64,000 nt of DNA from Runella sp. SP2 (GTDB lineage: Bacteria > Bacteroidota > Bacteroidia > Cytophagales > Spirosomataceae): positions 3,038,001 to 3,102,000 of the forward strand of contig NZ_CP031030.1 in NCBI RefSeq assembly GCF_003711225.1, read 5' to 3'. Of this stretch, positions 1-64,000 are shown piece after piece. Positions within the stretch are counted from its first letter, which is position 1, and every line of letters begins with the position of its first letter. The notes beneath the pieces are model-generated. The model made no database searches, had not been told where the DNA came from, and saw nothing but the letters and a program-made list of their open reading frames with translations. A program made the translations under genes and the position numbers.

Positions 1-545
1 GTCTTATAATGTGATTTGTGTATTACAAAAGTTGGAATTCTTCAGAGTATATATACGTAAGTATATTTTTCTTCTAAAATTGATACAACAATAAGCTTTT
101 TATATCTATCTTATTTTACCAAACTGTATTGATGTATATTTTTTAAACCCTATTTTTTTTACTTAAGTATCATTTTCAATACATTCACATCAACATACGC
201 GATTTATGGGACTACTTTGTATGCTTTTCAAGGCTAGACGCCATCAGAGCTAACTGTTACAGCAATGATTCCGCAAAATTTATGAATGTAGCCAAAACTA
301 CTTTGCAAACAATTTGTTCATTGGTTTAATGTGTTTCGAGCAAAACATAAATGGAATGTCGCTGTGAATGGACAGAAAATAGGCCATTTTTGGTATTTGC
401 TTTTTTATCTACACCCAAGTGCTTACGCACAGTCAATCGTTATTTTTAATCATCAAGTACATTGATTATCAAATATTTAACCCAATTTAAACCTATTTGG
501 TTTCCTCTTTTATTTATCATCCTCTTTCTCTTAAACAATTGTAAA
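1..545. other. AT-rich non-coding stretch
   Basis: No reading frame of useful length starts with ATG here. Short frames begin near 207 and 282 but stop after about 15 codons. The sequence is AT-rich and shows no clear tRNA or repeat. It probably contains the promoter of the AraC-type gene that follows, but I could not place a convincing TAnnTTTG box. Confidence 0.4.
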
Positions 546-1109
546 ATGAATACCGTAACCATTACAACTACTCCCTTGCCTTCCTCAGAAAGTGAACTGA
601 TCAATATCGTCATATCTGAAAGCGATTCAAGTCAAGTACTCAGTCTCCTTATTGAACATCGAATTCCGTTTAGTTGTATTCACTCTGAAATCAAACTTTT
701 TCCCAATTCAATCAATACCTTATCGCCCAAAAACCTACCTAGTTCTACTGACGAAACGCATCTCTTCAAAGATGAATTTATCGAAAAAATCCAGCAATTA
801 CACGAACAAATTGTTTCTGATTTTTCGTTTAGAATCCCCCCCATTGACGAAGTCTCAAGTTCGTTTAAAGTAAGTCCAAGCAAGTTTAAAAGTGTGTTTA
901 AAAGCTTGTATCAAACACCTTACCATCAATACTTTATGGAGCACAAAATGCAACAAGCGCGCGAGCTCCTTGAAAGTGGTCAATATTCGGTAAAACAAGT
1001 ATCTGACCTTTTGGGCTACACTACTCCGATTAAGTTTGTGATTGTGTTCAAAAAATACCAAAAGGTTACGCCAGGCAGAATTAAAGTCAACGCCCGATTC
1101 CGAAAGTAA
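546..1109 (+). CDS. AraC-family HTH transcriptional regulator
   Basis: The C-terminal ~90 residues form an AraC/XylS double helix-turn-helix: the stretch from IPPIDEVSSSF through SPSKFKSVFKSLYQTPYHQY, then QARELLESGQYSVKQVSDLLGY and a closing VTPGR. The N-terminal ~95 residues match no ligand domain I recognise. I start at ATG 546 (187 aa). The longer frame would begin at TTG 462 and add a hydrophobic stretch unlike a cytoplasmic regulator. Its 3' end overlaps the convergent TonB receptor gene by 23 bp, so the receptor is a possible but unproven target. Short N-domain regulators of this kind are common near outer-membrane transport genes in Bacteroidota. Confidence 0.8.
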   Translation: MNTVTITTTPLPSSESELINIVISESDSSQVLSLLIEHRIPFSCIHSEIKLFPNSINTLSPKNLPSSTDETHLFKDEFIEKIQQLHEQIVSDFSFRIPPIDEVSSSFKVSPSKFKSVFKSLYQTPYHQYFMEHKMQQARELLESGQYSVKQVSDLLGYTTPIKFVIVFKKYQKVTPGRIKVNARFRK

Positions 1110-3639
1110 ACGCCAAATAATAAAATCCGCCTACTTGCGGTCCGCCTAAAATCGAATAGTAATATCGGTTAAAAAGATTGGTTCCTCCCAGCTTTACATC
1201 TATTTTTTGGTTAGCAAACGCATACGTCAGCTGACCATCAAACACGTGAATGGCTGGGACATCACCATTCACCAAAAACGATTGATAGTAAAAACGACTT
1301 TGGTAACGGTAACTAAGCCCTGCCCCCCAACGTTTGAACAATCGGTCGTGGCTTATCGACACATTGGTCATCCATTTGGGGGTATTAAAACCATCTTCCA
1401 AGCCATCGTTTGCTTCTTTTCGGTCAAGTTGGGCAAAAGAGACATTTCCTGCCATTACCAGCCCATTTCCTGTTCGATACCGCAGCCCAACGCTCGTCCC
1501 GAAATTACGTACAATGGTTTTTGAGTTTGTCCACAAACGGTAACGCTGCTGCTTCGTACGGTCGAGCATAATGTAGCCCAACGAATCGGCGCGTGTCGAG
1601 TTCGGGATATTGGCTTCTACTTGCGCCATAAAATCGCGGTAACGATTGTAGTAAAAATCGACATCGACAAACAGTCGCCGTCTTAGCCACAACCCTTTGT
1701 AGCCTATTTCAAAAGATTGAATAAATTCAGGCCGCAAATAGGTGTATGAGTTTTTTTGTAAAAGACCCAGATTGCTCTTTATCAGGCTGTCCCGTTTTGA
1801 CGTCCCCAATTTATTGACTCCTGCCGTCACGGCCGCCTGAAAAGCATCGATGGACGTACGAATGTAGGAGTTCTCAAAAATTCCTTGCGACATTACGGGC
1901 AAGCCCCCTACCCTTTTTACCCCACCGCTGTTGATGTTGGAAAAACCTTCAAAAATGCTTGGAAAACGGTAGCCACTTTGGTACGAAGCCCGCACGTGTT
2001 GCGACTCCGTCAAAGAATAGACAGTAGTGAAACGAGGGTTTAGTTTTAGGTCAAAATAATCGGCTTTATCGGCCCTCAGCGTAGCGCCAAGTTTCAATTT
2101 TTCCCTAAACAACTCCTGCGTCACTTGCAGAAAACCACCCGTTTTGCCGTAGGTCAGGTTCTTAGAATCGCTCACAGGATTGATGAAATAATTACCATCG
2201 GGGACAATCGAGTAGGTTCGGTGGTCAAACCCCGCCAACACTTCCATTCCCGTTTTTTTACGCCAATCGGTCAGCCACTGGTCAGTCAAACTCCACTGCC
2301 CTTCGGCGTGGTACAGATTTGCTTTTACCCGCAACGCCGCCCCCACATCCCAATTGTTGATGTCTTGCAAACGAGCTAAGGTTTGTTGAAAAACGTCGGA
2401 TTGTGGTTGTGGACGACCCGCGTCAGCATACGTCCGTGCTTGACGCAAAGCATCGGCCAATGTCCCTTGATTTTGAACCTCCAGAAAACGCGACTGAAAG
2501 TCCGTAAACCACTGATTATCTGACTTGAACGAACGGTCAATATTCTCAGCCATCGAGCGTAAGTTATACGACTTTCCCGTGTTTTCAGAAGTTACGTACG
2601 CCCGCACTTGAAACGCCCGTCCTTTCAGTTGAAACGCCTGTTGTTGGAGCAGGTAATTGGCCAACTGAAAGCGATTCGAACGTTGATAAACGTTATTGAG
2701 ATACGCCCAACGGTAGGTATAATTGATTTCTAAGCCTTTACGGGGGCGAAAGTAGAGGCTTGCATCGCCCTTGAGATTTTGAAAATGATAGTCCACTACA
2801 TCGGCTTCGCGGTAGCCCGTGCGCGCCACCACAATGCTCCGTCCTGCTAAAGTGAGTGTTCGACGATTGGAAGACTCATTACCGTAGCCACTCACGGGGT
2901 CATAAGCGGGGTTATCGTTGCCCAAAAGCCCCGCCGAAGCATTGATGTTGGGGGAAATATCGGTTTTGTCATTGGCTTGCCAATCGTATCCTTTTGTGAA
3001 AGTCGTATTTACTTTCATGGCCCAACGTTCGTTCCAAGCCTTGGCAAAACGAATACTCGTTTCATTGAAAAGTTGGGGCGAAACACCTTCTGATTTAATA
3101 TGATTTACCCCTAATTTTTGTTGCAGTTGCAACCCTTGGTAGTCGAACGGGCTTTTGGTTTGAAAATTGGCCAATCCATTGATTGCATTCATTCCGTACA
3201 AAGCCGAGGCCGTTCCAGGTATGACTTCTACGCTCAAAATATCTAGGTCACTAGGCCCTAACGCATTACCAACGGGAGCGCCAATGTGCGGCGACTGATT
3301 GTCAATGCCGTCTATCAATTGCGCAAAACGAACATTGGTTGTATTGGCAAATCCCCTCGCATTGAGCACCTTAAACCCCAAACTTGGCACAATCATGTGA
3401 ACCCCTTTGCTGTTTTCGAGCGCATCAAAAAACGACGGTTGAGCCGACCGACGAAACTCTTGTGCTGTTGCTTTTTCAATACTTACGGGCGACCGAAGTA
3501 CACTTTCTTGCACCCGCGAAGCCGAGACTACTACTTCGTCCAGCTTAAAAACACGGTTAGAAAGTGAAGTAGTATCGGTAGTCTGTGCTACCACGACGTT
3601 AACAACGCCTAAACCCAAAAGAAGTAGCGAGAATTTCAT
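1087..3639 (-). CDS. TonB-dependent outer membrane receptor
   Basis: An 850-aa outer-membrane transporter. It has a signal peptide (MKFSLLLLGLGVVNVVVAQ), a plug domain at about residues 35-165 (DEVVVSASR, then VRFAQLIDGIDNQSPHIG, VEVIPGTASALYG and GLANFQTKS) and a 22-strand-type barrel rich in aromatic residues to the C-terminus. It would import a bulky ligand using TonB/ExbBD energy. It lacks the N-terminal carboxypeptidase-like domain of SusC proteins and has no SusD neighbour, so a siderophore, cobalamin or other small ligand is more likely than a glycan; that is inference. It sits alone between a convergent AraC-type regulator and the terminator of the upstream ABC exporter gene. Confidence 0.9.
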   Translation of the reverse strand: MKFSLLLLGLGVVNVVVAQTTDTTSLSNRVFKLDEVVVSASRVQESVLRSPVSIEKATAQEFRRSAQPSFFDALENSKGVHMIVPSLGFKVLNARGFANTTNVRFAQLIDGIDNQSPHIGAPVGNALGPSDLDILSVEVIPGTASALYGMNAINGLANFQTKSPFDYQGLQLQQKLGVNHIKSEGVSPQLFNETSIRFAKAWNERWAMKVNTTFTKGYDWQANDKTDISPNINASAGLLGNDNPAYDPVSGYGNESSNRRTLTLAGRSIVVARTGYREADVVDYHFQNLKGDASLYFRPRKGLEINYTYRWAYLNNVYQRSNRFQLANYLLQQQAFQLKGRAFQVRAYVTSENTGKSYNLRSMAENIDRSFKSDNQWFTDFQSRFLEVQNQGTLADALRQARTYADAGRPQPQSDVFQQTLARLQDINNWDVGAALRVKANLYHAEGQWSLTDQWLTDWRKKTGMEVLAGFDHRTYSIVPDGNYFINPVSDSKNLTYGKTGGFLQVTQELFREKLKLGATLRADKADYFDLKLNPRFTTVYSLTESQHVRASYQSGYRFPSIFEGFSNINSGGVKRVGGLPVMSQGIFENSYIRTSIDAFQAAVTAGVNKLGTSKRDSLIKSNLGLLQKNSYTYLRPEFIQSFEIGYKGLWLRRRLFVDVDFYYNRYRDFMAQVEANIPNSTRADSLGYIMLDRTKQQRYRLWTNSKTIVRNFGTSVGLRYRTGNGLVMAGNVSFAQLDRKEANDGLEDGFNTPKWMTNVSISHDRLFKRWGAGLSYRYQSRFYYQSFLVNGDVPAIHVFDGQLTYAFANQKIDVKLGGTNLFNRYYYSILGGPQVGGFYYLAFTFGIGR

Positions 3640-3701
3640 CGAAAATCAAAAGCGTTATTTTTTCAAAAATATAACGCTTTTAGGTAAGTTCAAAATGAAA
3701 A

Positions 3702-3730
3702 CCTCCCGAAAGTTTTAAACTTTCGGGAGG
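3702..3730 (-). terminator. Rho-independent terminator after the ABC exporter
   Basis: A 14-bp perfect stem (cctcccgaaagttt) surrounds a single-base centre. Read on the minus strand it is followed by a T-rich tract. It lies 19 bp past the stop of the ABC exporter and 62 bp before the TonB receptor start, separating two minus-strand units. Confidence 0.8.
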
Positions 3731-3748
3731 TTCGGTTCACTCTACACT

Positions 3749-5572
3749 CTAATTATATCCTCTCGCTTGCAGTTGAAACAACTCGGCATAGCGGCCCTTT
3801 TGTGCCATCAAGGTTTCGTGGCTACCCGATTCCAGCAGTTCACCGTTTTCAATCACAATGATACGGTCGGCCATGCGAACGGTAGAAAAACGGTGCGAAA
3901 TCAGCAGCGCCATTTTTCCTCGGGTCAATTCCGCGAAACGCTGAAACACCTCGTATTCGGCGCGGGCGTCTAAGGCAGCGGTGGGTTCGTCCAAAATCAG
4001 GAGTTCAGAGTCCCGCATGTAGGCGCGGGCCAAGGCAATTTTTTGCCATTCTCCGCCCGACAACTCCGTCCCTCCGCTAAAATGCCGTCCCAACACCTGC
4101 TGCAAGCCATTCGGGAATTTTTGAATCAAGCTAGCGGCCAAACTCCGTTCGGCGGCGGTTTGCACCCGCGGGAGTTCGTGGATATGCTCGATGTCGCCCA
4201 CGGCAATATTGGCCTGCGCGGTCATCATCAAACGAATATAATCCTGAAAAATCACCCCAATGTGGCGTTGTAGTTCACCCAAATCGTACTCTCGCAAATC
4301 CACACCATCTAGCAAAATATGGCCTTCGGTGGGGTCGTACAAGCGGGTCAACAATTTTACGAGGGTCGTTTTTCCTGCCCCGTTTTCGCCCACAATCGCC
4401 AGTTTTTCACCTTTTTTTAGGGTAAAACTCAGGTTTTGAAACACCCATTTGGAGGCATTTGGGTAGCGAAAACTGACATTTTCAAACACAAAACCTTCTT
4501 GGATGACATCAGGAAACGGGCGCGGGTGCAGCGGCGAAGCCACTTCGGGTTGGAGGTGAAAGAAATTGAAAAAATCTTTGAGGTACAATGCCCCCTGCGA
4601 AATGCTCGTAAAACGGTTCAGAATCCCTTCGAGCGAAGATTTTAGCTGTCGGAACGACCCTGCCAAAAACGTTAAACTCCCCAGCGTAATGCTCCCTTTG
4701 ACGGTTTCCAGCCCTATGTAACCGTAGGCACCGTAGTAGCCCGCCGTCCCCACGGCCGTCAGCAGCGCACCCCAAAATGCCCGTCGCAGCGCCAATTTTT
4801 TATTTTGTTGGTAATATCCGCTCGATACTTCCCGAAAGCGGTCGGTCAGGAACTTCGACAAGTTAAATAATTTCACTTCTTTGGCGTTCACATTGCTGGC
4901 TCCTACGTAACGCAGGTAGTCGAGTTCGCGGCGCTGGGGCGTCCATTGGTAAGAAAGGGCGTAGCTTTCGGCGTTGAAGTAAAACTCTCCCAAAAACGCG
5001 GGTAAGATGCTCACTACCAGTATCAAAATCAACCACGGACTGAACACCACCAACCCCGCCCCTAGAAAACCAATGGTAATAATGTCTTGAAACTGCGCCA
5101 ATGTTTGAGCCAACAAGGCCGTCCGCCCGACGGTTTGCTGACGGGCGCGTTCCAGTTTATCGTAAAAAACGGGGTCTTCAAATTGCGCCAAATCGAGGGT
5201 AGCGGCGTGTTCCATGATTTGAATGGAAGAACGATTGGCGTGCAAATCACCCAAAAGCGCATCGAGTAAGGAGGTGGCACGGTTGAGGCCATCCGACAAC
5301 ACCGCCAACCCAAGTTCAAGGCCAATCAACCACAACAACCAAGACGTGTCCGTCGAGTGTGAATTGATTAACCTCACTACCTCGTCAATAATCAATTTTC
5401 CCAAATACAACGTACTAAAAGGGATAGCCGAACGTACCAAACGCAGCAATCCATTGCCCGCCGTCATCCACGGGTGAGTATTCCAGATTTCCTTAAAAAA
5501 CGGGGGTAAATACTTGAGTGCTGCAAAACGGTCTTTGAGGGTGGGTTGGGGAAGTTTGTTTTTTGGGGCCAT
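3749..5572 (-). CDS. ABC transporter, fused permease and ATPase (exporter type)
   Basis: A 607-aa half-transporter of the ABCB/MsbA-like class. The N-terminal ~330 residues carry about six membrane segments, including LLWLIGLELGLAVLSDGL and the long hydrophobic stretch after FQDIITIGFLGAG. The C-terminal ATPase shows Walker A GENGAGKTT near residue 397, signature LSGGEWQKIALARA, Walker B LLILDEPTAALD and switch histidine in LLISHR. It should act as a homodimer exporting lipid, peptide or drug from the inner membrane. No substrate clue comes from the neighbours. Length is normal for the family, and the gene ends at a strong terminator. Confidence 0.92.
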   Translation of the reverse strand: MAPKNKLPQPTLKDRFAALKYLPPFFKEIWNTHPWMTAGNGLLRLVRSAIPFSTLYLGKLIIDEVVRLINSHSTDTSWLLWLIGLELGLAVLSDGLNRATSLLDALLGDLHANRSSIQIMEHAATLDLAQFEDPVFYDKLERARQQTVGRTALLAQTLAQFQDIITIGFLGAGLVVFSPWLILILVVSILPAFLGEFYFNAESYALSYQWTPQRRELDYLRYVGASNVNAKEVKLFNLSKFLTDRFREVSSGYYQQNKKLALRRAFWGALLTAVGTAGYYGAYGYIGLETVKGSITLGSLTFLAGSFRQLKSSLEGILNRFTSISQGALYLKDFFNFFHLQPEVASPLHPRPFPDVIQEGFVFENVSFRYPNASKWVFQNLSFTLKKGEKLAIVGENGAGKTTLVKLLTRLYDPTEGHILLDGVDLREYDLGELQRHIGVIFQDYIRLMMTAQANIAVGDIEHIHELPRVQTAAERSLAASLIQKFPNGLQQVLGRHFSGGTELSGGEWQKIALARAYMRDSELLILDEPTAALDARAEYEVFQRFAELTRGKMALLISHRFSTVRMADRIIVIENGELLESGSHETLMAQKGRYAELFQLQARGYN

Positions 5573-5847
5573 TTAGTAACAAAAAGGAGTTGAATGTAAG
5601 AGGGATTTTGTCCCTATTCTTCTCACAAACAGCAATTTCTTGTATTTAGTGCCGAAGTTGCCCCGTCTCAAACTGTAACCTACACGCGCCACAAACTCCC
5701 CCCTGTTGTGTGTAGCGAGCACAACGGGGCGCGCACTCCCGAATATTTAAGCGAAATACGAAAAAAAAGCATTTCTTAAACCAGTTTAAGTTTTTTCGGT
5801 TTCCCATTTTTCAACTTTGCATTGAACAATTTTAAAAGAATAATACA

Positions 5848-6300
5848 ATGCAAAAACGACTTAACATTAAAGAAGTTGCACCCAATGCACTAAAAGCGAT
5901 GATTGGTTTAGAAATGTATCTTTCAAAGGCTTCCATGTCTAAGACAACCAAAGAACTCATAAAAATACGTGCTTCACAAATCAACGGTTGTGCATATTGT
6001 ATCAACATTCACACGCAAGATGCAATTAAAAATGGTGAAACAAATCAGCGTATTTTTCTATTGAATGCCTGGAGAGAAGCTGAGGGTATTTTTACAGATG
6101 AAGAAAAAATAGTATTGGCAATAACCGAAGAAATAACATTGATCCATCAAAAGGGATTATCAGATGAAACCTATTCAAAAGCCTTACAGTTTTTTAGCGA
6201 AGCCCAAATTGCAGATATTATAACTGCCATCATTACCATCAATCTTTGGAACAGGGTTGTGCTAAGCACACACTTACCGATTGGACAAAGTCTTGCATAA
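5848..6300 (+). CDS. Carboxymuconolactone decarboxylase / AhpD-like protein
   Basis: 150 aa, all-helical AhpD-like fold. The hallmark CxxC plus downstream histidine is present: C48-A-Y-C51 and H55 within QINGCAYCINIHTQDA. In AhpD these form the redox centre that reduces peroxide, so a peroxidase or disulfide-reducing role is plausible; many family members remain uncharacterised. Length matches single-domain proteins of the family. It is a monocistronic plus-strand gene between minus-strand genes, closed by a strong hairpin eight bases after its stop. Confidence 0.88.
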   Translation: MQKRLNIKEVAPNALKAMIGLEMYLSKASMSKTTKELIKIRASQINGCAYCINIHTQDAIKNGETNQRIFLLNAWREAEGIFTDEEKIVLAITEEITLIHQKGLSDETYSKALQFFSEAQIADIITAIITINLWNRVVLSTHLPIGQSLA

Positions 6301-6307
6301 GACTATT

Positions 6308-6344
6308 GTAAAAAATCACAGGTTAATGACCTGTGATTTTTTAC
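6308..6344. terminator. Bidirectional terminator hairpin
   Basis: A perfect 16-bp stem (gtaaaaaatcacaggt and its complement) with a 5-base loop. The arms contain runs of A and T, so it can end transcripts from either side. It starts eight bases after the AhpD-like gene. Confidence 0.85.
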
Positions 6345-6384
6345 GGTAAGTACAAGCTTGAAATCAGTTTTAACTATTTTCAAC

Positions 6385-6466
6385 CTGTTTGACCCCGGAT
6401 GGGGTCACCTATTTGTAGGAATTTGTTTTTATCTACAAACGTCTGACCCCATCTGGGGTCAAACAG
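6385..6466. repeat. Nested inverted repeat, cruciform-like
   Basis: Arms of 23 bp (6385-6407 and 6444-6466) are complementary with one mismatch. Each arm is itself palindromic (tgacccc, spacer, ggggtca), and a third stem (tttgtag/ctacaaa) lies between them. It sits between the 3' end of the AhpD-like gene and the 3' end of the TlpA-like gene. It is not followed by a T-run, so it is not a simple terminator. Confidence 0.8.
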
Positions 6467-6561
6467 AATAATGTAAAATAACTTTACACACCTATTTAAT
6501 TAAAAATTAAAAAATAATATCTATACTCATCATAAATTATGATTTATGGAGAATTAAGATT

Positions 6562-7845
6562 TCATTTTAGTTTTTGATCTAAAATTTCTTTCAAAACTTT
6601 TGCGGATATATTCGTTTGAACAATTTTACCAGTTGGGTCAATTAAAGCCGTTGTTGGAAAAGCATCGATATGATATCGTTTCACCAAGTCATTTTGAGGA
6701 GTATTGAGTATTTGTGGCCATTTAACTTTATGCTTTTCTAAAAAACCCCTCAATTTTTCAGGCGAACTCTCCCCTGCTGCTATACCCACAAATTCAACTT
6801 TAGTTTTATCTAATGTTTGGTACAAATCGACTAGTTTAGGAATATCTTGAACGCATCCACGGCACCAAGTTCCCCAAAAATCAACATATAAATACTTGCC
6901 TTTGTAATTATCGGTATGTATTTCCTTTCCCGTAACAAACTCTTGACCCTTAAACGGTTCTAATAAGTACCCATTCTGAAACGAATAGACATTTTCGTTA
7001 TGACCAGATTCTAATTGAAGGGTTTGAGTATAAAAATCAACTCCTTTGTTCTTATATTTATTACCCAAAAGCCCGCCTAATGTCAAATATTTATCAATTT
7101 CTATAAGTTGATTATTTTCAAACGTTTTGTTTGCAGTCTCTTCTACAATCCCACACTTTTGAAAAACAAAACTATTCCGAGGAAAAACAATGGTATAATC
7201 TCCTAATTTGCATCTTCCATATTGAGGGATATTATATCCTAAATTACCATCCTTAAAAACCTTCATAACTAATGAAAAATCCGCATTCATAACTTTTCCA
7301 TTTATAAAACGGTCATAATGTACTCTTTGCAAATTTTTAGTAGAAAACTCATTCTTACCAAAGACAAGCTGTTCAGGCTCAAATGCTTTTTCATCGCTAA
7401 AATCTAAATTGTTATTTGTATCAACAATCACCCATTGATTACCACTTTTATCCAGCCCACTTACTGCATATACAAAACATCTAATAAAAGTTGAGGTTAG
7501 CTGTGTCGTATCGGGAACCCACTTCCATGACTGTTGTAAATATTCATACATTCCCTTATCAATGTTACCTTTTTTAAAATGCTGATAGACAAACTGATAA
7601 GGATCTAACCAAATATTGCCTTGAATCACATGACGCCAATTTTTAGGTATGCCTTTAGGGTTTTCATACGTTTTTGCCCATCCAGATTGTTTGTTTTCAG
7701 CTGCCAGCAAGCCAAACGAGGGAATAAATGGCCCATATCCTTCCACAATTGTAAAAGGAATAGATATTTTGCGACTCTTCTCTTCTGAACTTAATTGGCA
7801 TCCACCCAAAAAGATAACAATAGAAAACAAGCAATAAGTACGCAT
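6562..7845 (-). CDS. Lipoprotein with C-terminal TlpA-like thioredoxin domain
   Basis: 427 aa from ATG 7845; the frame extends 13 codons further to a TTG, but the ATG gives a clean lipoprotein signal (MRTYCLFSIVIFLGGC, lipobox LGGC). The middle ~250 residues are unassigned. The C-terminal ~110 residues are a TlpA/ResA-like thioredoxin fold: YVDFWGTWCRGCVQDIPKL with redox motif CRGC, cis-proline in DAFPTTALID, and GKIVQTN at the end. Such proteins act in the periplasm as disulfide reductases, for example in cytochrome c maturation or stress repair. It is monocistronic. A broken TlpA-like gene of similar design lies at 48.5-50.0 kb. Confidence 0.85.
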   Translation of the reverse strand: MRTYCLFSIVIFLGGCQLSSEEKSRKISIPFTIVEGYGPFIPSFGLLAAENKQSGWAKTYENPKGIPKNWRHVIQGNIWLDPYQFVYQHFKKGNIDKGMYEYLQQSWKWVPDTTQLTSTFIRCFVYAVSGLDKSGNQWVIVDTNNNLDFSDEKAFEPEQLVFGKNEFSTKNLQRVHYDRFINGKVMNADFSLVMKVFKDGNLGYNIPQYGRCKLGDYTIVFPRNSFVFQKCGIVEETANKTFENNQLIEIDKYLTLGGLLGNKYKNKGVDFYTQTLQLESGHNENVYSFQNGYLLEPFKGQEFVTGKEIHTDNYKGKYLYVDFWGTWCRGCVQDIPKLVDLYQTLDKTKVEFVGIAAGESSPEKLRGFLEKHKVKWPQILNTPQNDLVKRYHIDAFPTTALIDPTGKIVQTNISAKVLKEILDQKLK

Positions 7846-7939
7846 ATAAATTCTACATTGTAACAACCCCAATCTGTAAAACAACGAATTCTAATGGCAC
7901 TCGCCCCAAACTACAATTTGGGGCGAGTATCCGACGCAA

Positions 7940-8449
7940 TTACCCAATTCCAGACCATTCACCACAGTCACTTATCACAATCTTCTTAGAAGTCCGTCCG
8001 TTGGGGCTGCCGTAGCTTTCGGCTTGCAGCACCACGTCCATTCCCTCTACTACTTCCCCAAACACCACGTGGTTTCCGTCGAGCCATTCGGTCGTAACCG
8101 TTGTGATAAAAAATTGAGAGCCGTTGGTATTGCGCCCTGCATTGGCCATGCTCAGTATTCCTGGCCCTATGTGCTTCAACTTAAAATTTTCATCGGCAAA
8201 CTTTTCTCCGTAAATAGACTTTCCACCCGTTCCGTTGCCTTTGGTAATATCGCCTCCTTGGAGCATAAAACGAGGAATAATGCGGTGAAAAACGCTTCCT
8301 TTAAAGCCAAAACCCTTTTCGCCCGTCGCCAATGCTCGGAAATTCTCGGCGGTTTTGGGGACAATATCCGCGCGTAATTCAAAAATAACTCTTCCTAAAG
8401 GGGCACCGTCGGCCGTAATATCAAAATAAACTCTTGGATTGGTAGGCAT
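7940..8449 (-). CDS. Cyclophilin-type peptidyl-prolyl cis-trans isomerase
   Basis: 169 aa, a complete single-domain cyclophilin. It catalyses cis-trans isomerisation of proline bonds in folding proteins. The core motif [14 protein letters not shown] contains catalytic R56. NGSQFFITT and the ligand-pocket tryptophan in [13 protein letters not shown] are also present. No signal peptide is seen, so it is probably cytoplasmic. I start at ATG 8449 ([10 protein letters not shown]); the open frame runs upstream to 8614 but that extension has no family similarity and would overlap the divergent gene at 8577. Confidence 0.95.
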
Positions 8450-8576
8450 TTGATTGTCTTGTTTAATGAAATTTAAAGGTAGTAATTTATTAGTTAAGCC
8501 ACTCTGGTAGATTAAAAAAAGTGGGTTGTCTCCTTTTGCAAATGTTGTTGTACCATCACATAAATGAACGACCTCC

Positions 8577-11500
8577 ATGAAAAAATACCTTTGGGGACTA
8601 GGTGCGCTGGCCATGACCAGTGGATTAGTCGCTAGTTATCAGAACGATAACCCTAGTCGCGCTTCGCAAAGTAGCCTCGATAGCGTGTATGCCAAACTCA
8701 CGCAAGAGCAAAAACACGACCTCAAATACGCCGTGGGAGCGCTGGAAGTAGCCGATGGCTTGGAAGCCAATCTGTTTGCCTCAGAACCCATGATTACCAA
8801 TCCCACCAACATCGACATCGACCATCGGGGACGGGTATGGGTGCTCGAAGCCTACAACTACCGCCCTGCCATTACGGGAAATCCCACCCACTCCGAAGGT
8901 GATCGCATCCTGATTTTGGAAGATACCAACGGCGACGGCAAAGCTGACCTTAGCAAAGTATTTTACCAAGGCCCCGAAGTGGCTGCCCCGCTGGGCGTTT
9001 TGGTCATGGGCAACCGCGTTTTGGTATCGCAAAGTCCTTACGTTTGGTTGTTTACCGACGAAAATGGGGACGACAAAGCCGACAAAAAAGAGATTATTTT
9101 TCAGGGAATTAAGGGCGCACAGCACGACCACGGAATGCACGCCTTTACCTTTGGCCCCGACGGAAAACTGTATTTTAACTTCGGAAACGAAGGAAATCAA
9201 CTACTGGACGGCAAAGGTCAGCCCGTACTCGACCAAGATGGGCAGCCCATCGACCGCAAAAAATACAAGCAAGGAATGGTGTTCCGTTGCGACCCTGATT
9301 TTAAAAACGTAGAAGTACTCGGGCACAACTTCCGCAACAACTACGAAGTGGCCGTGGACAGCTACGGCACCATGTGGCAGTCGGATAACGACGACGATGG
9401 CAACAAAGGAGTCCGTATTAATTACGTGATGGAATACGGCAACTACGGCTACACCGACGAAATGACGGGGGCAGGCTGGAGCGCCAATCGGACCAATATC
9501 GAAGCCGAAATCCCTTTCCGCCACTGGCACCTAAACGACCCTGGCGTAGTTCCTAACCTACTCCAAACGGGTGCAGGCTCGCCTACGGGTATGGTGATTT
9601 ACGAAGGTGATATGCTGCCAACTGTCTTCCAAAATCAAATGATTCACTGCGATGCGGGGCCCAACGTGGTGCGTTCGTATCCCGTTGAAAAAAATGGCGC
9701 GGGCTACAAAGCCAACATGGTGAACGTACTGTACGGCAAACGCAACCAATGGTTCCGCCCGTCGGATGTGTGCGTGGCGCCAGATGGTTCGCTTTTCGCC
9801 GCCGACTGGTACGACCCAGGCGTGGGTGGTCACCAAGCGGGTGATTTGAACCGTGGACGCATCTATCGCATCACGCCGCCCAATACTTCTTACAAAACTC
9901 CAAACCACGATTTCACCACGTTGGAAGGTGCATTGAAAGCCATTCAAAGCCCCAACGTTTCGGTGCGCTATTTGGCGTGGAACAAAATTCGTAGCCTCGG
10001 CCAAAGCGCGGAAAGTGAGCTATCGAAAATGTACCAAATGTCGCCTAACCCCCGCATGAAAGCGCGGGCGCTGTGGTTGTTGAGCAAACTTCCCAACGGG
10101 CATAACTACGTCAGTGCGGCGTTGAAAGATGCCAACGCTGATTTGCGAATCACTGCCATTCGGGCCGCGCGTCAAATCACAGCCAAAGGGGTGTTGCCGT
10201 TGACTGTTGAGCAATTGAATCTCTTAGCTTCTGACTCAGAACCGCAGGTTCGTCGGGAAGTAGCTTTGGCGATTCGTCATAATACCGACGACCTTGCGGC
10301 AGATATTTGGGCACAATTGGCCAACCGCTACGACGGACAGGACCGCTGGTACCTCGAAGCCCTCGGTGTGTCGGCAGATGGTCAATGGGATAAGTTTTTT
10401 GGCACTTGGCTCAAACTTGCAGGGCCTAACCCAACTGCCTCCGCCAAAGGCAAAGACCTCGTTTGGCGGGCACGGACGGCGGCCTCGGTGCCGTTGTTGG
10501 CCTCGTTGGCAGGTGATAAAAACGTGGCGTTGAAAGACCGCCTTCGTTATTTCAGGGCGTTTGATTTTAACCCAGGCGCTACCGAAAAATCGACGGCGTT
10601 GCTGGAGTTGATGAAAACCAATACCGACACCGAAATCACCAAATTGTGCCTCCGTCACCTCGACCCAGGTTTTGTTAAAACTTCACCTTTGGCGCAGCAA
10701 AACCTTCAAAAACTACTCGACGCCAGCTACGGCACGGGCGAATACATGGATTTGGTACAACGGTTTGAACCTGCCAGCGAAGCAAAACGCTTGTTACAAC
10801 TCGCCCTCGACAAACCGATGCAACGCGAAGGCCGAGACGCCGCGCGTCAGTTGTTGAAACAAGAGCAAATCCCGCTTCTTTGGAGTACTATTAATGGAAA
10901 AGACGTCGCCAAAGCTCAAAATACGTTGATTGCACTTCGTGGAATTGGCAGTAAACAATCGTTAGACATTCTAAAAAGTGTAGCCCTTGACCCCAAACGT
11001 CCCAAAGCCATTCGGACGGAAGCTACGCGGGCGTTGGGTGGAAGTATGGACGGCGAAGACCTCGTGCTCGATTTGCTCCAACAAGGTAAAATCGCCAACG
11101 ATTACAAAGCGGTGGCCGTGCAGGGGGTAAGCGGTGCTTGGCGCAAAAACGTTCGGATTCAAGCCGCCAAATACCTTGATGCTGCTCCTACCAAAACTGG
11201 TAAAAAACTCCCTCCTGTCAGCGAGCTAATGACCCTCACAGGCAACGTCGCCAACGGTAAAACGGTGTTTGCCAACTACTGTGCCATTTGCCACCAAGTA
11301 AACGGCGAAGGATCGGATTTTGGGCCTAAATTATCCGAAATCGGCAGTAAACTTGGTAAAGACGGTCAATACATGGCAATTTTCTACCCAAGTGCGGGAG
11401 TAAGTTTTGGCTATGAAGGCTACGAAGTGAAGTTCAAAGACGGCAGTACCACGGTCGGAATTGTGGCAAGTAAAACTGAAACAGATTTACTACTCAAATT

Positions 11501-11654
11501 CCCTGGAGGTACGACCCAAAGTTATAAAATGAGTCAGGTTGTTTCGATGAAAAAACTTGACGAATCACTGATGACTGCTGGCCTTCACGAGTCCATGAGT
11601 CAGCAAGAGTTGGTTGATTTAATTGAGTATTTATCCAGTCTTAAACGTAAATAA
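8577..11654 (+). CDS. PVC-type heme-binding dehydrogenase with HEAT repeats and cytochrome c domain
   Basis: 1025 aa, exported ([20 protein letters not shown]). Residues ~50-430 form a membrane-bound-dehydrogenase beta-propeller of the glucose/sorbosone dehydrogenase type (repeated DxxGDGKAD-like calcium loops, [28 protein letters not shown]). Residues ~440-860 are HEAT-like helical repeats. A C-terminal cytochrome c domain carries the heme motif C902-A-I-C905-H906 followed by [14 protein letters not shown]. This architecture is common in Planctomycetes and Cytophagales and is thought to oxidise sugars or related alcohols in the periplasm; the substrate is unknown. Maturation would need the ccm system found at 25-31 kb. 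It abuts the next gene with no spacing. Confidence 0.92.
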
Positions 11655-12494
11655 ATGAAAACACTATTTCTAGTTCCAATTCTCGCGCTTTGTGCATTTT
11701 TTGCCAGTCACGCACAGCCGTCAAAGGCCATCAACGTAGCTACTTACAATTTACGCTACGATACGCCCAACGACGGCCCGAATGCTTGGCCTAATCGCAA
11801 AGAAAACGTCAAAGCTCTCGTGCGTTTTCACGAATGGGATATTTTTGGTACCCAAGAAGCCTTGCGTCATCAGCTCAACGGCGTTGCTGAATTAACGGAA
11901 TTTGCGTTTGTGGGCAAAGGTCGTGACGACGGCAAAGAAGCGGGCGAGCACTCAGCGATTTTTTACCGAAAAGACCGTTTTAAATTGCTTCAATCGGGCG
12001 ATTTTTGGCTTCGCGAAACGCCCGAAACACCAGGTAAAGGTTGGGATGCGACTTGCTGCAATCGGATTTGTAGTTGGGCAAAATTCAAAGACCTCAACAC
12101 CAAAAAAGAGTTCTACTTTTTCAACGTCCACTTCGACCACCAAGGCGTAGAGGCCCGCCGTCAATCGGGGCATTTGATGGTCAAAAAAATGAAAGAGATT
12201 GCAGGCAATGCGTTGGTGATTTGTACGGGAGATTTTAACTCTACCCCCGAAACGGAACAAATTCAACTTATGAAAGGCGCACTTAACGATACCCACGATG
12301 CCTCGGCAACCCCAGCTTATGGGCCAGAAGGAACTTTCAACGCGTTCAAATTTGATGCCCCTATGAAACAGCGCATCGACTATATCTTTGTCAGTTCGCC
12401 CATCAAAGTGTTGAAATACGGCGTTTTAACGGATGCCAAAGACCAACGCTATCCATCTGATCATCAACCTGTAGTTGCTAAAATTATATTTTAA
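11655..12494 (+). CDS. Secreted endonuclease/exonuclease/phosphatase-fold hydrolase
   Basis: 279 aa with signal peptide (MKTLFLVPILALCAFFASHAQ). It has the metal-dependent EEP fold: NVATYNLRYD, metal-binding glutamate in IFGTQEAL, catalytic histidine in NVHFDHQG, CTGDFNSTP, and terminal SDHQPVVA. Bacteroidota members are usually called extracellular nucleases or phosphodiesterases; the substrate cannot be told from sequence. Its ATG follows directly on the stop codon of the heme-binding dehydrogenase gene, so the two are almost certainly co-transcribed and translationally coupled. Both products go to the cell envelope. Confidence 0.9.
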   Translation: MKTLFLVPILALCAFFASHAQPSKAINVATYNLRYDTPNDGPNAWPNRKENVKALVRFHEWDIFGTQEALRHQLNGVAELTEFAFVGKGRDDGKEAGEHSAIFYRKDRFKLLQSGDFWLRETPETPGKGWDATCCNRICSWAKFKDLNTKKEFYFFNVHFDHQGVEARRQSGHLMVKKMKEIAGNALVICTGDFNSTPETEQIQLMKGALNDTHDASATPAYGPEGTFNAFKFDAPMKQRIDYIFVSSPIKVLKYGVLTDAKDQRYPSDHQPVVAKIIF

Positions 12495-12543
12495 GTAAAG
12501 TTTAAGGCCAATTTAATCTTGTTTTAAGAATATTTTTGCAGCT

Positions 12544-12655
12544 TTGAACATCGAACAAGGGCGTTTGGTACAAGCAAAAGCCTTCTGTTTTTTGTGGTGT
12601 TATCAAGGACATTGATACCCGATCCGCCAATTTAGAGTGGGTCGGGTATTTTGTT
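12544..12655 (+). ncRNA. Candidate small RNA or 5' leader
   Basis: The intergenic stretch 12495-12714 has a TATTTTTG box at 12531-12538, matching the Bacteroidota -7 consensus TAnnTTTG, though no good -33 element is visible. About 75 bases later a hairpin (atacccgatcc paired with gggtcgggtat, one G-T pair, 12615-12649) ends in TTTTGTT. This would give a ~110-nt transcript. It could be a small RNA or an attenuating leader of the gene at 12715. I do not recognise its sequence as 6S, SRP or tmRNA. Confidence 0.3.
12615..12654 (+). terminator. Terminator hairpin before the DUF6973 gene
   Basis: An 11-bp stem with a 13-base loop, followed by TTTTGTT. It lies ~65 bp before the start of the gene at 12715, so it closes either the operon ending at 12494 or a separate short transcript. 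Confidence 0.6.
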
Positions 12656-12714
12656 GTAAAATATCCCCATTTTCACGTACCTTTACTAGCCTAACCCTTC
12701 CCTAACCAACCAAC

Positions 12715-13533
12715 ATGCTACGTCGTTTTATTGCGTCGCTACTGCTTACTTTTGTCGTACTTTCGGTTCATTCCAAAGGGCATTCCCCTAGTTTATTTTT
12801 GGGATTTAATCCGCGCGTTCAAGCCTTGGCCTTTCAATACCCCGTTCAGGCTCAATTAATTTTTGATGCAGGAAACGAAGCTAATGTCTATACCGACCAG
12901 CGCTTTGGGGCGGGTGCACAAGCCCAAAACGACAATAGTTCCAATGCCTTCCGCCACTCGGTTTGGAATGCTCTTTCCGTGAAAAAACTCAAAGACATCG
13001 GGGCGACCGAAGCTACGGCGACCGAAATTGTCAGGCAGTTTACCTCGGCCTACGAATACAACGACGCAGGTACGGCGCTGGTGAAAAATGCCGCCTCAGC
13101 GATGGACTTACATAATAACTTGGTAGGACGGTCTTTCAAAAATTACACAACTATCAATCAGCTTTTGGATAGTTTGTATTTAAAATCCATTGAACCTAAA
13201 GTGGTCACGGTGAGTCTTGAGCAAAACTTAGCCAGCCACAATGCCGATGTCAACACCGCTTGGACATTGCTCGAAAACACCGCAAGTTCGACGTTGGAAG
13301 TAAATAAACTATTGTACCGAATAGATTCTTGTACAACGGTTTTGCTTTTAAACCACACCATTGCCAATGCGGTAAAATTTGAAGTGAGCGATAACATTCA
13401 AGCCAAAAACGTTGTCACAGCTACGGCAAAAGTGACCTACGACGCCCAAAAATACGTACAACTTAATCCAGGCTTTAAGGCCGAAGCAGGCAGTGTTTTT
13501 ACCGCTTATATTGATGGTTGTGGTAACAAATAA
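12715..13533 (+). CDS. Exported DUF6973-like protein with C-terminal repeat-stack domain
   Basis: 272 aa with signal peptide (MLRRFIASLLLTFVVLSVHSKG). Residues ~55-150 resemble the DUF6973 domain: NAFRHSVWNAL, TEIVRQFTSAYEYND and MDLHNNLVG, a helical His/Asp/Asn-rich module of unknown function. The C-terminal ~70 residues (TYDAQKYVQLNPGFKAEAGSVFTAYIDGC) match the short beta-stack segment common in secreted Cytophagales proteins. The conserved His and Asp-Leu-His residues suggest metal binding or hydrolysis, but that is inference. Its stop codon is four bases from the stop of the convergent esterase gene. Confidence 0.75.
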   Translation: MLRRFIASLLLTFVVLSVHSKGHSPSLFLGFNPRVQALAFQYPVQAQLIFDAGNEANVYTDQRFGAGAQAQNDNSSNAFRHSVWNALSVKKLKDIGATEATATEIVRQFTSAYEYNDAGTALVKNAASAMDLHNNLVGRSFKNYTTINQLLDSLYLKSIEPKVVTVSLEQNLASHNADVNTAWTLLENTASSTLEVNKLLYRIDSCTTVLLLNHTIANAVKFEVSDNIQAKNVVTATAKVTYDAQKYVQLNPGFKAEAGSVFTAYIDGCGNK

Positions 13534-13537
13534 TGCT

Positions 13538-14185
13538 TTATTTTTTCACAATTTGGTGTAAAGTCGCAGGGTCAACGGTATGACGACCTTCAAAAGTCAC
13601 CACCTCTAAATGAGGAATGGCTGCCCGAATATCTTCTTCGTACTTTTGGGTATCAATTTGTACCAAATATTCATCCTGCAAACCATACACGAGGGTCGTA
13701 GGAACAGAAGCTAACTTGCTGGGCTCAATCACATCGGCGATACCATTCCCAAAAAAGCCCGCCCAGATAAGCAAGCAGTCGCAGCGAACGTGGTCGCTAT
13801 TGAGCCACCGAAGTAAAGTAGCGTTCCCTTGCGAAAACCCAAGAAAATTAATGGTCAACTTAGACACGTCTCTGCCTTCCAACAGCGTGTCGTACAGGAG
13901 ATTGAGGTAAAAAATATAGTCTGAGATTTCGTAGGGACGTTCTTCTTTCGTCATCCACGACGCTCCTACCCTGCCCGTAACCCCTTCCAAATAAAACCTT
14001 GATAAAGCTTCGGGGGCAACGATAACCGTTTTCCCGTCGTTTAATACTTCAAATTTTCGGATAAAAAACTGCGCCAATTGTCCATATCCGTGCAGCACAA
14101 ACCAAACGTTTTGAGTGGACTCGTTGAGTTCGCCCAGCGTAAAATATCGCGCCGTACGCTTAACCTCTAAGTGATGTTCTTGCAT
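13538..14185 (-). CDS. Phospholipase/carboxylesterase-family alpha/beta hydrolase
   Basis: 215 aa from ATG 14185; an upstream TTG at 14209 would add eight residues and is less likely. It has the oxyanion-hole motif VLHGYGQ, nucleophile elbow GFSQGNAT (serine of the triad), YGLQDEY for the acidic residue, and GRHTVDP for the histidine. This matches the small cytoplasmic esterase family of YpfH/carboxylesterase type. The substrate is unknown. It is divergent from the small membrane-protein gene at 14239, with 53 bp between the starts. Confidence 0.88.
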   Translation of the reverse strand: MQEHHLEVKRTARYFTLGELNESTQNVWFVLHGYGQLAQFFIRKFEVLNDGKTVIVAPEALSRFYLEGVTGRVGASWMTKEERPYEISDYIFYLNLLYDTLLEGRDVSKLTINFLGFSQGNATLLRWLNSDHVRCDCLLIWAGFFGNGIADVIEPSKLASVPTTLVYGLQDEYLVQIDTQKYEEDIRAAIPHLEVVTFEGRHTVDPATLHQIVKK

Positions 14186-14238
14186 AAAATGAAGTATATT
14201 TGTTGGCAATATTCGTACTTAAAACCCGAACCGACAAC

Positions 14239-14643
14239 ATGAAATCAAACCTTTTTTTCTACCTTATTTTGGCTGTATTGATAGTAGTAGATGCGTGGCT
14301 GCTCGCTCATCCCAATCTTCTAGGCAAAATTGGGGTAATGATGTTCAAATATGACATGATTAGAACCTTTCCCCGCGCCCTTGCCACCGTAGGTCTTACC
14401 GCTTTGGTATGCCAAGGAATTGTATTAGGGCTAAATCTCAAAGCCACCAAGAAGACTGCTTTCGCCGTGTTAGGTGCTTTTCTTGTGCTATCTATCGGTA
14501 TATTAATCAATACTTATTTCAAATTTTCGTCAGGTACTTACGCCATGACAGGGGCAGGTTTTAAAACGGGTGCGCACCTCACGCCGCTGATTTTGATGCT
14601 TATTTTTGGGAATGGTCTGTACGAAACCTCGTCAAGAAAATAA
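14239..14643 (+). CDS. Small four-helix membrane protein
   Basis: 134 aa, start at ATG 14239; the frame extends to a TTG at 14200 without added value. Four hydrophobic segments are visible: FYLILAVLIVVDAWLLA, ALATVGLTALVCQGIVLGL, TAFAVLGAFLVLSIGILI and LTPLILMLIFGNGLY. I do not recognise the family and assign no function. The gene is divergent from the esterase and probably monocistronic. Confidence 0.7.
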   Translation: MKSNLFFYLILAVLIVVDAWLLAHPNLLGKIGVMMFKYDMIRTFPRALATVGLTALVCQGIVLGLNLKATKKTAFAVLGAFLVLSIGILINTYFKFSSGTYAMTGAGFKTGAHLTPLILMLIFGNGLYETSSRK

Positions 14644-14648
14644 AAAAA

Positions 14649-14677
14649 ACACGCCCCAACTAAAAGTCGAGGCGTGT
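14649..14677 (-). terminator. Terminator hairpin with minus-strand T-run
   Basis: A 7-bp stem (acacgcc/ggcgtgt) with a 15-base loop. On the minus strand it is followed by eight T residues. It best fits the end of the minus-strand heptad-repeat gene, leaving a ~110-base untranslated tail. It also lies directly after the plus-strand membrane-protein gene. Confidence 0.6.
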
Positions 14678-14785
14678 CCAACCCATACAGCCATTTTAAA
14701 AATATTTTGTCTTAACGTAAGATCGCTTGGATAAATTGTGTAACAACTTCTGTTGTTCTAACAACTATATAACATTCAATCCCTT

Positions 14786-15154
14786 TTAATTAGTTCCCTT
14801 ACGTCGGTCTCTTCTATCTTCTTTGCGATCGCGAACATCTTCACGGCGGTCACGCTTGTCTTCTTTGCGGTCTCTGACGTCCTCGCGGCGGTCACGGCGG
14901 TCTTCCAAACGGTCACGGCGCCCTCCGTGGTGTCTTGCGTCGCGACGATCTTCCTTGCGGTCACGAATATCTTCTTTTCTATCACGTCGGTCTTCCCGAT
15001 GGTCGCGTTTGTCTTCTCTTCTATCTCTCACATCCTCGCGGCGATCGTGGCGGTGATGTTTTCGGTGCTCAAATTTACGGGGTTTTTCCGTTGCCTGAGC
15101 CGAGATTGAGATAAATCCAAGTATTAACGCGGCAAAAATGAGTTTTGTTTTCAT
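14786..15154 (-). CDS. Exported Arg/Asp/Glu heptad-repeat protein
   Basis: 122 aa with signal peptide (MKTKLIFAALILGFISISAQA). From about residue 37 nearly to the end it is built of eleven 7-residue repeats of the form DRxEDxR, broken once by ARHHGGRR. Acidic and basic residues three to four positions apart would stabilise a long isolated alpha-helix, and a His-rich stretch (EHRKHHRH) precedes the repeats. The DNA repeats with a 21-bp period. Similar low-complexity proteins occur in Cytophagales without known function; a periplasmic spacer or polyanion binder is speculation. The repeats also create spurious open frames on the other strand. Confidence 0.75.
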   Translation of the reverse strand: MKTKLIFAALILGFISISAQATEKPRKFEHRKHHRHDRREDVRDRREDKRDHREDRRDRKEDIRDRKEDRRDARHHGGRRDRLEDRRDRREDVRDRKEDKRDRREDVRDRKEDRRDRRKGTN

Positions 15155-15288
15155 GGTAGCTGGTTGTCTAGGTAGTTTTTGTTTTCAATGATTAGACGCA
15201 GCATCCTGAAAAAGGTTTAACGATTTATCAACTTTTTTTTCAACGCTACCGAGACCATCCAAGTTGGGTGTACATAAACATTCTTTTT

Positions 15289-15380
15289 AAAACACATAGA
15301 AAACATTAGAATAAACACATAGTAAACATAGACAGTCTTTTGTGTGCTATGTAAAAATTCTATGTGGACTATGTGTTTAC
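15289..15380. repeat. CACATAG palindromic repeat, copy 1
   Basis: The two halves (aacacatag units at 15290-15330 and ctatgtg units at 15343-15378) are imperfect complements, giving a ~40-bp interrupted stem. Related sequences lie at 39999-40060 and 62561-62658. The rest of the 305-bp gap between the repeat-protein gene and the TonB receptor gene shows no coding signal. Confidence 0.75.
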
Positions 15381-15459
15381 GTTTTCCTAGTCACCTGCAA
15401 AGTTTCGTACACCCTCCAAGTTTGATAACCGCGACCTAGAAACTTGGCAGGTCTTTCGA

Positions 15460-17547
15460 TTACCGACTCACTCCCACTTTCAACCCACCAAACCAAAAGC
15501 GACCTTGCGCTGGCTCAAAATAACGGTTGGCACTCGCATTTATTTGAACGTTCTGAAAATAGGTTTCGTCCAACAAATTATTTACCCCCACAAACGGCTC
15601 AATGTGAAACTTCCGCCACGTTTTTTGTCCACCCAAACGCAGATTCAAAAGGCTATATCCATTGGCGGTCACGGCATTGGCATCATCGGCATACAGTTGG
15701 CTCGCATGGCGTACCTGCGCAATCGCAAATAGCCCCGAAGGCATAAAATACCGAAGTTCGACCTGCGCCGCGTGTTTAGGAATGCCTGGCAAAACATTTC
15801 CGTCAAATTTCCCCGCTGAGGTCTGATACTCACGGTAGGTGAAATCCGAATACGTATAGTTTGAGAACAATGTCAACCCTTTGGCCAACATCGCATTCAA
15901 ACTTACTTCAATCCCCTGCCGTTTTGAACGACCCGCGTTTCGGTAAAACACCCGCCCCGCTTGCCCTGTAATTTGGTACGGCACCAATTCATCTTTCACT
16001 TCAATGGTAAACAATGCCAAATCGGCCCGTATCCGTTGTCCAAAATAAGTTTTCGCCCCTATCTCGTAATTCAAAGCTTGCTGCGGATTTAGCTCGGGGT
16101 TAAACCCACCCGTTCCTGAAGGATTATTCGACAACTCACTCATGGTTGGGGTTTCAAAGCTGCTTCCTAAGTTAGAATACAAATTGACCGCAGGAGAAAC
16201 TTCCCACGAAAGTCCCAATGTAGGATTGATACGACTATAATTACGCCCGCCCGATTGGTCACCGTCCGACATAAAATAATCGGTTGCTTTTAAGCGAATC
16301 ACGTCCGAACGCAGCCCTACCAACATCGTTATTTTTTTGTATGATAGCTCCTGAGTAATATACGAGGCAATGTTCTTAAACGATTCCAATTGGTCGAAAG
16401 TTAATTTTCCTCTCACCCCTGTCAGGTTATCAAATCGTCGGCGCGTGTCTCCTTGCGACTCTAAGTCAAGCCCCATCCGAAAACGGTAACTAAGGAAATC
16501 AAATTTCTGAGAAAACTGATACTGAAAACTCCCCCCTGCAAACGTTCGATTGATGGTTCCTGCCCCTGCGGCCTGAAACGCCAAATAATTGGCAAAATCA
16601 CGTTTTGTCCCAAAAGCACGCACAAAAATCAGGTGATTACCCATCGTTTTTTCAAACGTAATGCCTATTCGTCCTTGAGTCACCGACTCACCTGCCAAAA
16701 ATCGAAGGTTATTTGGGTGGGCTTGGCGACGGTTTTCGGCTACTTGCGCCAGCGTCAAACCGCCTGGGTCGTCGGCTAAGGGACTAGTACCGTAGTTGGC
16801 CAATACCGAAAGGCGCGTCAACGAATCAAAATCATAGCGGAGTTTAAGATTCAAAATCGTATTTTCCATGCGACTGTTTACGCGGTAACCTTCTGATTGA
16901 TTACGAGTTGCGACAAACACCATTTGGAGTTTTTTGTGTTGCACCCCCGTTTTAAAACGCCAGCTTCGCAAACCGTACGAACCCACGGTTCCTTGCACCT
17001 CGGCCAATGGCATTTGAGCCACATTGTCGGTTTGTAGGCTTATTACCCCTCCCGCTGCGTTTCCAAACAACCCCGACGACGGCCCGCGCATCACCTCCAA
17101 CCGCTGCATGGCGCCCATGTCGAGGTTATCGACGTCGGCTTGGCCATCGGGTGTGGATTCAGGAATGCCATCCACGTAGAGGCGAATCCCGCGAATCCCA
17201 AACGCTGCACGTGCTCCAAATCCTCGAATCGAAATACGGAGGTCTTGGGTGTAATTATCTGGATTTTGGGCAAAAAGCCCTGCCACCCCTCCCAGCGATT
17301 CAAACATCGAAAGTTGCGGCTGCCCTATTTGAATGCGGCCGCCGTTGAGCACCGTCAATGCCGCTGGCAAACGTTTTTCATTGATTTCAAGCCGAGTAGC
17401 CGTTACGGTCACGGGAGCGAGTTGACGCAGCAAAACCGTGTCTTTTTTCTGAGCTTTTACAGGCCCAACCCCAAGCAAAACAAATGTTGAAATGCTTAAT
17501 AGAATTTTAATACCCAAGCCCTGTTGTTTTTGTATAAAAATAATCAT
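15460..17547 (-). CDS. TonB-dependent siderophore-type receptor
   Basis: 695 aa, the usual length of iron-complex receptors. A signal peptide with an unusually long polar N-region ends near GVGPVKAQ. The TonB-box/plug starts at LAPVTVTATRLEI and continues through ISIRGFGARAAFG, IRLYVDGIPESTPDGQ, LEVMRGPSSGLFGNAAGGVI; the barrel ends in WFGGLKVGVSR. The plug resembles ferric-siderophore receptors (FecA/PupB-like) without the N-terminal signalling domain. The divergent AraC-family gene at 17614 has only 66 bp between starts and is a likely regulator, as is common for siderophore receptors. Iron dependence is inference; no Fur box was identified. Confidence 0.9.
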   Translation of the reverse strand: MIIFIQKQQGLGIKILLSISTFVLLGVGPVKAQKKDTVLLRQLAPVTVTATRLEINEKRLPAALTVLNGGRIQIGQPQLSMFESLGGVAGLFAQNPDNYTQDLRISIRGFGARAAFGIRGIRLYVDGIPESTPDGQADVDNLDMGAMQRLEVMRGPSSGLFGNAAGGVISLQTDNVAQMPLAEVQGTVGSYGLRSWRFKTGVQHKKLQMVFVATRNQSEGYRVNSRMENTILNLKLRYDFDSLTRLSVLANYGTSPLADDPGGLTLAQVAENRRQAHPNNLRFLAGESVTQGRIGITFEKTMGNHLIFVRAFGTKRDFANYLAFQAAGAGTINRTFAGGSFQYQFSQKFDFLSYRFRMGLDLESQGDTRRRFDNLTGVRGKLTFDQLESFKNIASYITQELSYKKITMLVGLRSDVIRLKATDYFMSDGDQSGGRNYSRINPTLGLSWEVSPAVNLYSNLGSSFETPTMSELSNNPSGTGGFNPELNPQQALNYEIGAKTYFGQRIRADLALFTIEVKDELVPYQITGQAGRVFYRNAGRSKRQGIEVSLNAMLAKGLTLFSNYTYSDFTYREYQTSAGKFDGNVLPGIPKHAAQVELRYFMPSGLFAIAQVRHASQLYADDANAVTANGYSLLNLRLGGQKTWRKFHIEPFVGVNNLLDETYFQNVQINASANRYFEPAQGRFWFGGLKVGVSR

Positions 17548-17613
17548 AAAATTGTTGGTATATATCCAATAATCAGTGTGAACGGTCGCTATTCAAATTA
17601 ACATTCCTTTTTT

Positions 17614-18531
17614 ATGAATTCGTTCGACATTACAACCCATCTTCAGAGCAGAAAGTTAGAACTCGTTGTTGAAAACCGTACTGCTTATACCCTCGATAAT
17701 GCCGAACTCAATATTTACGAAACCCACCAAGCCGCCCAAAACGTAGAGCTTACTTTTTCTAATCCCGTGTTGGCCAGCATGATTCGGGGGAAAAAAGTAA
17801 TGCACTTGACCAACTCGCCTTCCTTCGATTTTTTTCCAGGTGAATCGGTGATTGTTCCTGCCCATCAAACCATGCGCATCGACTTTCCCGAAGCCAATAG
17901 CAAAAACCCTACCCAATGTTTGGCGTTGGCGATTTCGCCGACCAAAATCCGCACCATCGTCGAAACCCTCAACGAACATTCGCCGCTGGTGGATAATAAT
18001 GAAGGCTGGCAATTTGCCAACGACAATTTTTATTTTACCAACGAAGCCGCTATTCATCAACTCATTGGACGCCTTATTTATTTGTTTACCGAAAACAATG
18101 CCGCCAAAGACTACTTCGCCAATTTGGTACTGCAAGAACTGATTGTACGGCTCATGCAAACCAGAGCCCGCATGGTGCTTAGTACCAACCTTCAGCAGTT
18201 GGCTAATACCAATCGGCTTGCGTACGCGATTAAGTATGTACAAGAGAATATTCACCGAAATCTAACCATCAAAGACCTCGCCGACAAAGCCTGCATGAGT
18301 GAGCCTAACTTTTTTCGGTGCTTCAAACAACAGTACGGCATTACCCCCGTAGAGTACATTAACCAACAACGGATTCAACTGGCAATGAAGCTTTTGTATA
18401 ATACATCGTACAGTGTTTCGGACATTTGTTTTGCATGTGGCTATAATAACCTCAATTATTTCCAAAAAGTCTTCAAAAAAGCCACGGGCGATACCCCCGC
18501 CAATTACCGCAAAAAAATTGTTAAGTTCTAA
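17614..18531 (+). CDS. AraC-family regulator with N-terminal sensing domain
   Basis: 305 aa. The N-terminal ~190 residues resemble the AraC_N-type sensing half (PGESVIVPAHQTMRIDFP, then helices with YFANLVLQELIVRLMQTRA). Residues ~205-300 are the double helix-turn-helix: NLTIKDLADKACMSEPNFFRCFKQQYGITPVEYINQQR and YSVSDICFACGYNNLNYFQKVFKKATGDTPANYRK. It should bind DNA as an activator. It lies between a divergent TonB receptor and the molybdenum hydroxylase operon 126 bp downstream on the same strand, so either or both could be targets. Confidence 0.9.
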   Translation: MNSFDITTHLQSRKLELVVENRTAYTLDNAELNIYETHQAAQNVELTFSNPVLASMIRGKKVMHLTNSPSFDFFPGESVIVPAHQTMRIDFPEANSKNPTQCLALAISPTKIRTIVETLNEHSPLVDNNEGWQFANDNFYFTNEAAIHQLIGRLIYLFTENNAAKDYFANLVLQELIVRLMQTRARMVLSTNLQQLANTNRLAYAIKYVQENIHRNLTIKDLADKACMSEPNFFRCFKQQYGITPVEYINQQRIQLAMKLLYNTSYSVSDICFACGYNNLNYFQKVFKKATGDTPANYRKKIVKF

Positions 18532-18600
18532 TTACGCCTTTTGATAGAATTGTTCTATTTTTTAATACAATAGTGCCATCCTTAGACTGGAAGATTATCG

Positions 18601-18608
18601 TAGCTTTG
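18601..18608 (+). promoter_or_regulatory. Candidate -7 promoter box of the hydroxylase operon
   Basis: TAGCTTTG matches the Bacteroidota sigma-A -7 consensus TAnnTTTG and lies 49 bp before the coxG-like start. A matching -33 TTTG is not seen at the expected spacing, so the promoter may need an activator. Confidence 0.4.
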
Positions 18609-18656
18609 AATATTATTATTTTAATAATTTTTATTACTTAATCACGTCTTTGCTAC

Positions 18657-19103
18657 ATGGAACTTACAGGAACTCACACCCTCAACGCACCCGCAGAAAC
18701 CATTTGGGCGATGTTGATGAATCCCGATACGCTGGCCAAAGTAACGCCAGGTATATCGCGCCTTGAACTCGAAAGCGAAGGTGTTTACAAGGCCATTGCT
18801 GAGGTAAAAATTGGGCCAGTTGCGGGCAAATTTGAAGGAAAAGCCGAGGTAGCCAATGCCGTAGCTCCCGAGAGTTTTACGTTACGTGTAGTTCAAAATA
18901 GCAAAATTGGCAACGTCAATGCCGACATCAACATGACGCTAAAGCCGCTCTCCGATTCCCAAACCGAATTATCATTTGACGGCAAAGCTGATATGTCAGG
19001 GCTATTGGCTCGTACGGGAAACCGCGTAATGAGTGGCGTCGCCAGCACGTTGACCAAACAATTTTTCAAAAATTTCGAGGACGAACTCTCCGCAGCAGGT
19101 TAA
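18657..19103 (+). CDS. coxG: CoxG-like SRPBCC protein
   Basis: 148 aa, one SRPBCC/START-like domain of the carbon monoxide dehydrogenase subunit G family: MELTGTHTLNAPAETIWAML at the start, PGISRLELE, VKIGPVAGKFEG and SGLLARTGNRVMSGVA. CoxG proteins recruit or anchor molybdenum hydroxylases to the membrane or help mature them; membrane-anchoring C-terminal helices are absent in this short form. It is the first gene of the coxG-S-L-M-like operon, preceded by a TAnnTTTG box. The gene name is by family and does not imply CO oxidation. Confidence 0.88.
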   Translation: MELTGTHTLNAPAETIWAMLMNPDTLAKVTPGISRLELESEGVYKAIAEVKIGPVAGKFEGKAEVANAVAPESFTLRVVQNSKIGNVNADINMTLKPLSDSQTELSFDGKADMSGLLARTGNRVMSGVASTLTKQFFKNFEDELSAAG

Positions 19104-19110
19104 AAGTGCA

Positions 19111-19233
19111 AAACGTGCTGAGGGTTTCTCAAAACCCGACCTAAGAGACCTTCAAACGTGCAGAGGGTTTCTCAAAACCCGACCTAAGAGACCTTCAAAC
19201 GTGATGAGGGTTTCTCAAAACCCGACCTAAGAG
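19111..19233. repeat. Tandem 43-bp repeat with internal hairpin, ~2.8 copies
   Basis: Unit starts at 19111, 19154 and 19197, each 43 bp apart. Every unit contains gggtttctcaaaaccc, able to form a small hairpin, followed by gacctaagag. The copies are nearly identical. The array lies between the coxG-like stop and the coxS-like start, inside the operon. The same hairpin core recurs at 23244-23273 and 43631-43728. Confidence 0.9.
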
Positions 19234-19262
19234 CCCTTCCAAGTTTTGAAGACTTGGAAGGG
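19234..19262. repeat. Hairpin at the end of the tandem array
   Basis: An 11-bp perfect stem (cccttccaagt/acttggaaggg) with a 7-base loop, starting right after the tandem array. No T-run follows, so it may be an mRNA processing or stability element rather than a terminator. Confidence 0.6.
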
Positions 19263-19321
19263 CTGAAACACAAAACATCTTTCCTTTAAACCGTGCGAAA
19301 GCACATAACCTTTTAAGAAGT

Positions 19322-19783
19322 ATGCCAAAAATAACAGTAACTGTCAACGGTACTCAACGCACTCACGAGGTAGAAGGCCGATTGCTTTTGGTACATTACC
19401 TACGCGATGTGCTTGGCCTCACTGGCACCCACGTAGGCTGTGATACCAGTAGCTGCGGTGCTTGTACGATTCACCTCGACGGCCATGCGGTAAAATCATG
19501 CTCTATGCTCGCTGCCCAAGCCGACGGTGCCACCATCACTACTATTGAAGGGTTGGCCTCGGGCGACGAATTGCATCCACTCCAAGTAGGCTTTAAAGAA
19601 GAACACGGCCTTCAGTGCGGTTTCTGCACCCCAGGCATGATTATGTGCGCCGCCGATTTGCTCAAACGTAACCCCAATCCTACCGAACAAGAAATCCGAG
19701 AAGGATTAGAAGGGAACATTTGCCGCTGCACGGGCTACCACAACATCGTTCGGGCAGTGCAGCACGCGGCAGTAGCCCCCTAA
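19322..19783 (+). CDS. coxS: Molybdenum hydroxylase [2Fe-2S] small subunit
   Basis: 153 aa, normal for the family. The N-terminal plant-type ferredoxin cluster is bound by C40, C45, C48 and C60 ([13 protein letters not shown]). The second, all-helical cluster is bound by C99, C102, C134 and C136 (CGFC, CRC). It transfers electrons from the molybdenum cofactor subunit to the FAD subunit. Operon order places it before the large subunit. Its stop codon lies inside the left arm of a palindromic repeat. Confidence 0.96.
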
Positions 19784-19898
19784 CCCCCAATGGGGGAAAC
19801 ATAACCCAATTTTTAGCGATTTCATAAAACCAATTGACTCCCTAATCAATGACGGTTAACAAGAGATAAAAAAACTCCCCCATCGGGGGTGGGGGGCT
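19774..19898. repeat. AGCCCCC inverted repeat between coxS and coxL
   Basis: Outer arms of ~24 bp (19774-19797 and 19876-19898) are near-perfect complements, built from agccccc, ccccca and their reverse. The arms flank ~78 bp with gagataaaa near the right arm. The right arm ends eight bases before the coxL-like ATG, so a folded mRNA would affect that start. A related element lies at 22268-22361. Confidence 0.85.
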
Positions 19899-19905
19899 AA
19901 CTATC

Positions 19906-22269
19906 ATGAGCAATAAATTCATTGGAAAATCAGTAAAACGCGTTGAAGACAAGCGTTTTATTACGGGTAAAGGTCGCTATACCGACGACATCAACCTCCC
20001 AGGTATGACCCACGCCTATATACTTAGAAGTCCATACGCCCATGCCCGCATCAGGAGCATCGACACCTCTGCAGCCGCTGCTATGCAAGGAGTTGTAACC
20101 ATTATGACGGGCGATGAAGTAGGCCATTATGGCGTTCCTTGTGGCTGGCAGGTCAACTTTAAGAATGGCGAAACGATGAAAGAACCGCCACATCCGCTGT
20201 TGGTCAAAGACAAAGTGCGCCACGTAGGGGATGCGGTTGTGATGGTCGTTGCTGAAAGCCGCGAAATAGCGCAAGACGCAGCCGAGGCCATTATTGTGGA
20301 TTACGAAGTACTTCCTGCCATTACCGATGCCTCGAAGGCAGTAGAAGCTGGTGCGCCTTTGGTTCACGACGATGTTCCTAACAATATCTGTTTTGACTGG
20401 GAAATCGGCAATCCAAAAGCCGAGGTGGATGAAGCCATGGCGTCAGCGGCTCACATTACTACCTTAGAGTTTGTCAATCAGCGGGTTTCTCCCAATGCCA
20501 TGGAACCACGAAGCTATATTGGCCATTACGACGGCGTTTACGATAAATATACGCTTTATACTTCTACCCAAAACCCTCATCTCATTCGCTTGTTAATGTG
20601 TGCATTCGTGTTAGGCTTGCCCGAGCACAAGGTTCGCGTAGTAGGCCCCGACGTAGGTGGTGGTTTTGGTTCAAAAATTTATCACTATACCGAGGAGGCA
20701 TTGGTAACTCTTGCGGCTAAAAAAACAGGCCGCCCCGTGAAGTGGACCGAAACCCGTTCGGAGGCGTTTTTAACCGATGCTCACGGCCGCGACCACGTCA
20801 CCAAAGCAGAAATGGGTTTTGATGGCGACGGCAAAATCGTTGGACTTCGTATCAAGACGTTTGCCAATTTGGGCGCTTACCTTTCTACGTTCTCAACAGC
20901 TGTTCCGACTTATCTGCACGGTACGCTTTTACAAGGACTTTACACCACTCCCAAGATTCACTTGGACATGACGTGTGTGTTTACCAATACCACTGCCGTC
21001 GATGCTTATCGTGGTGCAGGTCGCCCCGAAGCCACCTATTTATTGGAACGTCTTCTCGACCTTTCGGCCCTAGAAATGGGCGTTGACCCAGCAGAATTGC
21101 GCCTCAAGAACTTTATTCCTGCCTTCGACGGGGTGACGCAACCTGGCTACCAAACCAACGTTGCTTTGCAGTACGATAGTGGAAACTACCACGGCGTACT
21201 TCAACGCGGCCTCGAAATGCTTGGCTACGAAGACTTCCGCAAAGCCCAAAAAGAAGCCGCTGCTTCTGGCAAACTCCTTGGCGTAGGTTTTTCTACGTAC
21301 ATTGAAGCTTGCGGAATTGCTCCTTCGGCCGTTGTGGGTTCATTGGGAGCGCGGGCAGGTTTGTACGAAGTAGGACAAGTGCGCGTTCAGCCTACGGGAA
21401 AAGTAAGCGTATTTACAGGAGCCCACTCCCACGGACAAGGGCACGAAACGACGTTTGCCCAAGTAGTTGCCGACCGCCTCGGTATTCCGATGGAAGACGT
21501 TGACATTATTCACGGCGATTCTGACACGGTTGCGTTTGGGATGGGAACTTACGGTTCTCGTTCGTTGGCCGTAGGGGGTAGTGCCATTATGAAAAGTTTG
21601 GACAAAATCATCGAAAAAGGTGCCAAAATCGCCGCCCACAAACTCGAATGTTCGCCCGATGACATTGAATTTACGGATGGCAAATTTACCGTCAAAGGGA
21701 CAGATAAATCACTAGGATTTGGCGACATTGCTCTGACGGCTTACGTGCCACACGTATATCCTGCCAACCTTGAACCAGGACTCGACTTTAGCAGCTTCTA
21801 CGACCCGACCAACTTTACGTATCCGTTTGGTTGTCATATTGCGGTGGTAGAAGTTGATAAAGAAACGGGAGCGACCAAAGTCAAACGTTTCATCGCCGTT
21901 GACGACGTAGGGAATGTCATTAACCCAATGATTGTCGATGGACAAATCCACGGTGGTTTGGCGCAGGGCATCGGACAGGCTTTGTTAGAAGGAGTTGAAT
22001 TTGACGGAAATGGCCAAATCATCAATGGTTCATACATGGATTATGCCATGCCTCGCGCGGATGATTTACCCATGTTTGAACTCGACCGCCAAGTAACGCC
22101 TTGTCCGCACAACCCACTTGGCGTCAAAGGAGCGGGAGAAGCAGGTTGTATTGGTTCAACACCTGCGGTAGTCAATGCCGTTGTCGATGCGCTTTGGTCA
22201 GCAGGCCATCAGGTAAAAGACATTCGTATGCCGCTTACTCCTGAGCGCGTGTGGTCGGCAATGCAATAG
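19906..22269 (+). CDS. Molybdopterin-binding large subunit, form II CoxL-like
   Basis: 787 aa, complete xanthine dehydrogenase/CO dehydrogenase large subunit. Cofactor and active-site motifs include GGGFGSK, the active-site loop A367-YRGAGR ending at R373, THE-type HGQGHETTF, and catalytic base E745 in KGAGEAG. True CO dehydrogenase (form I) has AYXCSFR with the copper-binding cysteine; this AYRGAGR loop marks form II enzymes, which oxidise other substrates such as aldehydes or N-heterocycles. The substrate here is unknown. No signal peptide is seen, so the enzyme is cytoplasmic. It needs the MCD or MPT cofactor, whose biosynthesis genes are not in the window. Confidence 0.93.
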
Positions 22270-22361
22270 CCCCCAACCCCGAAGGGGGGTCTTTGTTCGG
22301 GGAATCTCTGCCCTAGTTGAGAGATAAAACTATACATCCCCCCTTCGGGGGCAAGGGGGCT
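22268..22361. repeat. AGCCCCC inverted repeat between coxL and coxM
   Basis: Arms 22268-22289 (agcccccaaccccgaagggggg) and 22338-22361 are complementary; each arm also contains an inner ccccgaagggg-type palindrome. The spacer includes gagataaaac, also near the right arm of the copy at 19774. The left arm overlaps the last two bases of the coxL-like stop codon; coxM-like starts 16 bp past the right arm. Confidence 0.85.
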
Positions 22362-22377
22362 TTTAATCATTCAAAAC

Positions 22378-23235
22378 ATGATACCACAAGCAGTTGATTA
22401 TAAACGCGCAGGGTCGGTGAGCGAGGCAATTAGCCTTTTGGCAGAAAACCCAGACGCAAAAATTTTGGCAGGAGGCCACAGCCTTATCCCAGCCATGAAG
22501 CTTCGCCTCAACAGCCCCTCGTTGTTGATTGACATCGCTCGCATTCCTGAGTTACGTTATATCGAAGTCCGTGATGGTGGTGTCGCCATTGGTGCTGCCA
22601 GTACGCACCACGATATTATCTCCAATGCCGAAATTCAGAGTCGCTACGGGGCGATGATTGAAGCTGGAGAACTCATTGGCGATACCCAAGTGCGCAACGT
22701 AGGTACTTTGGGCGGAAGCATTGCCCACGCTGACCCGTCGGCAGACTGGCCTGCGGCCTTGATTGCGCTCAATGCCAGCATCAAAGTAGAGGGACCCAAC
22801 GGTGCCCGTGAGATTCCAGCGACGGAGTTTTTCTTAGGATTTTTCTACACGGCACTTGAAGAAGGCGAAATTGTTACCGAAGTCGTACTTCCAGCCCCTG
22901 CGGCAGGTTCGCGGAGCGTTTATCGTAAGTTTATGCAACCTGCCTCTCGTTTTGCCATTGTAGGCTGTGCCGCTTCGGTCACCATTGATGGAGGTATTAT
23001 CACCGACGCCACTGTTGCCTTTACGGGCGTAAGCGCCGACGGTGCTTTTTTGGACGAAGCCGTAGGAGCGGCGCTTGTCGGGAAGTCGGCCTCGCTCGAA
23101 GCCATTGAAGCCGCCGCCAATGCTGCGGCCGAAGGTGCTGAGTTGAACGAAGACCATTATGCTTCGAAAACCTACCGTAAACATCTGGCCAAGGTATATG
23201 CCAAACGCGCATTGGTAGGTGCTTGTGGCTTATAA
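22378..23235 (+). CDS. coxM: Molybdenum hydroxylase FAD-binding subunit
   Basis: 285 aa, the medium subunit. FAD-binding PCMH-type motifs are present: AGGHSLIPAMKLRL near residue 32 and NVGTLGGSIAHADPSAD near residue 110, followed by the CO_deh_flav_C domain (AAEGAELNEDHYASKTYRKHLAKVYAKRAL). It passes electrons from the [2Fe-2S] subunit to an external acceptor. It is the last gene of the operon, and a 13-bp GC-rich hairpin follows eight bases past the stop. No XdhC/CoxF-type chaperone or CoxD/E genes follow, unlike many cox loci. Confidence 0.94.
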   Translation: MIPQAVDYKRAGSVSEAISLLAENPDAKILAGGHSLIPAMKLRLNSPSLLIDIARIPELRYIEVRDGGVAIGAASTHHDIISNAEIQSRYGAMIEAGELIGDTQVRNVGTLGGSIAHADPSADWPAALIALNASIKVEGPNGAREIPATEFFLGFFYTALEEGEIVTEVVLPAPAAGSRSVYRKFMQPASRFAIVGCAASVTIDGGIITDATVAFTGVSADGAFLDEAVGAALVGKSASLEAIEAAANAAAEGAELNEDHYASKTYRKHLAKVYAKRALVGACGL

Positions 23236-23243
23236 GTAGTGCG

Positions 23244-23273
23244 GTGGGGCGGGTTTCTCAAAACCCGCCCCAC
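23244..23273. terminator. GC-rich hairpin between convergent genes
   Basis: A perfect 13-bp stem (gtggggcgggttt) with loop ctca. It shares the ggtttctcaaaacc core with the arrays at 19.1 and 43.6 kb. No clear T-run follows on either strand, so it could be a weak terminator or an RNA-stabilising 3' end for the two convergent genes. Confidence 0.6.
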
Positions 23274-23280
23274 CCAAACC

Positions 23281-23853
23281 TTACTGCGTTTTTTTACGGT
23301 AATTCATTACCACAATTCCACATTCAAAGGGCTTTGCGGTCACGAGTTCAAAGGACAATTTGTTCGTTAAATCCCCAAAAATGGGCATTCCGTTGCCAAT
23401 AGCCACTGGGTTGACAAACAAATGAAGTTCGTCAATCAAGTTTTCTTTCAGCAGCGAAGACACAAATTTCCCTCCACCGTAGGCGATTATGTCTTTGCCT
23501 TCTTGTTGTTTCAACTGACTCAATTCTTCCGCCAATTCCCCATTTGTTACCACCGTATTTTCCCAAGGAGATGCAGTTAGCGTTTTTGAGAAAACGACTT
23601 TTGGCGTCGTGGTGAAAATTTTACCCACTTCTACTTCTGGGCTGTCAACGTTTTCGGCCACACTTTTCCAATGCGGAATAAACCCTTCAGCAAGATTTCT
23701 TCCCAGCACAATCGTATCAAACGAATTGGTCAGTTCAGTTACATAATTGATGAGGTCTTCTGTCCACGCAAAAGTCATCCAATCCATTTCTCCGTTTGGC
23801 CCTGCCACAAACCCATCAAGGGTCATTTGCATTTGTAATTTTAACTTTTTCAC
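23281..23853 (-). CDS. Dihydrofolate reductase-family protein (RibD C-terminal-like)
   Basis: 190 aa. The N-terminus KLKLQMQMTLDGFVAGPNGEMDWM is typical of the YwjB/RibD-C reductase family, which binds NADPH with a DHFR fold. DTIVLGRNLAEGF and IIAYGGGKFVSSLL (the GGG pyrophosphate loop) support this. The start is GTG at 23853; beginning at the internal ATG 23832 would remove the first beta-strand. The true substrate is unknown; it is not expected to supply the housekeeping DHFR. It is a single gene convergent with the hydroxylase operon. Confidence 0.88.
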   Translation of the reverse strand: MKKLKLQMQMTLDGFVAGPNGEMDWMTFAWTEDLINYVTELTNSFDTIVLGRNLAEGFIPHWKSVAENVDSPEVEVGKIFTTTPKVVFSKTLTASPWENTVVTNGELAEELSQLKQQEGKDIIAYGGGKFVSSLLKENLIDELHLFVNPVAIGNGMPIFGDLTNKLSFELVTAKPFECGIVVMNYRKKTQ

Positions 23854-23960
23854 GCTGTGTATTTTTTGTCGTTTAATTGATAGAACAAAGGTAGGAGGCT
23901 TTTTGCTATCGTGAGAGGTGGAATTACGCCATTTTAAGGGGCGATTGCGACAAACATAGC

Positions 23961-24557
23961 TTACTCTGGGGTCAACACCAGTCGTTTCTCAATGTCCTGT
24001 AATTTGTATTTTATTTTCCGAACGCCACCAGTTGCTTTGGCATTGATGTCTCCTGCGAGATAAATAGGAAACTGTCGAATCAGGTGATCATCTTCCATTT
24101 TGAACATGTCGTGCCCCATGTATCCTTTTGATAATTCGGGCGTCAGAGGAGCCATGTGGATTTTGTCAAACGAGTCGGGGAAAAATTGATAGCCATACAC
24201 TTTTCCAAACGCTCCGCTGCCGTAGGTACACGAGTAGATGTAAATCTCGGGGGAATTGTTTTGGTCCAAATCGGCGGTTTCGGCGTTGATAACCCAACCG
24301 TCGGTTTTCTGACGAATCGTAATTAATAATTGGTTATTTCGACTTACTTTCATCACCATTTCGCGCACCGCTCCCGCCTCACTTGTACTGATTTCAAATT
24401 GGTGTTTCTTAAAAATAAGCGTTTTTTCAAACCGTTCTGCCGTAATTTCTTCCGTTGTAGGCGGGCGTAGTGATGCTACCATTGTTACCATAACAAGGCC
24501 ACTCAACAGCAGTATTTTCCCAAATTGAATCAAATTTTCAGAAGTACCTAGCTTCAA
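23961..24557 (-). CDS. PliI-like periplasmic protein (lysozyme inhibitor family)
   Basis: 198 aa with an N-terminal hydrophobic export segment (ILLLSGLVMVTMVASL). The core matches the PliI family by motifs: VINAETADLDQNNSPEIYIY, SGAFGKVYGYQF, GYMGHDMFKMEDDHLIRQFPIY and ATGGVRKIKYKL. Characterised PliI proteins bind invertebrate-type lysozyme in the periplasm. Whether this one does so is inference. The only workable start is TTG at 24557, because a stop codon lies four codons upstream and the first in-frame ATG would cut the signal. It is monocistronic. Confidence 0.65.
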   Translation of the reverse strand: MKLGTSENLIQFGKILLLSGLVMVTMVASLRPPTTEEITAERFEKTLIFKKHQFEISTSEAGAVREMVMKVSRNNQLLITIRQKTDGWVINAETADLDQNNSPEIYIYSCTYGSGAFGKVYGYQFFPDSFDKIHMAPLTPELSKGYMGHDMFKMEDDHLIRQFPIYLAGDINAKATGGVRKIKYKLQDIEKRLVLTPE

Positions 24558-24828
24558 ACCAGGCCATTATGTGTATTTATTTAACGATATTAAGCGTCTT
24601 TCTGTTAAAACACAAGCAAAAAGACGGCCAAAAGTATTTTTGCACCACAACTGCCCCTATTTTCTTTTGGAGTTCTTTCATTATTCACATCCAACATAAC
24701 AATAGTAAGCCAAAACTGTATTTAGCAAAGAACTTTTCGATAAACAACAATTAATCAAGTTGTTACAGGGTATTTTTATGCTTTTTACTGTATATTTATT
24801 AGCTAGCTTCCTCAATCATTACTTTGTT

Positions 24829-25002
24829 ATGAAAAATCTTTCAACCACCGTGTCTGCCTCACGAAAGTGTATTTACTGCGGCTCAAGTGCCATTGAGCGG
24901 GTACCCCGTCCTTTTTTATTCAAATATCCGTTGTTTTTTTTACCAATTCGACGGTACCATTGTGATGATTGTTCACGCAGTTTTTACAAATTCGTTTTGT
25001 GA
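24829..25002 (+). CDS. Small zinc-ribbon protein
   Basis: 57 aa from ATG 24829; an upstream TTG at 24760 would add 23 residues. Two CxxC pairs (KCIYCGSS and HCDDCSRS) are 35 residues apart and flank a hydrophobic FLFKYPLFFLPIRRY stretch, giving a likely zinc ribbon close to a membrane. Small proteins of this layout are frequent in Cytophagales but have no known role. The gene is followed nine bases later by a strong terminator, which supports it being real. The 270 bp before it show nothing else. Confidence 0.6.
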   Translation: MKNLSTTVSASRKCIYCGSSAIERVPRPFLFKYPLFFLPIRRYHCDDCSRSFYKFVL

Positions 25003-25011
25003 GGAAGAAAC

Positions 25012-25045
25012 AAAAAAGCAAGGACTTACGCCCTTGCTTTTTTGT
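25012..25045. terminator. Bidirectional terminator
   Basis: A perfect 13-bp stem (caaaaaagcaagg/ccttgcttttttg) with an 8-base loop. The A and T runs lie in the arms, so it can serve the zinc-ribbon gene on the plus strand and the ccm operon on the minus strand, whose last stop is 42 bp away. Confidence 0.85.
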
Positions 25046-25086
25046 TTGGTTAATTATCGTCCGACTTTTCGTTATTCATTCACGAT

Positions 25087-27651
25087 TTAGTCCATTACTT
25101 TTTCAAGCTCCACACCTTTGTCACGAATCAAACGAAACTCCCTGAAACGACGTAGCGTTGACATGGTAAACCCAATGACCAGTACCAGCGTTCCGATCCA
25201 AAGTACGTTGATAAGCGGTTTTTCTACAGCTTTCATCACAATATAATCGCGTTGTTTGAAATTAGCATCAAAACTGAACGTTCCTGTTTTAGGGTCTATT
25301 TCCATAAATTGAATCCTAAGACCCAGTTCTTCGCTCACTTCGGGTTTGCGCATCACCATGCGGTCTTGATTGATGGCAAAAGTAGGAGCAACATAGTACT
25401 CACGTTCTTTGTCCAAAATCTTGATTTGTGCTTTTACTGCAATGTCATTCGGATTTAAGGCAACTCCTTCTACGGCATTCGTGCGAGTGACACTTTCGAG
25501 CACTGCCACGTAGTCGTTTACAAAAAAAGTATCTTGCAGCGCCACTCTGAAGTTTTCAGTAGGCGACCATTCTTCTGCGTCACCTGGATTGCTACCTATC
25601 ATTGCGTATGAATACAAATCCTTGTTGAGTTCACGCTTAATATCTGGTGACGTTACCATACCCATTCGTTCGTTGAACTGTACGCGTGGAAAGAGCGTCG
25701 TAATTCTACCCGTTGGTTCACGGTACTCTACTTCATAGAACACGTTTTCAGGATACACCGCGACCGTATCTCCTTTTTTATGGTAAGTTTTTTCACCAAC
25801 CGTAATATCCCGCAAACACACCGCGTGGAAATCCCCCTCGATGATGTCTAACCAGCTGCTTGGCACGTATTGCGGCACATCCCGAATTTCGGTGCGTGGC
25901 CCGCGGTAGGTCAGCAAGTAGTCGCCCATACGGGTTGATTGCCCCAACCATAATAACACGTTTTCTTTGTTTTCACGGTTATCGTCTTTGGTAAAAAAGT
26001 CTTCTTTTGAAATCAAAAGTCCTGAGCCATTGAGCGATACTACTTTTTGATAACCCGACGACCACAAAATACCGATCAACATCAAAGCAACACCGATGTG
26101 GGTAATGGCTCCTCCCGATAGCCGATAGCTTCCTTTCAAAACCCCCAGAATGATGGTCATATTTGCCACCAACGCAAACACTGAAGCCGTCAACAAAGCG
26201 ATGTAAGGAAGTTTGTTAATTCCTCCAAACGTAATGAGGAGGGCTGTGATAAACAATGAAATCCAAACAGGCGTAAGCAAGTCCTGCATTTTGCCCTTTT
26301 GAACTCGTTTCCACCAAAAATACTGGCCAATTCCCGTCAAAATGGCAATGACCGCAAAAAACCAAAGCTGGAATTTCGTGTAATAGGTAATGGCATCGGT
26401 AGGTGGTGCCAGTTTAGATACCCCCCCGAAGCTTTCCACAATTTTATTCCACACAGGAATAGAAGTTGGAATAATGACCTGAAAACTTGCCAAACAAATC
26501 ACGGTAGCACCAATAAATAGCCAAAACTCCCGTGAATAGGTTGAGACTTCTTCGGCATCGCTTGGGAGCAATTTCCAAGCGCGGGCCGATATAACAATAG
26601 AAACTGCAATGAAGGCCAACAAATAAAGCAATAACTGCCCAGAAAGCCCCAGGTCAGTAAACGAGTGAACTGATGAGTTGCCTAAAATTCCGCTTCGGGT
26701 AAGGAAGGTTGAATACAAAATCAGAATAAACTGAGCAGTAACCAGAATAATTGACGATTTTAGGGCTGACGCATTTTTCTTGGCAATAATCATGGTGTGC
26801 AAAGCGGCAATCCCTACCAACCAAGGCACATATACAGCGTTTTCGACGGGGTCCCAACTCCAATAACTATTGAAGCTCAGGGTTTCGTAAGCCCAGTAGC
26901 CTCCCATCAAAATACCAACACCCAAAATCACGCCCGTTAGAAGCATCCAAGGCAGCGCTGGACGAAGCCATTCTATCACTTGTTTTCGCCAAAGCCCCGC
27001 CATCAAATACGCAAACGGAACTAACGTGAGCGCGAATCCCAAAAACAGCGTCGGTGGGTGAATCACCATCCAGTAGTTTTGAAGCAAGGGGTTGAGCCCA
27101 TTTCCGTCTTTAGGAATAAAATTGGGATTCATTGCCCAAACTTGTAAATCGGGCATAGCCTCGCGCATCGTTAAGAAAGGCGTACTTCCAATTTTGAAAT
27201 CAATGCCTGGGATAATAACCCCTAAAATCATTGAGGTCAAAAATGCCTGTACCAACGTATAAACGGTCATCATGGGGGCTTCCCACAATTTATTGGTACG
27301 AATCAGTACAACGCCTAAAATAGCCTGCCAAAACATCCAAAGCATGAAGCTACCTTCTTGGCCTTCCCAAAAACACGAAATCATGTAGTACCATGGTAGC
27401 GCTTTTGAGGAGTGACTCCACGCATAATGGTACTCAAAATGATGCCCGTAAATGATGGTGTATAAAGTGGCGCATACGCCCAAAATAGCCGCAACATGTA
27501 CGTAAAACGCTCCTCTTGCGAAGCGCTTCCAAGAACTAAGTTCTAACGAATCGGTTCGTAACAGCGTGACACGCAAATAAGCGTAAGTAGCCACGAGTGC
27601 TGTTACAAACGATAAAATGACGAGAAGGTGTCCTAAGTTTCCGAGGGTCAT
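25087..27651 (-). CDS. ccmF: Cytochrome c maturation heme lyase CcmF/CcsA type
   Basis: 854 aa polytopic membrane protein with about 14 hydrophobic segments. It carries the heme-handling WWD region (GGYWAYETLSFNSYWSWDPVENAVYVPW) and conserved histidines in VIHPPTLFLGF and WSHSSKALPWYY. CcmF takes heme from CcmE and attaches it to apocytochrome CxxCH motifs in the periplasm. A large periplasmic domain spans residues ~560-800. It is longer than proteobacterial CcmF (~650 aa), as in other Bacteroidota. Last gene of the ccm operon, 13 bp after ccmE. Confidence 0.93.
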   Translation of the reverse strand: MTLGNLGHLLVILSFVTALVATYAYLRVTLLRTDSLELSSWKRFARGAFYVHVAAILGVCATLYTIIYGHHFEYHYAWSHSSKALPWYYMISCFWEGQEGSFMLWMFWQAILGVVLIRTNKLWEAPMMTVYTLVQAFLTSMILGVIIPGIDFKIGSTPFLTMREAMPDLQVWAMNPNFIPKDGNGLNPLLQNYWMVIHPPTLFLGFALTLVPFAYLMAGLWRKQVIEWLRPALPWMLLTGVILGVGILMGGYWAYETLSFNSYWSWDPVENAVYVPWLVGIAALHTMIIAKKNASALKSSIILVTAQFILILYSTFLTRSGILGNSSVHSFTDLGLSGQLLLYLLAFIAVSIVISARAWKLLPSDAEEVSTYSREFWLFIGATVICLASFQVIIPTSIPVWNKIVESFGGVSKLAPPTDAITYYTKFQLWFFAVIAILTGIGQYFWWKRVQKGKMQDLLTPVWISLFITALLITFGGINKLPYIALLTASVFALVANMTIILGVLKGSYRLSGGAITHIGVALMLIGILWSSGYQKVVSLNGSGLLISKEDFFTKDDNRENKENVLLWLGQSTRMGDYLLTYRGPRTEIRDVPQYVPSSWLDIIEGDFHAVCLRDITVGEKTYHKKGDTVAVYPENVFYEVEYREPTGRITTLFPRVQFNERMGMVTSPDIKRELNKDLYSYAMIGSNPGDAEEWSPTENFRVALQDTFFVNDYVAVLESVTRTNAVEGVALNPNDIAVKAQIKILDKEREYYVAPTFAINQDRMVMRKPEVSEELGLRIQFMEIDPKTGTFSFDANFKQRDYIVMKAVEKPLINVLWIGTLVLVIGFTMSTLRRFREFRLIRDKGVELEKVMD

Positions 27652-27664
27652 GGTTGAGTATTTT

Positions 27665-28099
27665 CTACAGTTTAGCAGCCGTCGCTTCTTTAAAATCAGG
27701 CTTTTCGTTGGTGTATTTTGAAGGGCACTTCATCAGGATTTTATTACAAGCGAAGTGGTCGCCTTCCATGCGCCCAATGACCACTACTTGTTCTGACTTA
27801 TCAAAATCCTGTGGTTTGGGGCTACCATACACTACTTTTTTTACAACTTTGTTGGTATCGGCCAGCATAAACTCAAAGTGATTGGGATCCATAACGGGGT
27901 CGTATTTCATTCCAACTATCTGTCCGTTTGCGTCTTTGGTGAGTTTACCCACCACGTGAATTTCCGATTTTTCGCCTTCTTTGGCCAATTCTTCGGCTTC
28001 CGTAAAGTTGGAATATGTACTGGCGTTTCCGTAAGTTGAAACGATAATTCCAATCGCAATCGCGATGACTATAAGTCCAAAAATGTGTATCTTTTTCAT
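27665..28099 (-). CDS. ccmE: Heme chaperone CcmE, CxxxY type
   Basis: 144 aa: one N-terminal membrane anchor (IFGLIVIAIAIGIIVSTYG), then a small beta-barrel (OB fold) with IHVVGKLTKD, VVYGSPKPQDFDKSEQVVVIGRM and the heme-attachment motif near C125-PSK-Y129. Proteobacterial CcmE binds heme covalently through His in HxxxY; here a cysteine takes that position, as known from Desulfovibrio and some archaea. It carries heme from the CcmC side to CcmF. Between it and ccmD lies the toxin-antitoxin pair. Confidence 0.92.
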   Translation of the reverse strand: MKKIHIFGLIVIAIAIGIIVSTYGNASTYSNFTEAEELAKEGEKSEIHVVGKLTKDANGQIVGMKYDPVMDPNHFEFMLADTNKVVKKVVYGSPKPQDFDKSEQVVVIGRMEGDHFACNKILMKCPSKYTNEKPDFKEATAAKL

Positions 28100-28120
28100 T
28101 TGTTTACTGATTTTTGATGC

Positions 28121-28507
28121 TTACCAAATTCGTGTTACTCCGTACTCTTCAAATAATTTCTCTTTTGTTATAATGCTTAGGTTTTCAGTCAACGCCTGCG
28201 CAATCAATGTCCTATCAAATGGGTCGCGATGATGAAACGGGAGTTGAGATAGTTTGTTAATATGTTCCATTTCAACTTTCAAAAAATTAGACAATCCGTT
28301 TTCTAAAGCCCAATTTTCAGCTTCAATGAATGGTAACCCCAAATCCAGCTTATTCAAGCTACTTTTAATGGACATTTCCCAAAAAGAAGCCAAACTAACA
28401 TAGCAATTTTGGAAGTCTGTTAAAATAATTTTTTTTGCCTTTTCAGAAAGCATTGCATCTCCACGCATAAACCAAATCAAAGCGTGTGTATCTAATAGGT
28501 ATTTCAT
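28121..28507 (-). CDS. PIN-domain toxin of a type II toxin-antitoxin pair
   Basis: 128 aa PIN ribonuclease of the VapC superfamily. Acidic metal-binding residues: D6 in YLLDTHALIW, E44 in SFWEMSIK, and the pair in FHHRDPFDRTLIAQA; the fold ends in ITKEKLFEEYGV. These would coordinate Mg2+ for RNA cleavage. It overlaps the DUF2281 antitoxin by 4 bp, the typical antitoxin-first arrangement. The pair sits inside the ccm operon on the same strand, 21 bp before ccmE, so its transcription is probably linked to cytochrome maturation. Confidence 0.88.
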   Translation of the reverse strand: MKYLLDTHALIWFMRGDAMLSEKAKKIILTDFQNCYVSLASFWEMSIKSSLNKLDLGLPFIEAENWALENGLSNFLKVEMEHINKLSQLPFHHRDPFDRTLIAQALTENLSIITKEKLFEEYGVTRIW

Positions 28508-28716
28508 GGATACATGTACTCTTTAAAGTCCTCCAGAGGTTCATCAAAATCATCAGACATGATTATTTTCCCTTTAAAGCTCCCAAAAACTGGTTTCCGT
28601 TCTGGCGTTGATTCGCTTTTGGTTTTAGATACCAAAAAGTCAACAAAGTCTTCTACCTCTGTTTGTTTTTCCAGTGGTAGTTTTTCGATTTTGGCTATCA
28701 AATCTAAAAGGCTCAT
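28504..28716 (-). CDS. DUF2281-type antitoxin
   Basis: 70 aa. MSLLDLIAKIEKLPLEKQTEVEDFVDFL is the characteristic helical N-terminal segment of the DUF2281 family, which accompanies PIN toxins. The acidic C-terminal tail (MSDDFDEPLEDFKEYM) likely wraps the toxin. Overlaps the toxin gene by 4 bp and the preceding ccmD gene by 4 bp, so it is translationally coupled at both ends. Confidence 0.85.
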   Translation of the reverse strand: MSLLDLIAKIEKLPLEKQTEVEDFVDFLVSKTKSESTPERKPVFGSFKGKIIMSDDFDEPLEDFKEYMYP

Positions 28717-28949
28717 TTTTTTGCTTGTTTTTCTAGCTTTGAAACTTTCCTATCTATATTCACCAAAAAGGCAATAATCCCCACAAAAATGACCGATATA
28801 ACCGCAAATACCACCCAAATTTTACCATCGGCACGCATTTGATCGGCCATTGATATTTCTTGTTCAACAGCTTGTTGTGCAAATAGGTTTACAGAAACCA
28901 ACACAAAAAGAAGGGTAGTGATAAAGACGTTTTTGCTATATTTTTTCAT
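28713..28949 (-). CDS. ccmD: CcmD family protein
   Basis: 78 aa. A signal-like N-terminus (MKKYSKNVFITTLLFVLVSVNLFAQ) is followed by MADQMRADGKIWVVFAVISVIFVGIIAFLVNIDRKVSKLEK, a single membrane helix with a cytoplasmic basic tail. This matches the small CcmD-like proteins of Bacteroidota. CcmD releases holo-CcmE from the CcmABC complex in proteobacteria. The position after ccmC and before ccmE agrees. Short length makes the assignment rest mainly on context. Confidence 0.75.
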   Translation of the reverse strand: MKKYSKNVFITTLLFVLVSVNLFAQQAVEQEISMADQMRADGKIWVVFAVISVIFVGIIAFLVNIDRKVSKLEKQAKK

Positions 28950-28968
28950 TTCAACTCGTTATTTTAAA

Positions 28969-29646
28969 TTATTCAATTCCTTTCCAAAGTACATACCCTA
29001 ATTTGAAACCAATCGACGGGTGAGGTAGCATTTCAACATTGACTGGACGGGCTCGATTAAAAGGTGAATCGCTCGATGGTTTTCCTTCCATTCTTTTTTC
29101 ACCCCACAACTCAAAGTTTGAACGATGAATCCGAACTCCTAAGCCAATAAACATTTCTAATCGCAAATGTTTATTCAAATTGTACAATACTCCTATTTTT
29201 GAAGCTGTCCCGAACACAAGACGGTCATATTCAGCTCTTCCAAAGGTATAATACAGCGAGTCTTGGGTCGAATACCCATTCCTTAGCTTGTAATTGTCCC
29301 TCATCACAAACACTTCTTGGGCAAAATACCATTCTGGGTTAGGGCCAGGCGTCATGTACCACCGAAACTCTTCCTTCATTTTGAAGTTTGCATGGTAATA
29401 CTGCTGCCCCGAACAAGAAAGACAATTAACTCCGTAACTCAATCCACCTAGATTTGACCCAAATTCCGTGTTTATTCCAAAATTTCTTTTGGGACGGTAT
29501 TCAAAACCAAACTGCCAAGCTGGACTTGTCAACGACATCAACGTGCTCGGCGTAAACTTAAAAGTCACTTTATCATACGCTCGACTAGAGGTTTGTCCCA
29601 TCACCAACAAAGGGCTAACCACAAGAACTATCCACAATTTTTTCAT
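28969..29646 (-). CDS. Outer-membrane beta-barrel protein (DUF3575-like)
   Basis: 225 aa with signal peptide (MKKLWIVLVVSPLLVMGQ). Alternating hydrophobic/polar strands (WQFGFEYRPKRNFGINTEFG, LRLEMFIGLGVRIHR, PSIGFKLGYVLW) give an eight-strand-type barrel, resembling DUF3575 proteins. A CLSC pair occurs in one loop. No known part in cytochrome maturation. It is inserted between ccmC (9 bp away) and ccmD (19 bp away) and is clearly part of the transcription unit. Confidence 0.7.
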   Translation of the reverse strand: MKKLWIVLVVSPLLVMGQTSSRAYDKVTFKFTPSTLMSLTSPAWQFGFEYRPKRNFGINTEFGSNLGGLSYGVNCLSCSGQQYYHANFKMKEEFRWYMTPGPNPEWYFAQEVFVMRDNYKLRNGYSTQDSLYYTFGRAEYDRLVFGTASKIGVLYNLNKHLRLEMFIGLGVRIHRSNFELWGEKRMEGKPSSDSPFNRARPVNVEMLPHPSIGFKLGYVLWKGIE

Positions 29647-29655
29647 CCATCTACT

Positions 29656-30312
29656 TTAGTCTGCCTGCTCCTCCAACATTCGCACTCGCACTCGTACCGT
29701 GGCCATCCACGTACCAAGTAACCCCCAACCAATCACTGCGGGATAAAAAATCCGTCGCATTTGGTTGTCCATGTCCAATTCACTGAACGCAGGATTTCCA
29801 CCGTTGCCTGGGTGCAACGAATCGGTCAAACGAGGAAGAATAAAGATAAGAGGAATGAAAACTGCGTACGCCAAAATATTATACACGGCCGAAATACGCG
29901 CCCGACGCTGTTCATCATCAAACGACCCGCGCAAAATTAAGTAGGCAAAGTACATCAACATGCTGATAGCGACGCTATTGAGTTTGGGATCGCTTGGCCA
30001 AGGGTCACCCCACGTAACGGAAGCCCACAACGAGCCCGTAGCGCAACCCAAAATTCCCAACAAAATAGCGACATTGGTAAACTCTACCGACTTGAGGTCG
30101 TACTGCAAATCATTGGTACGCAAATACTTAATGGCATATACCAACGAGGTAGTGAGCATGGCAATCATGGCAAACCACATCGGTACATGGAAATACACGT
30201 TACGAATACTTTCATTTAGAATGGCACGGCGAGGAACCGTCCCCATCAATCCAAAGTAAAGTGTATAAGTCAGCAGTAGCACCGCTATTATTTTCCACCA
30301 GTTATTCTTCAT
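29656..30312 (-). CDS. ccmC: Heme exporter CcmC-like protein
   Basis: 218 aa, six predicted membrane helices. The WWD region appears as SLWASVTWGDPWPSDPKLNSVAI, with flanking histidines in NVYFHVPMWFAM and in the loop DSLHPGNG. CcmC loads heme onto CcmE. The order ccmB-ccmC is as expected. No ccmA ATPase or ccmG/H gene is in the window, so these must lie elsewhere or be replaced; ccmA is often separate in this phylum. Confidence 0.9.
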   Translation of the reverse strand: MKNNWWKIIAVLLLTYTLYFGLMGTVPRRAILNESIRNVYFHVPMWFAMIAMLTTSLVYAIKYLRTNDLQYDLKSVEFTNVAILLGILGCATGSLWASVTWGDPWPSDPKLNSVAISMLMYFAYLILRGSFDDEQRRARISAVYNILAYAVFIPLIFILPRLTDSLHPGNGGNPAFSELDMDNQMRRIFYPAVIGWGLLGTWMATVRVRVRMLEEQAD

Positions 30313-30331
30313 AAGGTATTACTTTAATTCT

Positions 30332-30994
30332 CTAACTACGCCACAAATAAGGAAACAAAATTAAGGACAAACTAACCACAATGGCATCCAACGCCAACAA
30401 AATCATGACTTCTTCCGAACTAGACCCACGGTCTAAACCATCGAGGGCATTTTTTGCTAACTTCATCACCATCAACAACATAGGAATAATCACGGGAAAA
30501 CTCAGAATCGCCATCAAGGCGCCGTTGTTTTCGGCTTTGGAGGCAATCCCCGCGACCATCGTCAACGACGACGCAAACCCGATGCTTGACAAAAAAATCG
30601 TTACCAAATACATCCACAGGTCACCGACAGGGTTTCCCATCACAAAAGCATAGAACCCAAAACCCGTCAACGACAAAACCAGCATCAATCCCGAATTATA
30701 AATGATTTTGGAAAGAATAATGCCTTGGGGACTTGCGATGGTATAATAGTACAAAAGACGTCCAGCGCGTTCTTGGGTAAAACTTTTGGAAATGGCATTC
30801 ACTGCCGTAAACAAGATAATAATCCAGAACAACGTATTCCAAGTAATGGGAGTCAGCTGGTTAGCTTTGAGTTTAAAGCTCAAATAACAGACAAACACCG
30901 TGCTTACAATGTACAACAGCATCCCATTGAGGGCGTAGCGTTGGCGCCATTCGAGGGTTATTTCTTTTCCGATGAGGGTACGAAGTTCTTGCAT
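30332..30994 (-). CDS. ccmB: Heme exporter subunit CcmB
   Basis: 220 aa from ATG 30994 (MQELRTLIGKEITLEWRQ); the open frame runs nine codons further to a TTG. The N-terminal cytoplasmic segment KEITLEWRQRYALNG and FTQERAGRLLYYYTIASPQGIILSKI are family hallmarks, with six membrane helices. CcmB is the permease partner of the CcmA ATPase in release of heme-loaded CcmE. It is the first gene of the operon; the divergence point lies in the 63 bp separating it from the MFS gene stop. Confidence 0.92.
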   Translation of the reverse strand: MQELRTLIGKEITLEWRQRYALNGMLLYIVSTVFVCYLSFKLKANQLTPITWNTLFWIIILFTAVNAISKSFTQERAGRLLYYYTIASPQGIILSKIIYNSGLMLVLSLTGFGFYAFVMGNPVGDLWMYLVTIFLSSIGFASSLTMVAGIASKAENNGALMAILSFPVIIPMLLMVMKLAKNALDGLDRGSSSEEVMILLALDAIVVSLSLILFPYLWRS

Positions 30995-31057
30995 CGGGGG
31001 CAAAATTACGACACAAACCAACGCGTTGTACTGAGGAACGTCATTAGTTTTTAATTT

Positions 31058-32215
31058 TTATCCAACTACGGTGCGATGCGTGCGTTTCCACCACAATAAG
31101 TAACCCAACGAAGCTAACGCCAAAACCGACGAAACATAAAAGGCCACGGGGATATTGGCGAGTTTTCCGCCGTACCACCAACCCGACCACCACGCCCCTA
31201 CCCCAATACCTGCTTCCAAAGCGATGTACATGGTTGCCAATGCTCTTCCACGGTAATCAGGGTGGCTGAGGTCAATTGTCCATGCGGTCAAGGTAGGCGT
31301 GTTGAGTCCCCAAGAAAAACCAAACAAAATCGCCGCCGTCCAAAAACTCCACACCGATTGGCTAACGCCCAAAATACCCATCCCAAGCGCCAAAAGTATG
31401 GATGAAACAATCATCACAGGAACGCGCCCATAGACATCAGACGACTTACTAGCAAACACCCGTATCACCAACGAAGCAATGGTATAGACCGTAAAAAACA
31501 GCCCTTTGTTGTGAATCCCGAGGGTTTTGCTCACGTCTGGAATAAGCGTCAGAATAACGCCTGACGAAAATGAAACGGCAAACATCACCAAAAACACGTT
31601 GAGCACGCGCGGCTCAAACAAATCGGAACGGCTGATTTTGAGCATACTAAATCGAAAACGTTCTTTTTGCACCAACGTTTCTTTCATGTTGAGCAAAATC
31701 AAAATCGACAACAGTGCAAACGCCGATGACACAAAAAACATGGGGTTAATGCCCATCGACATCGTGAGGTAGCTTCCAATGGCGGGTCCTAACGACATAC
31801 CCGTGGCGGTAAAAATACCCAACATCCCCGCCGCCTCTCCGCGACGGTTTTCGGGAATGATGTCGGCAACGTAGGCCGCCGTGGCGGTTGGTTTTGTTCC
31901 CGTTGAGAATCCGTGTAAAAAGCGAAGCAACAAAAAGCCCCATACCACGTGGACAAAAGGGTAAAACAAGCTCGCTACGCAGCACACCAACGACCCAAAA
32001 GCCATGACGGGCACTCGGCCAATGGTATCGGTCAGTTTGCCGCTGAATGGCCGCGACAACCCCGCCGTAAACGTAAAAAGTGCAATGATAAGCCCGATGT
32101 AAGGCTGTCCCCCCATCGCCGTCAGGTAATCGGGCAATTCGGGAATCATCATTTGAAAACTGGCAGAAAATAGGAAGTTACTGAGGCATAGAAGCCAAAA
32201 TTGTAAATTGTACAT
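31058..32215 (-). CDS. Major facilitator superfamily exporter
   Basis: 385 aa from ATG 32215, with about 12 membrane helices. Loop motif A appears as GLSRPFSGKLTDTIGRVPV and again in the second half (SSDVYGRVPVMIVSS); RFLHGFSTGTKPTATAAYVADIIPENRRGEAAG resembles the drug/proton antiporter motif C area. It probably exports a toxic compound by proton exchange. The divergent PadR regulator, ~370 bp away, belongs to a family that often controls efflux. A strong terminator-like hairpin lies directly upstream of the start, suggesting attenuation. Confidence 0.88.
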   Translation of the reverse strand: MYNLQFWLLCLSNFLFSASFQMMIPELPDYLTAMGGQPYIGLIIALFTFTAGLSRPFSGKLTDTIGRVPVMAFGSLVCCVASLFYPFVHVVWGFLLLRFLHGFSTGTKPTATAAYVADIIPENRRGEAAGMLGIFTATGMSLGPAIGSYLTMSMGINPMFFVSSAFALLSILILLNMKETLVQKERFRFSMLKISRSDLFEPRVLNVFLVMFAVSFSSGVILTLIPDVSKTLGIHNKGLFFTVYTIASLVIRVFASKSSDVYGRVPVMIVSSILLALGMGILGVSQSVWSFWTAAILFGFSWGLNTPTLTAWTIDLSHPDYRGRALATMYIALEAGIGVGAWWSGWWYGGKLANIPVAFYVSSVLALASLGYLLWWKRTHRTVVG

Positions 32216-32235
32216 AACGAAACTAACTGTGGAAC

Positions 32236-32338
32236 AAAAAAACAAAAGGACTGAAAGTGTCCACGTGGTTTACTTTCAGTCCTTTTGACACAGCGATGAG
32301 GTTTGTAAACATGATAACTTGTAAAACCTCATAGCTGT
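32236..32338 (-). promoter_or_regulatory. Two-hairpin leader ahead of the MFS gene (possible attenuator)
   Basis: Read on the minus strand: first a hairpin with a 14-bp stem (32290-32338, containing atgaggttt and its complement), then a perfect 16-bp stem (32243-32258 with 32272-32287) followed by seven T residues at 32242-32236. The start codon is only 21 bases later. No minus-strand gene precedes it, so the terminator most likely acts on the MFS transcript itself. The loop of the terminator contains ccacgtgg. The 32345-32588 stretch shows no other feature. Confidence 0.55.
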
Positions 32339-32588
32339 TGCTCAATTTTATTTACGTTTATCGAATTCTAAAAACTGTTTCGGGCAAATCTTCCGTATTT
32401 GCATACAAATCAGCCAGCAGTAAATCGGCAAAATACGGCGAGAATCAACCAATAGATACTCTCTCAACGTCGGAATCTCTCGATAAAGTTCAAATTTTTC
32501 ACCTCTGTCGTAATTGGCTGTACTTTGTGAGGTTAATTTTTATACCTAAGAAAATTTGGTATGTAGAAATATAATGTATATTTACAGT

Positions 32589-32927
32589 ATGCAACAACAA
32601 ACGTACCTCAAAGGCTGTCTGAGCGCCATTGTTCTTCAACTTTTGCAAGAAAATAGGCGCATGTATGGGTATGAAATTACCCAGCGGGTTCGCGAAATCA
32701 CGGCAGGCGAACTGCAACTGACCGAGGGGGCGCTGTACCCTACCCTCCACAAACTCGAAGCAGAAGGGGTATTGACCACCGAAAACGCGCTCGTGGATGG
32801 ACGCAACCGAAAATATTATAAACTGACCGAAAATGGCCATCAACAAGCCCAAACGGCAGTCTCAGAATTGACCGATTTTGTGTCTAACCTTCAAAAAATT
32901 TTGAACCTTAAACCTTCGCTCGGATGA
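32589..32927 (+). CDS. PadR-family transcriptional regulator
   Basis: 112 aa from ATG 32589 (MQQQTYLKGCLSAIVLQLL); upstream in-frame ATGs exist but add no family sequence. The winged-helix core is complete: MYGYEITQRVREIT, LTEGALYPTLHKLEAEGVL and RNRKYYKLTENGHQQ. Such proteins repress until a ligand binds. Its stop overlaps the start of the next gene (ATGA), a common arrangement in which the partner is a membrane protein. AT-rich half-sites such as atgtatatttacagtat just before the start might be its operator. Confidence 0.93.
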   Translation: MQQQTYLKGCLSAIVLQLLQENRRMYGYEITQRVREITAGELQLTEGALYPTLHKLEAEGVLTTENALVDGRNRKYYKLTENGHQQAQTAVSELTDFVSNLQKILNLKPSLG

Positions 32928-33664
32928 AATTGACGACAGAACAACTCGACCTCATTAACAAAGAAATCATTCAAGGAGGCATCAAATACCAAGATTTGTA
33001 CGAAGAACTCCTCGACCACTACATCACGGCCATTGAAGATAGAATGGCCAACGGAACAGCATTTGGCGAGGCTTTTGGAGAAGTAAATATCAGCTTTGTG
33101 AATTACCGCCCTCCACTTATCGAAAGATATTACTACGATGTCAGGAGCTTAAAAAAAGTTACTCAACACAGTAGTGGCCTTTCAAGGTTACAAAAAGATT
33201 ATGAAAGAAATTTAAAAGGTGAAATCAAAAAAAGACACTGGCAAATTATGAAAAACTATTTTCGCTGGCCCACCATTGTTACGTCGCTTTTAGTGGGGGC
33301 GCTTACTTTTCAGTTTGCGTATTTGGTGCCCTTAAAAATTGGGGTTGGATTCTTCGGCTTCTTGTCTTTTGCTCCCTTACTCTTTTTATTACCCGCGACT
33401 TACCGACACACGATGGGTTATTTCAAGAAAGAGCGCAAGTTTATCAATTCACTCAAATGGACGGCCATCGGTGCGCAAGCCACCTTTGCACTTTCACTTT
33501 TCAATTGTTTCGTGTTTATACCAAGAGTAGTTGGCATAGAACTAAAAGCGTTTTCTCCTCAAATTCAAGTTGCAACGGTAGCCACTCTCATCTGCTTTTA
33601 CCTCGCCTATTCCCTCAGCTTTTACCAGCTCTACAAAGAACGCTTTAAGGTCAAAACGACATAA
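32924..33664 (+). CDS. Membrane protein paired with PadR
   Basis: 246 aa. The N-terminal ~110 residues are soluble and helical (LINKEIIQGGIKYQDLYEELLDHYITAIEDRM), followed by four membrane helices (IVTSLLVGALTFQFAYLV, VGFFGFLSFAPLLFLLP, GAQATFALSLFNCFVFIP, ATVATLICFYLAYSLSF). The same soluble segment accompanies PadR regulators in many Bacteroidota, so the two probably form a sensing unit. Overlaps PadR by 4 bp and is translationally coupled. Function unknown. Confidence 0.8.
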   Translation: MKLTTEQLDLINKEIIQGGIKYQDLYEELLDHYITAIEDRMANGTAFGEAFGEVNISFVNYRPPLIERYYYDVRSLKKVTQHSSGLSRLQKDYERNLKGEIKKRHWQIMKNYFRWPTIVTSLLVGALTFQFAYLVPLKIGVGFFGFLSFAPLLFLLPATYRHTMGYFKKERKFINSLKWTAIGAQATFALSLFNCFVFIPRVVGIELKAFSPQIQVATVATLICFYLAYSLSFYQLYKERFKVKTT

Positions 33665-33667
33665 CCT

Positions 33668-33800
33668 CGATGGCGCGAGCGTCCCCGCTCGTAACCTTTA
33701 TTAACAGGCTTCAAGCCTTTCTTGCGCCAAACTAGGCTCAAAGCCTTTTGATAGTTGTCACGGCTCGGGCCGCCCCGTCGCAAGAGGCGAGCGGCGGCGT
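33668..33800. repeat. Palindromic island repeat, copy A
   Basis: Begins cgatggcgcgagcg, contains a 12-bp central stem (ggcttcaagcct paired with aggctcaaagcc, imperfect) around a ~16-base loop, and ends in a GC-rich right part with gcgagcgg. Starts 4 bp after the membrane-protein stop. Same element at 34373, 35247 and 37449. Confidence 0.9.
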
Positions 33801-33831
33801 TCTGAAATTTACTCACACTATTTTTATTCTT

Positions 33832-34338
33832 ATGTCATCTTTTACTTTCAAATGCTCAAAATGTGATCAAATTCATGAGGGTATTCCAAGTTTCAATTTA
33901 GAAGCTCCTGTATATTATTATTCTATCCCAAGTGAAGAAAGAGAGTTCCGTACTAAACTAACCTCTGACACTTGTGTTATTGATGATGAATACTTCTTTG
34001 CAAAAGGTTTTCTAATAATTCCAGTTTCAGGCTTAGATGAAACTTTATTTTTCACCCCTTGGGTGTCACTAAGTAAATCTAATTTTACTAAATTTCAGGA
34101 ATCCCTTGATATTGAAGATGCTTCAAAATATGGCTCAATGTTTGGTTGGTTTTCGTCACAAATTGAAGGTTTTGGTGATTGTGTAAACCTCAAAACAAAC
34201 CTAATTTTACAAGATAATAATCATAGACCTGATATTGACATTGAGCCAACTGACCATCCTCTCTCCTTAGCCTATCACAATGGAATATCAAAAGAAAAAT
34301 TAATTGAATTAGTTGAAATCTATTTACATAAATGGTAA
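33832..34338 (+). CDS. DUF2199 domain protein
   Basis: 168 aa from ATG 33832; the open frame extends back through the repeat element but that part is not protein-like. N-terminal FKCSKCDQIHEG is a CxxC metal-knuckle, followed by EREFRTKLTSDTCVID, YFFAKGFLIIPV and FFTPWVSLSKSNFTKF, the DUF2199 pattern. Function unknown; these proteins are scattered in accessory regions. AT-rich compared with flanking core genes, and bracketed by repeat copies A and B. Confidence 0.8.
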   Translation: MSSFTFKCSKCDQIHEGIPSFNLEAPVYYYSIPSEEREFRTKLTSDTCVIDDEYFFAKGFLIIPVSGLDETLFFTPWVSLSKSNFTKFQESLDIEDASKYGSMFGWFSSQIEGFGDCVNLKTNLILQDNNHRPDIDIEPTDHPLSLAYHNGISKEKLIELVEIYLHKW

Positions 34339-34372
34339 ACTATGTATAATTTATAGTTTTTTCCCGACTTCC

Positions 34373-34503
34373 CGATGGCGCGAGCGTCCCCGCTCGTGCC
34401 TTATATTAACAGGCTTCAAGCCTTTCTTATGCCAACTAGGCTCGAAGCCTTTTGATAGTCGTCACGGCTCGGGCCGCCCCGCCGCAAGATGCGAGCGGAG
34501 GCG
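34373..34503. repeat. Palindromic island repeat, copy B
   Basis: The best preserved copy: cgatggcgcgagcgtccccg at the left, the ggcttcaagcct/aggctcgaagcc central stem, and gtcacggctcgggccgcccc at the right. It starts 34 bp past the DUF2199 stop. The 34504-34710 stretch that follows is AT-rich and carries no gene I can support. Confidence 0.9.
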
Positions 34504-34710
34504 TGGGTACCTATGAGGAGACACCACTATAACACAGCAATTATTACAACTAGAAAGTCCCTTGGCGAGCCTTCTCTAATATTTTCAATAAAAAAATAGG
34601 AAAATTTCTTAAAATTTGTTTCAATTGCTTAAAAATCGCTGCATACAATAGTGCTGGATGGTGCTGGTCTTTCGTACAATAACAAGTTGAAAAAATAAAA
34701 TACAGACTCT

Positions 34711-35082
34711 TTGACATTAACTGAAAAAATACTTGTTTCGAGTAAAGACAACTTTACAATTGCACATAGAATTAAAATTGCAATTGAGGAGTCAAATAAA
34801 TTATTTGCGATTTATGAAAATGAATCTGTCAATATTTTCAATAGCATTTTCGATTGGTTGACTTTTTTAGACTCCGAAGGCTATCCTCAATTACAAGATA
34901 TTGACTCAATAATTATTTTTTTCACTCTCATGCAAGCAAGTTCGTTTGTTGAAGAAATAAACAAATATTTAAAAGTAAAATCTGACGATGATATTTTTCA
35001 ATTCTACCGATTAAATGAAAATATTGTTTGGGGGTATTTGGTTAAATATGTATCAACCAAGGTAGTATATTTTCCCAACTGA
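34711..35082 (+). CDS. Hypothetical protein, uncertain start
   Basis: Up to 123 aa, starting at TTG 34711; a stop lies five codons upstream and no ATG occurs in the first 70 codons. It is an acidic, mainly helical sequence with no family I recognise (FNSIFDWLTFLDSEGYPQLQDIDS). It may be a real AT-rich accessory gene or the remnant of a longer one lacking its 5' end. No signal peptide or membrane segment. It lies between repeat copies B and C. Confidence 0.4.
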   Translation: MTLTEKILVSSKDNFTIAHRIKIAIEESNKLFAIYENESVNIFNSIFDWLTFLDSEGYPQLQDIDSIIIFFTLMQASSFVEEINKYLKVKSDDDIFQFYRLNENIVWGYLVKYVSTKVVYFPN

Positions 35083-35246
35083 CCAGCATAGTAAATAGAT
35101 TGATAAACTTTCAACAAAATACAGTTTGTTATATTGAGTTTTATGACTTGCATATTTTCGTTGGACATGTCATTTCAAGGTAGTTTCAATAGGTTTTTAA
35201 AATTATTGGGGAACAATAACTTACAGGACAGTTTCAAAGGTTTCCC

Positions 35247-35360
35247 CGATGGCACGAGTGCCACCGCTCGTGCCTTTTATTAGCAGGCTTCAAGCCTTTC
35301 TTATGCCAACTAGGCTCGAAGGCTTTTGCGGACCGAACCGCCCTGTTGCAAGGTGCGAGC
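35247..35360. repeat. Palindromic island repeat, copy C (degenerate)
   Basis: Left half cgatggcacgagtgccaccg and the central stem are kept; the right end is shortened and diverged (gcggaccgaaccgccctgttgc). It runs directly into the recombinase remnant with no spacing, suggesting insertion into that gene. The 35083-35246 stretch before it shows nothing. Confidence 0.85.
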
Positions 35361-35361
35361 T

Positions 35362-35598
35362 CTCAGGCACAGCTACACTACTCAATTACTCGAAAAGGGC
35401 ATTGATGTAAGAACCTTACAAATATTATTGGGGCATACCTCACTCGAAACCACCATGAAATATCTACATGTGAGTGGTGAAGTCTGTGAACATGACATTT
35501 CTCATCAAAAAAAACCAGAAAAACTTTGCATTTCGTTCATTTCACCTATACATTTGTTAATAAGCTACAAAGTAGCCCAAAAATCATTAAACAACTAA
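35362..35598 (+). pseudogene. Tyrosine recombinase, C-terminal remnant
   Basis: About 78 codons. [20 protein letters not shown], then [18 protein letters not shown], is the C-terminal box of phage-type integrases/XerC-D relatives, with the HxxR-type arginine (RHS), the LLGH histidine and the Y of the catalytic tyrosine motif. The N-terminal and first catalytic arginine parts are missing; repeat copy C occupies their place. The tail after HVS is not typical. Cannot be active. It is the only mobile-element protein trace in the island. Confidence 0.8.
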
Positions 35599-35667
35599 TA
35601 GTCAACATTTTAAAACGACCATTTATTTCATACTTTATATTTTGGAATTATGAGAAAGTAAAAGTAT

Positions 35668-36354
35668 ATGAATTACAAGATTTTTTCAGATGAAAGATAC
35701 AATAATAACGTAATTTATATTGGAGGTATCTTTTGTACAAGCGAACGAGAACATATCTTATTGCCCCTTTTGCAAAGTGTAAAAGAAAATTTTAATTGCG
35801 AAGGAGAATTTAAGTGGACAAAAATTTCAAAGAGATCAATTATTGCTTACAAGCAATGGTTAAACATATTCTTTGATGACCCTCATGTTCGATTTTTAAT
35901 TTTTAAAATTGACAAGAATACTTTGGAGTGGAGAAATTTTGAAAATGATAGTGGTTATAGAAATGCTCTAATTTCAGTTTATATTCAATTTTTATTATCT
36001 ATTTTCAAAACAAAAAGCGACAATAATATTGGGTGGTTTATAAGTCATGATTTCGGTTTTTTCAAAAAAGATACTGATATAAAAAGCATTGAGATTAAAC
36101 TTAACAAAGTTTATAAAAGGTCTTTGCCAAACAGAAAAAGGGTCATCCAACTATCAAAAACCATTGACTCTAAAAAAGACAATTTAATTCAGTTATCTGA
36201 TTTATTAATTGGAAGTTTAGATTATACATTAAATCAAATAGAACCCGAATCTCAACCTAAAAATGAATTTTTAACATATTTTAGAAATTATTATAGTCTA
36301 AACCTATACACCAAAAATAAGTTAAAAAAAAATTGTCATTTACGATTGGGTTAG
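35668..36354 (+). CDS. DUF3800 domain protein
   Basis: 228 aa. The N-terminal FSDERYNNNVIYIGGIF and C-terminal DNLIQLSDLLIGSLDYTL match the DUF3800 family, an RNase H-like fold with acidic residues (D8/E9 and D near residue 177). Members occur near mobile elements and defence genes; activity is unproven. AT-rich, as expected for an acquired gene. Full-length and intact, 69 bp after the recombinase remnant. Confidence 0.75.
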   Translation: MNYKIFSDERYNNNVIYIGGIFCTSEREHILLPLLQSVKENFNCEGEFKWTKISKRSIIAYKQWLNIFFDDPHVRFLIFKIDKNTLEWRNFENDSGYRNALISVYIQFLLSIFKTKSDNNIGWFISHDFGFFKKDTDIKSIEIKLNKVYKRSLPNRKRVIQLSKTIDSKKDNLIQLSDLLIGSLDYTLNQIEPESQPKNEFLTYFRNYYSLNLYTKNKLKKNCHLRLG

Positions 36355-36726
36355 TCCTTTAACTTTTTGGGATAAAAAGCTAGAATCATAAGCAACTGAC
36401 ACAGTCTGATATTATTAATACATCCCCGACATTTAATTTGCTGAGTTTTTTTAAAGAACCTCAAGCATCACGCCGACAAGAAATTAGAGCGATTTCAAGG
36501 AGTCTTCAACTTTTTAGGGGGACAGCAACCACCTTTTTTCAAGGAATGCTTGCTTTATTCTAAATAGTCACTAAATTTGTTTTTGTTTGGTTAGGTTTCA
36601 AAATCAAATTAGAACGCGTCCCTGCGTTCCTTTTTACCATTCGTGCACCTCAAGTAATAAATCAAAAAAAGGCAAAACACGTATAAAGCCCAACTATCTC
36701 AATGCTTTTGGTTGGAATAAGAGAAT
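36355..36726. other. Intergenic stretch with possible gene remnant
   Basis: A short open frame around 36440-36560 (reading SFFKEPQASRRQEIRAISRS and onward to a stop) has no usable start and no family I recognise. It may be debris of an acquired gene. No hairpins or repeats were noted in the remainder. Confidence 0.3.
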
Positions 36727-37137
36727 ATGAAGAAAACTTTAAAAATAATAACCTCAATCATTGGTATTTTCATTTTTACTCTATTCTTATTTTTATATTT
36801 TCTATTTCGTCCTGTAGGAAGTGGACAGTGGGAACTTGATAATTTTGAAAAAATTACCCAAAAAGATATTTACATTGATAAAAGCCCAAGTTCTGGTTTC
36901 GTTTTTTTGGTTAATGGTAGCATAGATGATAGTTTAACTATTTTGGCTGAGGACATATCACTAGACAGAAAACATACAATCAACTACTTAGGAAGTAAAG
37001 TTTTAATGAAAGGCAATTACGAAAATCAAGAATTTTTACGATTTGATTATTACAGCAAAGGGCATGTTAGATTTTCGTGCATACCCTTTAACAAAAAAAT
37101 AAAAGGAAAAATAAAAATAATGTGGAGTGCATATTAA
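36727..37137 (+). CDS. Hypothetical single-pass membrane protein
   Basis: 136 aa. One N-terminal membrane anchor (IITSIIGIFIFTLFLFLYFLF) and a ~105-residue exported domain of beta character (FVFLVNGSIDDSLTILAED, FLRFDYYSKGHVRFS). No family recognised. AT-rich codon use like the other island genes. Monocistronic, 372 bp after the DUF3800 gene. Confidence 0.6.
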   Translation: MKKTLKIITSIIGIFIFTLFLFLYFLFRPVGSGQWELDNFEKITQKDIYIDKSPSSGFVFLVNGSIDDSLTILAEDISLDRKHTINYLGSKVLMKGNYENQEFLRFDYYSKGHVRFSCIPFNKKIKGKIKIMWSAY

Positions 37138-37336
37138 AATTTCGACAATAAACTATATTACAAGTAATTGCAAATCAACAAATCAACCCCAAGCACCACA
37201 ATACTTTTGGCTAAAAGAAAAAAAGCAAAACTACAATTGATTAACCTCATCATCCGTAAGCCCAGTTGCTTCCTTAATTTGAGATTTAGATAAACCCATT
37301 TCCCGCATTTTTTTACTACTTTTTTTACTCCCTGTT

Positions 37337-37367
37337 GTACGGAGTCTTCCGTAGGGAGACTCCGTAC
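37337..37367. repeat. Perfect hairpin
   Basis: An 11-bp perfect stem (gtacggagtct/agactccgtac) with a 9-base loop in the 605-bp gap between the hypothetical gene and glyS. No T-run follows directly. Role unknown. Confidence 0.55.
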
Positions 37368-37448
37368 CGAAAATAACCAGAGTGTTTACAACACGGTAAG
37401 TGCCAAACCATTTGCTTCATCGCCTCCCAAACCCCTTTATCCATGCTC

Positions 37449-37565
37449 CGATGGCGCGAACATCCTCGCTCATACCCTTTATGAGCCGTCTTCAAGCCTT
37501 TCTTGCCCCCAAACTAGGCTCGAAGCCTTGGAATAGTGAGCACGAGCAGGATGCTCGCGCAATCG
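37449..37565. repeat. Palindromic island repeat, copy D (full palindrome)
   Basis: In this copy the outer ends are clearly complementary: cgatggcgcgaacatcct at the left and aggatgctcgcgcaatcg at the right, around the ttcaagcc/ggctcgaa core. The whole ~117 bp is one imperfect palindrome, which the other copies show less clearly. Confidence 0.88.
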
Positions 37566-37596
37566 TCTTTGTTTTTCCTTTTGTTACCAAAACTTC

Positions 37597-37616
37597 GCCT
37601 CGCTGAGGCTTTTTTG
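37597..37616 (+). terminator. Short plus-strand terminator-like hairpin
   Basis: Stem gcctc/gaggc with loop gct, followed by six T residues. The stem is short. It may close transcripts entering from the island. Confidence 0.4.
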
Positions 37617-37642
37617 TTTTTAGGCGTTTAACCCAATAAAAA

Positions 37643-37678
37643 AGCCTTTGCCAGCGTTGTTAAACTTTGACAAAGGCT
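37643..37678 (-). terminator. Terminator of glyS
   Basis: An 8-bp stem (agcctttg/caaaggct), extended by partial pairing. On the minus strand it is followed by a T-rich tract. It lies 65 bp past the glyS stop. A second hairpin (gttcccgaa/ttcgggaac, 37686-37709) lies between, so termination may be in two steps. Confidence 0.65.
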
Positions 37679-37742
37679 AGTAACTGTTCCCGAACTACGA
37701 TTCGGGAACGTTTATGGGTTAGCGTCTCCGACGCCACGGCAA

Positions 37743-39227
37743 TTAAATCGCTTCCAAAATCCGCTGTTCCGATACGGCGTAGCCAATCTTCGCTTTGAGT
37801 TCGTTGATGTGTACGCGCTCTTGCTCCATGCTATCGCGGTGACGAATCGTCACGGTGTTGTCTTCCAACGTTTGGTAATCAACCGCAATACAGAACGGCG
37901 TTCCGATAAGGTCTTGGCGCGTATAACGCTTACCGATCGCGTCGCGCTCTTCGTAAAACACGCGGAATTCGGTTTTCAACGCTTTTTCGATTTCGCGGGC
38001 TTTTTCTGGCAAACCGTCTTTTTTCACCAATGGGAAAATCGCGGCTTTGAAAGGCGCCAACGCAGGGTGCAATTTCAACACCGTACGCTCTTTTTGGTTT
38101 TCGCCTTCGCCCACCATTTCTTTGGTAAAGGCATTGCAGAATACCGCCAAAAACAAACGGTCTGCTCCCACCGACGTTTCTACCACGTACGGAATGTAGT
38201 TTCCGAAAGGCTTACCGTTTTCGTCGAGGTCGTTATCAAAATACTGTTGCTTTTTCTTTGAAAGCTCTTGGTGGTTTTTCAAGTCGAAATCCGTACGAGA
38301 GTGGATCCCCTCAATTTCGCGGAAGCCAAACGGAAACTGATATTCAATATCCACGGCGGCATTGGCATAGTGCGCCAATTTTTCGTGAATGTGGAATTTC
38401 AATTTTTCGACAGGAAGACCCACCGCTTGGTGAAATTTCAAACGCGTATCGCGCCATTGTTCGTACCACGCCATTTCGGTGCCAGGACGTACAAAAAACT
38501 GCATTTCCATTTGTTCAAACTCCCGCATACGGAACGTAAACTGACGCGCCACAATCTCGTTACGGAACGCTTTCCCGATTTGGGCAATTCCAAACGGAAT
38601 CTTCATCCGACCCGATTTCTGTACGTTCAAGAAGTTCACAAAAATCCCTTGAGCTGTTTCGGGGCGCAAATAAATCAAGTTGGAATCTTCGGCCACCGAA
38701 CCCACTTGCGTGCTGAACATGAGGTTAAACTGACGCACTTCTGTCCAGTTGGACGTGCCCGAGATAGGACATTTAATCCCTTCGGCAATGATTAATTCAC
38801 GCACCGCCTCAAGGTTATTATCACCCAACAAACGTCCCATTTCGTTCAACAACTCCTGCGCTTTTTCGGTCTGACCCTCAGCGGCATACTGCTCGGCTTT
38901 TCCTTCGAGAAGTTGGTCGGCACGATAACGCTTCTTTGAATCTTTGTTATCAATCATGGGGTCGTTGAAGCCATCCACGTGACCCGACGCCTTCCACGTG
39001 AGCGGGTGCATGAAAATAGCCGCGTCAATCCCAACGATGTTGTCATTGAGTTGCGTCATGGCTTTCCACCACATGTTTTTGAGGTTGTTTTTCAGCTCTA
39101 CCCCGTTTTGACCGTAGTCATAAACTGCTTGTAAACCGTCATAGATTTCAGAAGAAGGAAATACAAAACCGTATTCTTTGGCGTGAGAAACGATGTCTTG
39201 TAAAGAAGTTGCTGGAGCTTGGCTCAT
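37743..39227 (-). CDS. glyS: Glycine--tRNA ligase, dimeric type
   Basis: 494 aa class II aminoacyl-tRNA synthetase of the alpha2 (single-chain) type used by Bacteroidota. Motifs: FPSSEIYDGLQAVYDYGQNG near the N-terminus, motif 2 FRNEIVARQFTFRMREFEQMEMQFF, LRPETAQGIF, and motif 3 SVGADRLFLAVF. The C-terminal anticodon-binding domain starts near LKLHPALAPFKAAIFPL. It charges tRNA-Gly with glycine in the cytoplasm and is a core gene. Length is normal. Monocistronic; the start is 155 bp from the divergent VapB-like gene. Confidence 0.97.
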   Translation of the reverse strand: MSQAPATSLQDIVSHAKEYGFVFPSSEIYDGLQAVYDYGQNGVELKNNLKNMWWKAMTQLNDNIVGIDAAIFMHPLTWKASGHVDGFNDPMIDNKDSKKRYRADQLLEGKAEQYAAEGQTEKAQELLNEMGRLLGDNNLEAVRELIIAEGIKCPISGTSNWTEVRQFNLMFSTQVGSVAEDSNLIYLRPETAQGIFVNFLNVQKSGRMKIPFGIAQIGKAFRNEIVARQFTFRMREFEQMEMQFFVRPGTEMAWYEQWRDTRLKFHQAVGLPVEKLKFHIHEKLAHYANAAVDIEYQFPFGFREIEGIHSRTDFDLKNHQELSKKKQQYFDNDLDENGKPFGNYIPYVVETSVGADRLFLAVFCNAFTKEMVGEGENQKERTVLKLHPALAPFKAAIFPLVKKDGLPEKAREIEKALKTEFRVFYEERDAIGKRYTRQDLIGTPFCIAVDYQTLEDNTVTIRHRDSMEQERVHINELKAKIGYAVSEQRILEAI

Positions 39228-39382
39228 GAGGACGTTATGCGTTATTGGTTAATTGCGGTTTGCCGCTTCGCGGAGCCGCACATGCGGTTATCTTTAGTAT
39301 TGGGGCGCAAAATTACGCAATTTGTGGCTAAACTTGTCGATGTGTATAATTTTTCTATTTTTGTGTGTAAATAACATGTACG

Positions 39383-39589
39383 ATGAGAACGAATATAGAA
39401 ATCGACGAAAGCAAAATTGCGGCCATACGGCTACTGAATTCAAATCTGAAGACGAAAAAAGAAATCATTGATATTGCCTTGGAAGAGCTTATAAACACCA
39501 TGAGGCGGCAACGTTTACGCCAAATGCGTGGCAAAGGTTGGGAGGGAGATTTAGATGAAATGAGAACCCATGAAGTACCGCTTATATGA
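39383..39589 (+). CDS. VapB-like antitoxin
   Basis: 68 aa ribbon-helix-helix-type antitoxin: MRTNIEIDESKIAAIRLLNSNLKTKKEIIDIALEELI is the DNA-binding segment typical of VapB proteins regulating their own operon. The C-terminal part (MRGKGWEGDLDEMR) should bind the toxin. It overlaps the PIN toxin gene by 20 bp. Confidence 0.88.
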   Translation: MRTNIEIDESKIAAIRLLNSNLKTKKEIIDIALEELINTMRRQRLRQMRGKGWEGDLDEMRTHEVPLI

Positions 39590-39977
39590 CACCTCCGCTT
39601 GGATAGATTTCCGAAAGAACGTGGCCTCTGCTCTAACCAATCAGTTAGATGAAGACCTACTGGATAACTTAGTGTGTATCTGTCCCGTCATTATTCAGGA
39701 AGTATTACAGGGAATCCGAGAAGATGCTGATTTTGAAGCGTTAAAAGAAGATTTCAAAGCCTTGAAAATATTACAATTAGAGGCTACTGAAGTAGCTGTT
39801 GCAGCCGCCCAACTCTACCGCCAACTCCGCAAAAAGGGTGTCACCATTCGCAAACCCAATGACTGCTTGATTGCGGCTTATGCTCTTCATTTTGACGTAG
39901 AACTTTGCCACAACGACGTAGATTTTGATCAAATTGCCGCCCATACTGACTTAAAAATTTGGAAACCAGCTTTGTAA
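39570..39977 (+). CDS. VapC-like PIN-domain ribonuclease toxin
   Basis: 135 aa. PIN acidic residues: D7 in LYDTSAWIDF, E in IIQEVLQGI, D in KPNDCLIAAYAL, and the terminal HNDVDFDQIA. It would cleave RNA when released from the antitoxin. It belongs to a different PIN subgroup from the DUF2281-linked toxin in the ccm operon. A normal antitoxin-first operon, beside glyS. Confidence 0.92.
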   Translation: MKYRLYDTSAWIDFRKNVASALTNQLDEDLLDNLVCICPVIIQEVLQGIREDADFEALKEDFKALKILQLEATEVAVAAAQLYRQLRKKGVTIRKPNDCLIAAYALHFDVELCHNDVDFDQIAAHTDLKIWKPAL

Positions 39978-39998
39978 GCTAATGTGGCATTCATTCCT

Positions 39999-40060
39999 AA
40001 ACACATAGAGCACAGTAGAATTTTCACATAGCAACCATAGCTAAAAGAATAAATCTAGGC
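39999..40060. repeat. CACATAG palindromic repeat, copy 2 (half element)
   Basis: Only the left arm is kept (aaacacatagagcacagtagaa and on to aaccatag); the complementary ctatgtg half is lost. Lies between the VapC-like stop and the HhH gene. Confidence 0.7.
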
Positions 40061-40112
40061 CACATGTAGTAACTCCAATGCAGTCCTTGCGTCAAAGGCT
40101 AAAAAACAACCT

Positions 40113-41078
40113 ATGTTTCAGCGCCTTTTATTTGCAATTCGTGACGAATTTGGGGTTTCCCGCAGCCAAGCGCGGGGTTTTATGGTGCTTGCCGCCCTGA
40201 TGGTTTTGTCTTGGTTTGGGCCTTTTTTAGTAGGAAGGCTTCTCCCTCTCCCCTCCCCCGAAATAAGCCAAGCCGATCGCCAAACCGCCGATAGTTTGGT
40301 GGCTGTGTTAGAATCGATTCAGCCCGAAAAACCAACGTATTCTTCAAAAAATTACGCCAATTACTCCTCTAAAACGCCCGAAAGCCCACGCGCTCTCCCC
40401 GAACCATTTCCTTTTGACCCCAATACCGCCACCGTACAGCAATTTCAAGCCTTAGGAATGCCCACTTTCATTGCCGAACGCATCGAAAAGTATCGTTCCA
40501 AAGGAGGGGAATTTCGTAAAAAGGAAGATTTACAACGGATTTATGGGCTACAACCTACGCTCTATCAACGCCTCGAACCGTACATTAGCCTGGCAGCTCC
40601 CAAAGAAACAAATATTGCTACTGCTACCTCCGCTCCTGCTTCGCCACTACCTACTCCTCCTACTTTTGCTAAAAAAGCTGCCCCTGTTCCCTTCGACATC
40701 AACACGGCAGACACCACCCAACTCATTCGTTTAAAGGGAATTGGCAGCAAACTTGCGGCAAGAATTGTGAAATTCAGGGATGGTTTGGGCGGATTTATTT
40801 CAGTGACCCAATACAGCGAAATTTTTGGTCTTGATTCCCTGGCACTGAGCGAATTAAATCGTTGGGCGGCGGTTCGTACGCCTCCTCAAAAAATCAATAT
40901 CAACACAGCTTCGGCTGAAGATATCGACCGACATCCGTACATTTCCAAGCGCCAAGCGCAAATCATCGTGCGTTACCGCGAACAACACGGCGCTTACAAA
41001 TCAGCCCAAGAGTTGCTGAATATCAAGATTTTGGACGAAAAACTGGTTTCAAAAATAGCACCTTACTTGACTTTCTGA
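40113..41078 (+). CDS. Membrane-anchored helix-hairpin-helix DNA-binding protein
   Basis: 321 aa. N-terminal anchor at residues ~22-46 (GFMVLAALMVLSWFGPFLVGRLL), a Pro/Ser-rich linker, then three ComEA-type helix-hairpin-helix modules beginning FDPNTATVQQFQALGMP, FDINTADTTQLIRLKGIGSKLAARIVKFRD and ININTASAEDIDRHPYISKRQAQIIVRYR. HhH modules bind double-stranded DNA without sequence preference; ComEA does so during DNA uptake. Single-HhH ComEA is shorter, so this triple form may serve another envelope role. The ORF ends 7 bp from the convergent gene's stop. Confidence 0.87.
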   Translation: MFQRLLFAIRDEFGVSRSQARGFMVLAALMVLSWFGPFLVGRLLPLPSPEISQADRQTADSLVAVLESIQPEKPTYSSKNYANYSSKTPESPRALPEPFPFDPNTATVQQFQALGMPTFIAERIEKYRSKGGEFRKKEDLQRIYGLQPTLYQRLEPYISLAAPKETNIATATSAPASPLPTPPTFAKKAAPVPFDINTADTTQLIRLKGIGSKLAARIVKFRDGLGGFISVTQYSEIFGLDSLALSELNRWAAVRTPPQKININTASAEDIDRHPYISKRQAQIIVRYREQHGAYKSAQELLNIKILDEKLVSKIAPYLTF

Positions 41079-41085
41079 GAGCATT

Positions 41086-42114
41086 TTAAGGAAAACGCAA
41101 GTAAACCAGTGCGCCCTTAGCCCCAATCGCCCAGCAAGCATTTCCGACACAGGCCATGGCATGTAAACCCACAGGCGCGTCGGTCAAAGCTTGCCACGTT
41201 TTGGCATTGTCCTTGGATAAGCTTGTGCCCGCTGGGCCAACTGCTACAAAATAACCATTTTTCAATTTACGAACGGCTTCTTTTAAACCCGCTGGTTGAG
41301 TCGCAGTCGCCTTTTGCCACGTTTGTCCGCCGTCGTGGGTCACGATGACGTTATCCGATGCGTCTTTGTCAGCTTTGTAATTTCCTCCAACGGCTATCCC
41401 ATTTTTTGCATCCCAAAAATTCAACCCAAAAATCCCAGAAGAAGCATTGGCCGCCATCGGGGTATCCGTTACTTGCCAAGTTTCGCCACGGTCGGTTGAA
41501 TAAAATACGCGGGCGCGATCGCTCCCACCCGTGCCAATCCACACATTTTTCTTACCTTGGAGCACCATGGTAGAATTGCTAGCCGCAAAAGCTGCTTCAC
41601 CCGCCTTATTTTCGGGCAACTGCGTCGGTGAAATACGTTGCCAAGTTTGACCGCCGTCAATGGTTTTAAGCAAATAAATTTTGGTACCAATGGGATCACC
41701 AAAAATCAGTCCATTTTTAGCACCCCAAAACGATATACCATCCAAAAAGACACCTTTTTCGGTTGTTTGCCAAACCTCTTTCCAAGTTTTGCCACCATCG
41801 TTGGTTCTAAAAATGCGCGCTTGTCCTTCCTCCGCCAAACCCGCACTTACTGCTACGGCCGTTTGGGCGTCTATGCCATGAATCCCACGAAAGTCTAGTT
41901 TTTCAGCACCTTGTACGTGCAAAACTTCCCAAGAAGCTCCCCCATTTACGGTATGTAACACCGTTCCTTTGGAGCCCCCTGCCCATACAATTTTCTCATT
42001 TACGGCCGAAATTGAACGAAAATGAGCATCAGTGCCGCTATTTTGTGGGGTCCACTGAGCATAACTTACACAAAGCGAGAGTTGTAGTAAAAAAAAGGAC
42101 GCAATAAATTTCAT
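41086..42114 (-). CDS. Secreted Ycf48-like beta-propeller protein
   Basis: 342 aa with signal peptide (MKFIASFFLLQLSLCVSYA). It contains repeated BNR-type blades: NGGASW, NDGGKTWKEVWQ, IDGGQTWQRI, DRGETWQVT, HDGGQTWQKA, matching the seven-bladed propeller of the Ycf48/HCF136 family. In phototrophs this fold assists photosystem II assembly; in Cytophagales the role is unknown and not photosynthetic. Monocistronic. Confidence 0.85.
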   Translation of the reverse strand: MKFIASFFLLQLSLCVSYAQWTPQNSGTDAHFRSISAVNEKIVWAGGSKGTVLHTVNGGASWEVLHVQGAEKLDFRGIHGIDAQTAVAVSAGLAEEGQARIFRTNDGGKTWKEVWQTTEKGVFLDGISFWGAKNGLIFGDPIGTKIYLLKTIDGGQTWQRISPTQLPENKAGEAAFAASNSTMVLQGKKNVWIGTGGSDRARVFYSTDRGETWQVTDTPMAANASSGIFGLNFWDAKNGIAVGGNYKADKDASDNVIVTHDGGQTWQKATATQPAGLKEAVRKLKNGYFVAVGPAGTSLSKDNAKTWQALTDAPVGLHAMACVGNACWAIGAKGALVYLRFP

Positions 42115-42195
42115 CGTAGTCTTATATTTGTCGTAAATATAGTCAAAACAATCCTTGACATTTTACGTTTTTGCTTCATCAACCTTCTTAATGCC

Positions 42196-43596
42196 ATGCA
42201 CAAAACGGCCCTTAAATCACTTTCTTACGCAGCCTTGGTACTGCTAGTGACACTTTCTTCGTGTAGTTTGTTCAAAGAGGTAGCCTCTGGCGATGCCTTG
42301 GTGAATGAGTTCATCAAAGTAAACATGGAGTATTGGTATTATTGGAACGACAAAATTCCAAGCGGTGCTGACAAAAAACTGCCTTCTTCCGACTATTTTA
42401 ACGCCATGCTTTATAGTTATGACAAGCAAGCACGCCCCGACGGAGACCGATTTTCTCGTTTTTTGGACAATGCCGAAACCACCGAAGCATCGCTCGCGGG
42501 GGAAAGTAAAACAACGGGTGCTCGACTCAGTTTGTACAACATCAATAATACCATTTCTGCCCTCGTTTTGTACGTCATTCCTGGCTCACCTGCCGCTCAA
42601 GGTGGTGTTAAACGGGGTGATATTATTGCTAAAATAACCGTTGATGGACAAGCAGTTACGGCCGACAACTATGCTAATTTACTCGCAGTTGGCACCAATT
42701 ACGTCTTTACCTTGGGTCGATACGAAAATGCTGCTTTTGTAAGCACGGGACAAACCAAAACGGTAGTGGCGCAATCTCTCCAAGAAGACCCCATGCCGTT
42801 TGATACTGTTTATACCAAAGGCAACAAGAAAATTGGCTACTTGGTCTATAACCGTTTTTATTCTAAACCCAACAACAGCGACCAAGCCCTCTATGACCAA
42901 AAAATGGCGCAAATTTTTGGGAAGTTCAAAGCCGCTGGAGTCAATGAGTTTGTGCTTGACCTTCGCTACAACGGTGGCGGCTACATCTCTACGGCGGTGA
43001 CGCTCGGCAGTTTTATTGCCAAAGGGGCAAATGACAAAGTACTGATGACCCGCGACGAATACAACAAAAACGTAACGCCTGACTTACAGAAACAGTACGG
43101 CGCCAACTACGGTCAGCGTTTTTTTGAAAATCGCGCCGAAAACATTGGCAGCAACCTGAGTCGGGTTTACGTCTTGACCAGTACACGCACGGCATCGGCC
43201 AGCGAAATGGTCATCAACTCCCTCAAACCTTTTATGGAAGTGTTTCTAATTGGAGACGTAACGGTTGGTAAAAATGTGGGTTCGACGGTCATAAAAGACA
43301 CTAAAAAACGCTTTGTACAAGGCATCATGCCGATTATTCTCAAAACATACAACTCCGCAGGGCAGTCTGACTACACCGCAGGATTTACGCCCAATGTCAC
43401 TGTAAAAGAGAGTATTACACAACCATTTTACACCTTTGGCGACTTGAGAGACCCATTACTTTCTGAAGCTTTTTATCAAATTACAGGCACGCGCAACGCC
43501 CGTAGAGGCATCAGCGAACCTGAGCCTATCGACAGGTTTAAAGTTCAACCTCAGGGGGCAGAAACTGAAATGTTTGTAGATATTCCCCAACAGTAA
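42196..43596 (+). CDS. S41-family (C-terminal processing-like) peptidase, lipoprotein
   Basis: 466 aa. Lipoprotein signal with Cys after LLVTLSS. Domain order: helical N-region with WYYWNDKIP (residues ~35-90), PDZ domain (ISALVLYVIPGSPAAQGGVKRGDIIAKI), then the tail-specific protease core (FVLDLRYNGGGYISTAV) with catalytic serine in RTASASEMVINSL and GKNVGSTV after it. It would cleave periplasmic proteins near the C-terminus. Length agrees with Bacteroidota S41 lipoproteins. Hairpin repeats follow the stop codon. Confidence 0.9.
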   Translation: MHKTALKSLSYAALVLLVTLSSCSLFKEVASGDALVNEFIKVNMEYWYYWNDKIPSGADKKLPSSDYFNAMLYSYDKQARPDGDRFSRFLDNAETTEASLAGESKTTGARLSLYNINNTISALVLYVIPGSPAAQGGVKRGDIIAKITVDGQAVTADNYANLLAVGTNYVFTLGRYENAAFVSTGQTKTVVAQSLQEDPMPFDTVYTKGNKKIGYLVYNRFYSKPNNSDQALYDQKMAQIFGKFKAAGVNEFVLDLRYNGGGYISTAVTLGSFIAKGANDKVLMTRDEYNKNVTPDLQKQYGANYGQRFFENRAENIGSNLSRVYVLTSTRTASASEMVINSLKPFMEVFLIGDVTVGKNVGSTVIKDTKKRFVQGIMPIILKTYNSAGQSDYTAGFTPNVTVKESITQPFYTFGDLRDPLLSEAFYQITGTRNARRGISEPEPIDRFKVQPQGAETEMFVDIPQQ

Positions 43597-43620
43597 GTAA
43601 TGTGTTACTGGATACTCACA

Positions 43621-43735
43621 TCCAGCAAAAGAGGTTTCTCAAAACCTCGTCAAAAGTGGTGTTGGATGCTCACATCCAACAAAAGAGGTTTCTCAAAACC
43701 TCGAATTCGTTCGGTTTTGAGAAACCTCTTTGCTG
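43621..43735. repeat. Repeated GGTTTCTCAAAACC hairpins, two direct and one inverted
   Basis: Two direct 54-bp units (tccagcaaaagagg at 43621 and tccaacaaaagagg at 43675) each contain gaggtttctcaaaacctc. A third, inverted copy (ggttttgagaaacctctttgctgg, 43711-43735) pairs with the second. All lie between the S41 peptidase stop and the convergent ATPase stop. Confidence 0.88.
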
Positions 43736-43773
43736 GGTTATAGTAACCCACCACACAAAAATGCCCATTTAGC

Positions 43774-44496
43774 TTATTCGGCTTTCAACTGCGTTAGTTT
43801 TACTTTAGTGGGATTTGGGTTAATGATGTCAGTTTCCACTAGCCCGTCGCGCAAGCGGATGATGCGGTGGGCATATTTGGCGATGTCATCTTCGTGCGTA
43901 ACAACGACAATCGTATTTCCTTTGGAATGAAGTTGGTCAAACAAATCCATGATTTCGTACGAAGTACGGGTGTCCAAGTTCCCTGTCGGTTCGTCGGCCA
44001 ACAAAATACTTGGGTCATTGACCAATGCGCGAGCAACGGCCACGCGCTGACGCTGCCCCCCCGAAAGTTCATTGGGTCGGTGTCCAGCCCGTTGTTCCAA
44101 TCCCACACTTTTCAGAGCAGCCATGGCGCGTTCGGTACGTTCTGATTTTGTATAACCTGCATAAATCAAGGGAAGTGCCACATTTTCGAGCGAAGTCATC
44201 CGAGGCAAAAGATTAAAAGTCTGGAACACAAACCCAATCTCTTTGTTTCGCACCTCAGCCAATTCATTTTCGGACATATCGCTTACATCTTTGCTATTTA
44301 AGATATACTTTCCCGAAGTAGGCGAATCCAAACACCCAATGATGTTCATTAATGTTGACTTTCCTGATCCAGAAGGCCCCATGAAAGCCACATATTCTCC
44401 TTTACTAACCGAGATGGTTACATCTTTGAGGGCGTCGATGATTTCGGTACCCATGATGTAGCGTTTGGCAATGTGCGATGTTTCGATAATTTTCAT
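43774..44496 (-). CDS. ABC transporter ATPase, MacB/LolD type
   Basis: 240 aa, complete ATP-binding subunit. Walker [11 protein letters not shown]-loop [11 protein letters not shown], signature [14 protein letters not shown], Walker [12 protein letters not shown] and switch VVVTHE. The GNLD variant and FNLLPRMT are typical of the MacB/LolD/FtsE group, which acts on substrates at the periplasmic face. No permease gene lies beside it, so it must pair with one elsewhere. It starts 4 bp inside the serine hydrolase gene and is translationally coupled to it. Confidence 0.93.
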
Positions 44497-45584
44497 GACT
44501 GTATTTTTTTCAAAATGTCTAACACTTCCTTGCTATCAGCGTCATTTTTCATGATTCGCTTTAAAAACTCCTGAAACTCCGCCTGCAAAAGGGTTTGGTC
44601 AAACACCTTTAATTCATTGGTAAACAGGACAAATTCAATTTTATTTCCTTTTTTATCGGTGGCATACAAGGCATAATTCAACACAAATGCAGTTGAACCG
44701 CCTTTTGCCCCGAAATGCGTAAAATATCGCTTATTTTCAGGATTTAATCGCATTGGCCACTCCATCAGGTCATCAAGGACAGCTTGAGTGGCAGCGTCAA
44801 AATAGGTACGACTATTGATTTTTTGCATCAAAGAGCCATATTCTGCCGCCGTTGAAGATGGCAAACGATTCGACCAAACTTTTTGTACTGGCAACGGAAT
44901 ATTGGCTAACTTAAAATTGGCCTTGGCGGTTGTGTCTATTTTCAGTAATTCAAAATACTTATTGGCGCGTTCCACATAAACCGACATTGGTAAATTTTTC
45001 ATCGCTGCCTCCGAATGTTCGTCCGAACAAACATACAGGGCCGACACAAAAGGGTACAACGGCTGGTGTTTTGTTAGACCAAGTTTTGGCAAATTATCAT
45101 TGATGTTGTTCAACCCCAGTTTCCACATCAAATACTCCGTATTGGCATTGCTACTGTATTGAAGCATTCCTTTGGCTACTTCTAACAGCGGCACTGCGCT
45201 ATTTTGCAATTTTTTGGTTTTTCTTTGTTCAGCCAACCATTGCGGATGAGCGCCGCCATCTGTTTCTGGAATGTAAAACCGCGCTAGTTCTCCTATCGCA
45301 ATCAGTTCATCGGGTTTGATTTTTCCAGAAGCTACCTGCTGTGCAAACTCCACGGCAATAATTACCTTTACAGTACTTGCCAGCGGCATCAAGGTGTCCA
45401 CCCTGTGGGCGACCTCCACCTTCCCGTTTTTAGCATAATAGATAGCACATTTTTGAGGATTTTTCTGAAGATACTCGGCTACAAAATCAGTTTCGTAGCG
45501 CAAATATTTAAAATAAAAATACCCAAACACACCGCTAAACAACAAGGCAAGTATGCCAAGACCCGTGGCAACAACTTTCCACAT
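44493..45584 (-). CDS. Class A beta-lactamase-fold serine hydrolase
   Basis: 363 aa with N-terminal anchor ([22 protein letters not shown]). Active-site motifs: SxxK as [13 protein letters not shown], SxN as YSSNANTEY, and the KTG-like GAKGGSTAF. This layout fits beta-lactamases and DD-peptidases, but the omega-loop glutamate is not evident, so a peptidase or esterase on cell-wall material is as likely as antibiotic hydrolysis. Coupled to the downstream ATPase by a 4-bp overlap. Confidence 0.82.
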
Positions 45585-45652
45585 AATACGTGGTTTTTAA
45601 AAATTAACGAAAGTTCAAAAGCAGGGAAAAAACAATGCGTAAAGGTACATTT

Positions 45653-48181
45653 TTACTTGAAACTTTCGCGTTCTTTTTCGATGAGTGCGCGTTGGGCTTG
45701 ATAGGTTTTCAAAAATGCTTGATAATCGGTAGTGGTCGTCATCTGAGCCAAGTCCTGTAATCCTTCCTCGGCAAAGTCTGTTAGATATAATTTTAAACAC
45801 TGAAGAACATACAATTTTTGCAAATCGGGCGCTGACCGACGAAAGCGTAAGGCATTGAGTAGAATATCGTACGCCGCTTTTGGATTTTTTTGAGCGTTGA
45901 AATATTGAGTCGCCGCTGTTAATACACCCGTGTCAAACGGATGCTGTCTGACGGCTGTCCAAAAGTCGGCTGTTGTTTTCAACGTAGCAAGATTTACCAA
46001 GCTTGGACGGGCTTCTTTGATAAGCCAAAAATCCAGCATCTGACGGGCCATTGCTACCTTTTGGGAAGTATCCGCCACTGTTTCTGATGCCAAAATATCG
46101 AGGGCCGTCAATTTGTTTCGGGGATATTCCGCGTACGCTTGGGCTACTTGCAGTTCATGGTAAAAATTGCCATTGTTGCCCGTATTTATCAGTTTTTTAA
46201 ACAAAATGGCTTGGTTTGTATCTTTCGTAAATTGCCCTAAGTTGTACAAATAAGCAAAGTTATTGACACTCAATGCCGAATCTTTGGCAAAATCTGGTGC
46301 GACCTTCACGGCTTCGGTGCGGGTATTTGTTAGCTGCGCAACGGCCAATCGGTTGGCTTCGTGCGACAGATTAACGGCTTTGTTTTCGAGCAACTGCGTT
46401 TCTTCAACGTCCTTTTTGGTAAGTCCCAACGACGCCAGCGACCCTTTCCCCGACGAGATAGTAAGTGCTTTTGCCCAGAAAGCCAGCAAATTACTCTCCG
46501 CCACGTCGCGGTTTTTAGCATTCTGACGGGCAAGCTCAAAGTAATAATACGTAGAATCTGCAATGGCCGTTCGAGAATACAAATACCCTAAATTATTTTG
46601 AATTTCACCATTATCAGGAAACGTTTTTAGTCCTTTTCGTAAATTAAAAACCGCATCAAAAAATAGGTTTTCATTCAACAGCGCTTGCCCCAAACCCACA
46701 TACGCTTGAGGCGTTGGGTCTTTCTGCAAAGCTTGTTGAAAAAATGACCCTGCAGTTGCCTGATCACCTTGTCGCAAAGCCAAGGATGCCAAAGCGAAAG
46801 CCGACTTATGGTTTTGATAATCAATATCTAACGCCTGTTGGTAATAACCGCTCGCGACTGTCCACTCTCGCGTGACTGTGTGTAAATCGCCTAAGCCATT
46901 GTAATACCCCGCCTGCGCTTGGTCGATGGTATAAAAACGATTAAAAGCCAAAATAGCAACCCAGGCCATGCCACCAATCAGCCAAGCCTGCGACTGTAAA
47001 AATCGCATGGGTTTGTACACCACTTTATAAACGGCTTTGCCTTGTTTGAACAACGGCCAGAAGTTGAGGCCAACATAGACGACGAACAGCGTTCCGATGC
47101 ACAATTGACTATACACCACCGCATCTTCAAAAACTTCAATGAACGAATTGTTGTGGGTAAAAAGCGCAAAAGACATCACGGTCGTCGTCACCAATCCTAG
47201 TCCGACGTATAACCATGCCCCAATCTCACGAAAAGGTAAAAATGCTTCGGTGCGTCGTGCAAAACTCCATATCCCTAAAACAAGGCTTATAGTATATATC
47301 ACTACAGGACTTATATACCAAAACGCCGCATCGCTCTGACGGGTTACTTTGAGGTACAGTAGATAGGTACTAAAAATGTACAGCACCGACAAAAACAGAA
47401 AATTTAGCAAGCTCGTCTTGCCAAAACCTGTCCGTGGGTTGGTAACGACATACACAAAACCCGCCACAATTTCTATCGCCAACCAGCCGATAAACCCAAC
47501 GCTCAACATCAACATGGGAAGCAAACTGTAGGTAGTAACCGTCAGTGCTGACACAGGTGCTTTGCTTCCAAAATAAAAAACGCCAACTAGGGTTCCTATG
47601 ACCCCCGCAAAAAGAAAAATCCGCTGCACCATGGGCATATTCTCTCGAAAGGCGTGGATATAGTAACTTACTATGCCCAACACCGCAGCTACCACCACAA
47701 AGCCCGTTGAATTGTCGGTCCCAAAAAGTTGCAGTACCTCAAAATGGGACAGCGAAAACAGTGTAATGACTAGCATCATAGCGCCAATGTACCACCTACG
47801 CGGCAAGCCCGAAATTGCGGCCAACAATAGCACAAAACCCGCCAACACGCCGCCCAAATATCCCCAGCCAAGCCATTCGGGAACGTCGATTTGAACAGGT
47901 ACAAATTGCTCTTTTAAAATATAGGTTTTTCCCAACAAAAAGAGGCTTTCTGCCGACCGCTGACTGCTATCCGCTAACTGCTGCCCGCTCACCTTCAAAC
48001 TATCGAGCTTTACGGGTACTTCGTCCAATTCGCTCAAGACTTTCCACTCTATCGAATTTTCGATGCCACGGTAGTGAAAAAAGAGAAGACAAACCAAGCT
48101 AAACGTCAAAAGCCCTAAAGCAGTAAGGTACAAAAACCGTTCAGAACGGCTCCAATGTTGCCAAAAAAGAAGAAATCTCAT
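45653..48181 (-). CDS. Large membrane protein with C-terminal TPR repeats
   Basis: 842 aa from ATG 48181; an ATG at 48208 is an alternative. About 11 membrane helices occupy residues ~15-435, with a periplasmic loop near residues 45-105. The C-terminal ~400 residues are tetratricopeptide-like: DYQNHKSAFALASLALRQGDQATAGSFFQQAL, AYVGLGQALLNENLFFDAVFNLRKGL and EIQNNLGYLYSRTAIADSTYYYFELA. The TPR part faces the cytoplasm or periplasm and should bind partners. No family name is assigned. 51 bp after a TolC remnant stop. Confidence 0.75.
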   Translation of the reverse strand: MRFLLFWQHWSRSERFLYLTALGLLTFSLVCLLFFHYRGIENSIEWKVLSELDEVPVKLDSLKVSGQQLADSSQRSAESLFLLGKTYILKEQFVPVQIDVPEWLGWGYLGGVLAGFVLLLAAISGLPRRWYIGAMMLVITLFSLSHFEVLQLFGTDNSTGFVVVAAVLGIVSYYIHAFRENMPMVQRIFLFAGVIGTLVGVFYFGSKAPVSALTVTTYSLLPMLMLSVGFIGWLAIEIVAGFVYVVTNPRTGFGKTSLLNFLFLSVLYIFSTYLLYLKVTRQSDAAFWYISPVVIYTISLVLGIWSFARRTEAFLPFREIGAWLYVGLGLVTTTVMSFALFTHNNSFIEVFEDAVVYSQLCIGTLFVVYVGLNFWPLFKQGKAVYKVVYKPMRFLQSQAWLIGGMAWVAILAFNRFYTIDQAQAGYYNGLGDLHTVTREWTVASGYYQQALDIDYQNHKSAFALASLALRQGDQATAGSFFQQALQKDPTPQAYVGLGQALLNENLFFDAVFNLRKGLKTFPDNGEIQNNLGYLYSRTAIADSTYYYFELARQNAKNRDVAESNLLAFWAKALTISSGKGSLASLGLTKKDVEETQLLENKAVNLSHEANRLAVAQLTNTRTEAVKVAPDFAKDSALSVNNFAYLYNLGQFTKDTNQAILFKKLINTGNNGNFYHELQVAQAYAEYPRNKLTALDILASETVADTSQKVAMARQMLDFWLIKEARPSLVNLATLKTTADFWTAVRQHPFDTGVLTAATQYFNAQKNPKAAYDILLNALRFRRSAPDLQKLYVLQCLKLYLTDFAEEGLQDLAQMTTTTDYQAFLKTYQAQRALIEKERESFK

Positions 48182-48232
48182 TGAATTTGAATGAATACTG
48201 AATGTCATCAGGCGACCCTGAACCAAGTGTTA

Positions 48233-48394
48233 CTAAAAACGCCCTTCCGAAACGGTTATTTTCTCGTTCTTCAAAAAATCGAAAAGCGTTAATCGCCGCA
48301 AGGTATAAAAGGAAGTCCAGTATGTCTTCAATACATTCACATAATTTTGTCGGGCTTGTACGGTTTCGTTGAGGGCGATGCTCAGGTCAGTCAA
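48233..48394 (-). pseudogene. TolC-like outer-membrane efflux protein, 3' remnant
   Basis: About 53 codons on the minus strand read as the last helix of TolC-family proteins: ALNETVQARQNYVNVLKTYW followed by RRLTLFDFLKNEKI and a stop at 48233. A stop codon lies directly upstream (48395-48397), and nothing earlier in the gap resembles the family. So only the C-terminal tail of an efflux channel gene remains. It is in the same direction as the MacB-type ATPase, suggesting a former efflux locus. Confidence 0.75.
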
Positions 48395-48507
48395 CTATCG
48401 CTTACCTAACTTTGGACAACTACGGCTTTTTATTTTAAGAACAACTTGGTTATAGTCTTAGGTAAAAATTGTAGTTTTGGTATAGGCTAAAGTAATCCAC
48501 TATTTCT

Positions 48508-50016
48508 ATGAAAATACTCATCATTTCTTCACTAATTGCAATTATAAAAGTACTTGATTGCTTTGGAAATGGACATTGGAGCTCAAATAAGTATTTCCAT
48601 TTTAGTCCTGATAGTTCGCAAATCGAATCAACAATTCGCTTCGAACTAAAAAACCTCCCAACTCCTTATATTATATTAAGATACAGTTTAAACTATCTAA
48701 CTTATTCTACTGATACTTTAGCAGTTAGTAATGGAGTTTGCGAAAAGAAATATCATTTCGCAAAACCAATAAGCATGGAAGTGATAATAAATGGGATTCA
48801 GCGTAAAATATATATTGCGCCACGTCATCAACTAAGCGTTGTTATTGATAAAAATAACACTAAAAACGGAATTATATTTTTTGACTATTTCGGAATTGGG
48901 AAAATTGCTAATGATTATTTAGGAAACGTAAATATTAGCAGAAATTTACCAACTTTAAAAGATATAGGAAAAACAATAACTGAAGAGGAATATCTAGAAA
49001 AAATCGAAAGTCATTACAAAAAATTAGACTCAGTTTATTCTGTCTATGAAAATTTAAGCAACTCGCAGCCTGACGAATCAATTAAATCGTTTTTTAAAAC
49101 TCAAAAAAGAGAATTAGCTTACCATAAATTGGGGCGTTTGATTAACTTCATTGATGCCCGAAATTACAAAGGAGATAAAGCAGTACAATTTTTTAATAAA
49201 TATATCCAACCAGCAAGTCTCCTGAAAGAAGAAATTGATTTAAACTCATGAAGTAGTGTTCTTTTTTTTTGCTCGTATTTACCTGACTATATTTTGGCAA
49301 GGGTACGAGAATCAAAAGATAACGCTTTGTACCACAAAATTGGTCACTACGCCTATCTATTAGACTATTTATCAAATAATTACGATGGGGAAAAGCGCAA
49401 TTACGCCATCACCAATAACTTATATTTTTTAGCTTCCGTAGCCAGAAAGTACCCACCTAACTATCCATCAGTAGATTCATTAATTACGCTATACGATTCT
49501 TACCTAAGCGAAGAAAGAAGAACTTTGATACGACAACGATATTATACTGAAATCGACCCTAATTCAACAAGATATACGGATAAAGGTTTTATCGATGAAT
49601 TTAAAATTAGTACGCCTTCTAATCATGAATATGTACTCAATAAAAAGCTAACCCCTGTCACTGTCATTGATTTATGGGCAAGTTGGTGCGGAAATTGCAT
49701 TGACGCATTTCCTTTGATTGAATCATTAACGACAAAATATTCTACCGAAAAAAAGGTTTCTTTTCTTAAAATCTCTTTGGATGATAAAGAAGAAAATTGG
49801 AGAAAAAGTACGAAGAAATTACAATTAAAACCTGAAGACTCTTACTGGATTGCTGGGGGTATGAAATCTGAATTTGCTAAAAAATTTGATGTAAAATATT
49901 TACCCAGATATATTATTTTAAATCAATAAGGTAAAATTTTAAAAATGTATGCCCCAGATGTTAGGAACACCAAAGAGTTTACCACTTTAATAGATAAACT
50001 AATCCAAGAAAATTAA
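48508..50016 (+). pseudogene. TlpA-like thioredoxin gene with two in-frame stops
   Basis: One reading frame of 502 codons is interrupted by TGA at 49249-49251 and TAA at 49927-49929, with no frameshift. Part 1 (48508-49251, 247 aa) has a signal-like N-terminus (MKILIISSLIAIIKV) and a region of the DUF4369-like type. Part 2, up to 49929, contains the thioredoxin motif VIDLWASWCGNCIDAFPLI and YLPRYIILNQ. After the TAA the frame continues as GKILKMYAPDVRNT to a natural stop at 50014-50016, the expected end of such proteins. The redox domain therefore lies after the first stop. A fresh pseudogene is the simplest reading. Confidence 0.8.
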
Positions 50017-50327
50017 AATGTATATTTAAACCATTAAACGTATGTCTTTTGAATACATTTGAAATAATATAAACCCATATCTTCGCTTAAAAAATGACTT
50101 ATGAAAGCATATTATCGGCGTTTATCTGCGGATTTTAATCTGCGCCAATCAGCGGGTAAAACTTTAAAGAAACTTGGCTAACACTCTTTTTAAACTTAAA
50201 GGTGATATAATACACAACTCCCAGCGCTCTAATCGCTGATTTCGTCGGGTTGGGAGCAACCCTCCACACAAAAAATTCGGGTTGTGAGCACCCCTCGGCA
50301 CATGTGAGCACCCCTTTACACGTTACG
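50017..50327. other. Intergenic stretch with short repeats
   Basis: 311 bp without a gene. It holds a stretch reading ggcgtttatctgcgg and aatctgcgccaatcagcggg, a kind of low-complexity intergenic sequence found across Bacteroidota, and a doubled gtgagcacccct near 50286 and 50304. No terminator for tamB could be identified with confidence. Confidence 0.45.
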
Positions 50328-53300
50328 TTATTTCACAGTGGTTACCGAATTACGATAGGTAGTCAACCTTCCTGAGTCGGTTTTGGGAAGCGTTTCGGGG
50401 CGCGATTCTTTCGGCCCTAAATTTCTAAATGAATTGAAACTACGGGTAAACAAATAACTCGCTCCGTAGGAAACTGCCATCGGCGTACCTGTAGAAGCAA
50501 GATACTGATTTTGAACGTTGCGGTTGTACATCCGCAAGCGTTGACTTCCATCATCATTGAGCCAATATTCTAATGTCCAATCGAGCAATAAACTCGTGGC
50601 ATCATATTGATTTTGGCCGTACGACAAGCGGCCATCGCGCGTGATACGGAAACGATCGTTTAAGAAACGGTACGAAAAGCGTAACTGCAAATTGTTGAGG
50701 GCATTGATGGTAGGGTCGTTCAAATTAAAGTTTAAGCCCGACACGCCCAGCTCTAAGTTTTCGTTCAACGACGACCCCCATTTGTTGATTTGGCTCGTTA
50801 CCATTTCTCCAATGCTGTTTCCGATACCCGTCGCCGATTGCGCCAAGATGTTGTTTTGATCCGAAAAAAGCTGCCCAAATAACAACATACTACTCACCTG
50901 CTGCGACAGCGACTGTTCGTCACGCTTGAGGCGTTCTTCCAAAGCCGTTACAATGTACGAGTAAGCCGCAGGATATTCCTTAAACTTCAAACCATACGTC
51001 ACTTGGGGCGACAGCATTCGCTCGCTTAGCCCAATGGTTACTTCCACTGGATAACGGCGCGACATAAGTGCGTCGCTGTTGGAAGTAGAAGTCGTAGTGG
51101 TACTTGCCGACAGTACAGGAGCCAACGAAACATTGGACAAATAACTTGCCTTTACATCGAGCGTAGCACCGTAAGGATCGCCCGTCCAAGAAATTCGGCT
51201 TCCTTTTTGGATTTGGAATTTTTTGTTGATGACATTTTGCAGGGTAAATAAATAGTCCCCGTTTTGAATCTCGTACGACCCTGCCATGTCAAACACGTCG
51301 CGGGTATCAATTTTAAGATTGATAAGCCCTTTTCCGTAGGCTTTGATGGCATCTCCTCCTTGTCGGTCAAACTGAATTTCGCAGTACGCATCGGGCGTCA
51401 TGTTGAGGCGAAAATCCATTTTGATGTTACTTTCTTGGGCAGGAATAACTTTATCTTCTTTCGCGATTTGCGTGGTAGTGTCTTCTACTGGCGCCACAAA
51501 CTGGACAAAGTCTTCGGAAGCCACTTCGGCCGCGCCATCGAGCGGAATGTATATTTTTGTTCCTTTATTGCTGGTCAAATCGGCACTGATATTCAAATTA
51601 TTAATGGGACCGAAAATCTCCATTGTACCCGTTGTATAGGCGTTCCCGTAGAAAAGTTCATTGTCCCGAATCGTTGTATTTAACATTCGGAAATTGCGCA
51701 TTTCAGCATCAAACCCTAACGAAAACTTGCTAAATCCATCGTGGTAAACGCCCCCACGTAAATTAGCCACGTTTCCTTCGGGGTCAGTTAAACGCAGATT
51801 TTTTACCCGAATATCACTTTCTCCAAAATAGACTTTGTCTTCAAAGGCCAGTACCGCTTTCAAATAGTCGAACGTCAAACGTCCTTTTTTCACATCTACC
51901 GTTCCATCCAGTACGGGCGATAAAGCCGCTCCTTTTACCGACACTTTGCCTGCTGCCTTGCCTGTGATGTTCGACACCAAACCCCGTGCAAACGGCTCAA
52001 TCAAATTGAGGTTCGTTTCGTTAAACTCCGCAGTTAAGTCCAGCTCATCGTTGGTGCGGTCGGGGGTATAAGTCCCTGTAACGGTAAACTCACGTTTTTC
52101 GTTTTTGTCCAAATGAATGTCCACGTGCAAGTGCTTATCAACAGGATCCCACTCTCCATCGCCCATCAAGTTGCCCATCAAGAAATTATTGTAGGTCAGT
52201 TTCTTGATTTGGAGTTGGCTATCAAAAATCAACGTACGATATACATCCCTCATGGTCAGGCTGCCGTTGGCCACGCCCCCAAGGTTCACATTCAAGACGG
52301 GATTAAGCGTAGCCAATTCAAAATTATGGGTTTCAAAAGCCAGTTCCTCCAAAGGATTATTAGACATTTTTCCATTCAACGAAATCAACTGGTCTTTTTT
52401 GTCCGCTTTTAGGTTGACATTGCTCAAAAGCACTTCGGAGCCGTTGATAATAATCAGGTTGGTAGCATCCAAGTTCCAGTCTTCCTCCAACAAGCGGAGT
52501 TTCGACTTTTTGAATTGTAACGACATATAATCGCCCACAAACCGAAGTTCGCCGTTAAGCGTGGCGCGGTTAGGCAGTTTTTGTTGGCGTAAATTACTGC
52601 GAAACGCAATGTGGTCTTCGTTCCAAGCAGCCTCAATCTGCATGTTTTCGGTCGGGGCAATGCCCACTAACTTTTGCTGGTCAGACCGAATAATCGCCGA
52701 TGCGAGTACTTGAGGCGTATTGGTAAACTTTGAGGTATTCAAATCTAACTCTGAGCGGTAAAACGAGTTATTCCCAATTTTGAGGGTATCAAACTGACCC
52801 GCCATCGAAAACATTGAAGTATTATCAACCGTAAACACCCCTTCCACGCGTGAACCGTTGGAGACATAACCTTCAGGAAAAAGAAACGCCAACAGACGAT
52901 CCATTTTTTTAAATTTCAAATCGTACGCCACACTATAGCGCTCCCCGATTGGTTTCTTGAGTTGTTTATTTTCGTAATAAGCGATTTGGGCAGCTTCGTC
53001 TCCCAAAAAATACATTTGGTATTCATCAAACAAACGTGCCAAATCAACCACTGCTTTAGTCGGTTCAAAACGCCCATTGGCTTTAAAATTAAAGAACTCA
53101 GAGCGAATGTCTAAGTCACGATTTTTGTCTTCTAGGCGAGAGTCTACCAGCAAGGTATCAACGACCAAATTGCGGTTTTTAAAAGTAGCGTAGTTATTCA
53201 AAAATTTCGCCTTCCCCACCATTTCATCCATCGTATTCCCTTCCAAATCTACGTTCAACTCCGTATGAATCAGCAGTGAGTCTTTCATAAACTTGAGCGC

Positions 53301-54920
53301 GCGCAAATCAGCACGTTGTACAAAACCTTCGGCGTGATAAGAATACCTGTCTTTATTAAAGTTAAAAGTACCGTCCACGTCGGCTATGAGGTTGGTGTCA
53401 CGGACAATCACCGAGCCTTTGAAAAGCTTATTTTGCAGCGTACCGTTCAGATATACATTTTTATAGACGTAGCCGTTGTAGGTAAATTTCGGCATTTTGC
53501 CATCAAAGCGCAGCCCTGCATTTTTGACGTCAAATCCTTTTCCGCTTATTTTTCCGTCCAAATCAAGTTGAGAAAACGCCTCATCCTCCACCAATTTTCC
53601 CAAATCAAAATCTTGGGTTTTCATGTCAGCGACGTAGGTAGGAACGGGCGCGGCAAGGTTCATCTCCAGTGCACGGACGTTGATTTGTCCCATCGCCGTT
53701 TTAAAATCCCCGCTCATGTTGAAGCGGTCTATTGTACCTTTGTATTTACCCGAGAAATCAACAACCCCGAATTTTTTCGCCAAATCATTAAACGATTTTT
53801 CGGGATAATATTGGTACAAATCAGCGGCATCGACCCGCGTCTCAACCATGTCAAAATCCAACAACGAGGTCGCAAATTCTGTGACTCCTTTGAAAGCTAT
53901 TTTTCCACGCAGACGGCTATTTTTACCAAAACGTAAATCGGTGTTTGTCAATTTAAAATCATTGACCGTTCCCAGAAAATCCCCATGGACTTTCCAAGTT
54001 TCGTTGAGGGTAAACAAATAATCGGCAAACCAGCCCAAATCTTCCGACCGAACCCGCGAACTGTCAATGTGGGCTTTCATCAATACTTTGGCATTAAAAT
54101 CGCCAAAAGCCGATGGCTTGTCGTAGTTGAAGGAAATATAATTGCGGATGATTGAATTACCAATGGGCGCGTACAAATCTGCCAACTCTAGCTTCGTACG
54201 GCAGTACATCACGTTAGAATTCAACCCTTTCACCGTCAAATTGGTGCGTTTATCGTAAGTATGCAGTCCTCGAACTTTCAAGGCAATGGTATCTCCCAAG
54301 ACCATGAAATTTTTGGCCTCACCACTGATACCTTTCAAAGTAAAGTGGTTGTAATCAAAGGCTTTACCCGACATCCGTTGCTCACGAGGATCGTCAAAAC
54401 GAAACGTCCCTTCAATCAAATGCACTTGCTTGATATAAAATGGGACGTTTTGGTCTTTTTTTCCAGGGGGAGAATTGGGGTTAGAAGTCAGCTCTTCGAT
54501 ACGGGCAATAAATTCGTCTAGGTTCAAATCGCCCGTTTTGGGGTTCTTTACCAACCACACCGACGGACGGTAAAGCGTGGCTTCATCGAGCCAAGTGCCA
54601 AAAGTCTTTTTATCTTTGCCAATCGCCAGCTCCAAAAAGTCGTGGTTGACGTCGAGGCGCTCCACTTGAATCATGGGGCGGCCTTTGCGGTCGCGAATCT
54701 CAACTTTTTCGAGCGAAACGGCGTTGAACCATTTAATGCTTACCCTTCCTACGGAAGTCGGGTGTTGTAGTTCTTTAGAAAGTTTTTGGGTAACGTAGCC
54801 TACGAGAGAGGTTTGTATCAGTGGAAATTGAATACACAAGCTTATCATCTCTGCCAACAGCACCACTGTGACAAAGAGGATAAAAAGTGTGTTCAGAATG
54901 TACCAAATGATACGTTTCAT
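50328..54920 (-). CDS. tamB: TamB/AsmA-like translocation and assembly module protein
   Basis: 1530 aa, one of the largest genes here. N-terminal membrane anchor (IIWYILNTLFILFVTVVLLAEM), then long repetitive beta-strands of the AsmA/DUF490 kind (for example VRVSIKWFNAVSLEKVEIRDRKG-like start, FNMSGDFKTAMGQINVRALEMNLA). The C-terminal DUF490 region is near residues 1150-1480 (GLINLKIDTRDVFDMAGSYEIQNGDYLF, LMSRRYPVEVTIGLSERM). TamB spans the periplasm as a hydrophobic groove moving lipids or assisting barrel assembly. It is divergent from tsaD by 41 bp, as in other Cytophagales. Confidence 0.9.
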   Translation of the reverse strand: MKRIIWYILNTLFILFVTVVLLAEMISLCIQFPLIQTSLVGYVTQKLSKELQHPTSVGRVSIKWFNAVSLEKVEIRDRKGRPMIQVERLDVNHDFLELAIGKDKKTFGTWLDEATLYRPSVWLVKNPKTGDLNLDEFIARIEELTSNPNSPPGKKDQNVPFYIKQVHLIEGTFRFDDPREQRMSGKAFDYNHFTLKGISGEAKNFMVLGDTIALKVRGLHTYDKRTNLTVKGLNSNVMYCRTKLELADLYAPIGNSIIRNYISFNYDKPSAFGDFNAKVLMKAHIDSSRVRSEDLGWFADYLFTLNETWKVHGDFLGTVNDFKLTNTDLRFGKNSRLRGKIAFKGVTEFATSLLDFDMVETRVDAADLYQYYPEKSFNDLAKKFGVVDFSGKYKGTIDRFNMSGDFKTAMGQINVRALEMNLAAPVPTYVADMKTQDFDLGKLVEDEAFSQLDLDGKISGKGFDVKNAGLRFDGKMPKFTYNGYVYKNVYLNGTLQNKLFKGSVIVRDTNLIADVDGTFNFNKDRYSYHAEGFVQRADLRALKFMKDSLLIHTELNVDLEGNTMDEMVGKAKFLNNYATFKNRNLVVDTLLVDSRLEDKNRDLDIRSEFFNFKANGRFEPTKAVVDLARLFDEYQMYFLGDEAAQIAYYENKQLKKPIGERYSVAYDLKFKKMDRLLAFLFPEGYVSNGSRVEGVFTVDNTSMFSMAGQFDTLKIGNNSFYRSELDLNTSKFTNTPQVLASAIIRSDQQKLVGIAPTENMQIEAAWNEDHIAFRSNLRQQKLPNRATLNGELRFVGDYMSLQFKKSKLRLLEEDWNLDATNLIIINGSEVLLSNVNLKADKKDQLISLNGKMSNNPLEELAFETHNFELATLNPVLNVNLGGVANGSLTMRDVYRTLIFDSQLQIKKLTYNNFLMGNLMGDGEWDPVDKHLHVDIHLDKNEKREFTVTGTYTPDRTNDELDLTAEFNETNLNLIEPFARGLVSNITGKAAGKVSVKGAALSPVLDGTVDVKKGRLTFDYLKAVLAFEDKVYFGESDIRVKNLRLTDPEGNVANLRGGVYHDGFSKFSLGFDAEMRNFRMLNTTIRDNELFYGNAYTTGTMEIFGPINNLNISADLTSNKGTKIYIPLDGAAEVASEDFVQFVAPVEDTTTQIAKEDKVIPAQESNIKMDFRLNMTPDAYCEIQFDRQGGDAIKAYGKGLINLKIDTRDVFDMAGSYEIQNGDYLFTLQNVINKKFQIQKGSRISWTGDPYGATLDVKASYLSNVSLAPVLSASTTTTSTSNSDALMSRRYPVEVTIGLSERMLSPQVTYGLKFKEYPAAYSYIVTALEERLKRDEQSLSQQVSSMLLFGQLFSDQNNILAQSATGIGNSIGEMVTSQINKWGSSLNENLELGVSGLNFNLNDPTINALNNLQLRFSYRFLNDRFRITRDGRLSYGQNQYDATSLLLDWTLEYWLNDDGSQRLRMYNRNVQNQYLASTGTPMAVSYGASYLFTRSFNSFRNLGPKESRPETLPKTDSGRLTTYRNSVTTVK

Positions 54921-54961
54921 GGGCTGGGCGACTGCTCAAAATTAACGCAAAATTTCAACAA

Positions 54962-55963
54962 ATGTCAACTATTTTAGCCATCGAATCTTCGTGTGATGAA
55001 ACTTCCGCGGCCGTTATCTCTAACGGCAAAATCTGTTCCAACATTGTAGCGACACAAGTGATTCACCAAAAATACGGTGGGGTTGTTCCCGAATTGGCTT
55101 CTCGTGCCCATCAGCAACACATTGTCCCTGTGGTCGAAAAGGCGCTTCTGGATGCAAAAGTAAGCAAAAAAGACCTGAATGCCATCGCTTTTACGCGCGG
55201 GCCTGGCCTTTTGGGCGCATTATTAGTAGGCGCATCGTTTGCCAAAGCCTTTGCTTTGGGGCTGAATATCCCGCTCATTGAGGTAAATCACATGCAGGCG
55301 CACGTATTGGCACACTTTATTGAAGACCCAACTCCTTCCTTTCCGTTTTTGTGCCTGACGGTCAGCGGTGGACATACCCAAATTGTGCTGGTGCGCTCGC
55401 CCCTCGACATGGAAATTATTGGTGAAACGCAGGACGACGCCGTAGGAGAAGCCTTTGACAAAACCGCCAAATTGCTCAACCTTCCCTACCCGGGCGGCCC
55501 GTTGGTTGACAAACACGCCCAACAAGGAAATCCGTTGGCTTATAATTTCCCCCTCTCCGAAATGCCTGGGCTCAATTACTCATTTAGCGGCATCAAAACG
55601 TCCATTTTGTATTTTTTACAGGGTAAAACCAAAGAAAACCCACAGTTTGTCGAAGAAAACATCGCCGATATCTGTGCCAGTGTGCAGCATACGCTCATCA
55701 AAATGTTGTTACAAAAACTCCGCAAAGCAGCCCGCCAAACGGGGATTTCTGACATTGCGATTGCAGGGGGCGTATCCGCCAATTCGGGCTTACGAAAATC
55801 GCTTTTGGAACTCGGGGAAAAAGAACATTGGAATGTTTTTATCCCGCGTTTTGAGTACTGCACCGACAATGCCGCGATGATTGCGATGGCCTCTCATTTC
55901 AAATTTGAGGAAGCCGATTTCTGCGAGCAAACTGTCAGTCCCTTGCCTCGCATGGCGTTTTAG
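54962..55963 (+). CDS. tsaD: tRNA N6-adenosine threonylcarbamoyltransferase
   Basis: 333 aa. It completes t6A formation at position 37 of ANN-decoding tRNAs with TsaB, TsaC and TsaE. Motifs: N-terminal ILAIESSCDETSAAVI, the metal-binding histidines in NHMQAHVLAHF, SGGHTQIVLV, DDAVGEAFDKTAKLL, YPGGPLVD, FSGIKTS and AGGVSANSGLR, ending with ATP-site residues in YCTDNAAMIA. Full family length and an essential core gene. Divergent from tamB with only 41 bp between starts. Confidence 0.97.
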   Translation: MSTILAIESSCDETSAAVISNGKICSNIVATQVIHQKYGGVVPELASRAHQQHIVPVVEKALLDAKVSKKDLNAIAFTRGPGLLGALLVGASFAKAFALGLNIPLIEVNHMQAHVLAHFIEDPTPSFPFLCLTVSGGHTQIVLVRSPLDMEIIGETQDDAVGEAFDKTAKLLNLPYPGGPLVDKHAQQGNPLAYNFPLSEMPGLNYSFSGIKTSILYFLQGKTKENPQFVEENIADICASVQHTLIKMLLQKLRKAARQTGISDIAIAGGVSANSGLRKSLLELGEKEHWNVFIPRFEYCTDNAAMIAMASHFKFEEADFCEQTVSPLPRMAF

Positions 55964-56085
55964 AGGCCGTTTAATAATTTTTTTTTAAATTTTAAATCAT
56001 TGACTAGCAATAACCTATCATCATAACCACAAAATCACTAGCTTTATAATTCCTTTAAAACAACCCTTAACGTTTTGAATGCAGG

Positions 56086-58488
56086 ATGATGAAGCGAGTG
56101 ATTTTTGTGTTTGTACTTTTCTTGTCTATTTCAATTGATGGATGGGCTGTCCATATTTTTGGTGGTGATTTTCGGATGATAGCGCAGCCAACGCAGGGTA
56201 ATTACCTTCTTACCCTCACGCTCTACTCTGACATGCTTACACTCAATCCAGTTGTAGGAGGTGATTTTTCCAACAACGACGCAAGTGCTACTGTGTACAT
56301 CTTTCGTAAAAGCGACCATGTGAGAATGGACGCTTTTGAGTTGCCACAACAAGTAAACCAAAACAAACCTATCATTTATCAAAATGAAGCTTGTGCGGGA
56401 AACCAACAACTCCGTACCGTTGCCCAAATTTATAGTCGCGCTATTAGTTTGAGCCCCGCACGCTATAACGATTCTCAAGGGTATTACATCATTTGGGAAC
56501 GTTGTTGTCGGACGGCTGGGGTGGACAATCTTCAAAATAGAGGTCAAAACGTCGGACTGGTTTTTACGTTGGAGTTTCCAGCCCTTACGCAAAACGGCAC
56601 TTTTTTTCGTAATTCTTCCCCCGACCTCAGTATCCCCAACGGTGAATATATTTGTATTAATAGGCCATTTAGGATGAATATGAGCGCTACTGATGCGGAT
56701 GGTGATGAGTTAAGATACACCTTAGTTACTCCCCTCAATGGTTACACCAATGAAACAAATCCGCGAGGACTAGGCGAATCGCGCAGCAGTTATCCCGAAG
56801 TTAGATGGGCGGCAGGCTATGGACTTTCCAATACCATTCCAGGAAATCCCGCATTGGCAATTCACCCGACTACGGGCTTTCTTACGGTAAGAGCTTCTCA
56901 ATTGGGCAGATTCACCTTTGCTATTCTGGTAGAAGAGTACCGAAATGGGGTCAAGATTGGTTCAACCCGTCGGGAGTTTCAGTTAAAAGTCATTGACTGT
57001 GGCGGCACTCCACCTCCTTCACCCACAGTATTCAACAGCACCAATACCAGTTTACCCGCTTCGGTCGTCGAAATTTGCGAAGGGACGAATGCGACACTCC
57101 AGTTTACGTCACAGCCCAATGTTTCGTACCAATGGCAAAAAGATGGTATCAACATTCCAAACCAAAAAAGCACAACTGTCACCATCAACCAAGCAGGTGA
57201 GTATCAAGTAACGGCTAGTTATACCAGTCGGTGCGCCCTCGACACGGTTTCTCAACTCGTGAAAGTTGTCATAGTAAAAGGACCAACTATCAACTTTTCC
57301 CCCTCTGATACCCTGAGGATTTGTAATGGCGATACGGCTATCATACAAACCACCCAAGGAAACGGTTTTGTTTATGAGTGGCGTAGAGATGGCGCTGTGC
57401 TTCCAACTGAAACCCGTTCTAGTTTAGCCACAACTCAAATAGGCACCTATCAAGTCGCGGTTCGGGGTACAAATGCCTGTATCAGTCGTGACACCGCCGT
57501 CGTTATACTGCGCCCTTCGCCAGCAAAGCCAGACATTACCTCGGCCAAAACTCAATTATGTGGCCGTGACTCTATCAAATTACAAACAGTTCTAGCCCCT
57601 GGCTTATCCGTCGAATGGCGCTTTAATGGCCAAGTCCTTCCCCAACGTTCCAACGAGTTTAACACTAAGCTTGCAGGAACTTACCAAGTGCGGGTTTCCA
57701 GTGGTAGCTGTTCGGCCCTTTCAGACCCCAAAAGAATTACCCAAGTATTGGCAGACACCATCCGATTCGACTCATTGCTTGCGGTTTGTTATGACCCCGC
57801 ACTTCGGGTGGCGCTTCAAGGTAGCCCCGCAAACGGGATATTTGTGGGAAATGGGGTTGAAACAAACAACTTAAATGTTCAAACAGCGGGGGTTGGTCGT
57901 CACTCTATTCAGTATCAAGTAAACTTTGGCAATGATTGTGTATTGTCCAAAACCCGCGTTTTGGAAATCAAACCTATTCCCGTTTTAAAAGCGCCCAACA
58001 GCGTTACTCAATTAAAAGATGCTTCGGTGAATGTGCAAGTCCAAAGTGAAACACCCAACGGCGAAACGTACCAATGGACTCCTCCAACGGGTATTGAAAA
58101 CCCTACTGCGTTACAGACCAACATCTCAACCCCCGACAACGAAACCTATACCCTTACCGCCACTGCCTCCAACGGGTGTAGCGCTCAAATTAGCATTAAG
58201 GTGGTGGTGGTACATTTAATGTTTATTCCCGACGCATTCAGCCCCAACGGCGATGGTACGAATGACACGTGGGAAATCAAAAACCTTGAAAAATTTCCTG
58301 ACGCGGAGGTATTTGTTTACAACCGCTGGGGTGAGCTCATTCACCATCAATCCAAAGACCACCCCTTGCCTTGGGATGGTTTTTACGAAAATAGCCCTGC
58401 TCCCATTGGCGAATATACCTACCTCATTTTGCCCAACACGGAGTCCGACAATGTAGCTCGACGGGGCAAGGTTTTACTGCTTCGATAG
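56086..58488 (+). CDS. Large secreted protein with T9SS (gliding-type) C-terminal domain
   Basis: 800 aa with signal peptide (VIFVFVLFLSISIDGWAVH). Central Ig-like repeats of ~80 residues contain SYQWQKDGINIPNQ, VYEWRRDGAVLP and VEWRFNGQVLP, then PKD-like ETYQWTPPTGIENPTALQTN. From about residue 713 the gliding-motility-associated CHU_C domain (FIPDAFSPNGDGTNDTW, VFVYNRWGELIH) directs export by the type IX system and cell-surface attachment. Likely an adhesin or cell-wall-associated surface protein; ligand unknown. Monocistronic, closed by a strong terminator. Confidence 0.92.
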   Translation: MMKRVIFVFVLFLSISIDGWAVHIFGGDFRMIAQPTQGNYLLTLTLYSDMLTLNPVVGGDFSNNDASATVYIFRKSDHVRMDAFELPQQVNQNKPIIYQNEACAGNQQLRTVAQIYSRAISLSPARYNDSQGYYIIWERCCRTAGVDNLQNRGQNVGLVFTLEFPALTQNGTFFRNSSPDLSIPNGEYICINRPFRMNMSATDADGDELRYTLVTPLNGYTNETNPRGLGESRSSYPEVRWAAGYGLSNTIPGNPALAIHPTTGFLTVRASQLGRFTFAILVEEYRNGVKIGSTRREFQLKVIDCGGTPPPSPTVFNSTNTSLPASVVEICEGTNATLQFTSQPNVSYQWQKDGINIPNQKSTTVTINQAGEYQVTASYTSRCALDTVSQLVKVVIVKGPTINFSPSDTLRICNGDTAIIQTTQGNGFVYEWRRDGAVLPTETRSSLATTQIGTYQVAVRGTNACISRDTAVVILRPSPAKPDITSAKTQLCGRDSIKLQTVLAPGLSVEWRFNGQVLPQRSNEFNTKLAGTYQVRVSSGSCSALSDPKRITQVLADTIRFDSLLAVCYDPALRVALQGSPANGIFVGNGVETNNLNVQTAGVGRHSIQYQVNFGNDCVLSKTRVLEIKPIPVLKAPNSVTQLKDASVNVQVQSETPNGETYQWTPPTGIENPTALQTNISTPDNETYTLTATASNGCSAQISIKVVVVHLMFIPDAFSPNGDGTNDTWEIKNLEKFPDAEVFVYNRWGELIHHQSKDHPLPWDGFYENSPAPIGEYTYLILPNTESDNVARRGKVLLLR

Positions 58489-58524
58489 CCCAAATTCTGC
58501 ACAATCTTCACATATTTTATCAAT

Positions 58525-58552
58525 AAAAAGGGGTAATAATGCCCCTTTTTTT
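58525..58552 (+). terminator. Terminator after the T9SS protein
   Basis: Perfect 9-bp stem (aaaaagggg/ccccttttt), 8-base loop and T-run. The rest of the 327-bp gap to the next gene is AT-rich; a TAACTTTG box at 58567 resembles a -7 element but lacks a proper -33 partner. Confidence 0.8.
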
Positions 58553-58815
58553 GCTTTAGAATAACATAACTTTGGGTTCAAAGCTACCCTTTTTTTGTAT
58601 TCCAATAGAATGGGTAAACAACTGATTATAAGTCAAAAAACGCGGAGCACAGCGCAAATACAGTCAAAAATAATATAAATGAGCAGGTAGGTGTAGGATA
58701 GTCTTTCACACTCTTTTTAGAAATATTTGAATATTAATTTGTCCGTTGCTTAGTTCCTAAACCATTTTTTGGCTAAACATCAGGCTTATTCCTAAAACAT
58801 AAAATCGTTATCTAC

Positions 58816-59598
58816 ATGCTTAACAAAATGAGTGCTAAACTTCTTCAAGCAGGTTTTCTTTCTGCGTTGATTGTATTAGGTGGTTGTAAAGTTTCTAATA
58901 CAAGCACGGGTGCTTCTGAAAAAGGCTTCAAATCCATTTTTAACGGTAAAAACCTCGACGGTTGGGATGGTGACCCTACCTACTGGCGCGCTGAAAACGG
59001 TGTACTTATCGGCGAAATTACTCCCAGTACGTTGCTCAAAGCCAACAACTTTCTTATCTGGAAAGGTGGCGAACCTGCTGATTTTGAACTAAAAGGCGAA
59101 TTTAACATCGCCAAAGCGGGCAACTCAGGCATCAATTATCGCAGCGAAAGATTAACGGATGTACCGTTCGCGCTGAAAGGCTACCAAGCTGATATTGATG
59201 GTCAAATCAATTACACTGGTCAAAACTACGAGGAGCGTAAACGCACTACCCTCGCTTACCGTGGTCAAATCACGACGATTAGCCCTCAGTCTTCTCCGAT
59301 GACACCCGAGCAGGTACGTGCCAAAGTAAAACGCAATGCCTGGACCGACCTCCAAGTGACAGGTTCATTGGGAACTTCAGACGAATTGAAAACAAAAATC
59401 AAATCAGAAGATTGGAATGAATTTCATTTGGTTGTGAAAGGCAATCGTTTACAACATTATGTCAACGGCGTATTGATGAGCGATGTCACTGACAATGACC
59501 AAGTAAACGGCAAATCAAAAGGATTTTTGGGCGTACAAGTACACGTAGGTCCTCCCATGAAAGTACAATACCGCAATCTGCGTTTGAAGCAATTGTAA
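58816..59598 (+). CDS. DUF1080 (3-keto-glycoside hydrolase-like) lipoprotein
   Basis: 260 aa lipoprotein (signal up to lipobox LGGC). The DUF1080 jelly-roll starts at [20 protein letters not shown] and continues with [38 protein letters not shown] and [21 protein letters not shown] to the end. Some DUF1080 proteins act on 3-keto-disaccharides; others bind carbohydrate only. Placed before two sugar isomerases and a ThuA protein, it fits a sugar degradation cluster. A 178-bp AT-rich repeat-like gap separates it from the next gene. Confidence 0.9.
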
Positions 59599-59776
59599 TG
59601 CGGTTCACAGTTAATCGTTATTGGTTAATCGTTATCGGTGAAACCTCGATGGTGTAATGCTATAACCAATGTTAAACATCTAATAATCAATATGATTATA
59701 CAGTTAACGATTAACAGATAACAGTTATACAAATAACAGTTAACGATTACACAGACAAAACTGCTCGAAAAGAATT
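59599..59776. repeat. AT-rich direct and inverted repeats of a TTAATCGTTA motif
   Basis: The gap holds repeated gttaatcgttattggttaatcgttat and, toward the other end, its complement-like gttaacgattaacagataacagttat with a further gttaacgatta. Arms could pair across ~90 bp. No coding signal. Possibly a small dispersed element. Confidence 0.55.
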
Positions 59777-60628
59777 ATGAATAAAATTGGCTTTAATGTA
59801 TTGGCTTGGTCGGCGGGAATGTCTGACGAATTATTTCCCATCATCGAACGCCTCAAAGAAATTGGCTACGACGGCGTCGAATATTTTATCGGTGCCCCCG
59901 ATGAAGACGCCTACAAACGGGTAGGAAACCGCTCGCGTGAACTAGGTTTAGGCGTAACGGCCGTGACGGTAGTAAGTCCTGATACTAACCCAGTCAGCGA
60001 ATCGGCAACGGTACGCGCCCAAGCCCTCGACCAACTTAAATGGGTGATTGACCGCGCCCACGACCTAAACGCCGAAGTACTTTGTGGCCCCTTCCACTCG
60101 GCACACGCGCATTTTGTGGCTCGTCCAGCTTCGGTAGATGAGTTTGCCCGCGCCGCCGAAGTACTACATGCTGCGGGAGAATACGCCGCGCAAGCCAACT
60201 TAATTTTAGCCCCCGAAGCCCTCAATCGTTTTGAGTGCTACCTCTGCAATACGATGGAGCACCTTGCCAACTTGGTGCAATTGACCAACCACCCCAACGT
60301 ACGGGCCATGTTCGACACGCACCATGCCAACATCGAAGAGAAAAAATACGAGTCGGCCATCCGTACCATTGCACCTTACTTGAGTCACGTCCACATTAGC
60401 GAAAACGACCGCGGCACGCCTGGCGATGGGCATATCCCGTGGGACAATGCCTTTGCGGGATTGGCGGCGGTTGGCTACAAAGGCTGGTTGACGATTGAAG
60501 CATTTTCTCGCAATGACCCAGATTTTGCCAATGCGATTGGGGTATGGCGCGAGTACAATGACCCTTGGCACATTGCCGAAAATGGTCTGACGTTCATCCG
60601 CGAAATGTCTATCAAGCATAATTTATAA
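59777..60628 (+). CDS. Sugar 3-epimerase-like TIM-barrel protein
   Basis: 283 aa, xylose isomerase-like/AP endonuclease 2 barrel of the tagatose/psicose 3-epimerase type. Metal-binding residues appear in the usual order: E in LAPEALNRFE, D in MFDTHHANIEE, H in HVHISENDRGTPGDGHIPW and E in LTIEAFS. It would interconvert ketose epimers or 3-keto sugars in the cytoplasm; the exact substrate is unknown. Probably in one transcript with the ThuA-like gene, 3 bp after its stop. Confidence 0.9.
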   Translation: MNKIGFNVLAWSAGMSDELFPIIERLKEIGYDGVEYFIGAPDEDAYKRVGNRSRELGLGVTAVTVVSPDTNPVSESATVRAQALDQLKWVIDRAHDLNAEVLCGPFHSAHAHFVARPASVDEFARAAEVLHAAGEYAAQANLILAPEALNRFECYLCNTMEHLANLVQLTNHPNVRAMFDTHHANIEEKKYESAIRTIAPYLSHVHISENDRGTPGDGHIPWDNAFAGLAAVGYKGWLTIEAFSRNDPDFANAIGVWREYNDPWHIAENGLTFIREMSIKHNL

Positions 60629-60631
60629 CGT

Positions 60632-61690
60632 ATGAAAAAAGGAAGCTTCCTCTTTATTTCCTGCTGCCTGCTTTTTGGACTGTTGGGGTTTGCAACGCCC
60701 CTGCCATCGGTTCATCCTGAGGATGCGTACAAAATTGTCTATAAAGGAGAAAAAGGCCCAGGGAGGGGCAAAAATATCGTGTTTGTCACCACCGACCACG
60801 AATACCGAAGCGAAGAATCTCTCCCCGCGTTAGCTCGTATTTTGGCCAAACGTTATGGTTTTACGTGCACGGTCGTTTTTGGATTAGATGACCATGGCAA
60901 CATCTTCCCTGGAAGTTCTAATTTAAAAGGGTTAGCGGCCCTCGATAAAGCCGATTTAATGGTATTGTTTACGCGTTTTTCCCATTTTGATGATGAAGAA
61001 ATGCAGCACTTCGACGCTTACATTCGTCGCGGAGGCCCTATTGTTGCTTTTCGAACTTCGACCCATGCTTTTAACATCAAGAGTGGCTCGAAGTGGGAGC
61101 ATTATTCTTGGAACTACAAAGGAGAAAAAAGTGGGTGGAAAGACGGTTTTGGTGAATTGGTATTGGGCGAAACGTGGGTATCTCACTACGGCACCAACCA
61201 CAAACAATCTTCAAAACTACTGTTGGAAGATTCCCAAAAACAACATCCTATTTTGCGCGGTGTCAAAGACGTTTGGGTGCAGTCGGGAGGCTATACCGCC
61301 TACCCCAACGGGGCTACCACCTTGGCACGCGGGCAAGTGCTCAATGGCATGACGCCCACCTCAGCCCCCGACCCTACCAAAGAGTTACTCCCTGTTGCAT
61401 GGGTTAAAAACTATTCAGTTGAGTCTGGGCCAACGGGGCGTGCTTTTACTACCACCCACGGTGCATCTGAAGACCTGCTCAACGAAGGATTCCGACGCAT
61501 GGCAATCAACGCCACTCTTTGGGCAATGGGAATGGAGAAAGAAATCAAAGCCAACAACCCCATTGAATTTGTCGGTCCTTACCAGCCCACACCTTTCAAT
61601 TTTGACGGGTATAAAGTAAACGTAAAACCTGCTGATCTAGCAGATTTCAATTCGTTGATTATGCCTGGTGAAATTTTCAAGAAAAAATAA
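60632..61690 (+). CDS. ThuA-like exported protein
   Basis: 352 aa with signal peptide (SFLFISCCLLFGLLGFATPLP). The ThuA-type glutamine amidotransferase-like fold shows in NIVFVTTDHEYRSEESLPAL, LFTRFSHFDDEEMQHFDAYIRRGGPIVAFRT, and FTTTHGASEDLLNEGFRRMAINATLWAMG near the end. ThuA relatives were linked to trehalose use; their chemistry is unproven and the Cys nucleophile of amidotransferases is absent. It starts 3 bp after the epimerase stop. Confidence 0.85.
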   Translation: MKKGSFLFISCCLLFGLLGFATPLPSVHPEDAYKIVYKGEKGPGRGKNIVFVTTDHEYRSEESLPALARILAKRYGFTCTVVFGLDDHGNIFPGSSNLKGLAALDKADLMVLFTRFSHFDDEEMQHFDAYIRRGGPIVAFRTSTHAFNIKSGSKWEHYSWNYKGEKSGWKDGFGELVLGETWVSHYGTNHKQSSKLLLEDSQKQHPILRGVKDVWVQSGGYTAYPNGATTLARGQVLNGMTPTSAPDPTKELLPVAWVKNYSVESGPTGRAFTTTHGASEDLLNEGFRRMAINATLWAMGMEKEIKANNPIEFVGPYQPTPFNFDGYKVNVKPADLADFNSLIMPGEIFKKK

Positions 61691-61720
61691 TTTGTATTCA
61701 TAACCCATCCTAATTCTAGT

Positions 61721-62548
61721 ATGTCAGTAACACTTCCATTTCGTTTTGGCTCAGAAGTTTACACTTGGTTCATGAGCGGAAACGGTGCCACACACCAAGG
61801 GCGTTTAGGCCACATGATTGAAATTATTTCCAAAGCAGGTTTTACGGGAATTCAACCCATTTTTACGTGGATGGGCGATTTGGTAAACCCTGATTTGTTG
61901 GAAGCTAAGTTGAAAGAACAAGGCATTGAACTAGCCGCCGTGGCTTTGGCCTTGGAGTGGAATGGTAACGGAGAAAACGAAGACGAACGCCGCATCGCCG
62001 ACAATGCCATCGCTTTGTTACAGCGTTTTCCTGGGGCGGTTTTAAATACGGTTCAAATTCCAACGGGCCGCCACGACCTCGCCGCGCGTCAGAAAAGCCT
62101 GGTGAATATTGTCAATACCGTTTCGGCCCGTGCCAATGCGTTGGGCGTGCCTTGTAGTTTTCACCCCAACTCACCGCATTCATCCATCATCCGTACCGAA
62201 GAAGACTATAAAATTGTGTTGGAGTCGTTGGATGCAACCGTGACAGGCTGGACGCCCGACGTGGGTCACATCATCAATGGCGACATGGACCCGCTCGCCA
62301 AAATGAAAGAATACGCCTCGCTTATCAACCACGTACACTACAAAGATTGGGACGGTAATCCTGAATTTACGTTGATGGGACGCGGAAAAGTAGATTTGCT
62401 CGGTGTTACGCAGTGGTTGAAAGACATCAATTATTCGGGTTGGATTATCTGCGAAGACGAAGGCGAAGAAGCCCTCGACGACCCCGATTTTGTGACCCTC
62501 CACGACGGGCGTTGGATTTTAAACGATTTAATTCCAAATCTGAAATAA
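61721..62548 (+). CDS. Sugar phosphate isomerase/epimerase family protein
   Basis: 275 aa, another xylose isomerase-like TIM barrel, of the IolE/IolI kind. SEVYTWFMSG at the start, KAGFTGIQPIFTWMGD, CSFHPNSPHSS, WTPDVGHIINGDMDP, NHVHYKDWDG and IICEDEGEEA near the end supply the His, Asp and Glu metal ligands. Likely a cytoplasmic isomerase of a keto sugar or inosose. Starts 30 bp after the ThuA-like gene and probably shares its transcript; a palindromic repeat follows. Confidence 0.88.
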   Translation: MSVTLPFRFGSEVYTWFMSGNGATHQGRLGHMIEIISKAGFTGIQPIFTWMGDLVNPDLLEAKLKEQGIELAAVALALEWNGNGENEDERRIADNAIALLQRFPGAVLNTVQIPTGRHDLAARQKSLVNIVNTVSARANALGVPCSFHPNSPHSSIIRTEEDYKIVLESLDATVTGWTPDVGHIINGDMDPLAKMKEYASLINHVHYKDWDGNPEFTLMGRGKVDLLGVTQWLKDINYSGWIICEDEGEEALDDPDFVTLHDGRWILNDLIPNLK

Positions 62549-62560
62549 CCTTAAACTGAT

Positions 62561-62658
62561 TTAACCACATAGAGCACAATAGAATTAACACATAGAATAC
62601 ATAGATAGCTAAATCCTCCTAGGTTTTCTATGTAAAAAAACTATGTGAGCTATGTGGT
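62561..62658. repeat. CACATAG palindromic repeat, copy 3
   Basis: Nearly symmetrical: ttaaccacatagagcaca at the left and ctatgtgagctatgtgg at the right, with aacacatag and ctatgtaaaa units inside. It contains ctaaatcctcctagg at its centre, related to ctaaaagaataaatctagg in copy 2. It lies between the isomerase and hydrolase genes. Confidence 0.8.
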
Positions 62659-62693
62659 AAAAAAGCAAAGTCTCGTAATCAATCCTCAATAGT

Positions 62694-63506
62694 ATGCCTT
62701 TCGTACAGACCAACGGTATCAATTTTTACTACGAAGAGCGGGGTGATGCCAACGCTCAGCCATTGCTCCTCATCATGGGAATCACGGCAGCAGGCGGTGT
62801 GTGGGAGCCCCACGCCTCGTACTGGGCAAACGATTTTCGGTGCATTATTGGTGACAACCGTGGCGTAGGCAAAACCGACAAACCGCAAGGCCCCTATTCA
62901 ACGGCTCAAATGGCCGACGATTATGCAGGATTGCTCGACGCGCTGGGTTTGGAAAATGTGCACGTAGTTGGCTGTTCGATGGGAAGTACCATTGCCCAAC
63001 AACTGGCGATTCGTCACCCTAAAAAAGTGCGCTCGTTGGTGCTGATGTGTCCGTGGGCGCGCTGCGATAACGTGGCCAAAGCCATTTTTACCCACATGAT
63101 GCACTGCAAAGCACGCTTCCGTCCCGAGGAATTTAGCTTGTACATTCAGCAGTTGATTTATTCAAAATCGTCGTGGGATAACGAAACCATCGCAGCAGAA
63201 CTGGAAGCAGGACGCGCCCAAGCGGGTCTCGACCCGTTCCCTCAGCCATTGCACGGACTGGAAGGACAAGCTTCGGCCTGCATTTCGCACAATGCCTTGG
63301 CGGATTTACCGAACGTTACGCAACCGACGCTTGTGATTGGTGGCCGCGAGGACATTTTTACGCCCGTTTGGATGGCCGAAGAAGTGACCAATGCGATTCC
63401 TAACGCGGAGTTGTATTTGTACGAAAATGCGGGACACATTTTCCATTTTGAGCACTTGGACGACTTTAACCCACGGGTAAAGAATTGGTTAAGTCAGCAT
63501 ACTTAA
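62694..63506 (+). CDS. Alpha/beta hydrolase
   Basis: 270 aa canonical alpha/beta hydrolase without signal peptide. Oxyanion region LLLIMGITAAGG, DNRGVGKTDKP, nucleophile elbow VVGCSMGSTIAQQLA (serine), VIGGREDIFTPV (aspartate) and NAGHIFHFEH (histidine) give a complete triad. Substrate unknown; the position in the sugar cluster may mean it removes acyl or lactone groups. The ATG of the next gene is 6 bp after its stop. Confidence 0.92.
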   Translation: MPFVQTNGINFYYEERGDANAQPLLLIMGITAAGGVWEPHASYWANDFRCIIGDNRGVGKTDKPQGPYSTAQMADDYAGLLDALGLENVHVVGCSMGSTIAQQLAIRHPKKVRSLVLMCPWARCDNVAKAIFTHMMHCKARFRPEEFSLYIQQLIYSKSSWDNETIAAELEAGRAQAGLDPFPQPLHGLEGQASACISHNALADLPNVTQPTLVIGGREDIFTPVWMAEEVTNAIPNAELYLYENAGHIFHFEHLDDFNPRVKNWLSQHT

Positions 63507-63512
63507 TTATTT

Positions 63513-64000
63513 ATGAACACAAACGAAACAAACACGCAACCTTGGACCAACAAACTGTCGCACGTGGCGCAGTGGGGAGGCATCGAAACCTCCGTACTCG
63601 ACAACGGCGCAGGACGTGGGACGCGCATTGCGTGGATAAATACGGGAACGGGTTTGCGGTATAAAGTGGTGCTTGACCGCGCCATGGACATCGCCGAAGC
63701 GTTCTACAACCAACACGGTTTGGCTTGGTTGAGTCATGCAGGTATTACGCCACCTCAGCCTTTTTCGGACGGTGGCATTGATTGGCTTCGGACGTTCGGT
63801 GGAGGTTTAGTTACCACGTGCGGGTTGAGCCACATTGGTGGGCCTGAGTCGGACGAATACGGTCAGCGCGGCCTTCACGGCGAAATCAGCAATATTCCCG
63901 CCGAAATTGAATCCATCGTTCAGCCCGACCCTGTGGCGGGCAAGTTGGACATGAGCATTACGGGGATTATCAAACAAGCCCGCGTTTTTGGGCCCGTGTT
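63513..64000 (+). CDS. DUF4432/aldose epimerase-like protein, cut by window end
   Basis: 162 codons are visible and the frame is open to the last base. NKLSHVAQWGGIETSVLDNGAGRGTRIAWINTG, VVLDRAMDIAEAFYNQHGLAWLSHAG and WLRTFGGGLVTTCGLSHIGGP match the DUF4432 family, a galactose-mutarotase-like beta-sandwich. Likely processes or binds a sugar or its keto form, fitting the neighbouring isomerases. The start at ATG 63513 is 6 bp after the hydrolase stop. Confidence 0.8.
   Translation, partial: MNTNETNTQPWTNKLSHVAQWGGIETSVLDNGAGRGTRIAWINTGTGLRYKVVLDRAMDIAEAFYNQHGLAWLSHAGITPPQPFSDGGIDWLRTFGGGLVTTCGLSHIGGPESDEYGQRGLHGEISNIPAEIESIVQPDPVAGKLDMSITGIIKQARVFGPV

Follow-up and report, generated by a model that had tools for sequence, protein, structure and literature searches.

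Folded repeats that alternate with genes in a mostly uniform orientation are characteristic of integron cassette arrays, whose attC sites contain the core motifs RYYYAAC and GTTRRRY. REPINs, in turn, are usually viewed as small repeats that are either selfish or domesticated. In REPINs and BIMEs an inverted pair of hairpin units is dispersed through the genome and copies flank the gene for a RAYT transposase (TnpAREP), and tandem clusters that include flanking sequence are known (PMC3116915, PMC2817692). The genes of TnpAREP subclass 2.6 (Bertels RAYT group 5) from Bacteroidetes have 'atypical secondary structures' on their flanks, and further copies of these structures occur in other parts of the genome (PMC6006769). 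We analysed a window of 64,000 nucleotides (the whole stretch of DNA under study) from Runella sp. SP2 containing an element that shares features with each of these systems. Like REPINs and BIMEs it is a dispersed, inverted pair of hairpin units with copies flanking a transposase gene, but it lacks the GT[AG]G head, is ~119 bp long with an extra inner pair of hairpins and forms direct-oriented arrays in which accessory genes, up to several kb, separate the copies. The Runella RAYT proteins resemble subclass 2.6, to which they are tentatively assigned by motif only, in a length of ~179 aa, the WQ and SS motifs and a YIH[QN]NP-like motif (the fit of length and motifs to the table in PMC6006769 being judged by eye), but have SHLH instead of NH[LIV]H, and the available portion of that report makes no mention of gene-bearing arrays. 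Clusters of REPs near gene groups differ in being GTAG repeats, and the available portions of the reports on them say nothing of gene content between copies that differs when corresponding sites of related species are compared.

Element copies and genes at the window locus

Four related palindromic copies with AT-rich genes between them had been proposed in the initial annotation, and all four are real, ~119-138 bp in length and in one orientation on the + strand: copy A (33668..33805), copy B (34372..34506), copy C (35246..35365) and copy D (37448..37566). A whole-genome BLAST with copy B as query recovered the others at E = 8e-47 (A), 4e-28 (C) and 2e-14 (D), so their relatedness is not due to chance. 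Compared with 200 dinucleotide shuffles per copy folding gave z values of -2.2 (A), -4.7 (B), -2.6 (C) and -4.0 (D), with 3, 0, 2 and 0 shuffles respectively folding as well as the copy. The suggestion of a common core and a common GC-rich right end stands for the core, but in copies A and B a GC-rich extension replaces the usual right arm and in copy C the right arm is truncated and passes directly into a partial tyrosine recombinase gene. The palindrome of copy D, previously described as full, is imperfect. The element was rejected as a known RNA family, the sole Rfam match within positions 32500-38800 being to a miRNA model, with a score well short of the cut-off.

The three gaps between copies are 30-31% G+C, in agreement with the AT-rich spacers first noted, and Pfam matches bear out the earlier DUF2199 and DUF3800 assignments. 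All cargo genes lie on the + strand. They encode a DUF2199 protein of 168 aa (33832..34338; PF09965, E 1.6e-39), a hypothetical protein of 123 aa with a TTG start (34711..35082; from the ORF listing) with no Pfam, NCBIfam or PADLOC match, a DUF3800 protein of 228 aa (35668..36354; PF12686) and a small hypothetical protein of 136 aa (36727..37137; from the ORF listing) judged by eye to be a membrane protein, for which Pfam and NCBIfam searches gave nothing above cut-off. The recombinase remnant abutting copy C, absent from the initial annotation, is a C-terminal piece (35326..35598, + strand) with homology over ~40 aa (PF00589 residues 12-50), whose NCBIfam matches (XerC, XerA/integron integrase and integron integrase) are all far under their cut-offs. 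The array is bordered on the left by a conserved gene for a 246-aa protein (32924..33664, + strand), with relatives in seven named Runella records, and on the right by a conserved class II aminoacyl-tRNA synthetase gene (37743..39227, - strand; PF00587, PF03129), which is syntenic in six of the seven Runella loci compared, the seventh locus ending before the gene.

A dispersed element family and its association with RAYT genes

Copies of the element occur in at least 33 places of the window's genome (G000), and 11 of 13 Runella genomes contain a match at E <= 0.01, while a plasmid search gave no match to the element. The element consists of two inverted REP-like hairpin units and an inner hairpin pair. 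The left-end head GAT[AG]G[CT] is present in 21/21 copies, and the canonical GT[AG]G head was found at the hairpin foot in 0/21. Covariation was evident for the local hairpins, where 16 cells carry changes on both sides compared with 4.7 for shuffled data (0/500 shuffles reach 16), and the global palindrome was likewise above shuffles on two measures (12/500 and 1/500 reach it); the covariation thus favours local hairpins over a global palindrome as the probable fold. The 36 copies analysed in G000 form 17 separate loci and are strongly clustered, with 19 gaps of <=6 kb between neighbours against 1.04 expected and a maximum of 5 in 2000 draws. Orientation agrees in 27/27 neighbouring pairs with clear strands, 40 of the 67 pairs having been set aside as unclear; looser strand thresholds give disagreement in 2/35 and 3/43 pairs and model-based strand calls in 11/66.

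We identified copies of the element beside a RAYT gene in three Runella species. The R. defluvii gene (L071, 8135-8662) sits within an array of seven copies, one of them partial, with copies on both sides; in R. limosa matches are again found on both sides but are weak (25-34 bits), and in a third Runella the element was matched on one side only. The three proteins score 100 (R. defluvii), 103.7 (R. limosa) and 104.5 bits (third Runella) against the NCBIfam REP_Tyr_transpos model, which has a cut-off of 80. Across 29 loci of RAYT relatives the element lies within ~1.5 kb in six (L150, L151, L152, L174, L176 and, weakly, L165), among which are all three proteins at >=58% identity, the query being counted among the three. 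The element was found in 0/30 PF01797-derived loci, a poor control for linkage that consists of best-scoring matches only, shares at least 4 genes with the RAYT set and leaves out the three element-linked RAYTs, themselves also hits. Relatives of the RAYT on plasmids number six records, the best of them (52%) from Bernardetia. No RAYT of this clade was found in the window's genome, where the nearest relative is 29% identical and lacks linkage to the element. The original suspicion of a MITE-like mobile repeat holds in the form of a dispersed family for which sister species encode a matching transposase, and the copies beside the RAYT genes lead us to read the element as an atypical Bacteroidota REPIN.

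Variation between copies at matching sites

At the window site the element is missing from four relatives, R. limosa has a single degraded copy, R. defluvii has three copies together with cargo and Runella sp. SP2 has four, so the empty and filled alleles that the initial annotation proposed to look for are both present. Compared with R. defluvii variation stops at or within element copies, copy A forming the left boundary of the variable region and copy D the right, with synteny picking up again within copy D at 37454. Similarly, across 22 locus pairs compared in both directions the fraction of bases conserved in the paired species was 0.28 and 0.33 between copies against 0.73 and 0.74 just outside; the expectation of variable genes beside copies is thus borne out for inter-copy DNA as a whole. 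For 80 of 93 copies the nearest relative was at the same syntenic site, against 7.8 in shuffles, in a test that took in 94 of 122 copies and in which one of 20 site groups combines several arrays lying close together. By sequence similarity the copies therefore form local, site-specific subfamilies, mostly resembling copies at the same site and at the syntenic site of sister species and not those at other sites. A search for insertion alleles covered 14 joined loci in four genomes; six sites were aligned, two of them clean (L070 and L073) and four with remnants or other repeats. As to the fixed-length target duplication that marks a classical MITE of a DDE transposase, one insertion has what may be a 5-bp repeat and another a 30-bp identical repeat, there being only two clean alleles, and these two revealed no common end.

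We consider it likely that the element is an atypical REPIN spread by a RAYT and amplified locally, its direct repeats being hotspots of recombination at which accessory genes are gained and lost. A RAYT of the HUH/Y1 type, its gene kept in R. defluvii and R. limosa and not found in the window's genome, would have moved the element as single-stranded DNA. After landing the resident copy would be duplicated in direct orientation, and the resulting ~120-bp direct repeats could become preferred places of recombination. Exchange between copies, homologous or unequal and either intrachromosomal or with incoming Runella DNA, might then gain, lose and shuffle the accessory DNA lying between them; no recombination event was caught, and end homology cannot by itself explain the entry of the first foreign gene. 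Accessory-gene differences between closely related species, marked by copies at fixed chromosomal sites, would link the RAYT/REP system to gene-content turnover and make these sites concrete loci for testing its role.

The boundaries of variation at the window site and the contrast in conservation across locus pairs argue against a passive coincidence, in which repeats and accessory genes each accumulate in permissive intergenic regions with neither causing the other. We regard this as unlikely, although eight of the 36 G000 copies stand alone in their locus, going part of the way towards the even distribution beside core genes that had been thought to speak against a cassette system. Consistent with coincidence too, the same intergenic sites in relatives are occupied by other repeats, and between recG and pcrA inserts of 3.9 kb (R. 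defluvii) and 1.1 kb (R. limosa) retain no more than weak traces of the element (25 and 23 bits).

Cargo between the copies

Two different R. defluvii sites have related Rpn-type genes between copies (L048 and L050; 73% identical over 642 bp), a RAYT with copies on either side is arranged like a cargo interval and the copies of one array are mostly co-oriented. Composite cassettes, in which the RAYT mobilizes, as one single-stranded unit, the DNA enclosed by two adjacent copies acting as its left and right ends, much like a REPtron carrying cargo in place of the transposase gene, would account for these features; they are nevertheless quite improbable, since masked comparison among the loci analysed found no whole inter-element unit at two sites and the copies of one site form a local subfamily. 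We also rejected mobile cargo units, as only single genes, chiefly Rpn-type, and short repeats recur: Rpn-type genes are found at several non-syntenic sites with 72-84% identity, and the other non-syntenic matches comprise two gene matches at 72-73% (L041/L080 and L039/L083) and the short repeats. REPIN-based gene capture, whereby a RAYT would take neighbouring REPINs as the ends of a single-stranded cassette and any gene landing between them would become mobile, appears very doubtful.

An integron-like array, each copy being a site for a tyrosine recombinase and gene and site moving as a circle, is highly improbable: the copies fold, are mostly co-oriented and alternate with genes more often on the same strand (46 same, 26 opposite), and a recombinase fragment abuts copy C, but attC core sites were found in 0/21 copies (0/4 in the window), the locus contains only the ~40-aa C-terminal match and no adjacent intact integron integrase, 17 separate loci exist in one genome, and cargo carrying its own site is at odds with site-specific subfamilies. 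We rejected this reading because of the core-site result, the incomplete recombinase and the local subfamilies, which, with the missing whole units, also weigh against the cassette array moved by the element that the initial annotation had suggested.

Defence islands were likewise rejected. At E <= 1e-5 the 86 cargo proteins gave 8 PADLOC families and the 86 flanking proteins 46, counts in which several models can match one protein, and the cargo is thus not enriched in defence families. The cargo proteins are those of >=70 aa among 89 called with a simple codon-score script, the RAYT itself and products of some genes that look like core genes being among them; the controls were drawn from 314. 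Within the window the DUF3800 protein matches the candidate defence family PDC-M04A (E 1.3e-26).

A proposed atypical REPIN family

We identified four related copies of a palindromic element in a 4-kb part of the window, A (33668-33805), B (34372-34506), C (35246-35365) and D (37448-37566), all on the + strand. The initial annotation had noted both the repeats and the AT-rich DNA alternating with them, and both are borne out: mutual similarity was far above chance in a sequence search, the copies folded better than almost all shuffles, and all three gaps had a G+C content of 30-31%. A C-terminal tyrosine recombinase fragment directly adjoins copy C. A further repeat, GTTCCCGAACTACGATTCGGGAAC followed by GCGTCTCCGACGCC, lies at 37686-37735, with a relative located in R. 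limosa within its solo element (L053, about 10779-10830), and a small gene pair at 39383-39977, also found in R. defluvii, resembles by eye a VapBC-type toxin-antitoxin operon.

A covariance model trained on 21 copies was used to score 150 candidates per genome, so that match counts are lower bounds. This genus-wide search, which the annotation had proposed, returned matches at E ≤ 0.01 in 11 of 13 Runella genomes (1 to 115 rows apiece). At E ≤ 0.001 there were at least 65 strand-wise matches, or at least 33 places, in the window's genome and at least 111 strand-wise matches in R. defluvii. Fetched loci add three weaker places (24-26 bits), bringing the window's genome to 36 copies in 17 loci, eight of them single in their locus; 19 neighbouring gaps were ≤6 kb against 1.04 expected.

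The consensus runs from an outer hairpin through a TTATT-like stretch, an inner hairpin and a spacer into a reversed repeat of the same parts. Covariation was found in the local hairpins (16 two-sided cells versus 4.7 in shuffles, a value reached by 0 of 500), whereas the global palindrome showed no excess by this measure (8 versus 5.4, reached by 69 of 500) and exceeded shuffles by two others (reached by 12 and 1 of 500). Left ends begin GAT[AG]G[CT] in 21/21 copies; GT[AG]G at the hairpin foot occurs in 0/21. We read the family as an atypical REPIN, an inverted REP doublet, whose local arrays bracket variable genes.

Variable sites and their genes

The window site lies between a class II aminoacyl-tRNA synthetase gene and a 246-aa gene with relatives in seven named Runella records, the seventh of which stops short of the informative region. 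Element-free and filled alleles, a comparison suggested at the outset, both occur here. The element is absent from this site in R. zeae, R. aurantiaca, strain MFBS21 and a Runella MAG, where only ~110 bp containing other inverted repeats is present. A single degraded copy occurs in R. limosa, three copies with genes different from the window's in R. defluvii, and four copies in the window's genome. The inverted repeats occupying the element-free site are of the ACCACAGAG/CTCTGTGGT and ACCACAAAG/CTTTGTGGT types (near 10740-10830 of L056, L057, L058 and L059). Between recG and pcrA, where G008, G009, G011 and G012 were set aside as non-comparable, the window's genome has one solo copy, G007 a copy on a contig that breaks, R. 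defluvii and R. limosa inserts with weak element remnants (25 and 23 bits), and G001, G004, G006 and G010 no element in the model search. As to ends and target duplications, six aligned sites yielded two clean insertion alleles, one with a possible 5-bp repeat and the other with an identical 30-bp repeat on both sides.

Across 22 mutually overlapping locus pairs, drawn from 29 syntenic pairs, 28% and 33% of bases (two directions) were conserved between copies versus 73% and 74% over the adjoining 3 kb, with no countable interval in 7/22 pairs one way and 6/22 the other. Contrary cases were L035/L043, in which 98% of the interior is conserved, and the pairs L036/L044 and L039/L047, whose outer flanks are poorly conserved. 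G+C was 0.388 between copies versus 0.446 outside, and 46 of 72 genes lie on the same strand as the element.

The 86 cargo proteins matched 60 Pfam families, the commonest being PDDEXK_2 (Rpn-type; four proteins), and showed no enrichment of defence families. The window's DUF3800 gene matches PDC-M04A, a candidate defence family. Rpn-type PD-(D/E)XK genes adjoin or lie between copies at several sites (L050 7949-10033, L033 8294-9154, L048 9651-10481), and in two species AbiU-like genes stand immediately upstream of the first copy at a shared syntenic site (L044 6658-8397, L036 5087-6790).

Growth of the arrays

Neighbouring copies shared orientation in all 27 pairs with clear strands (40/67 pairs set aside), in 33/35 and 40/43 at looser thresholds, and in 55/66 when strands in the three main genomes were taken from the model. 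In a similarity test using 94 of 122 copies, in which one site group lumps several nearby arrays, the closest relative lay at the same site for 80/93, and the closest copy in another species at the syntenic site for 69/80. Some arrays are simple tandem units of element and short linker, and the fetched loci yielded no complete inter-element unit shared by two sites. On balance, orientation, site-specific similarity, tandem units and the lack of a shared unit favour local duplication with recombination; gene conversion could be another route to homogenised neighbours. Cassettes moving with their own element are not favoured by the same-site similarity and the lack of a shared unit, although related Rpn-type genes (72-84% identity) turn up at more than one site, one pair from two R. 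defluvii sites lying between copies at each. Of the suggested MITE-like or cassette system, the mobile repeat stands and is of a known kind; the unusual part is the gene-bearing, mostly uniformly oriented arrays.

Neither the family nor such arrays were found in titles and abstract starts of a partially covered literature with few subscription papers, which is weak evidence of absence. The available text of PMC3733652 reports a related observation, REP arrays directly flanking exopolysaccharide genes in Thauera, and that of PMC3116915 describes tandem REPIN clusters that include flanking sequence.

A likely transposase partner

A REP-associated tyrosine transposase (RAYT) is the likely partner of the family. 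Within a seven-copy R. defluvii array, one copy of which is partial, sits a 175-aa protein scoring 100 bits against REP_Tyr_transpos (cut-off 80); homologues from R. limosa and a third species score 103.7 and 104.5 bits. An element copy lies within ~1.5 kb at 6 of 29 RAYT-relative loci (L150, L151, L152, L174, L176 and, weakly, L165), including those of all three proteins of ≥58% identity. Copies beside the R. limosa RAYT are weak matches only (25-34 bits), and the third-species RAYT has the element matched on one side only. Loci from PF01797 searches carried the element in 0/30 cases, a poor control that overlaps the RAYT-relative loci and omits the three linked genes. The nearest RAYT relative in the window's genome is 29% identical and shows no element linkage.

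According to the available text of PMC6006769, RAYT subclass 2.6 is mostly from Bacteroidetes and has atypical secondary structures on its flanks, further copies of which occur at other places in the genome. Compared by eye, the Runella RAYT and element appear to fit this description save for one motif letter. The recG-pcrA site, home to a solo copy in the window's genome, is occupied in G005 (L115) by another RAYT accompanied by palindromic repeats of its own.
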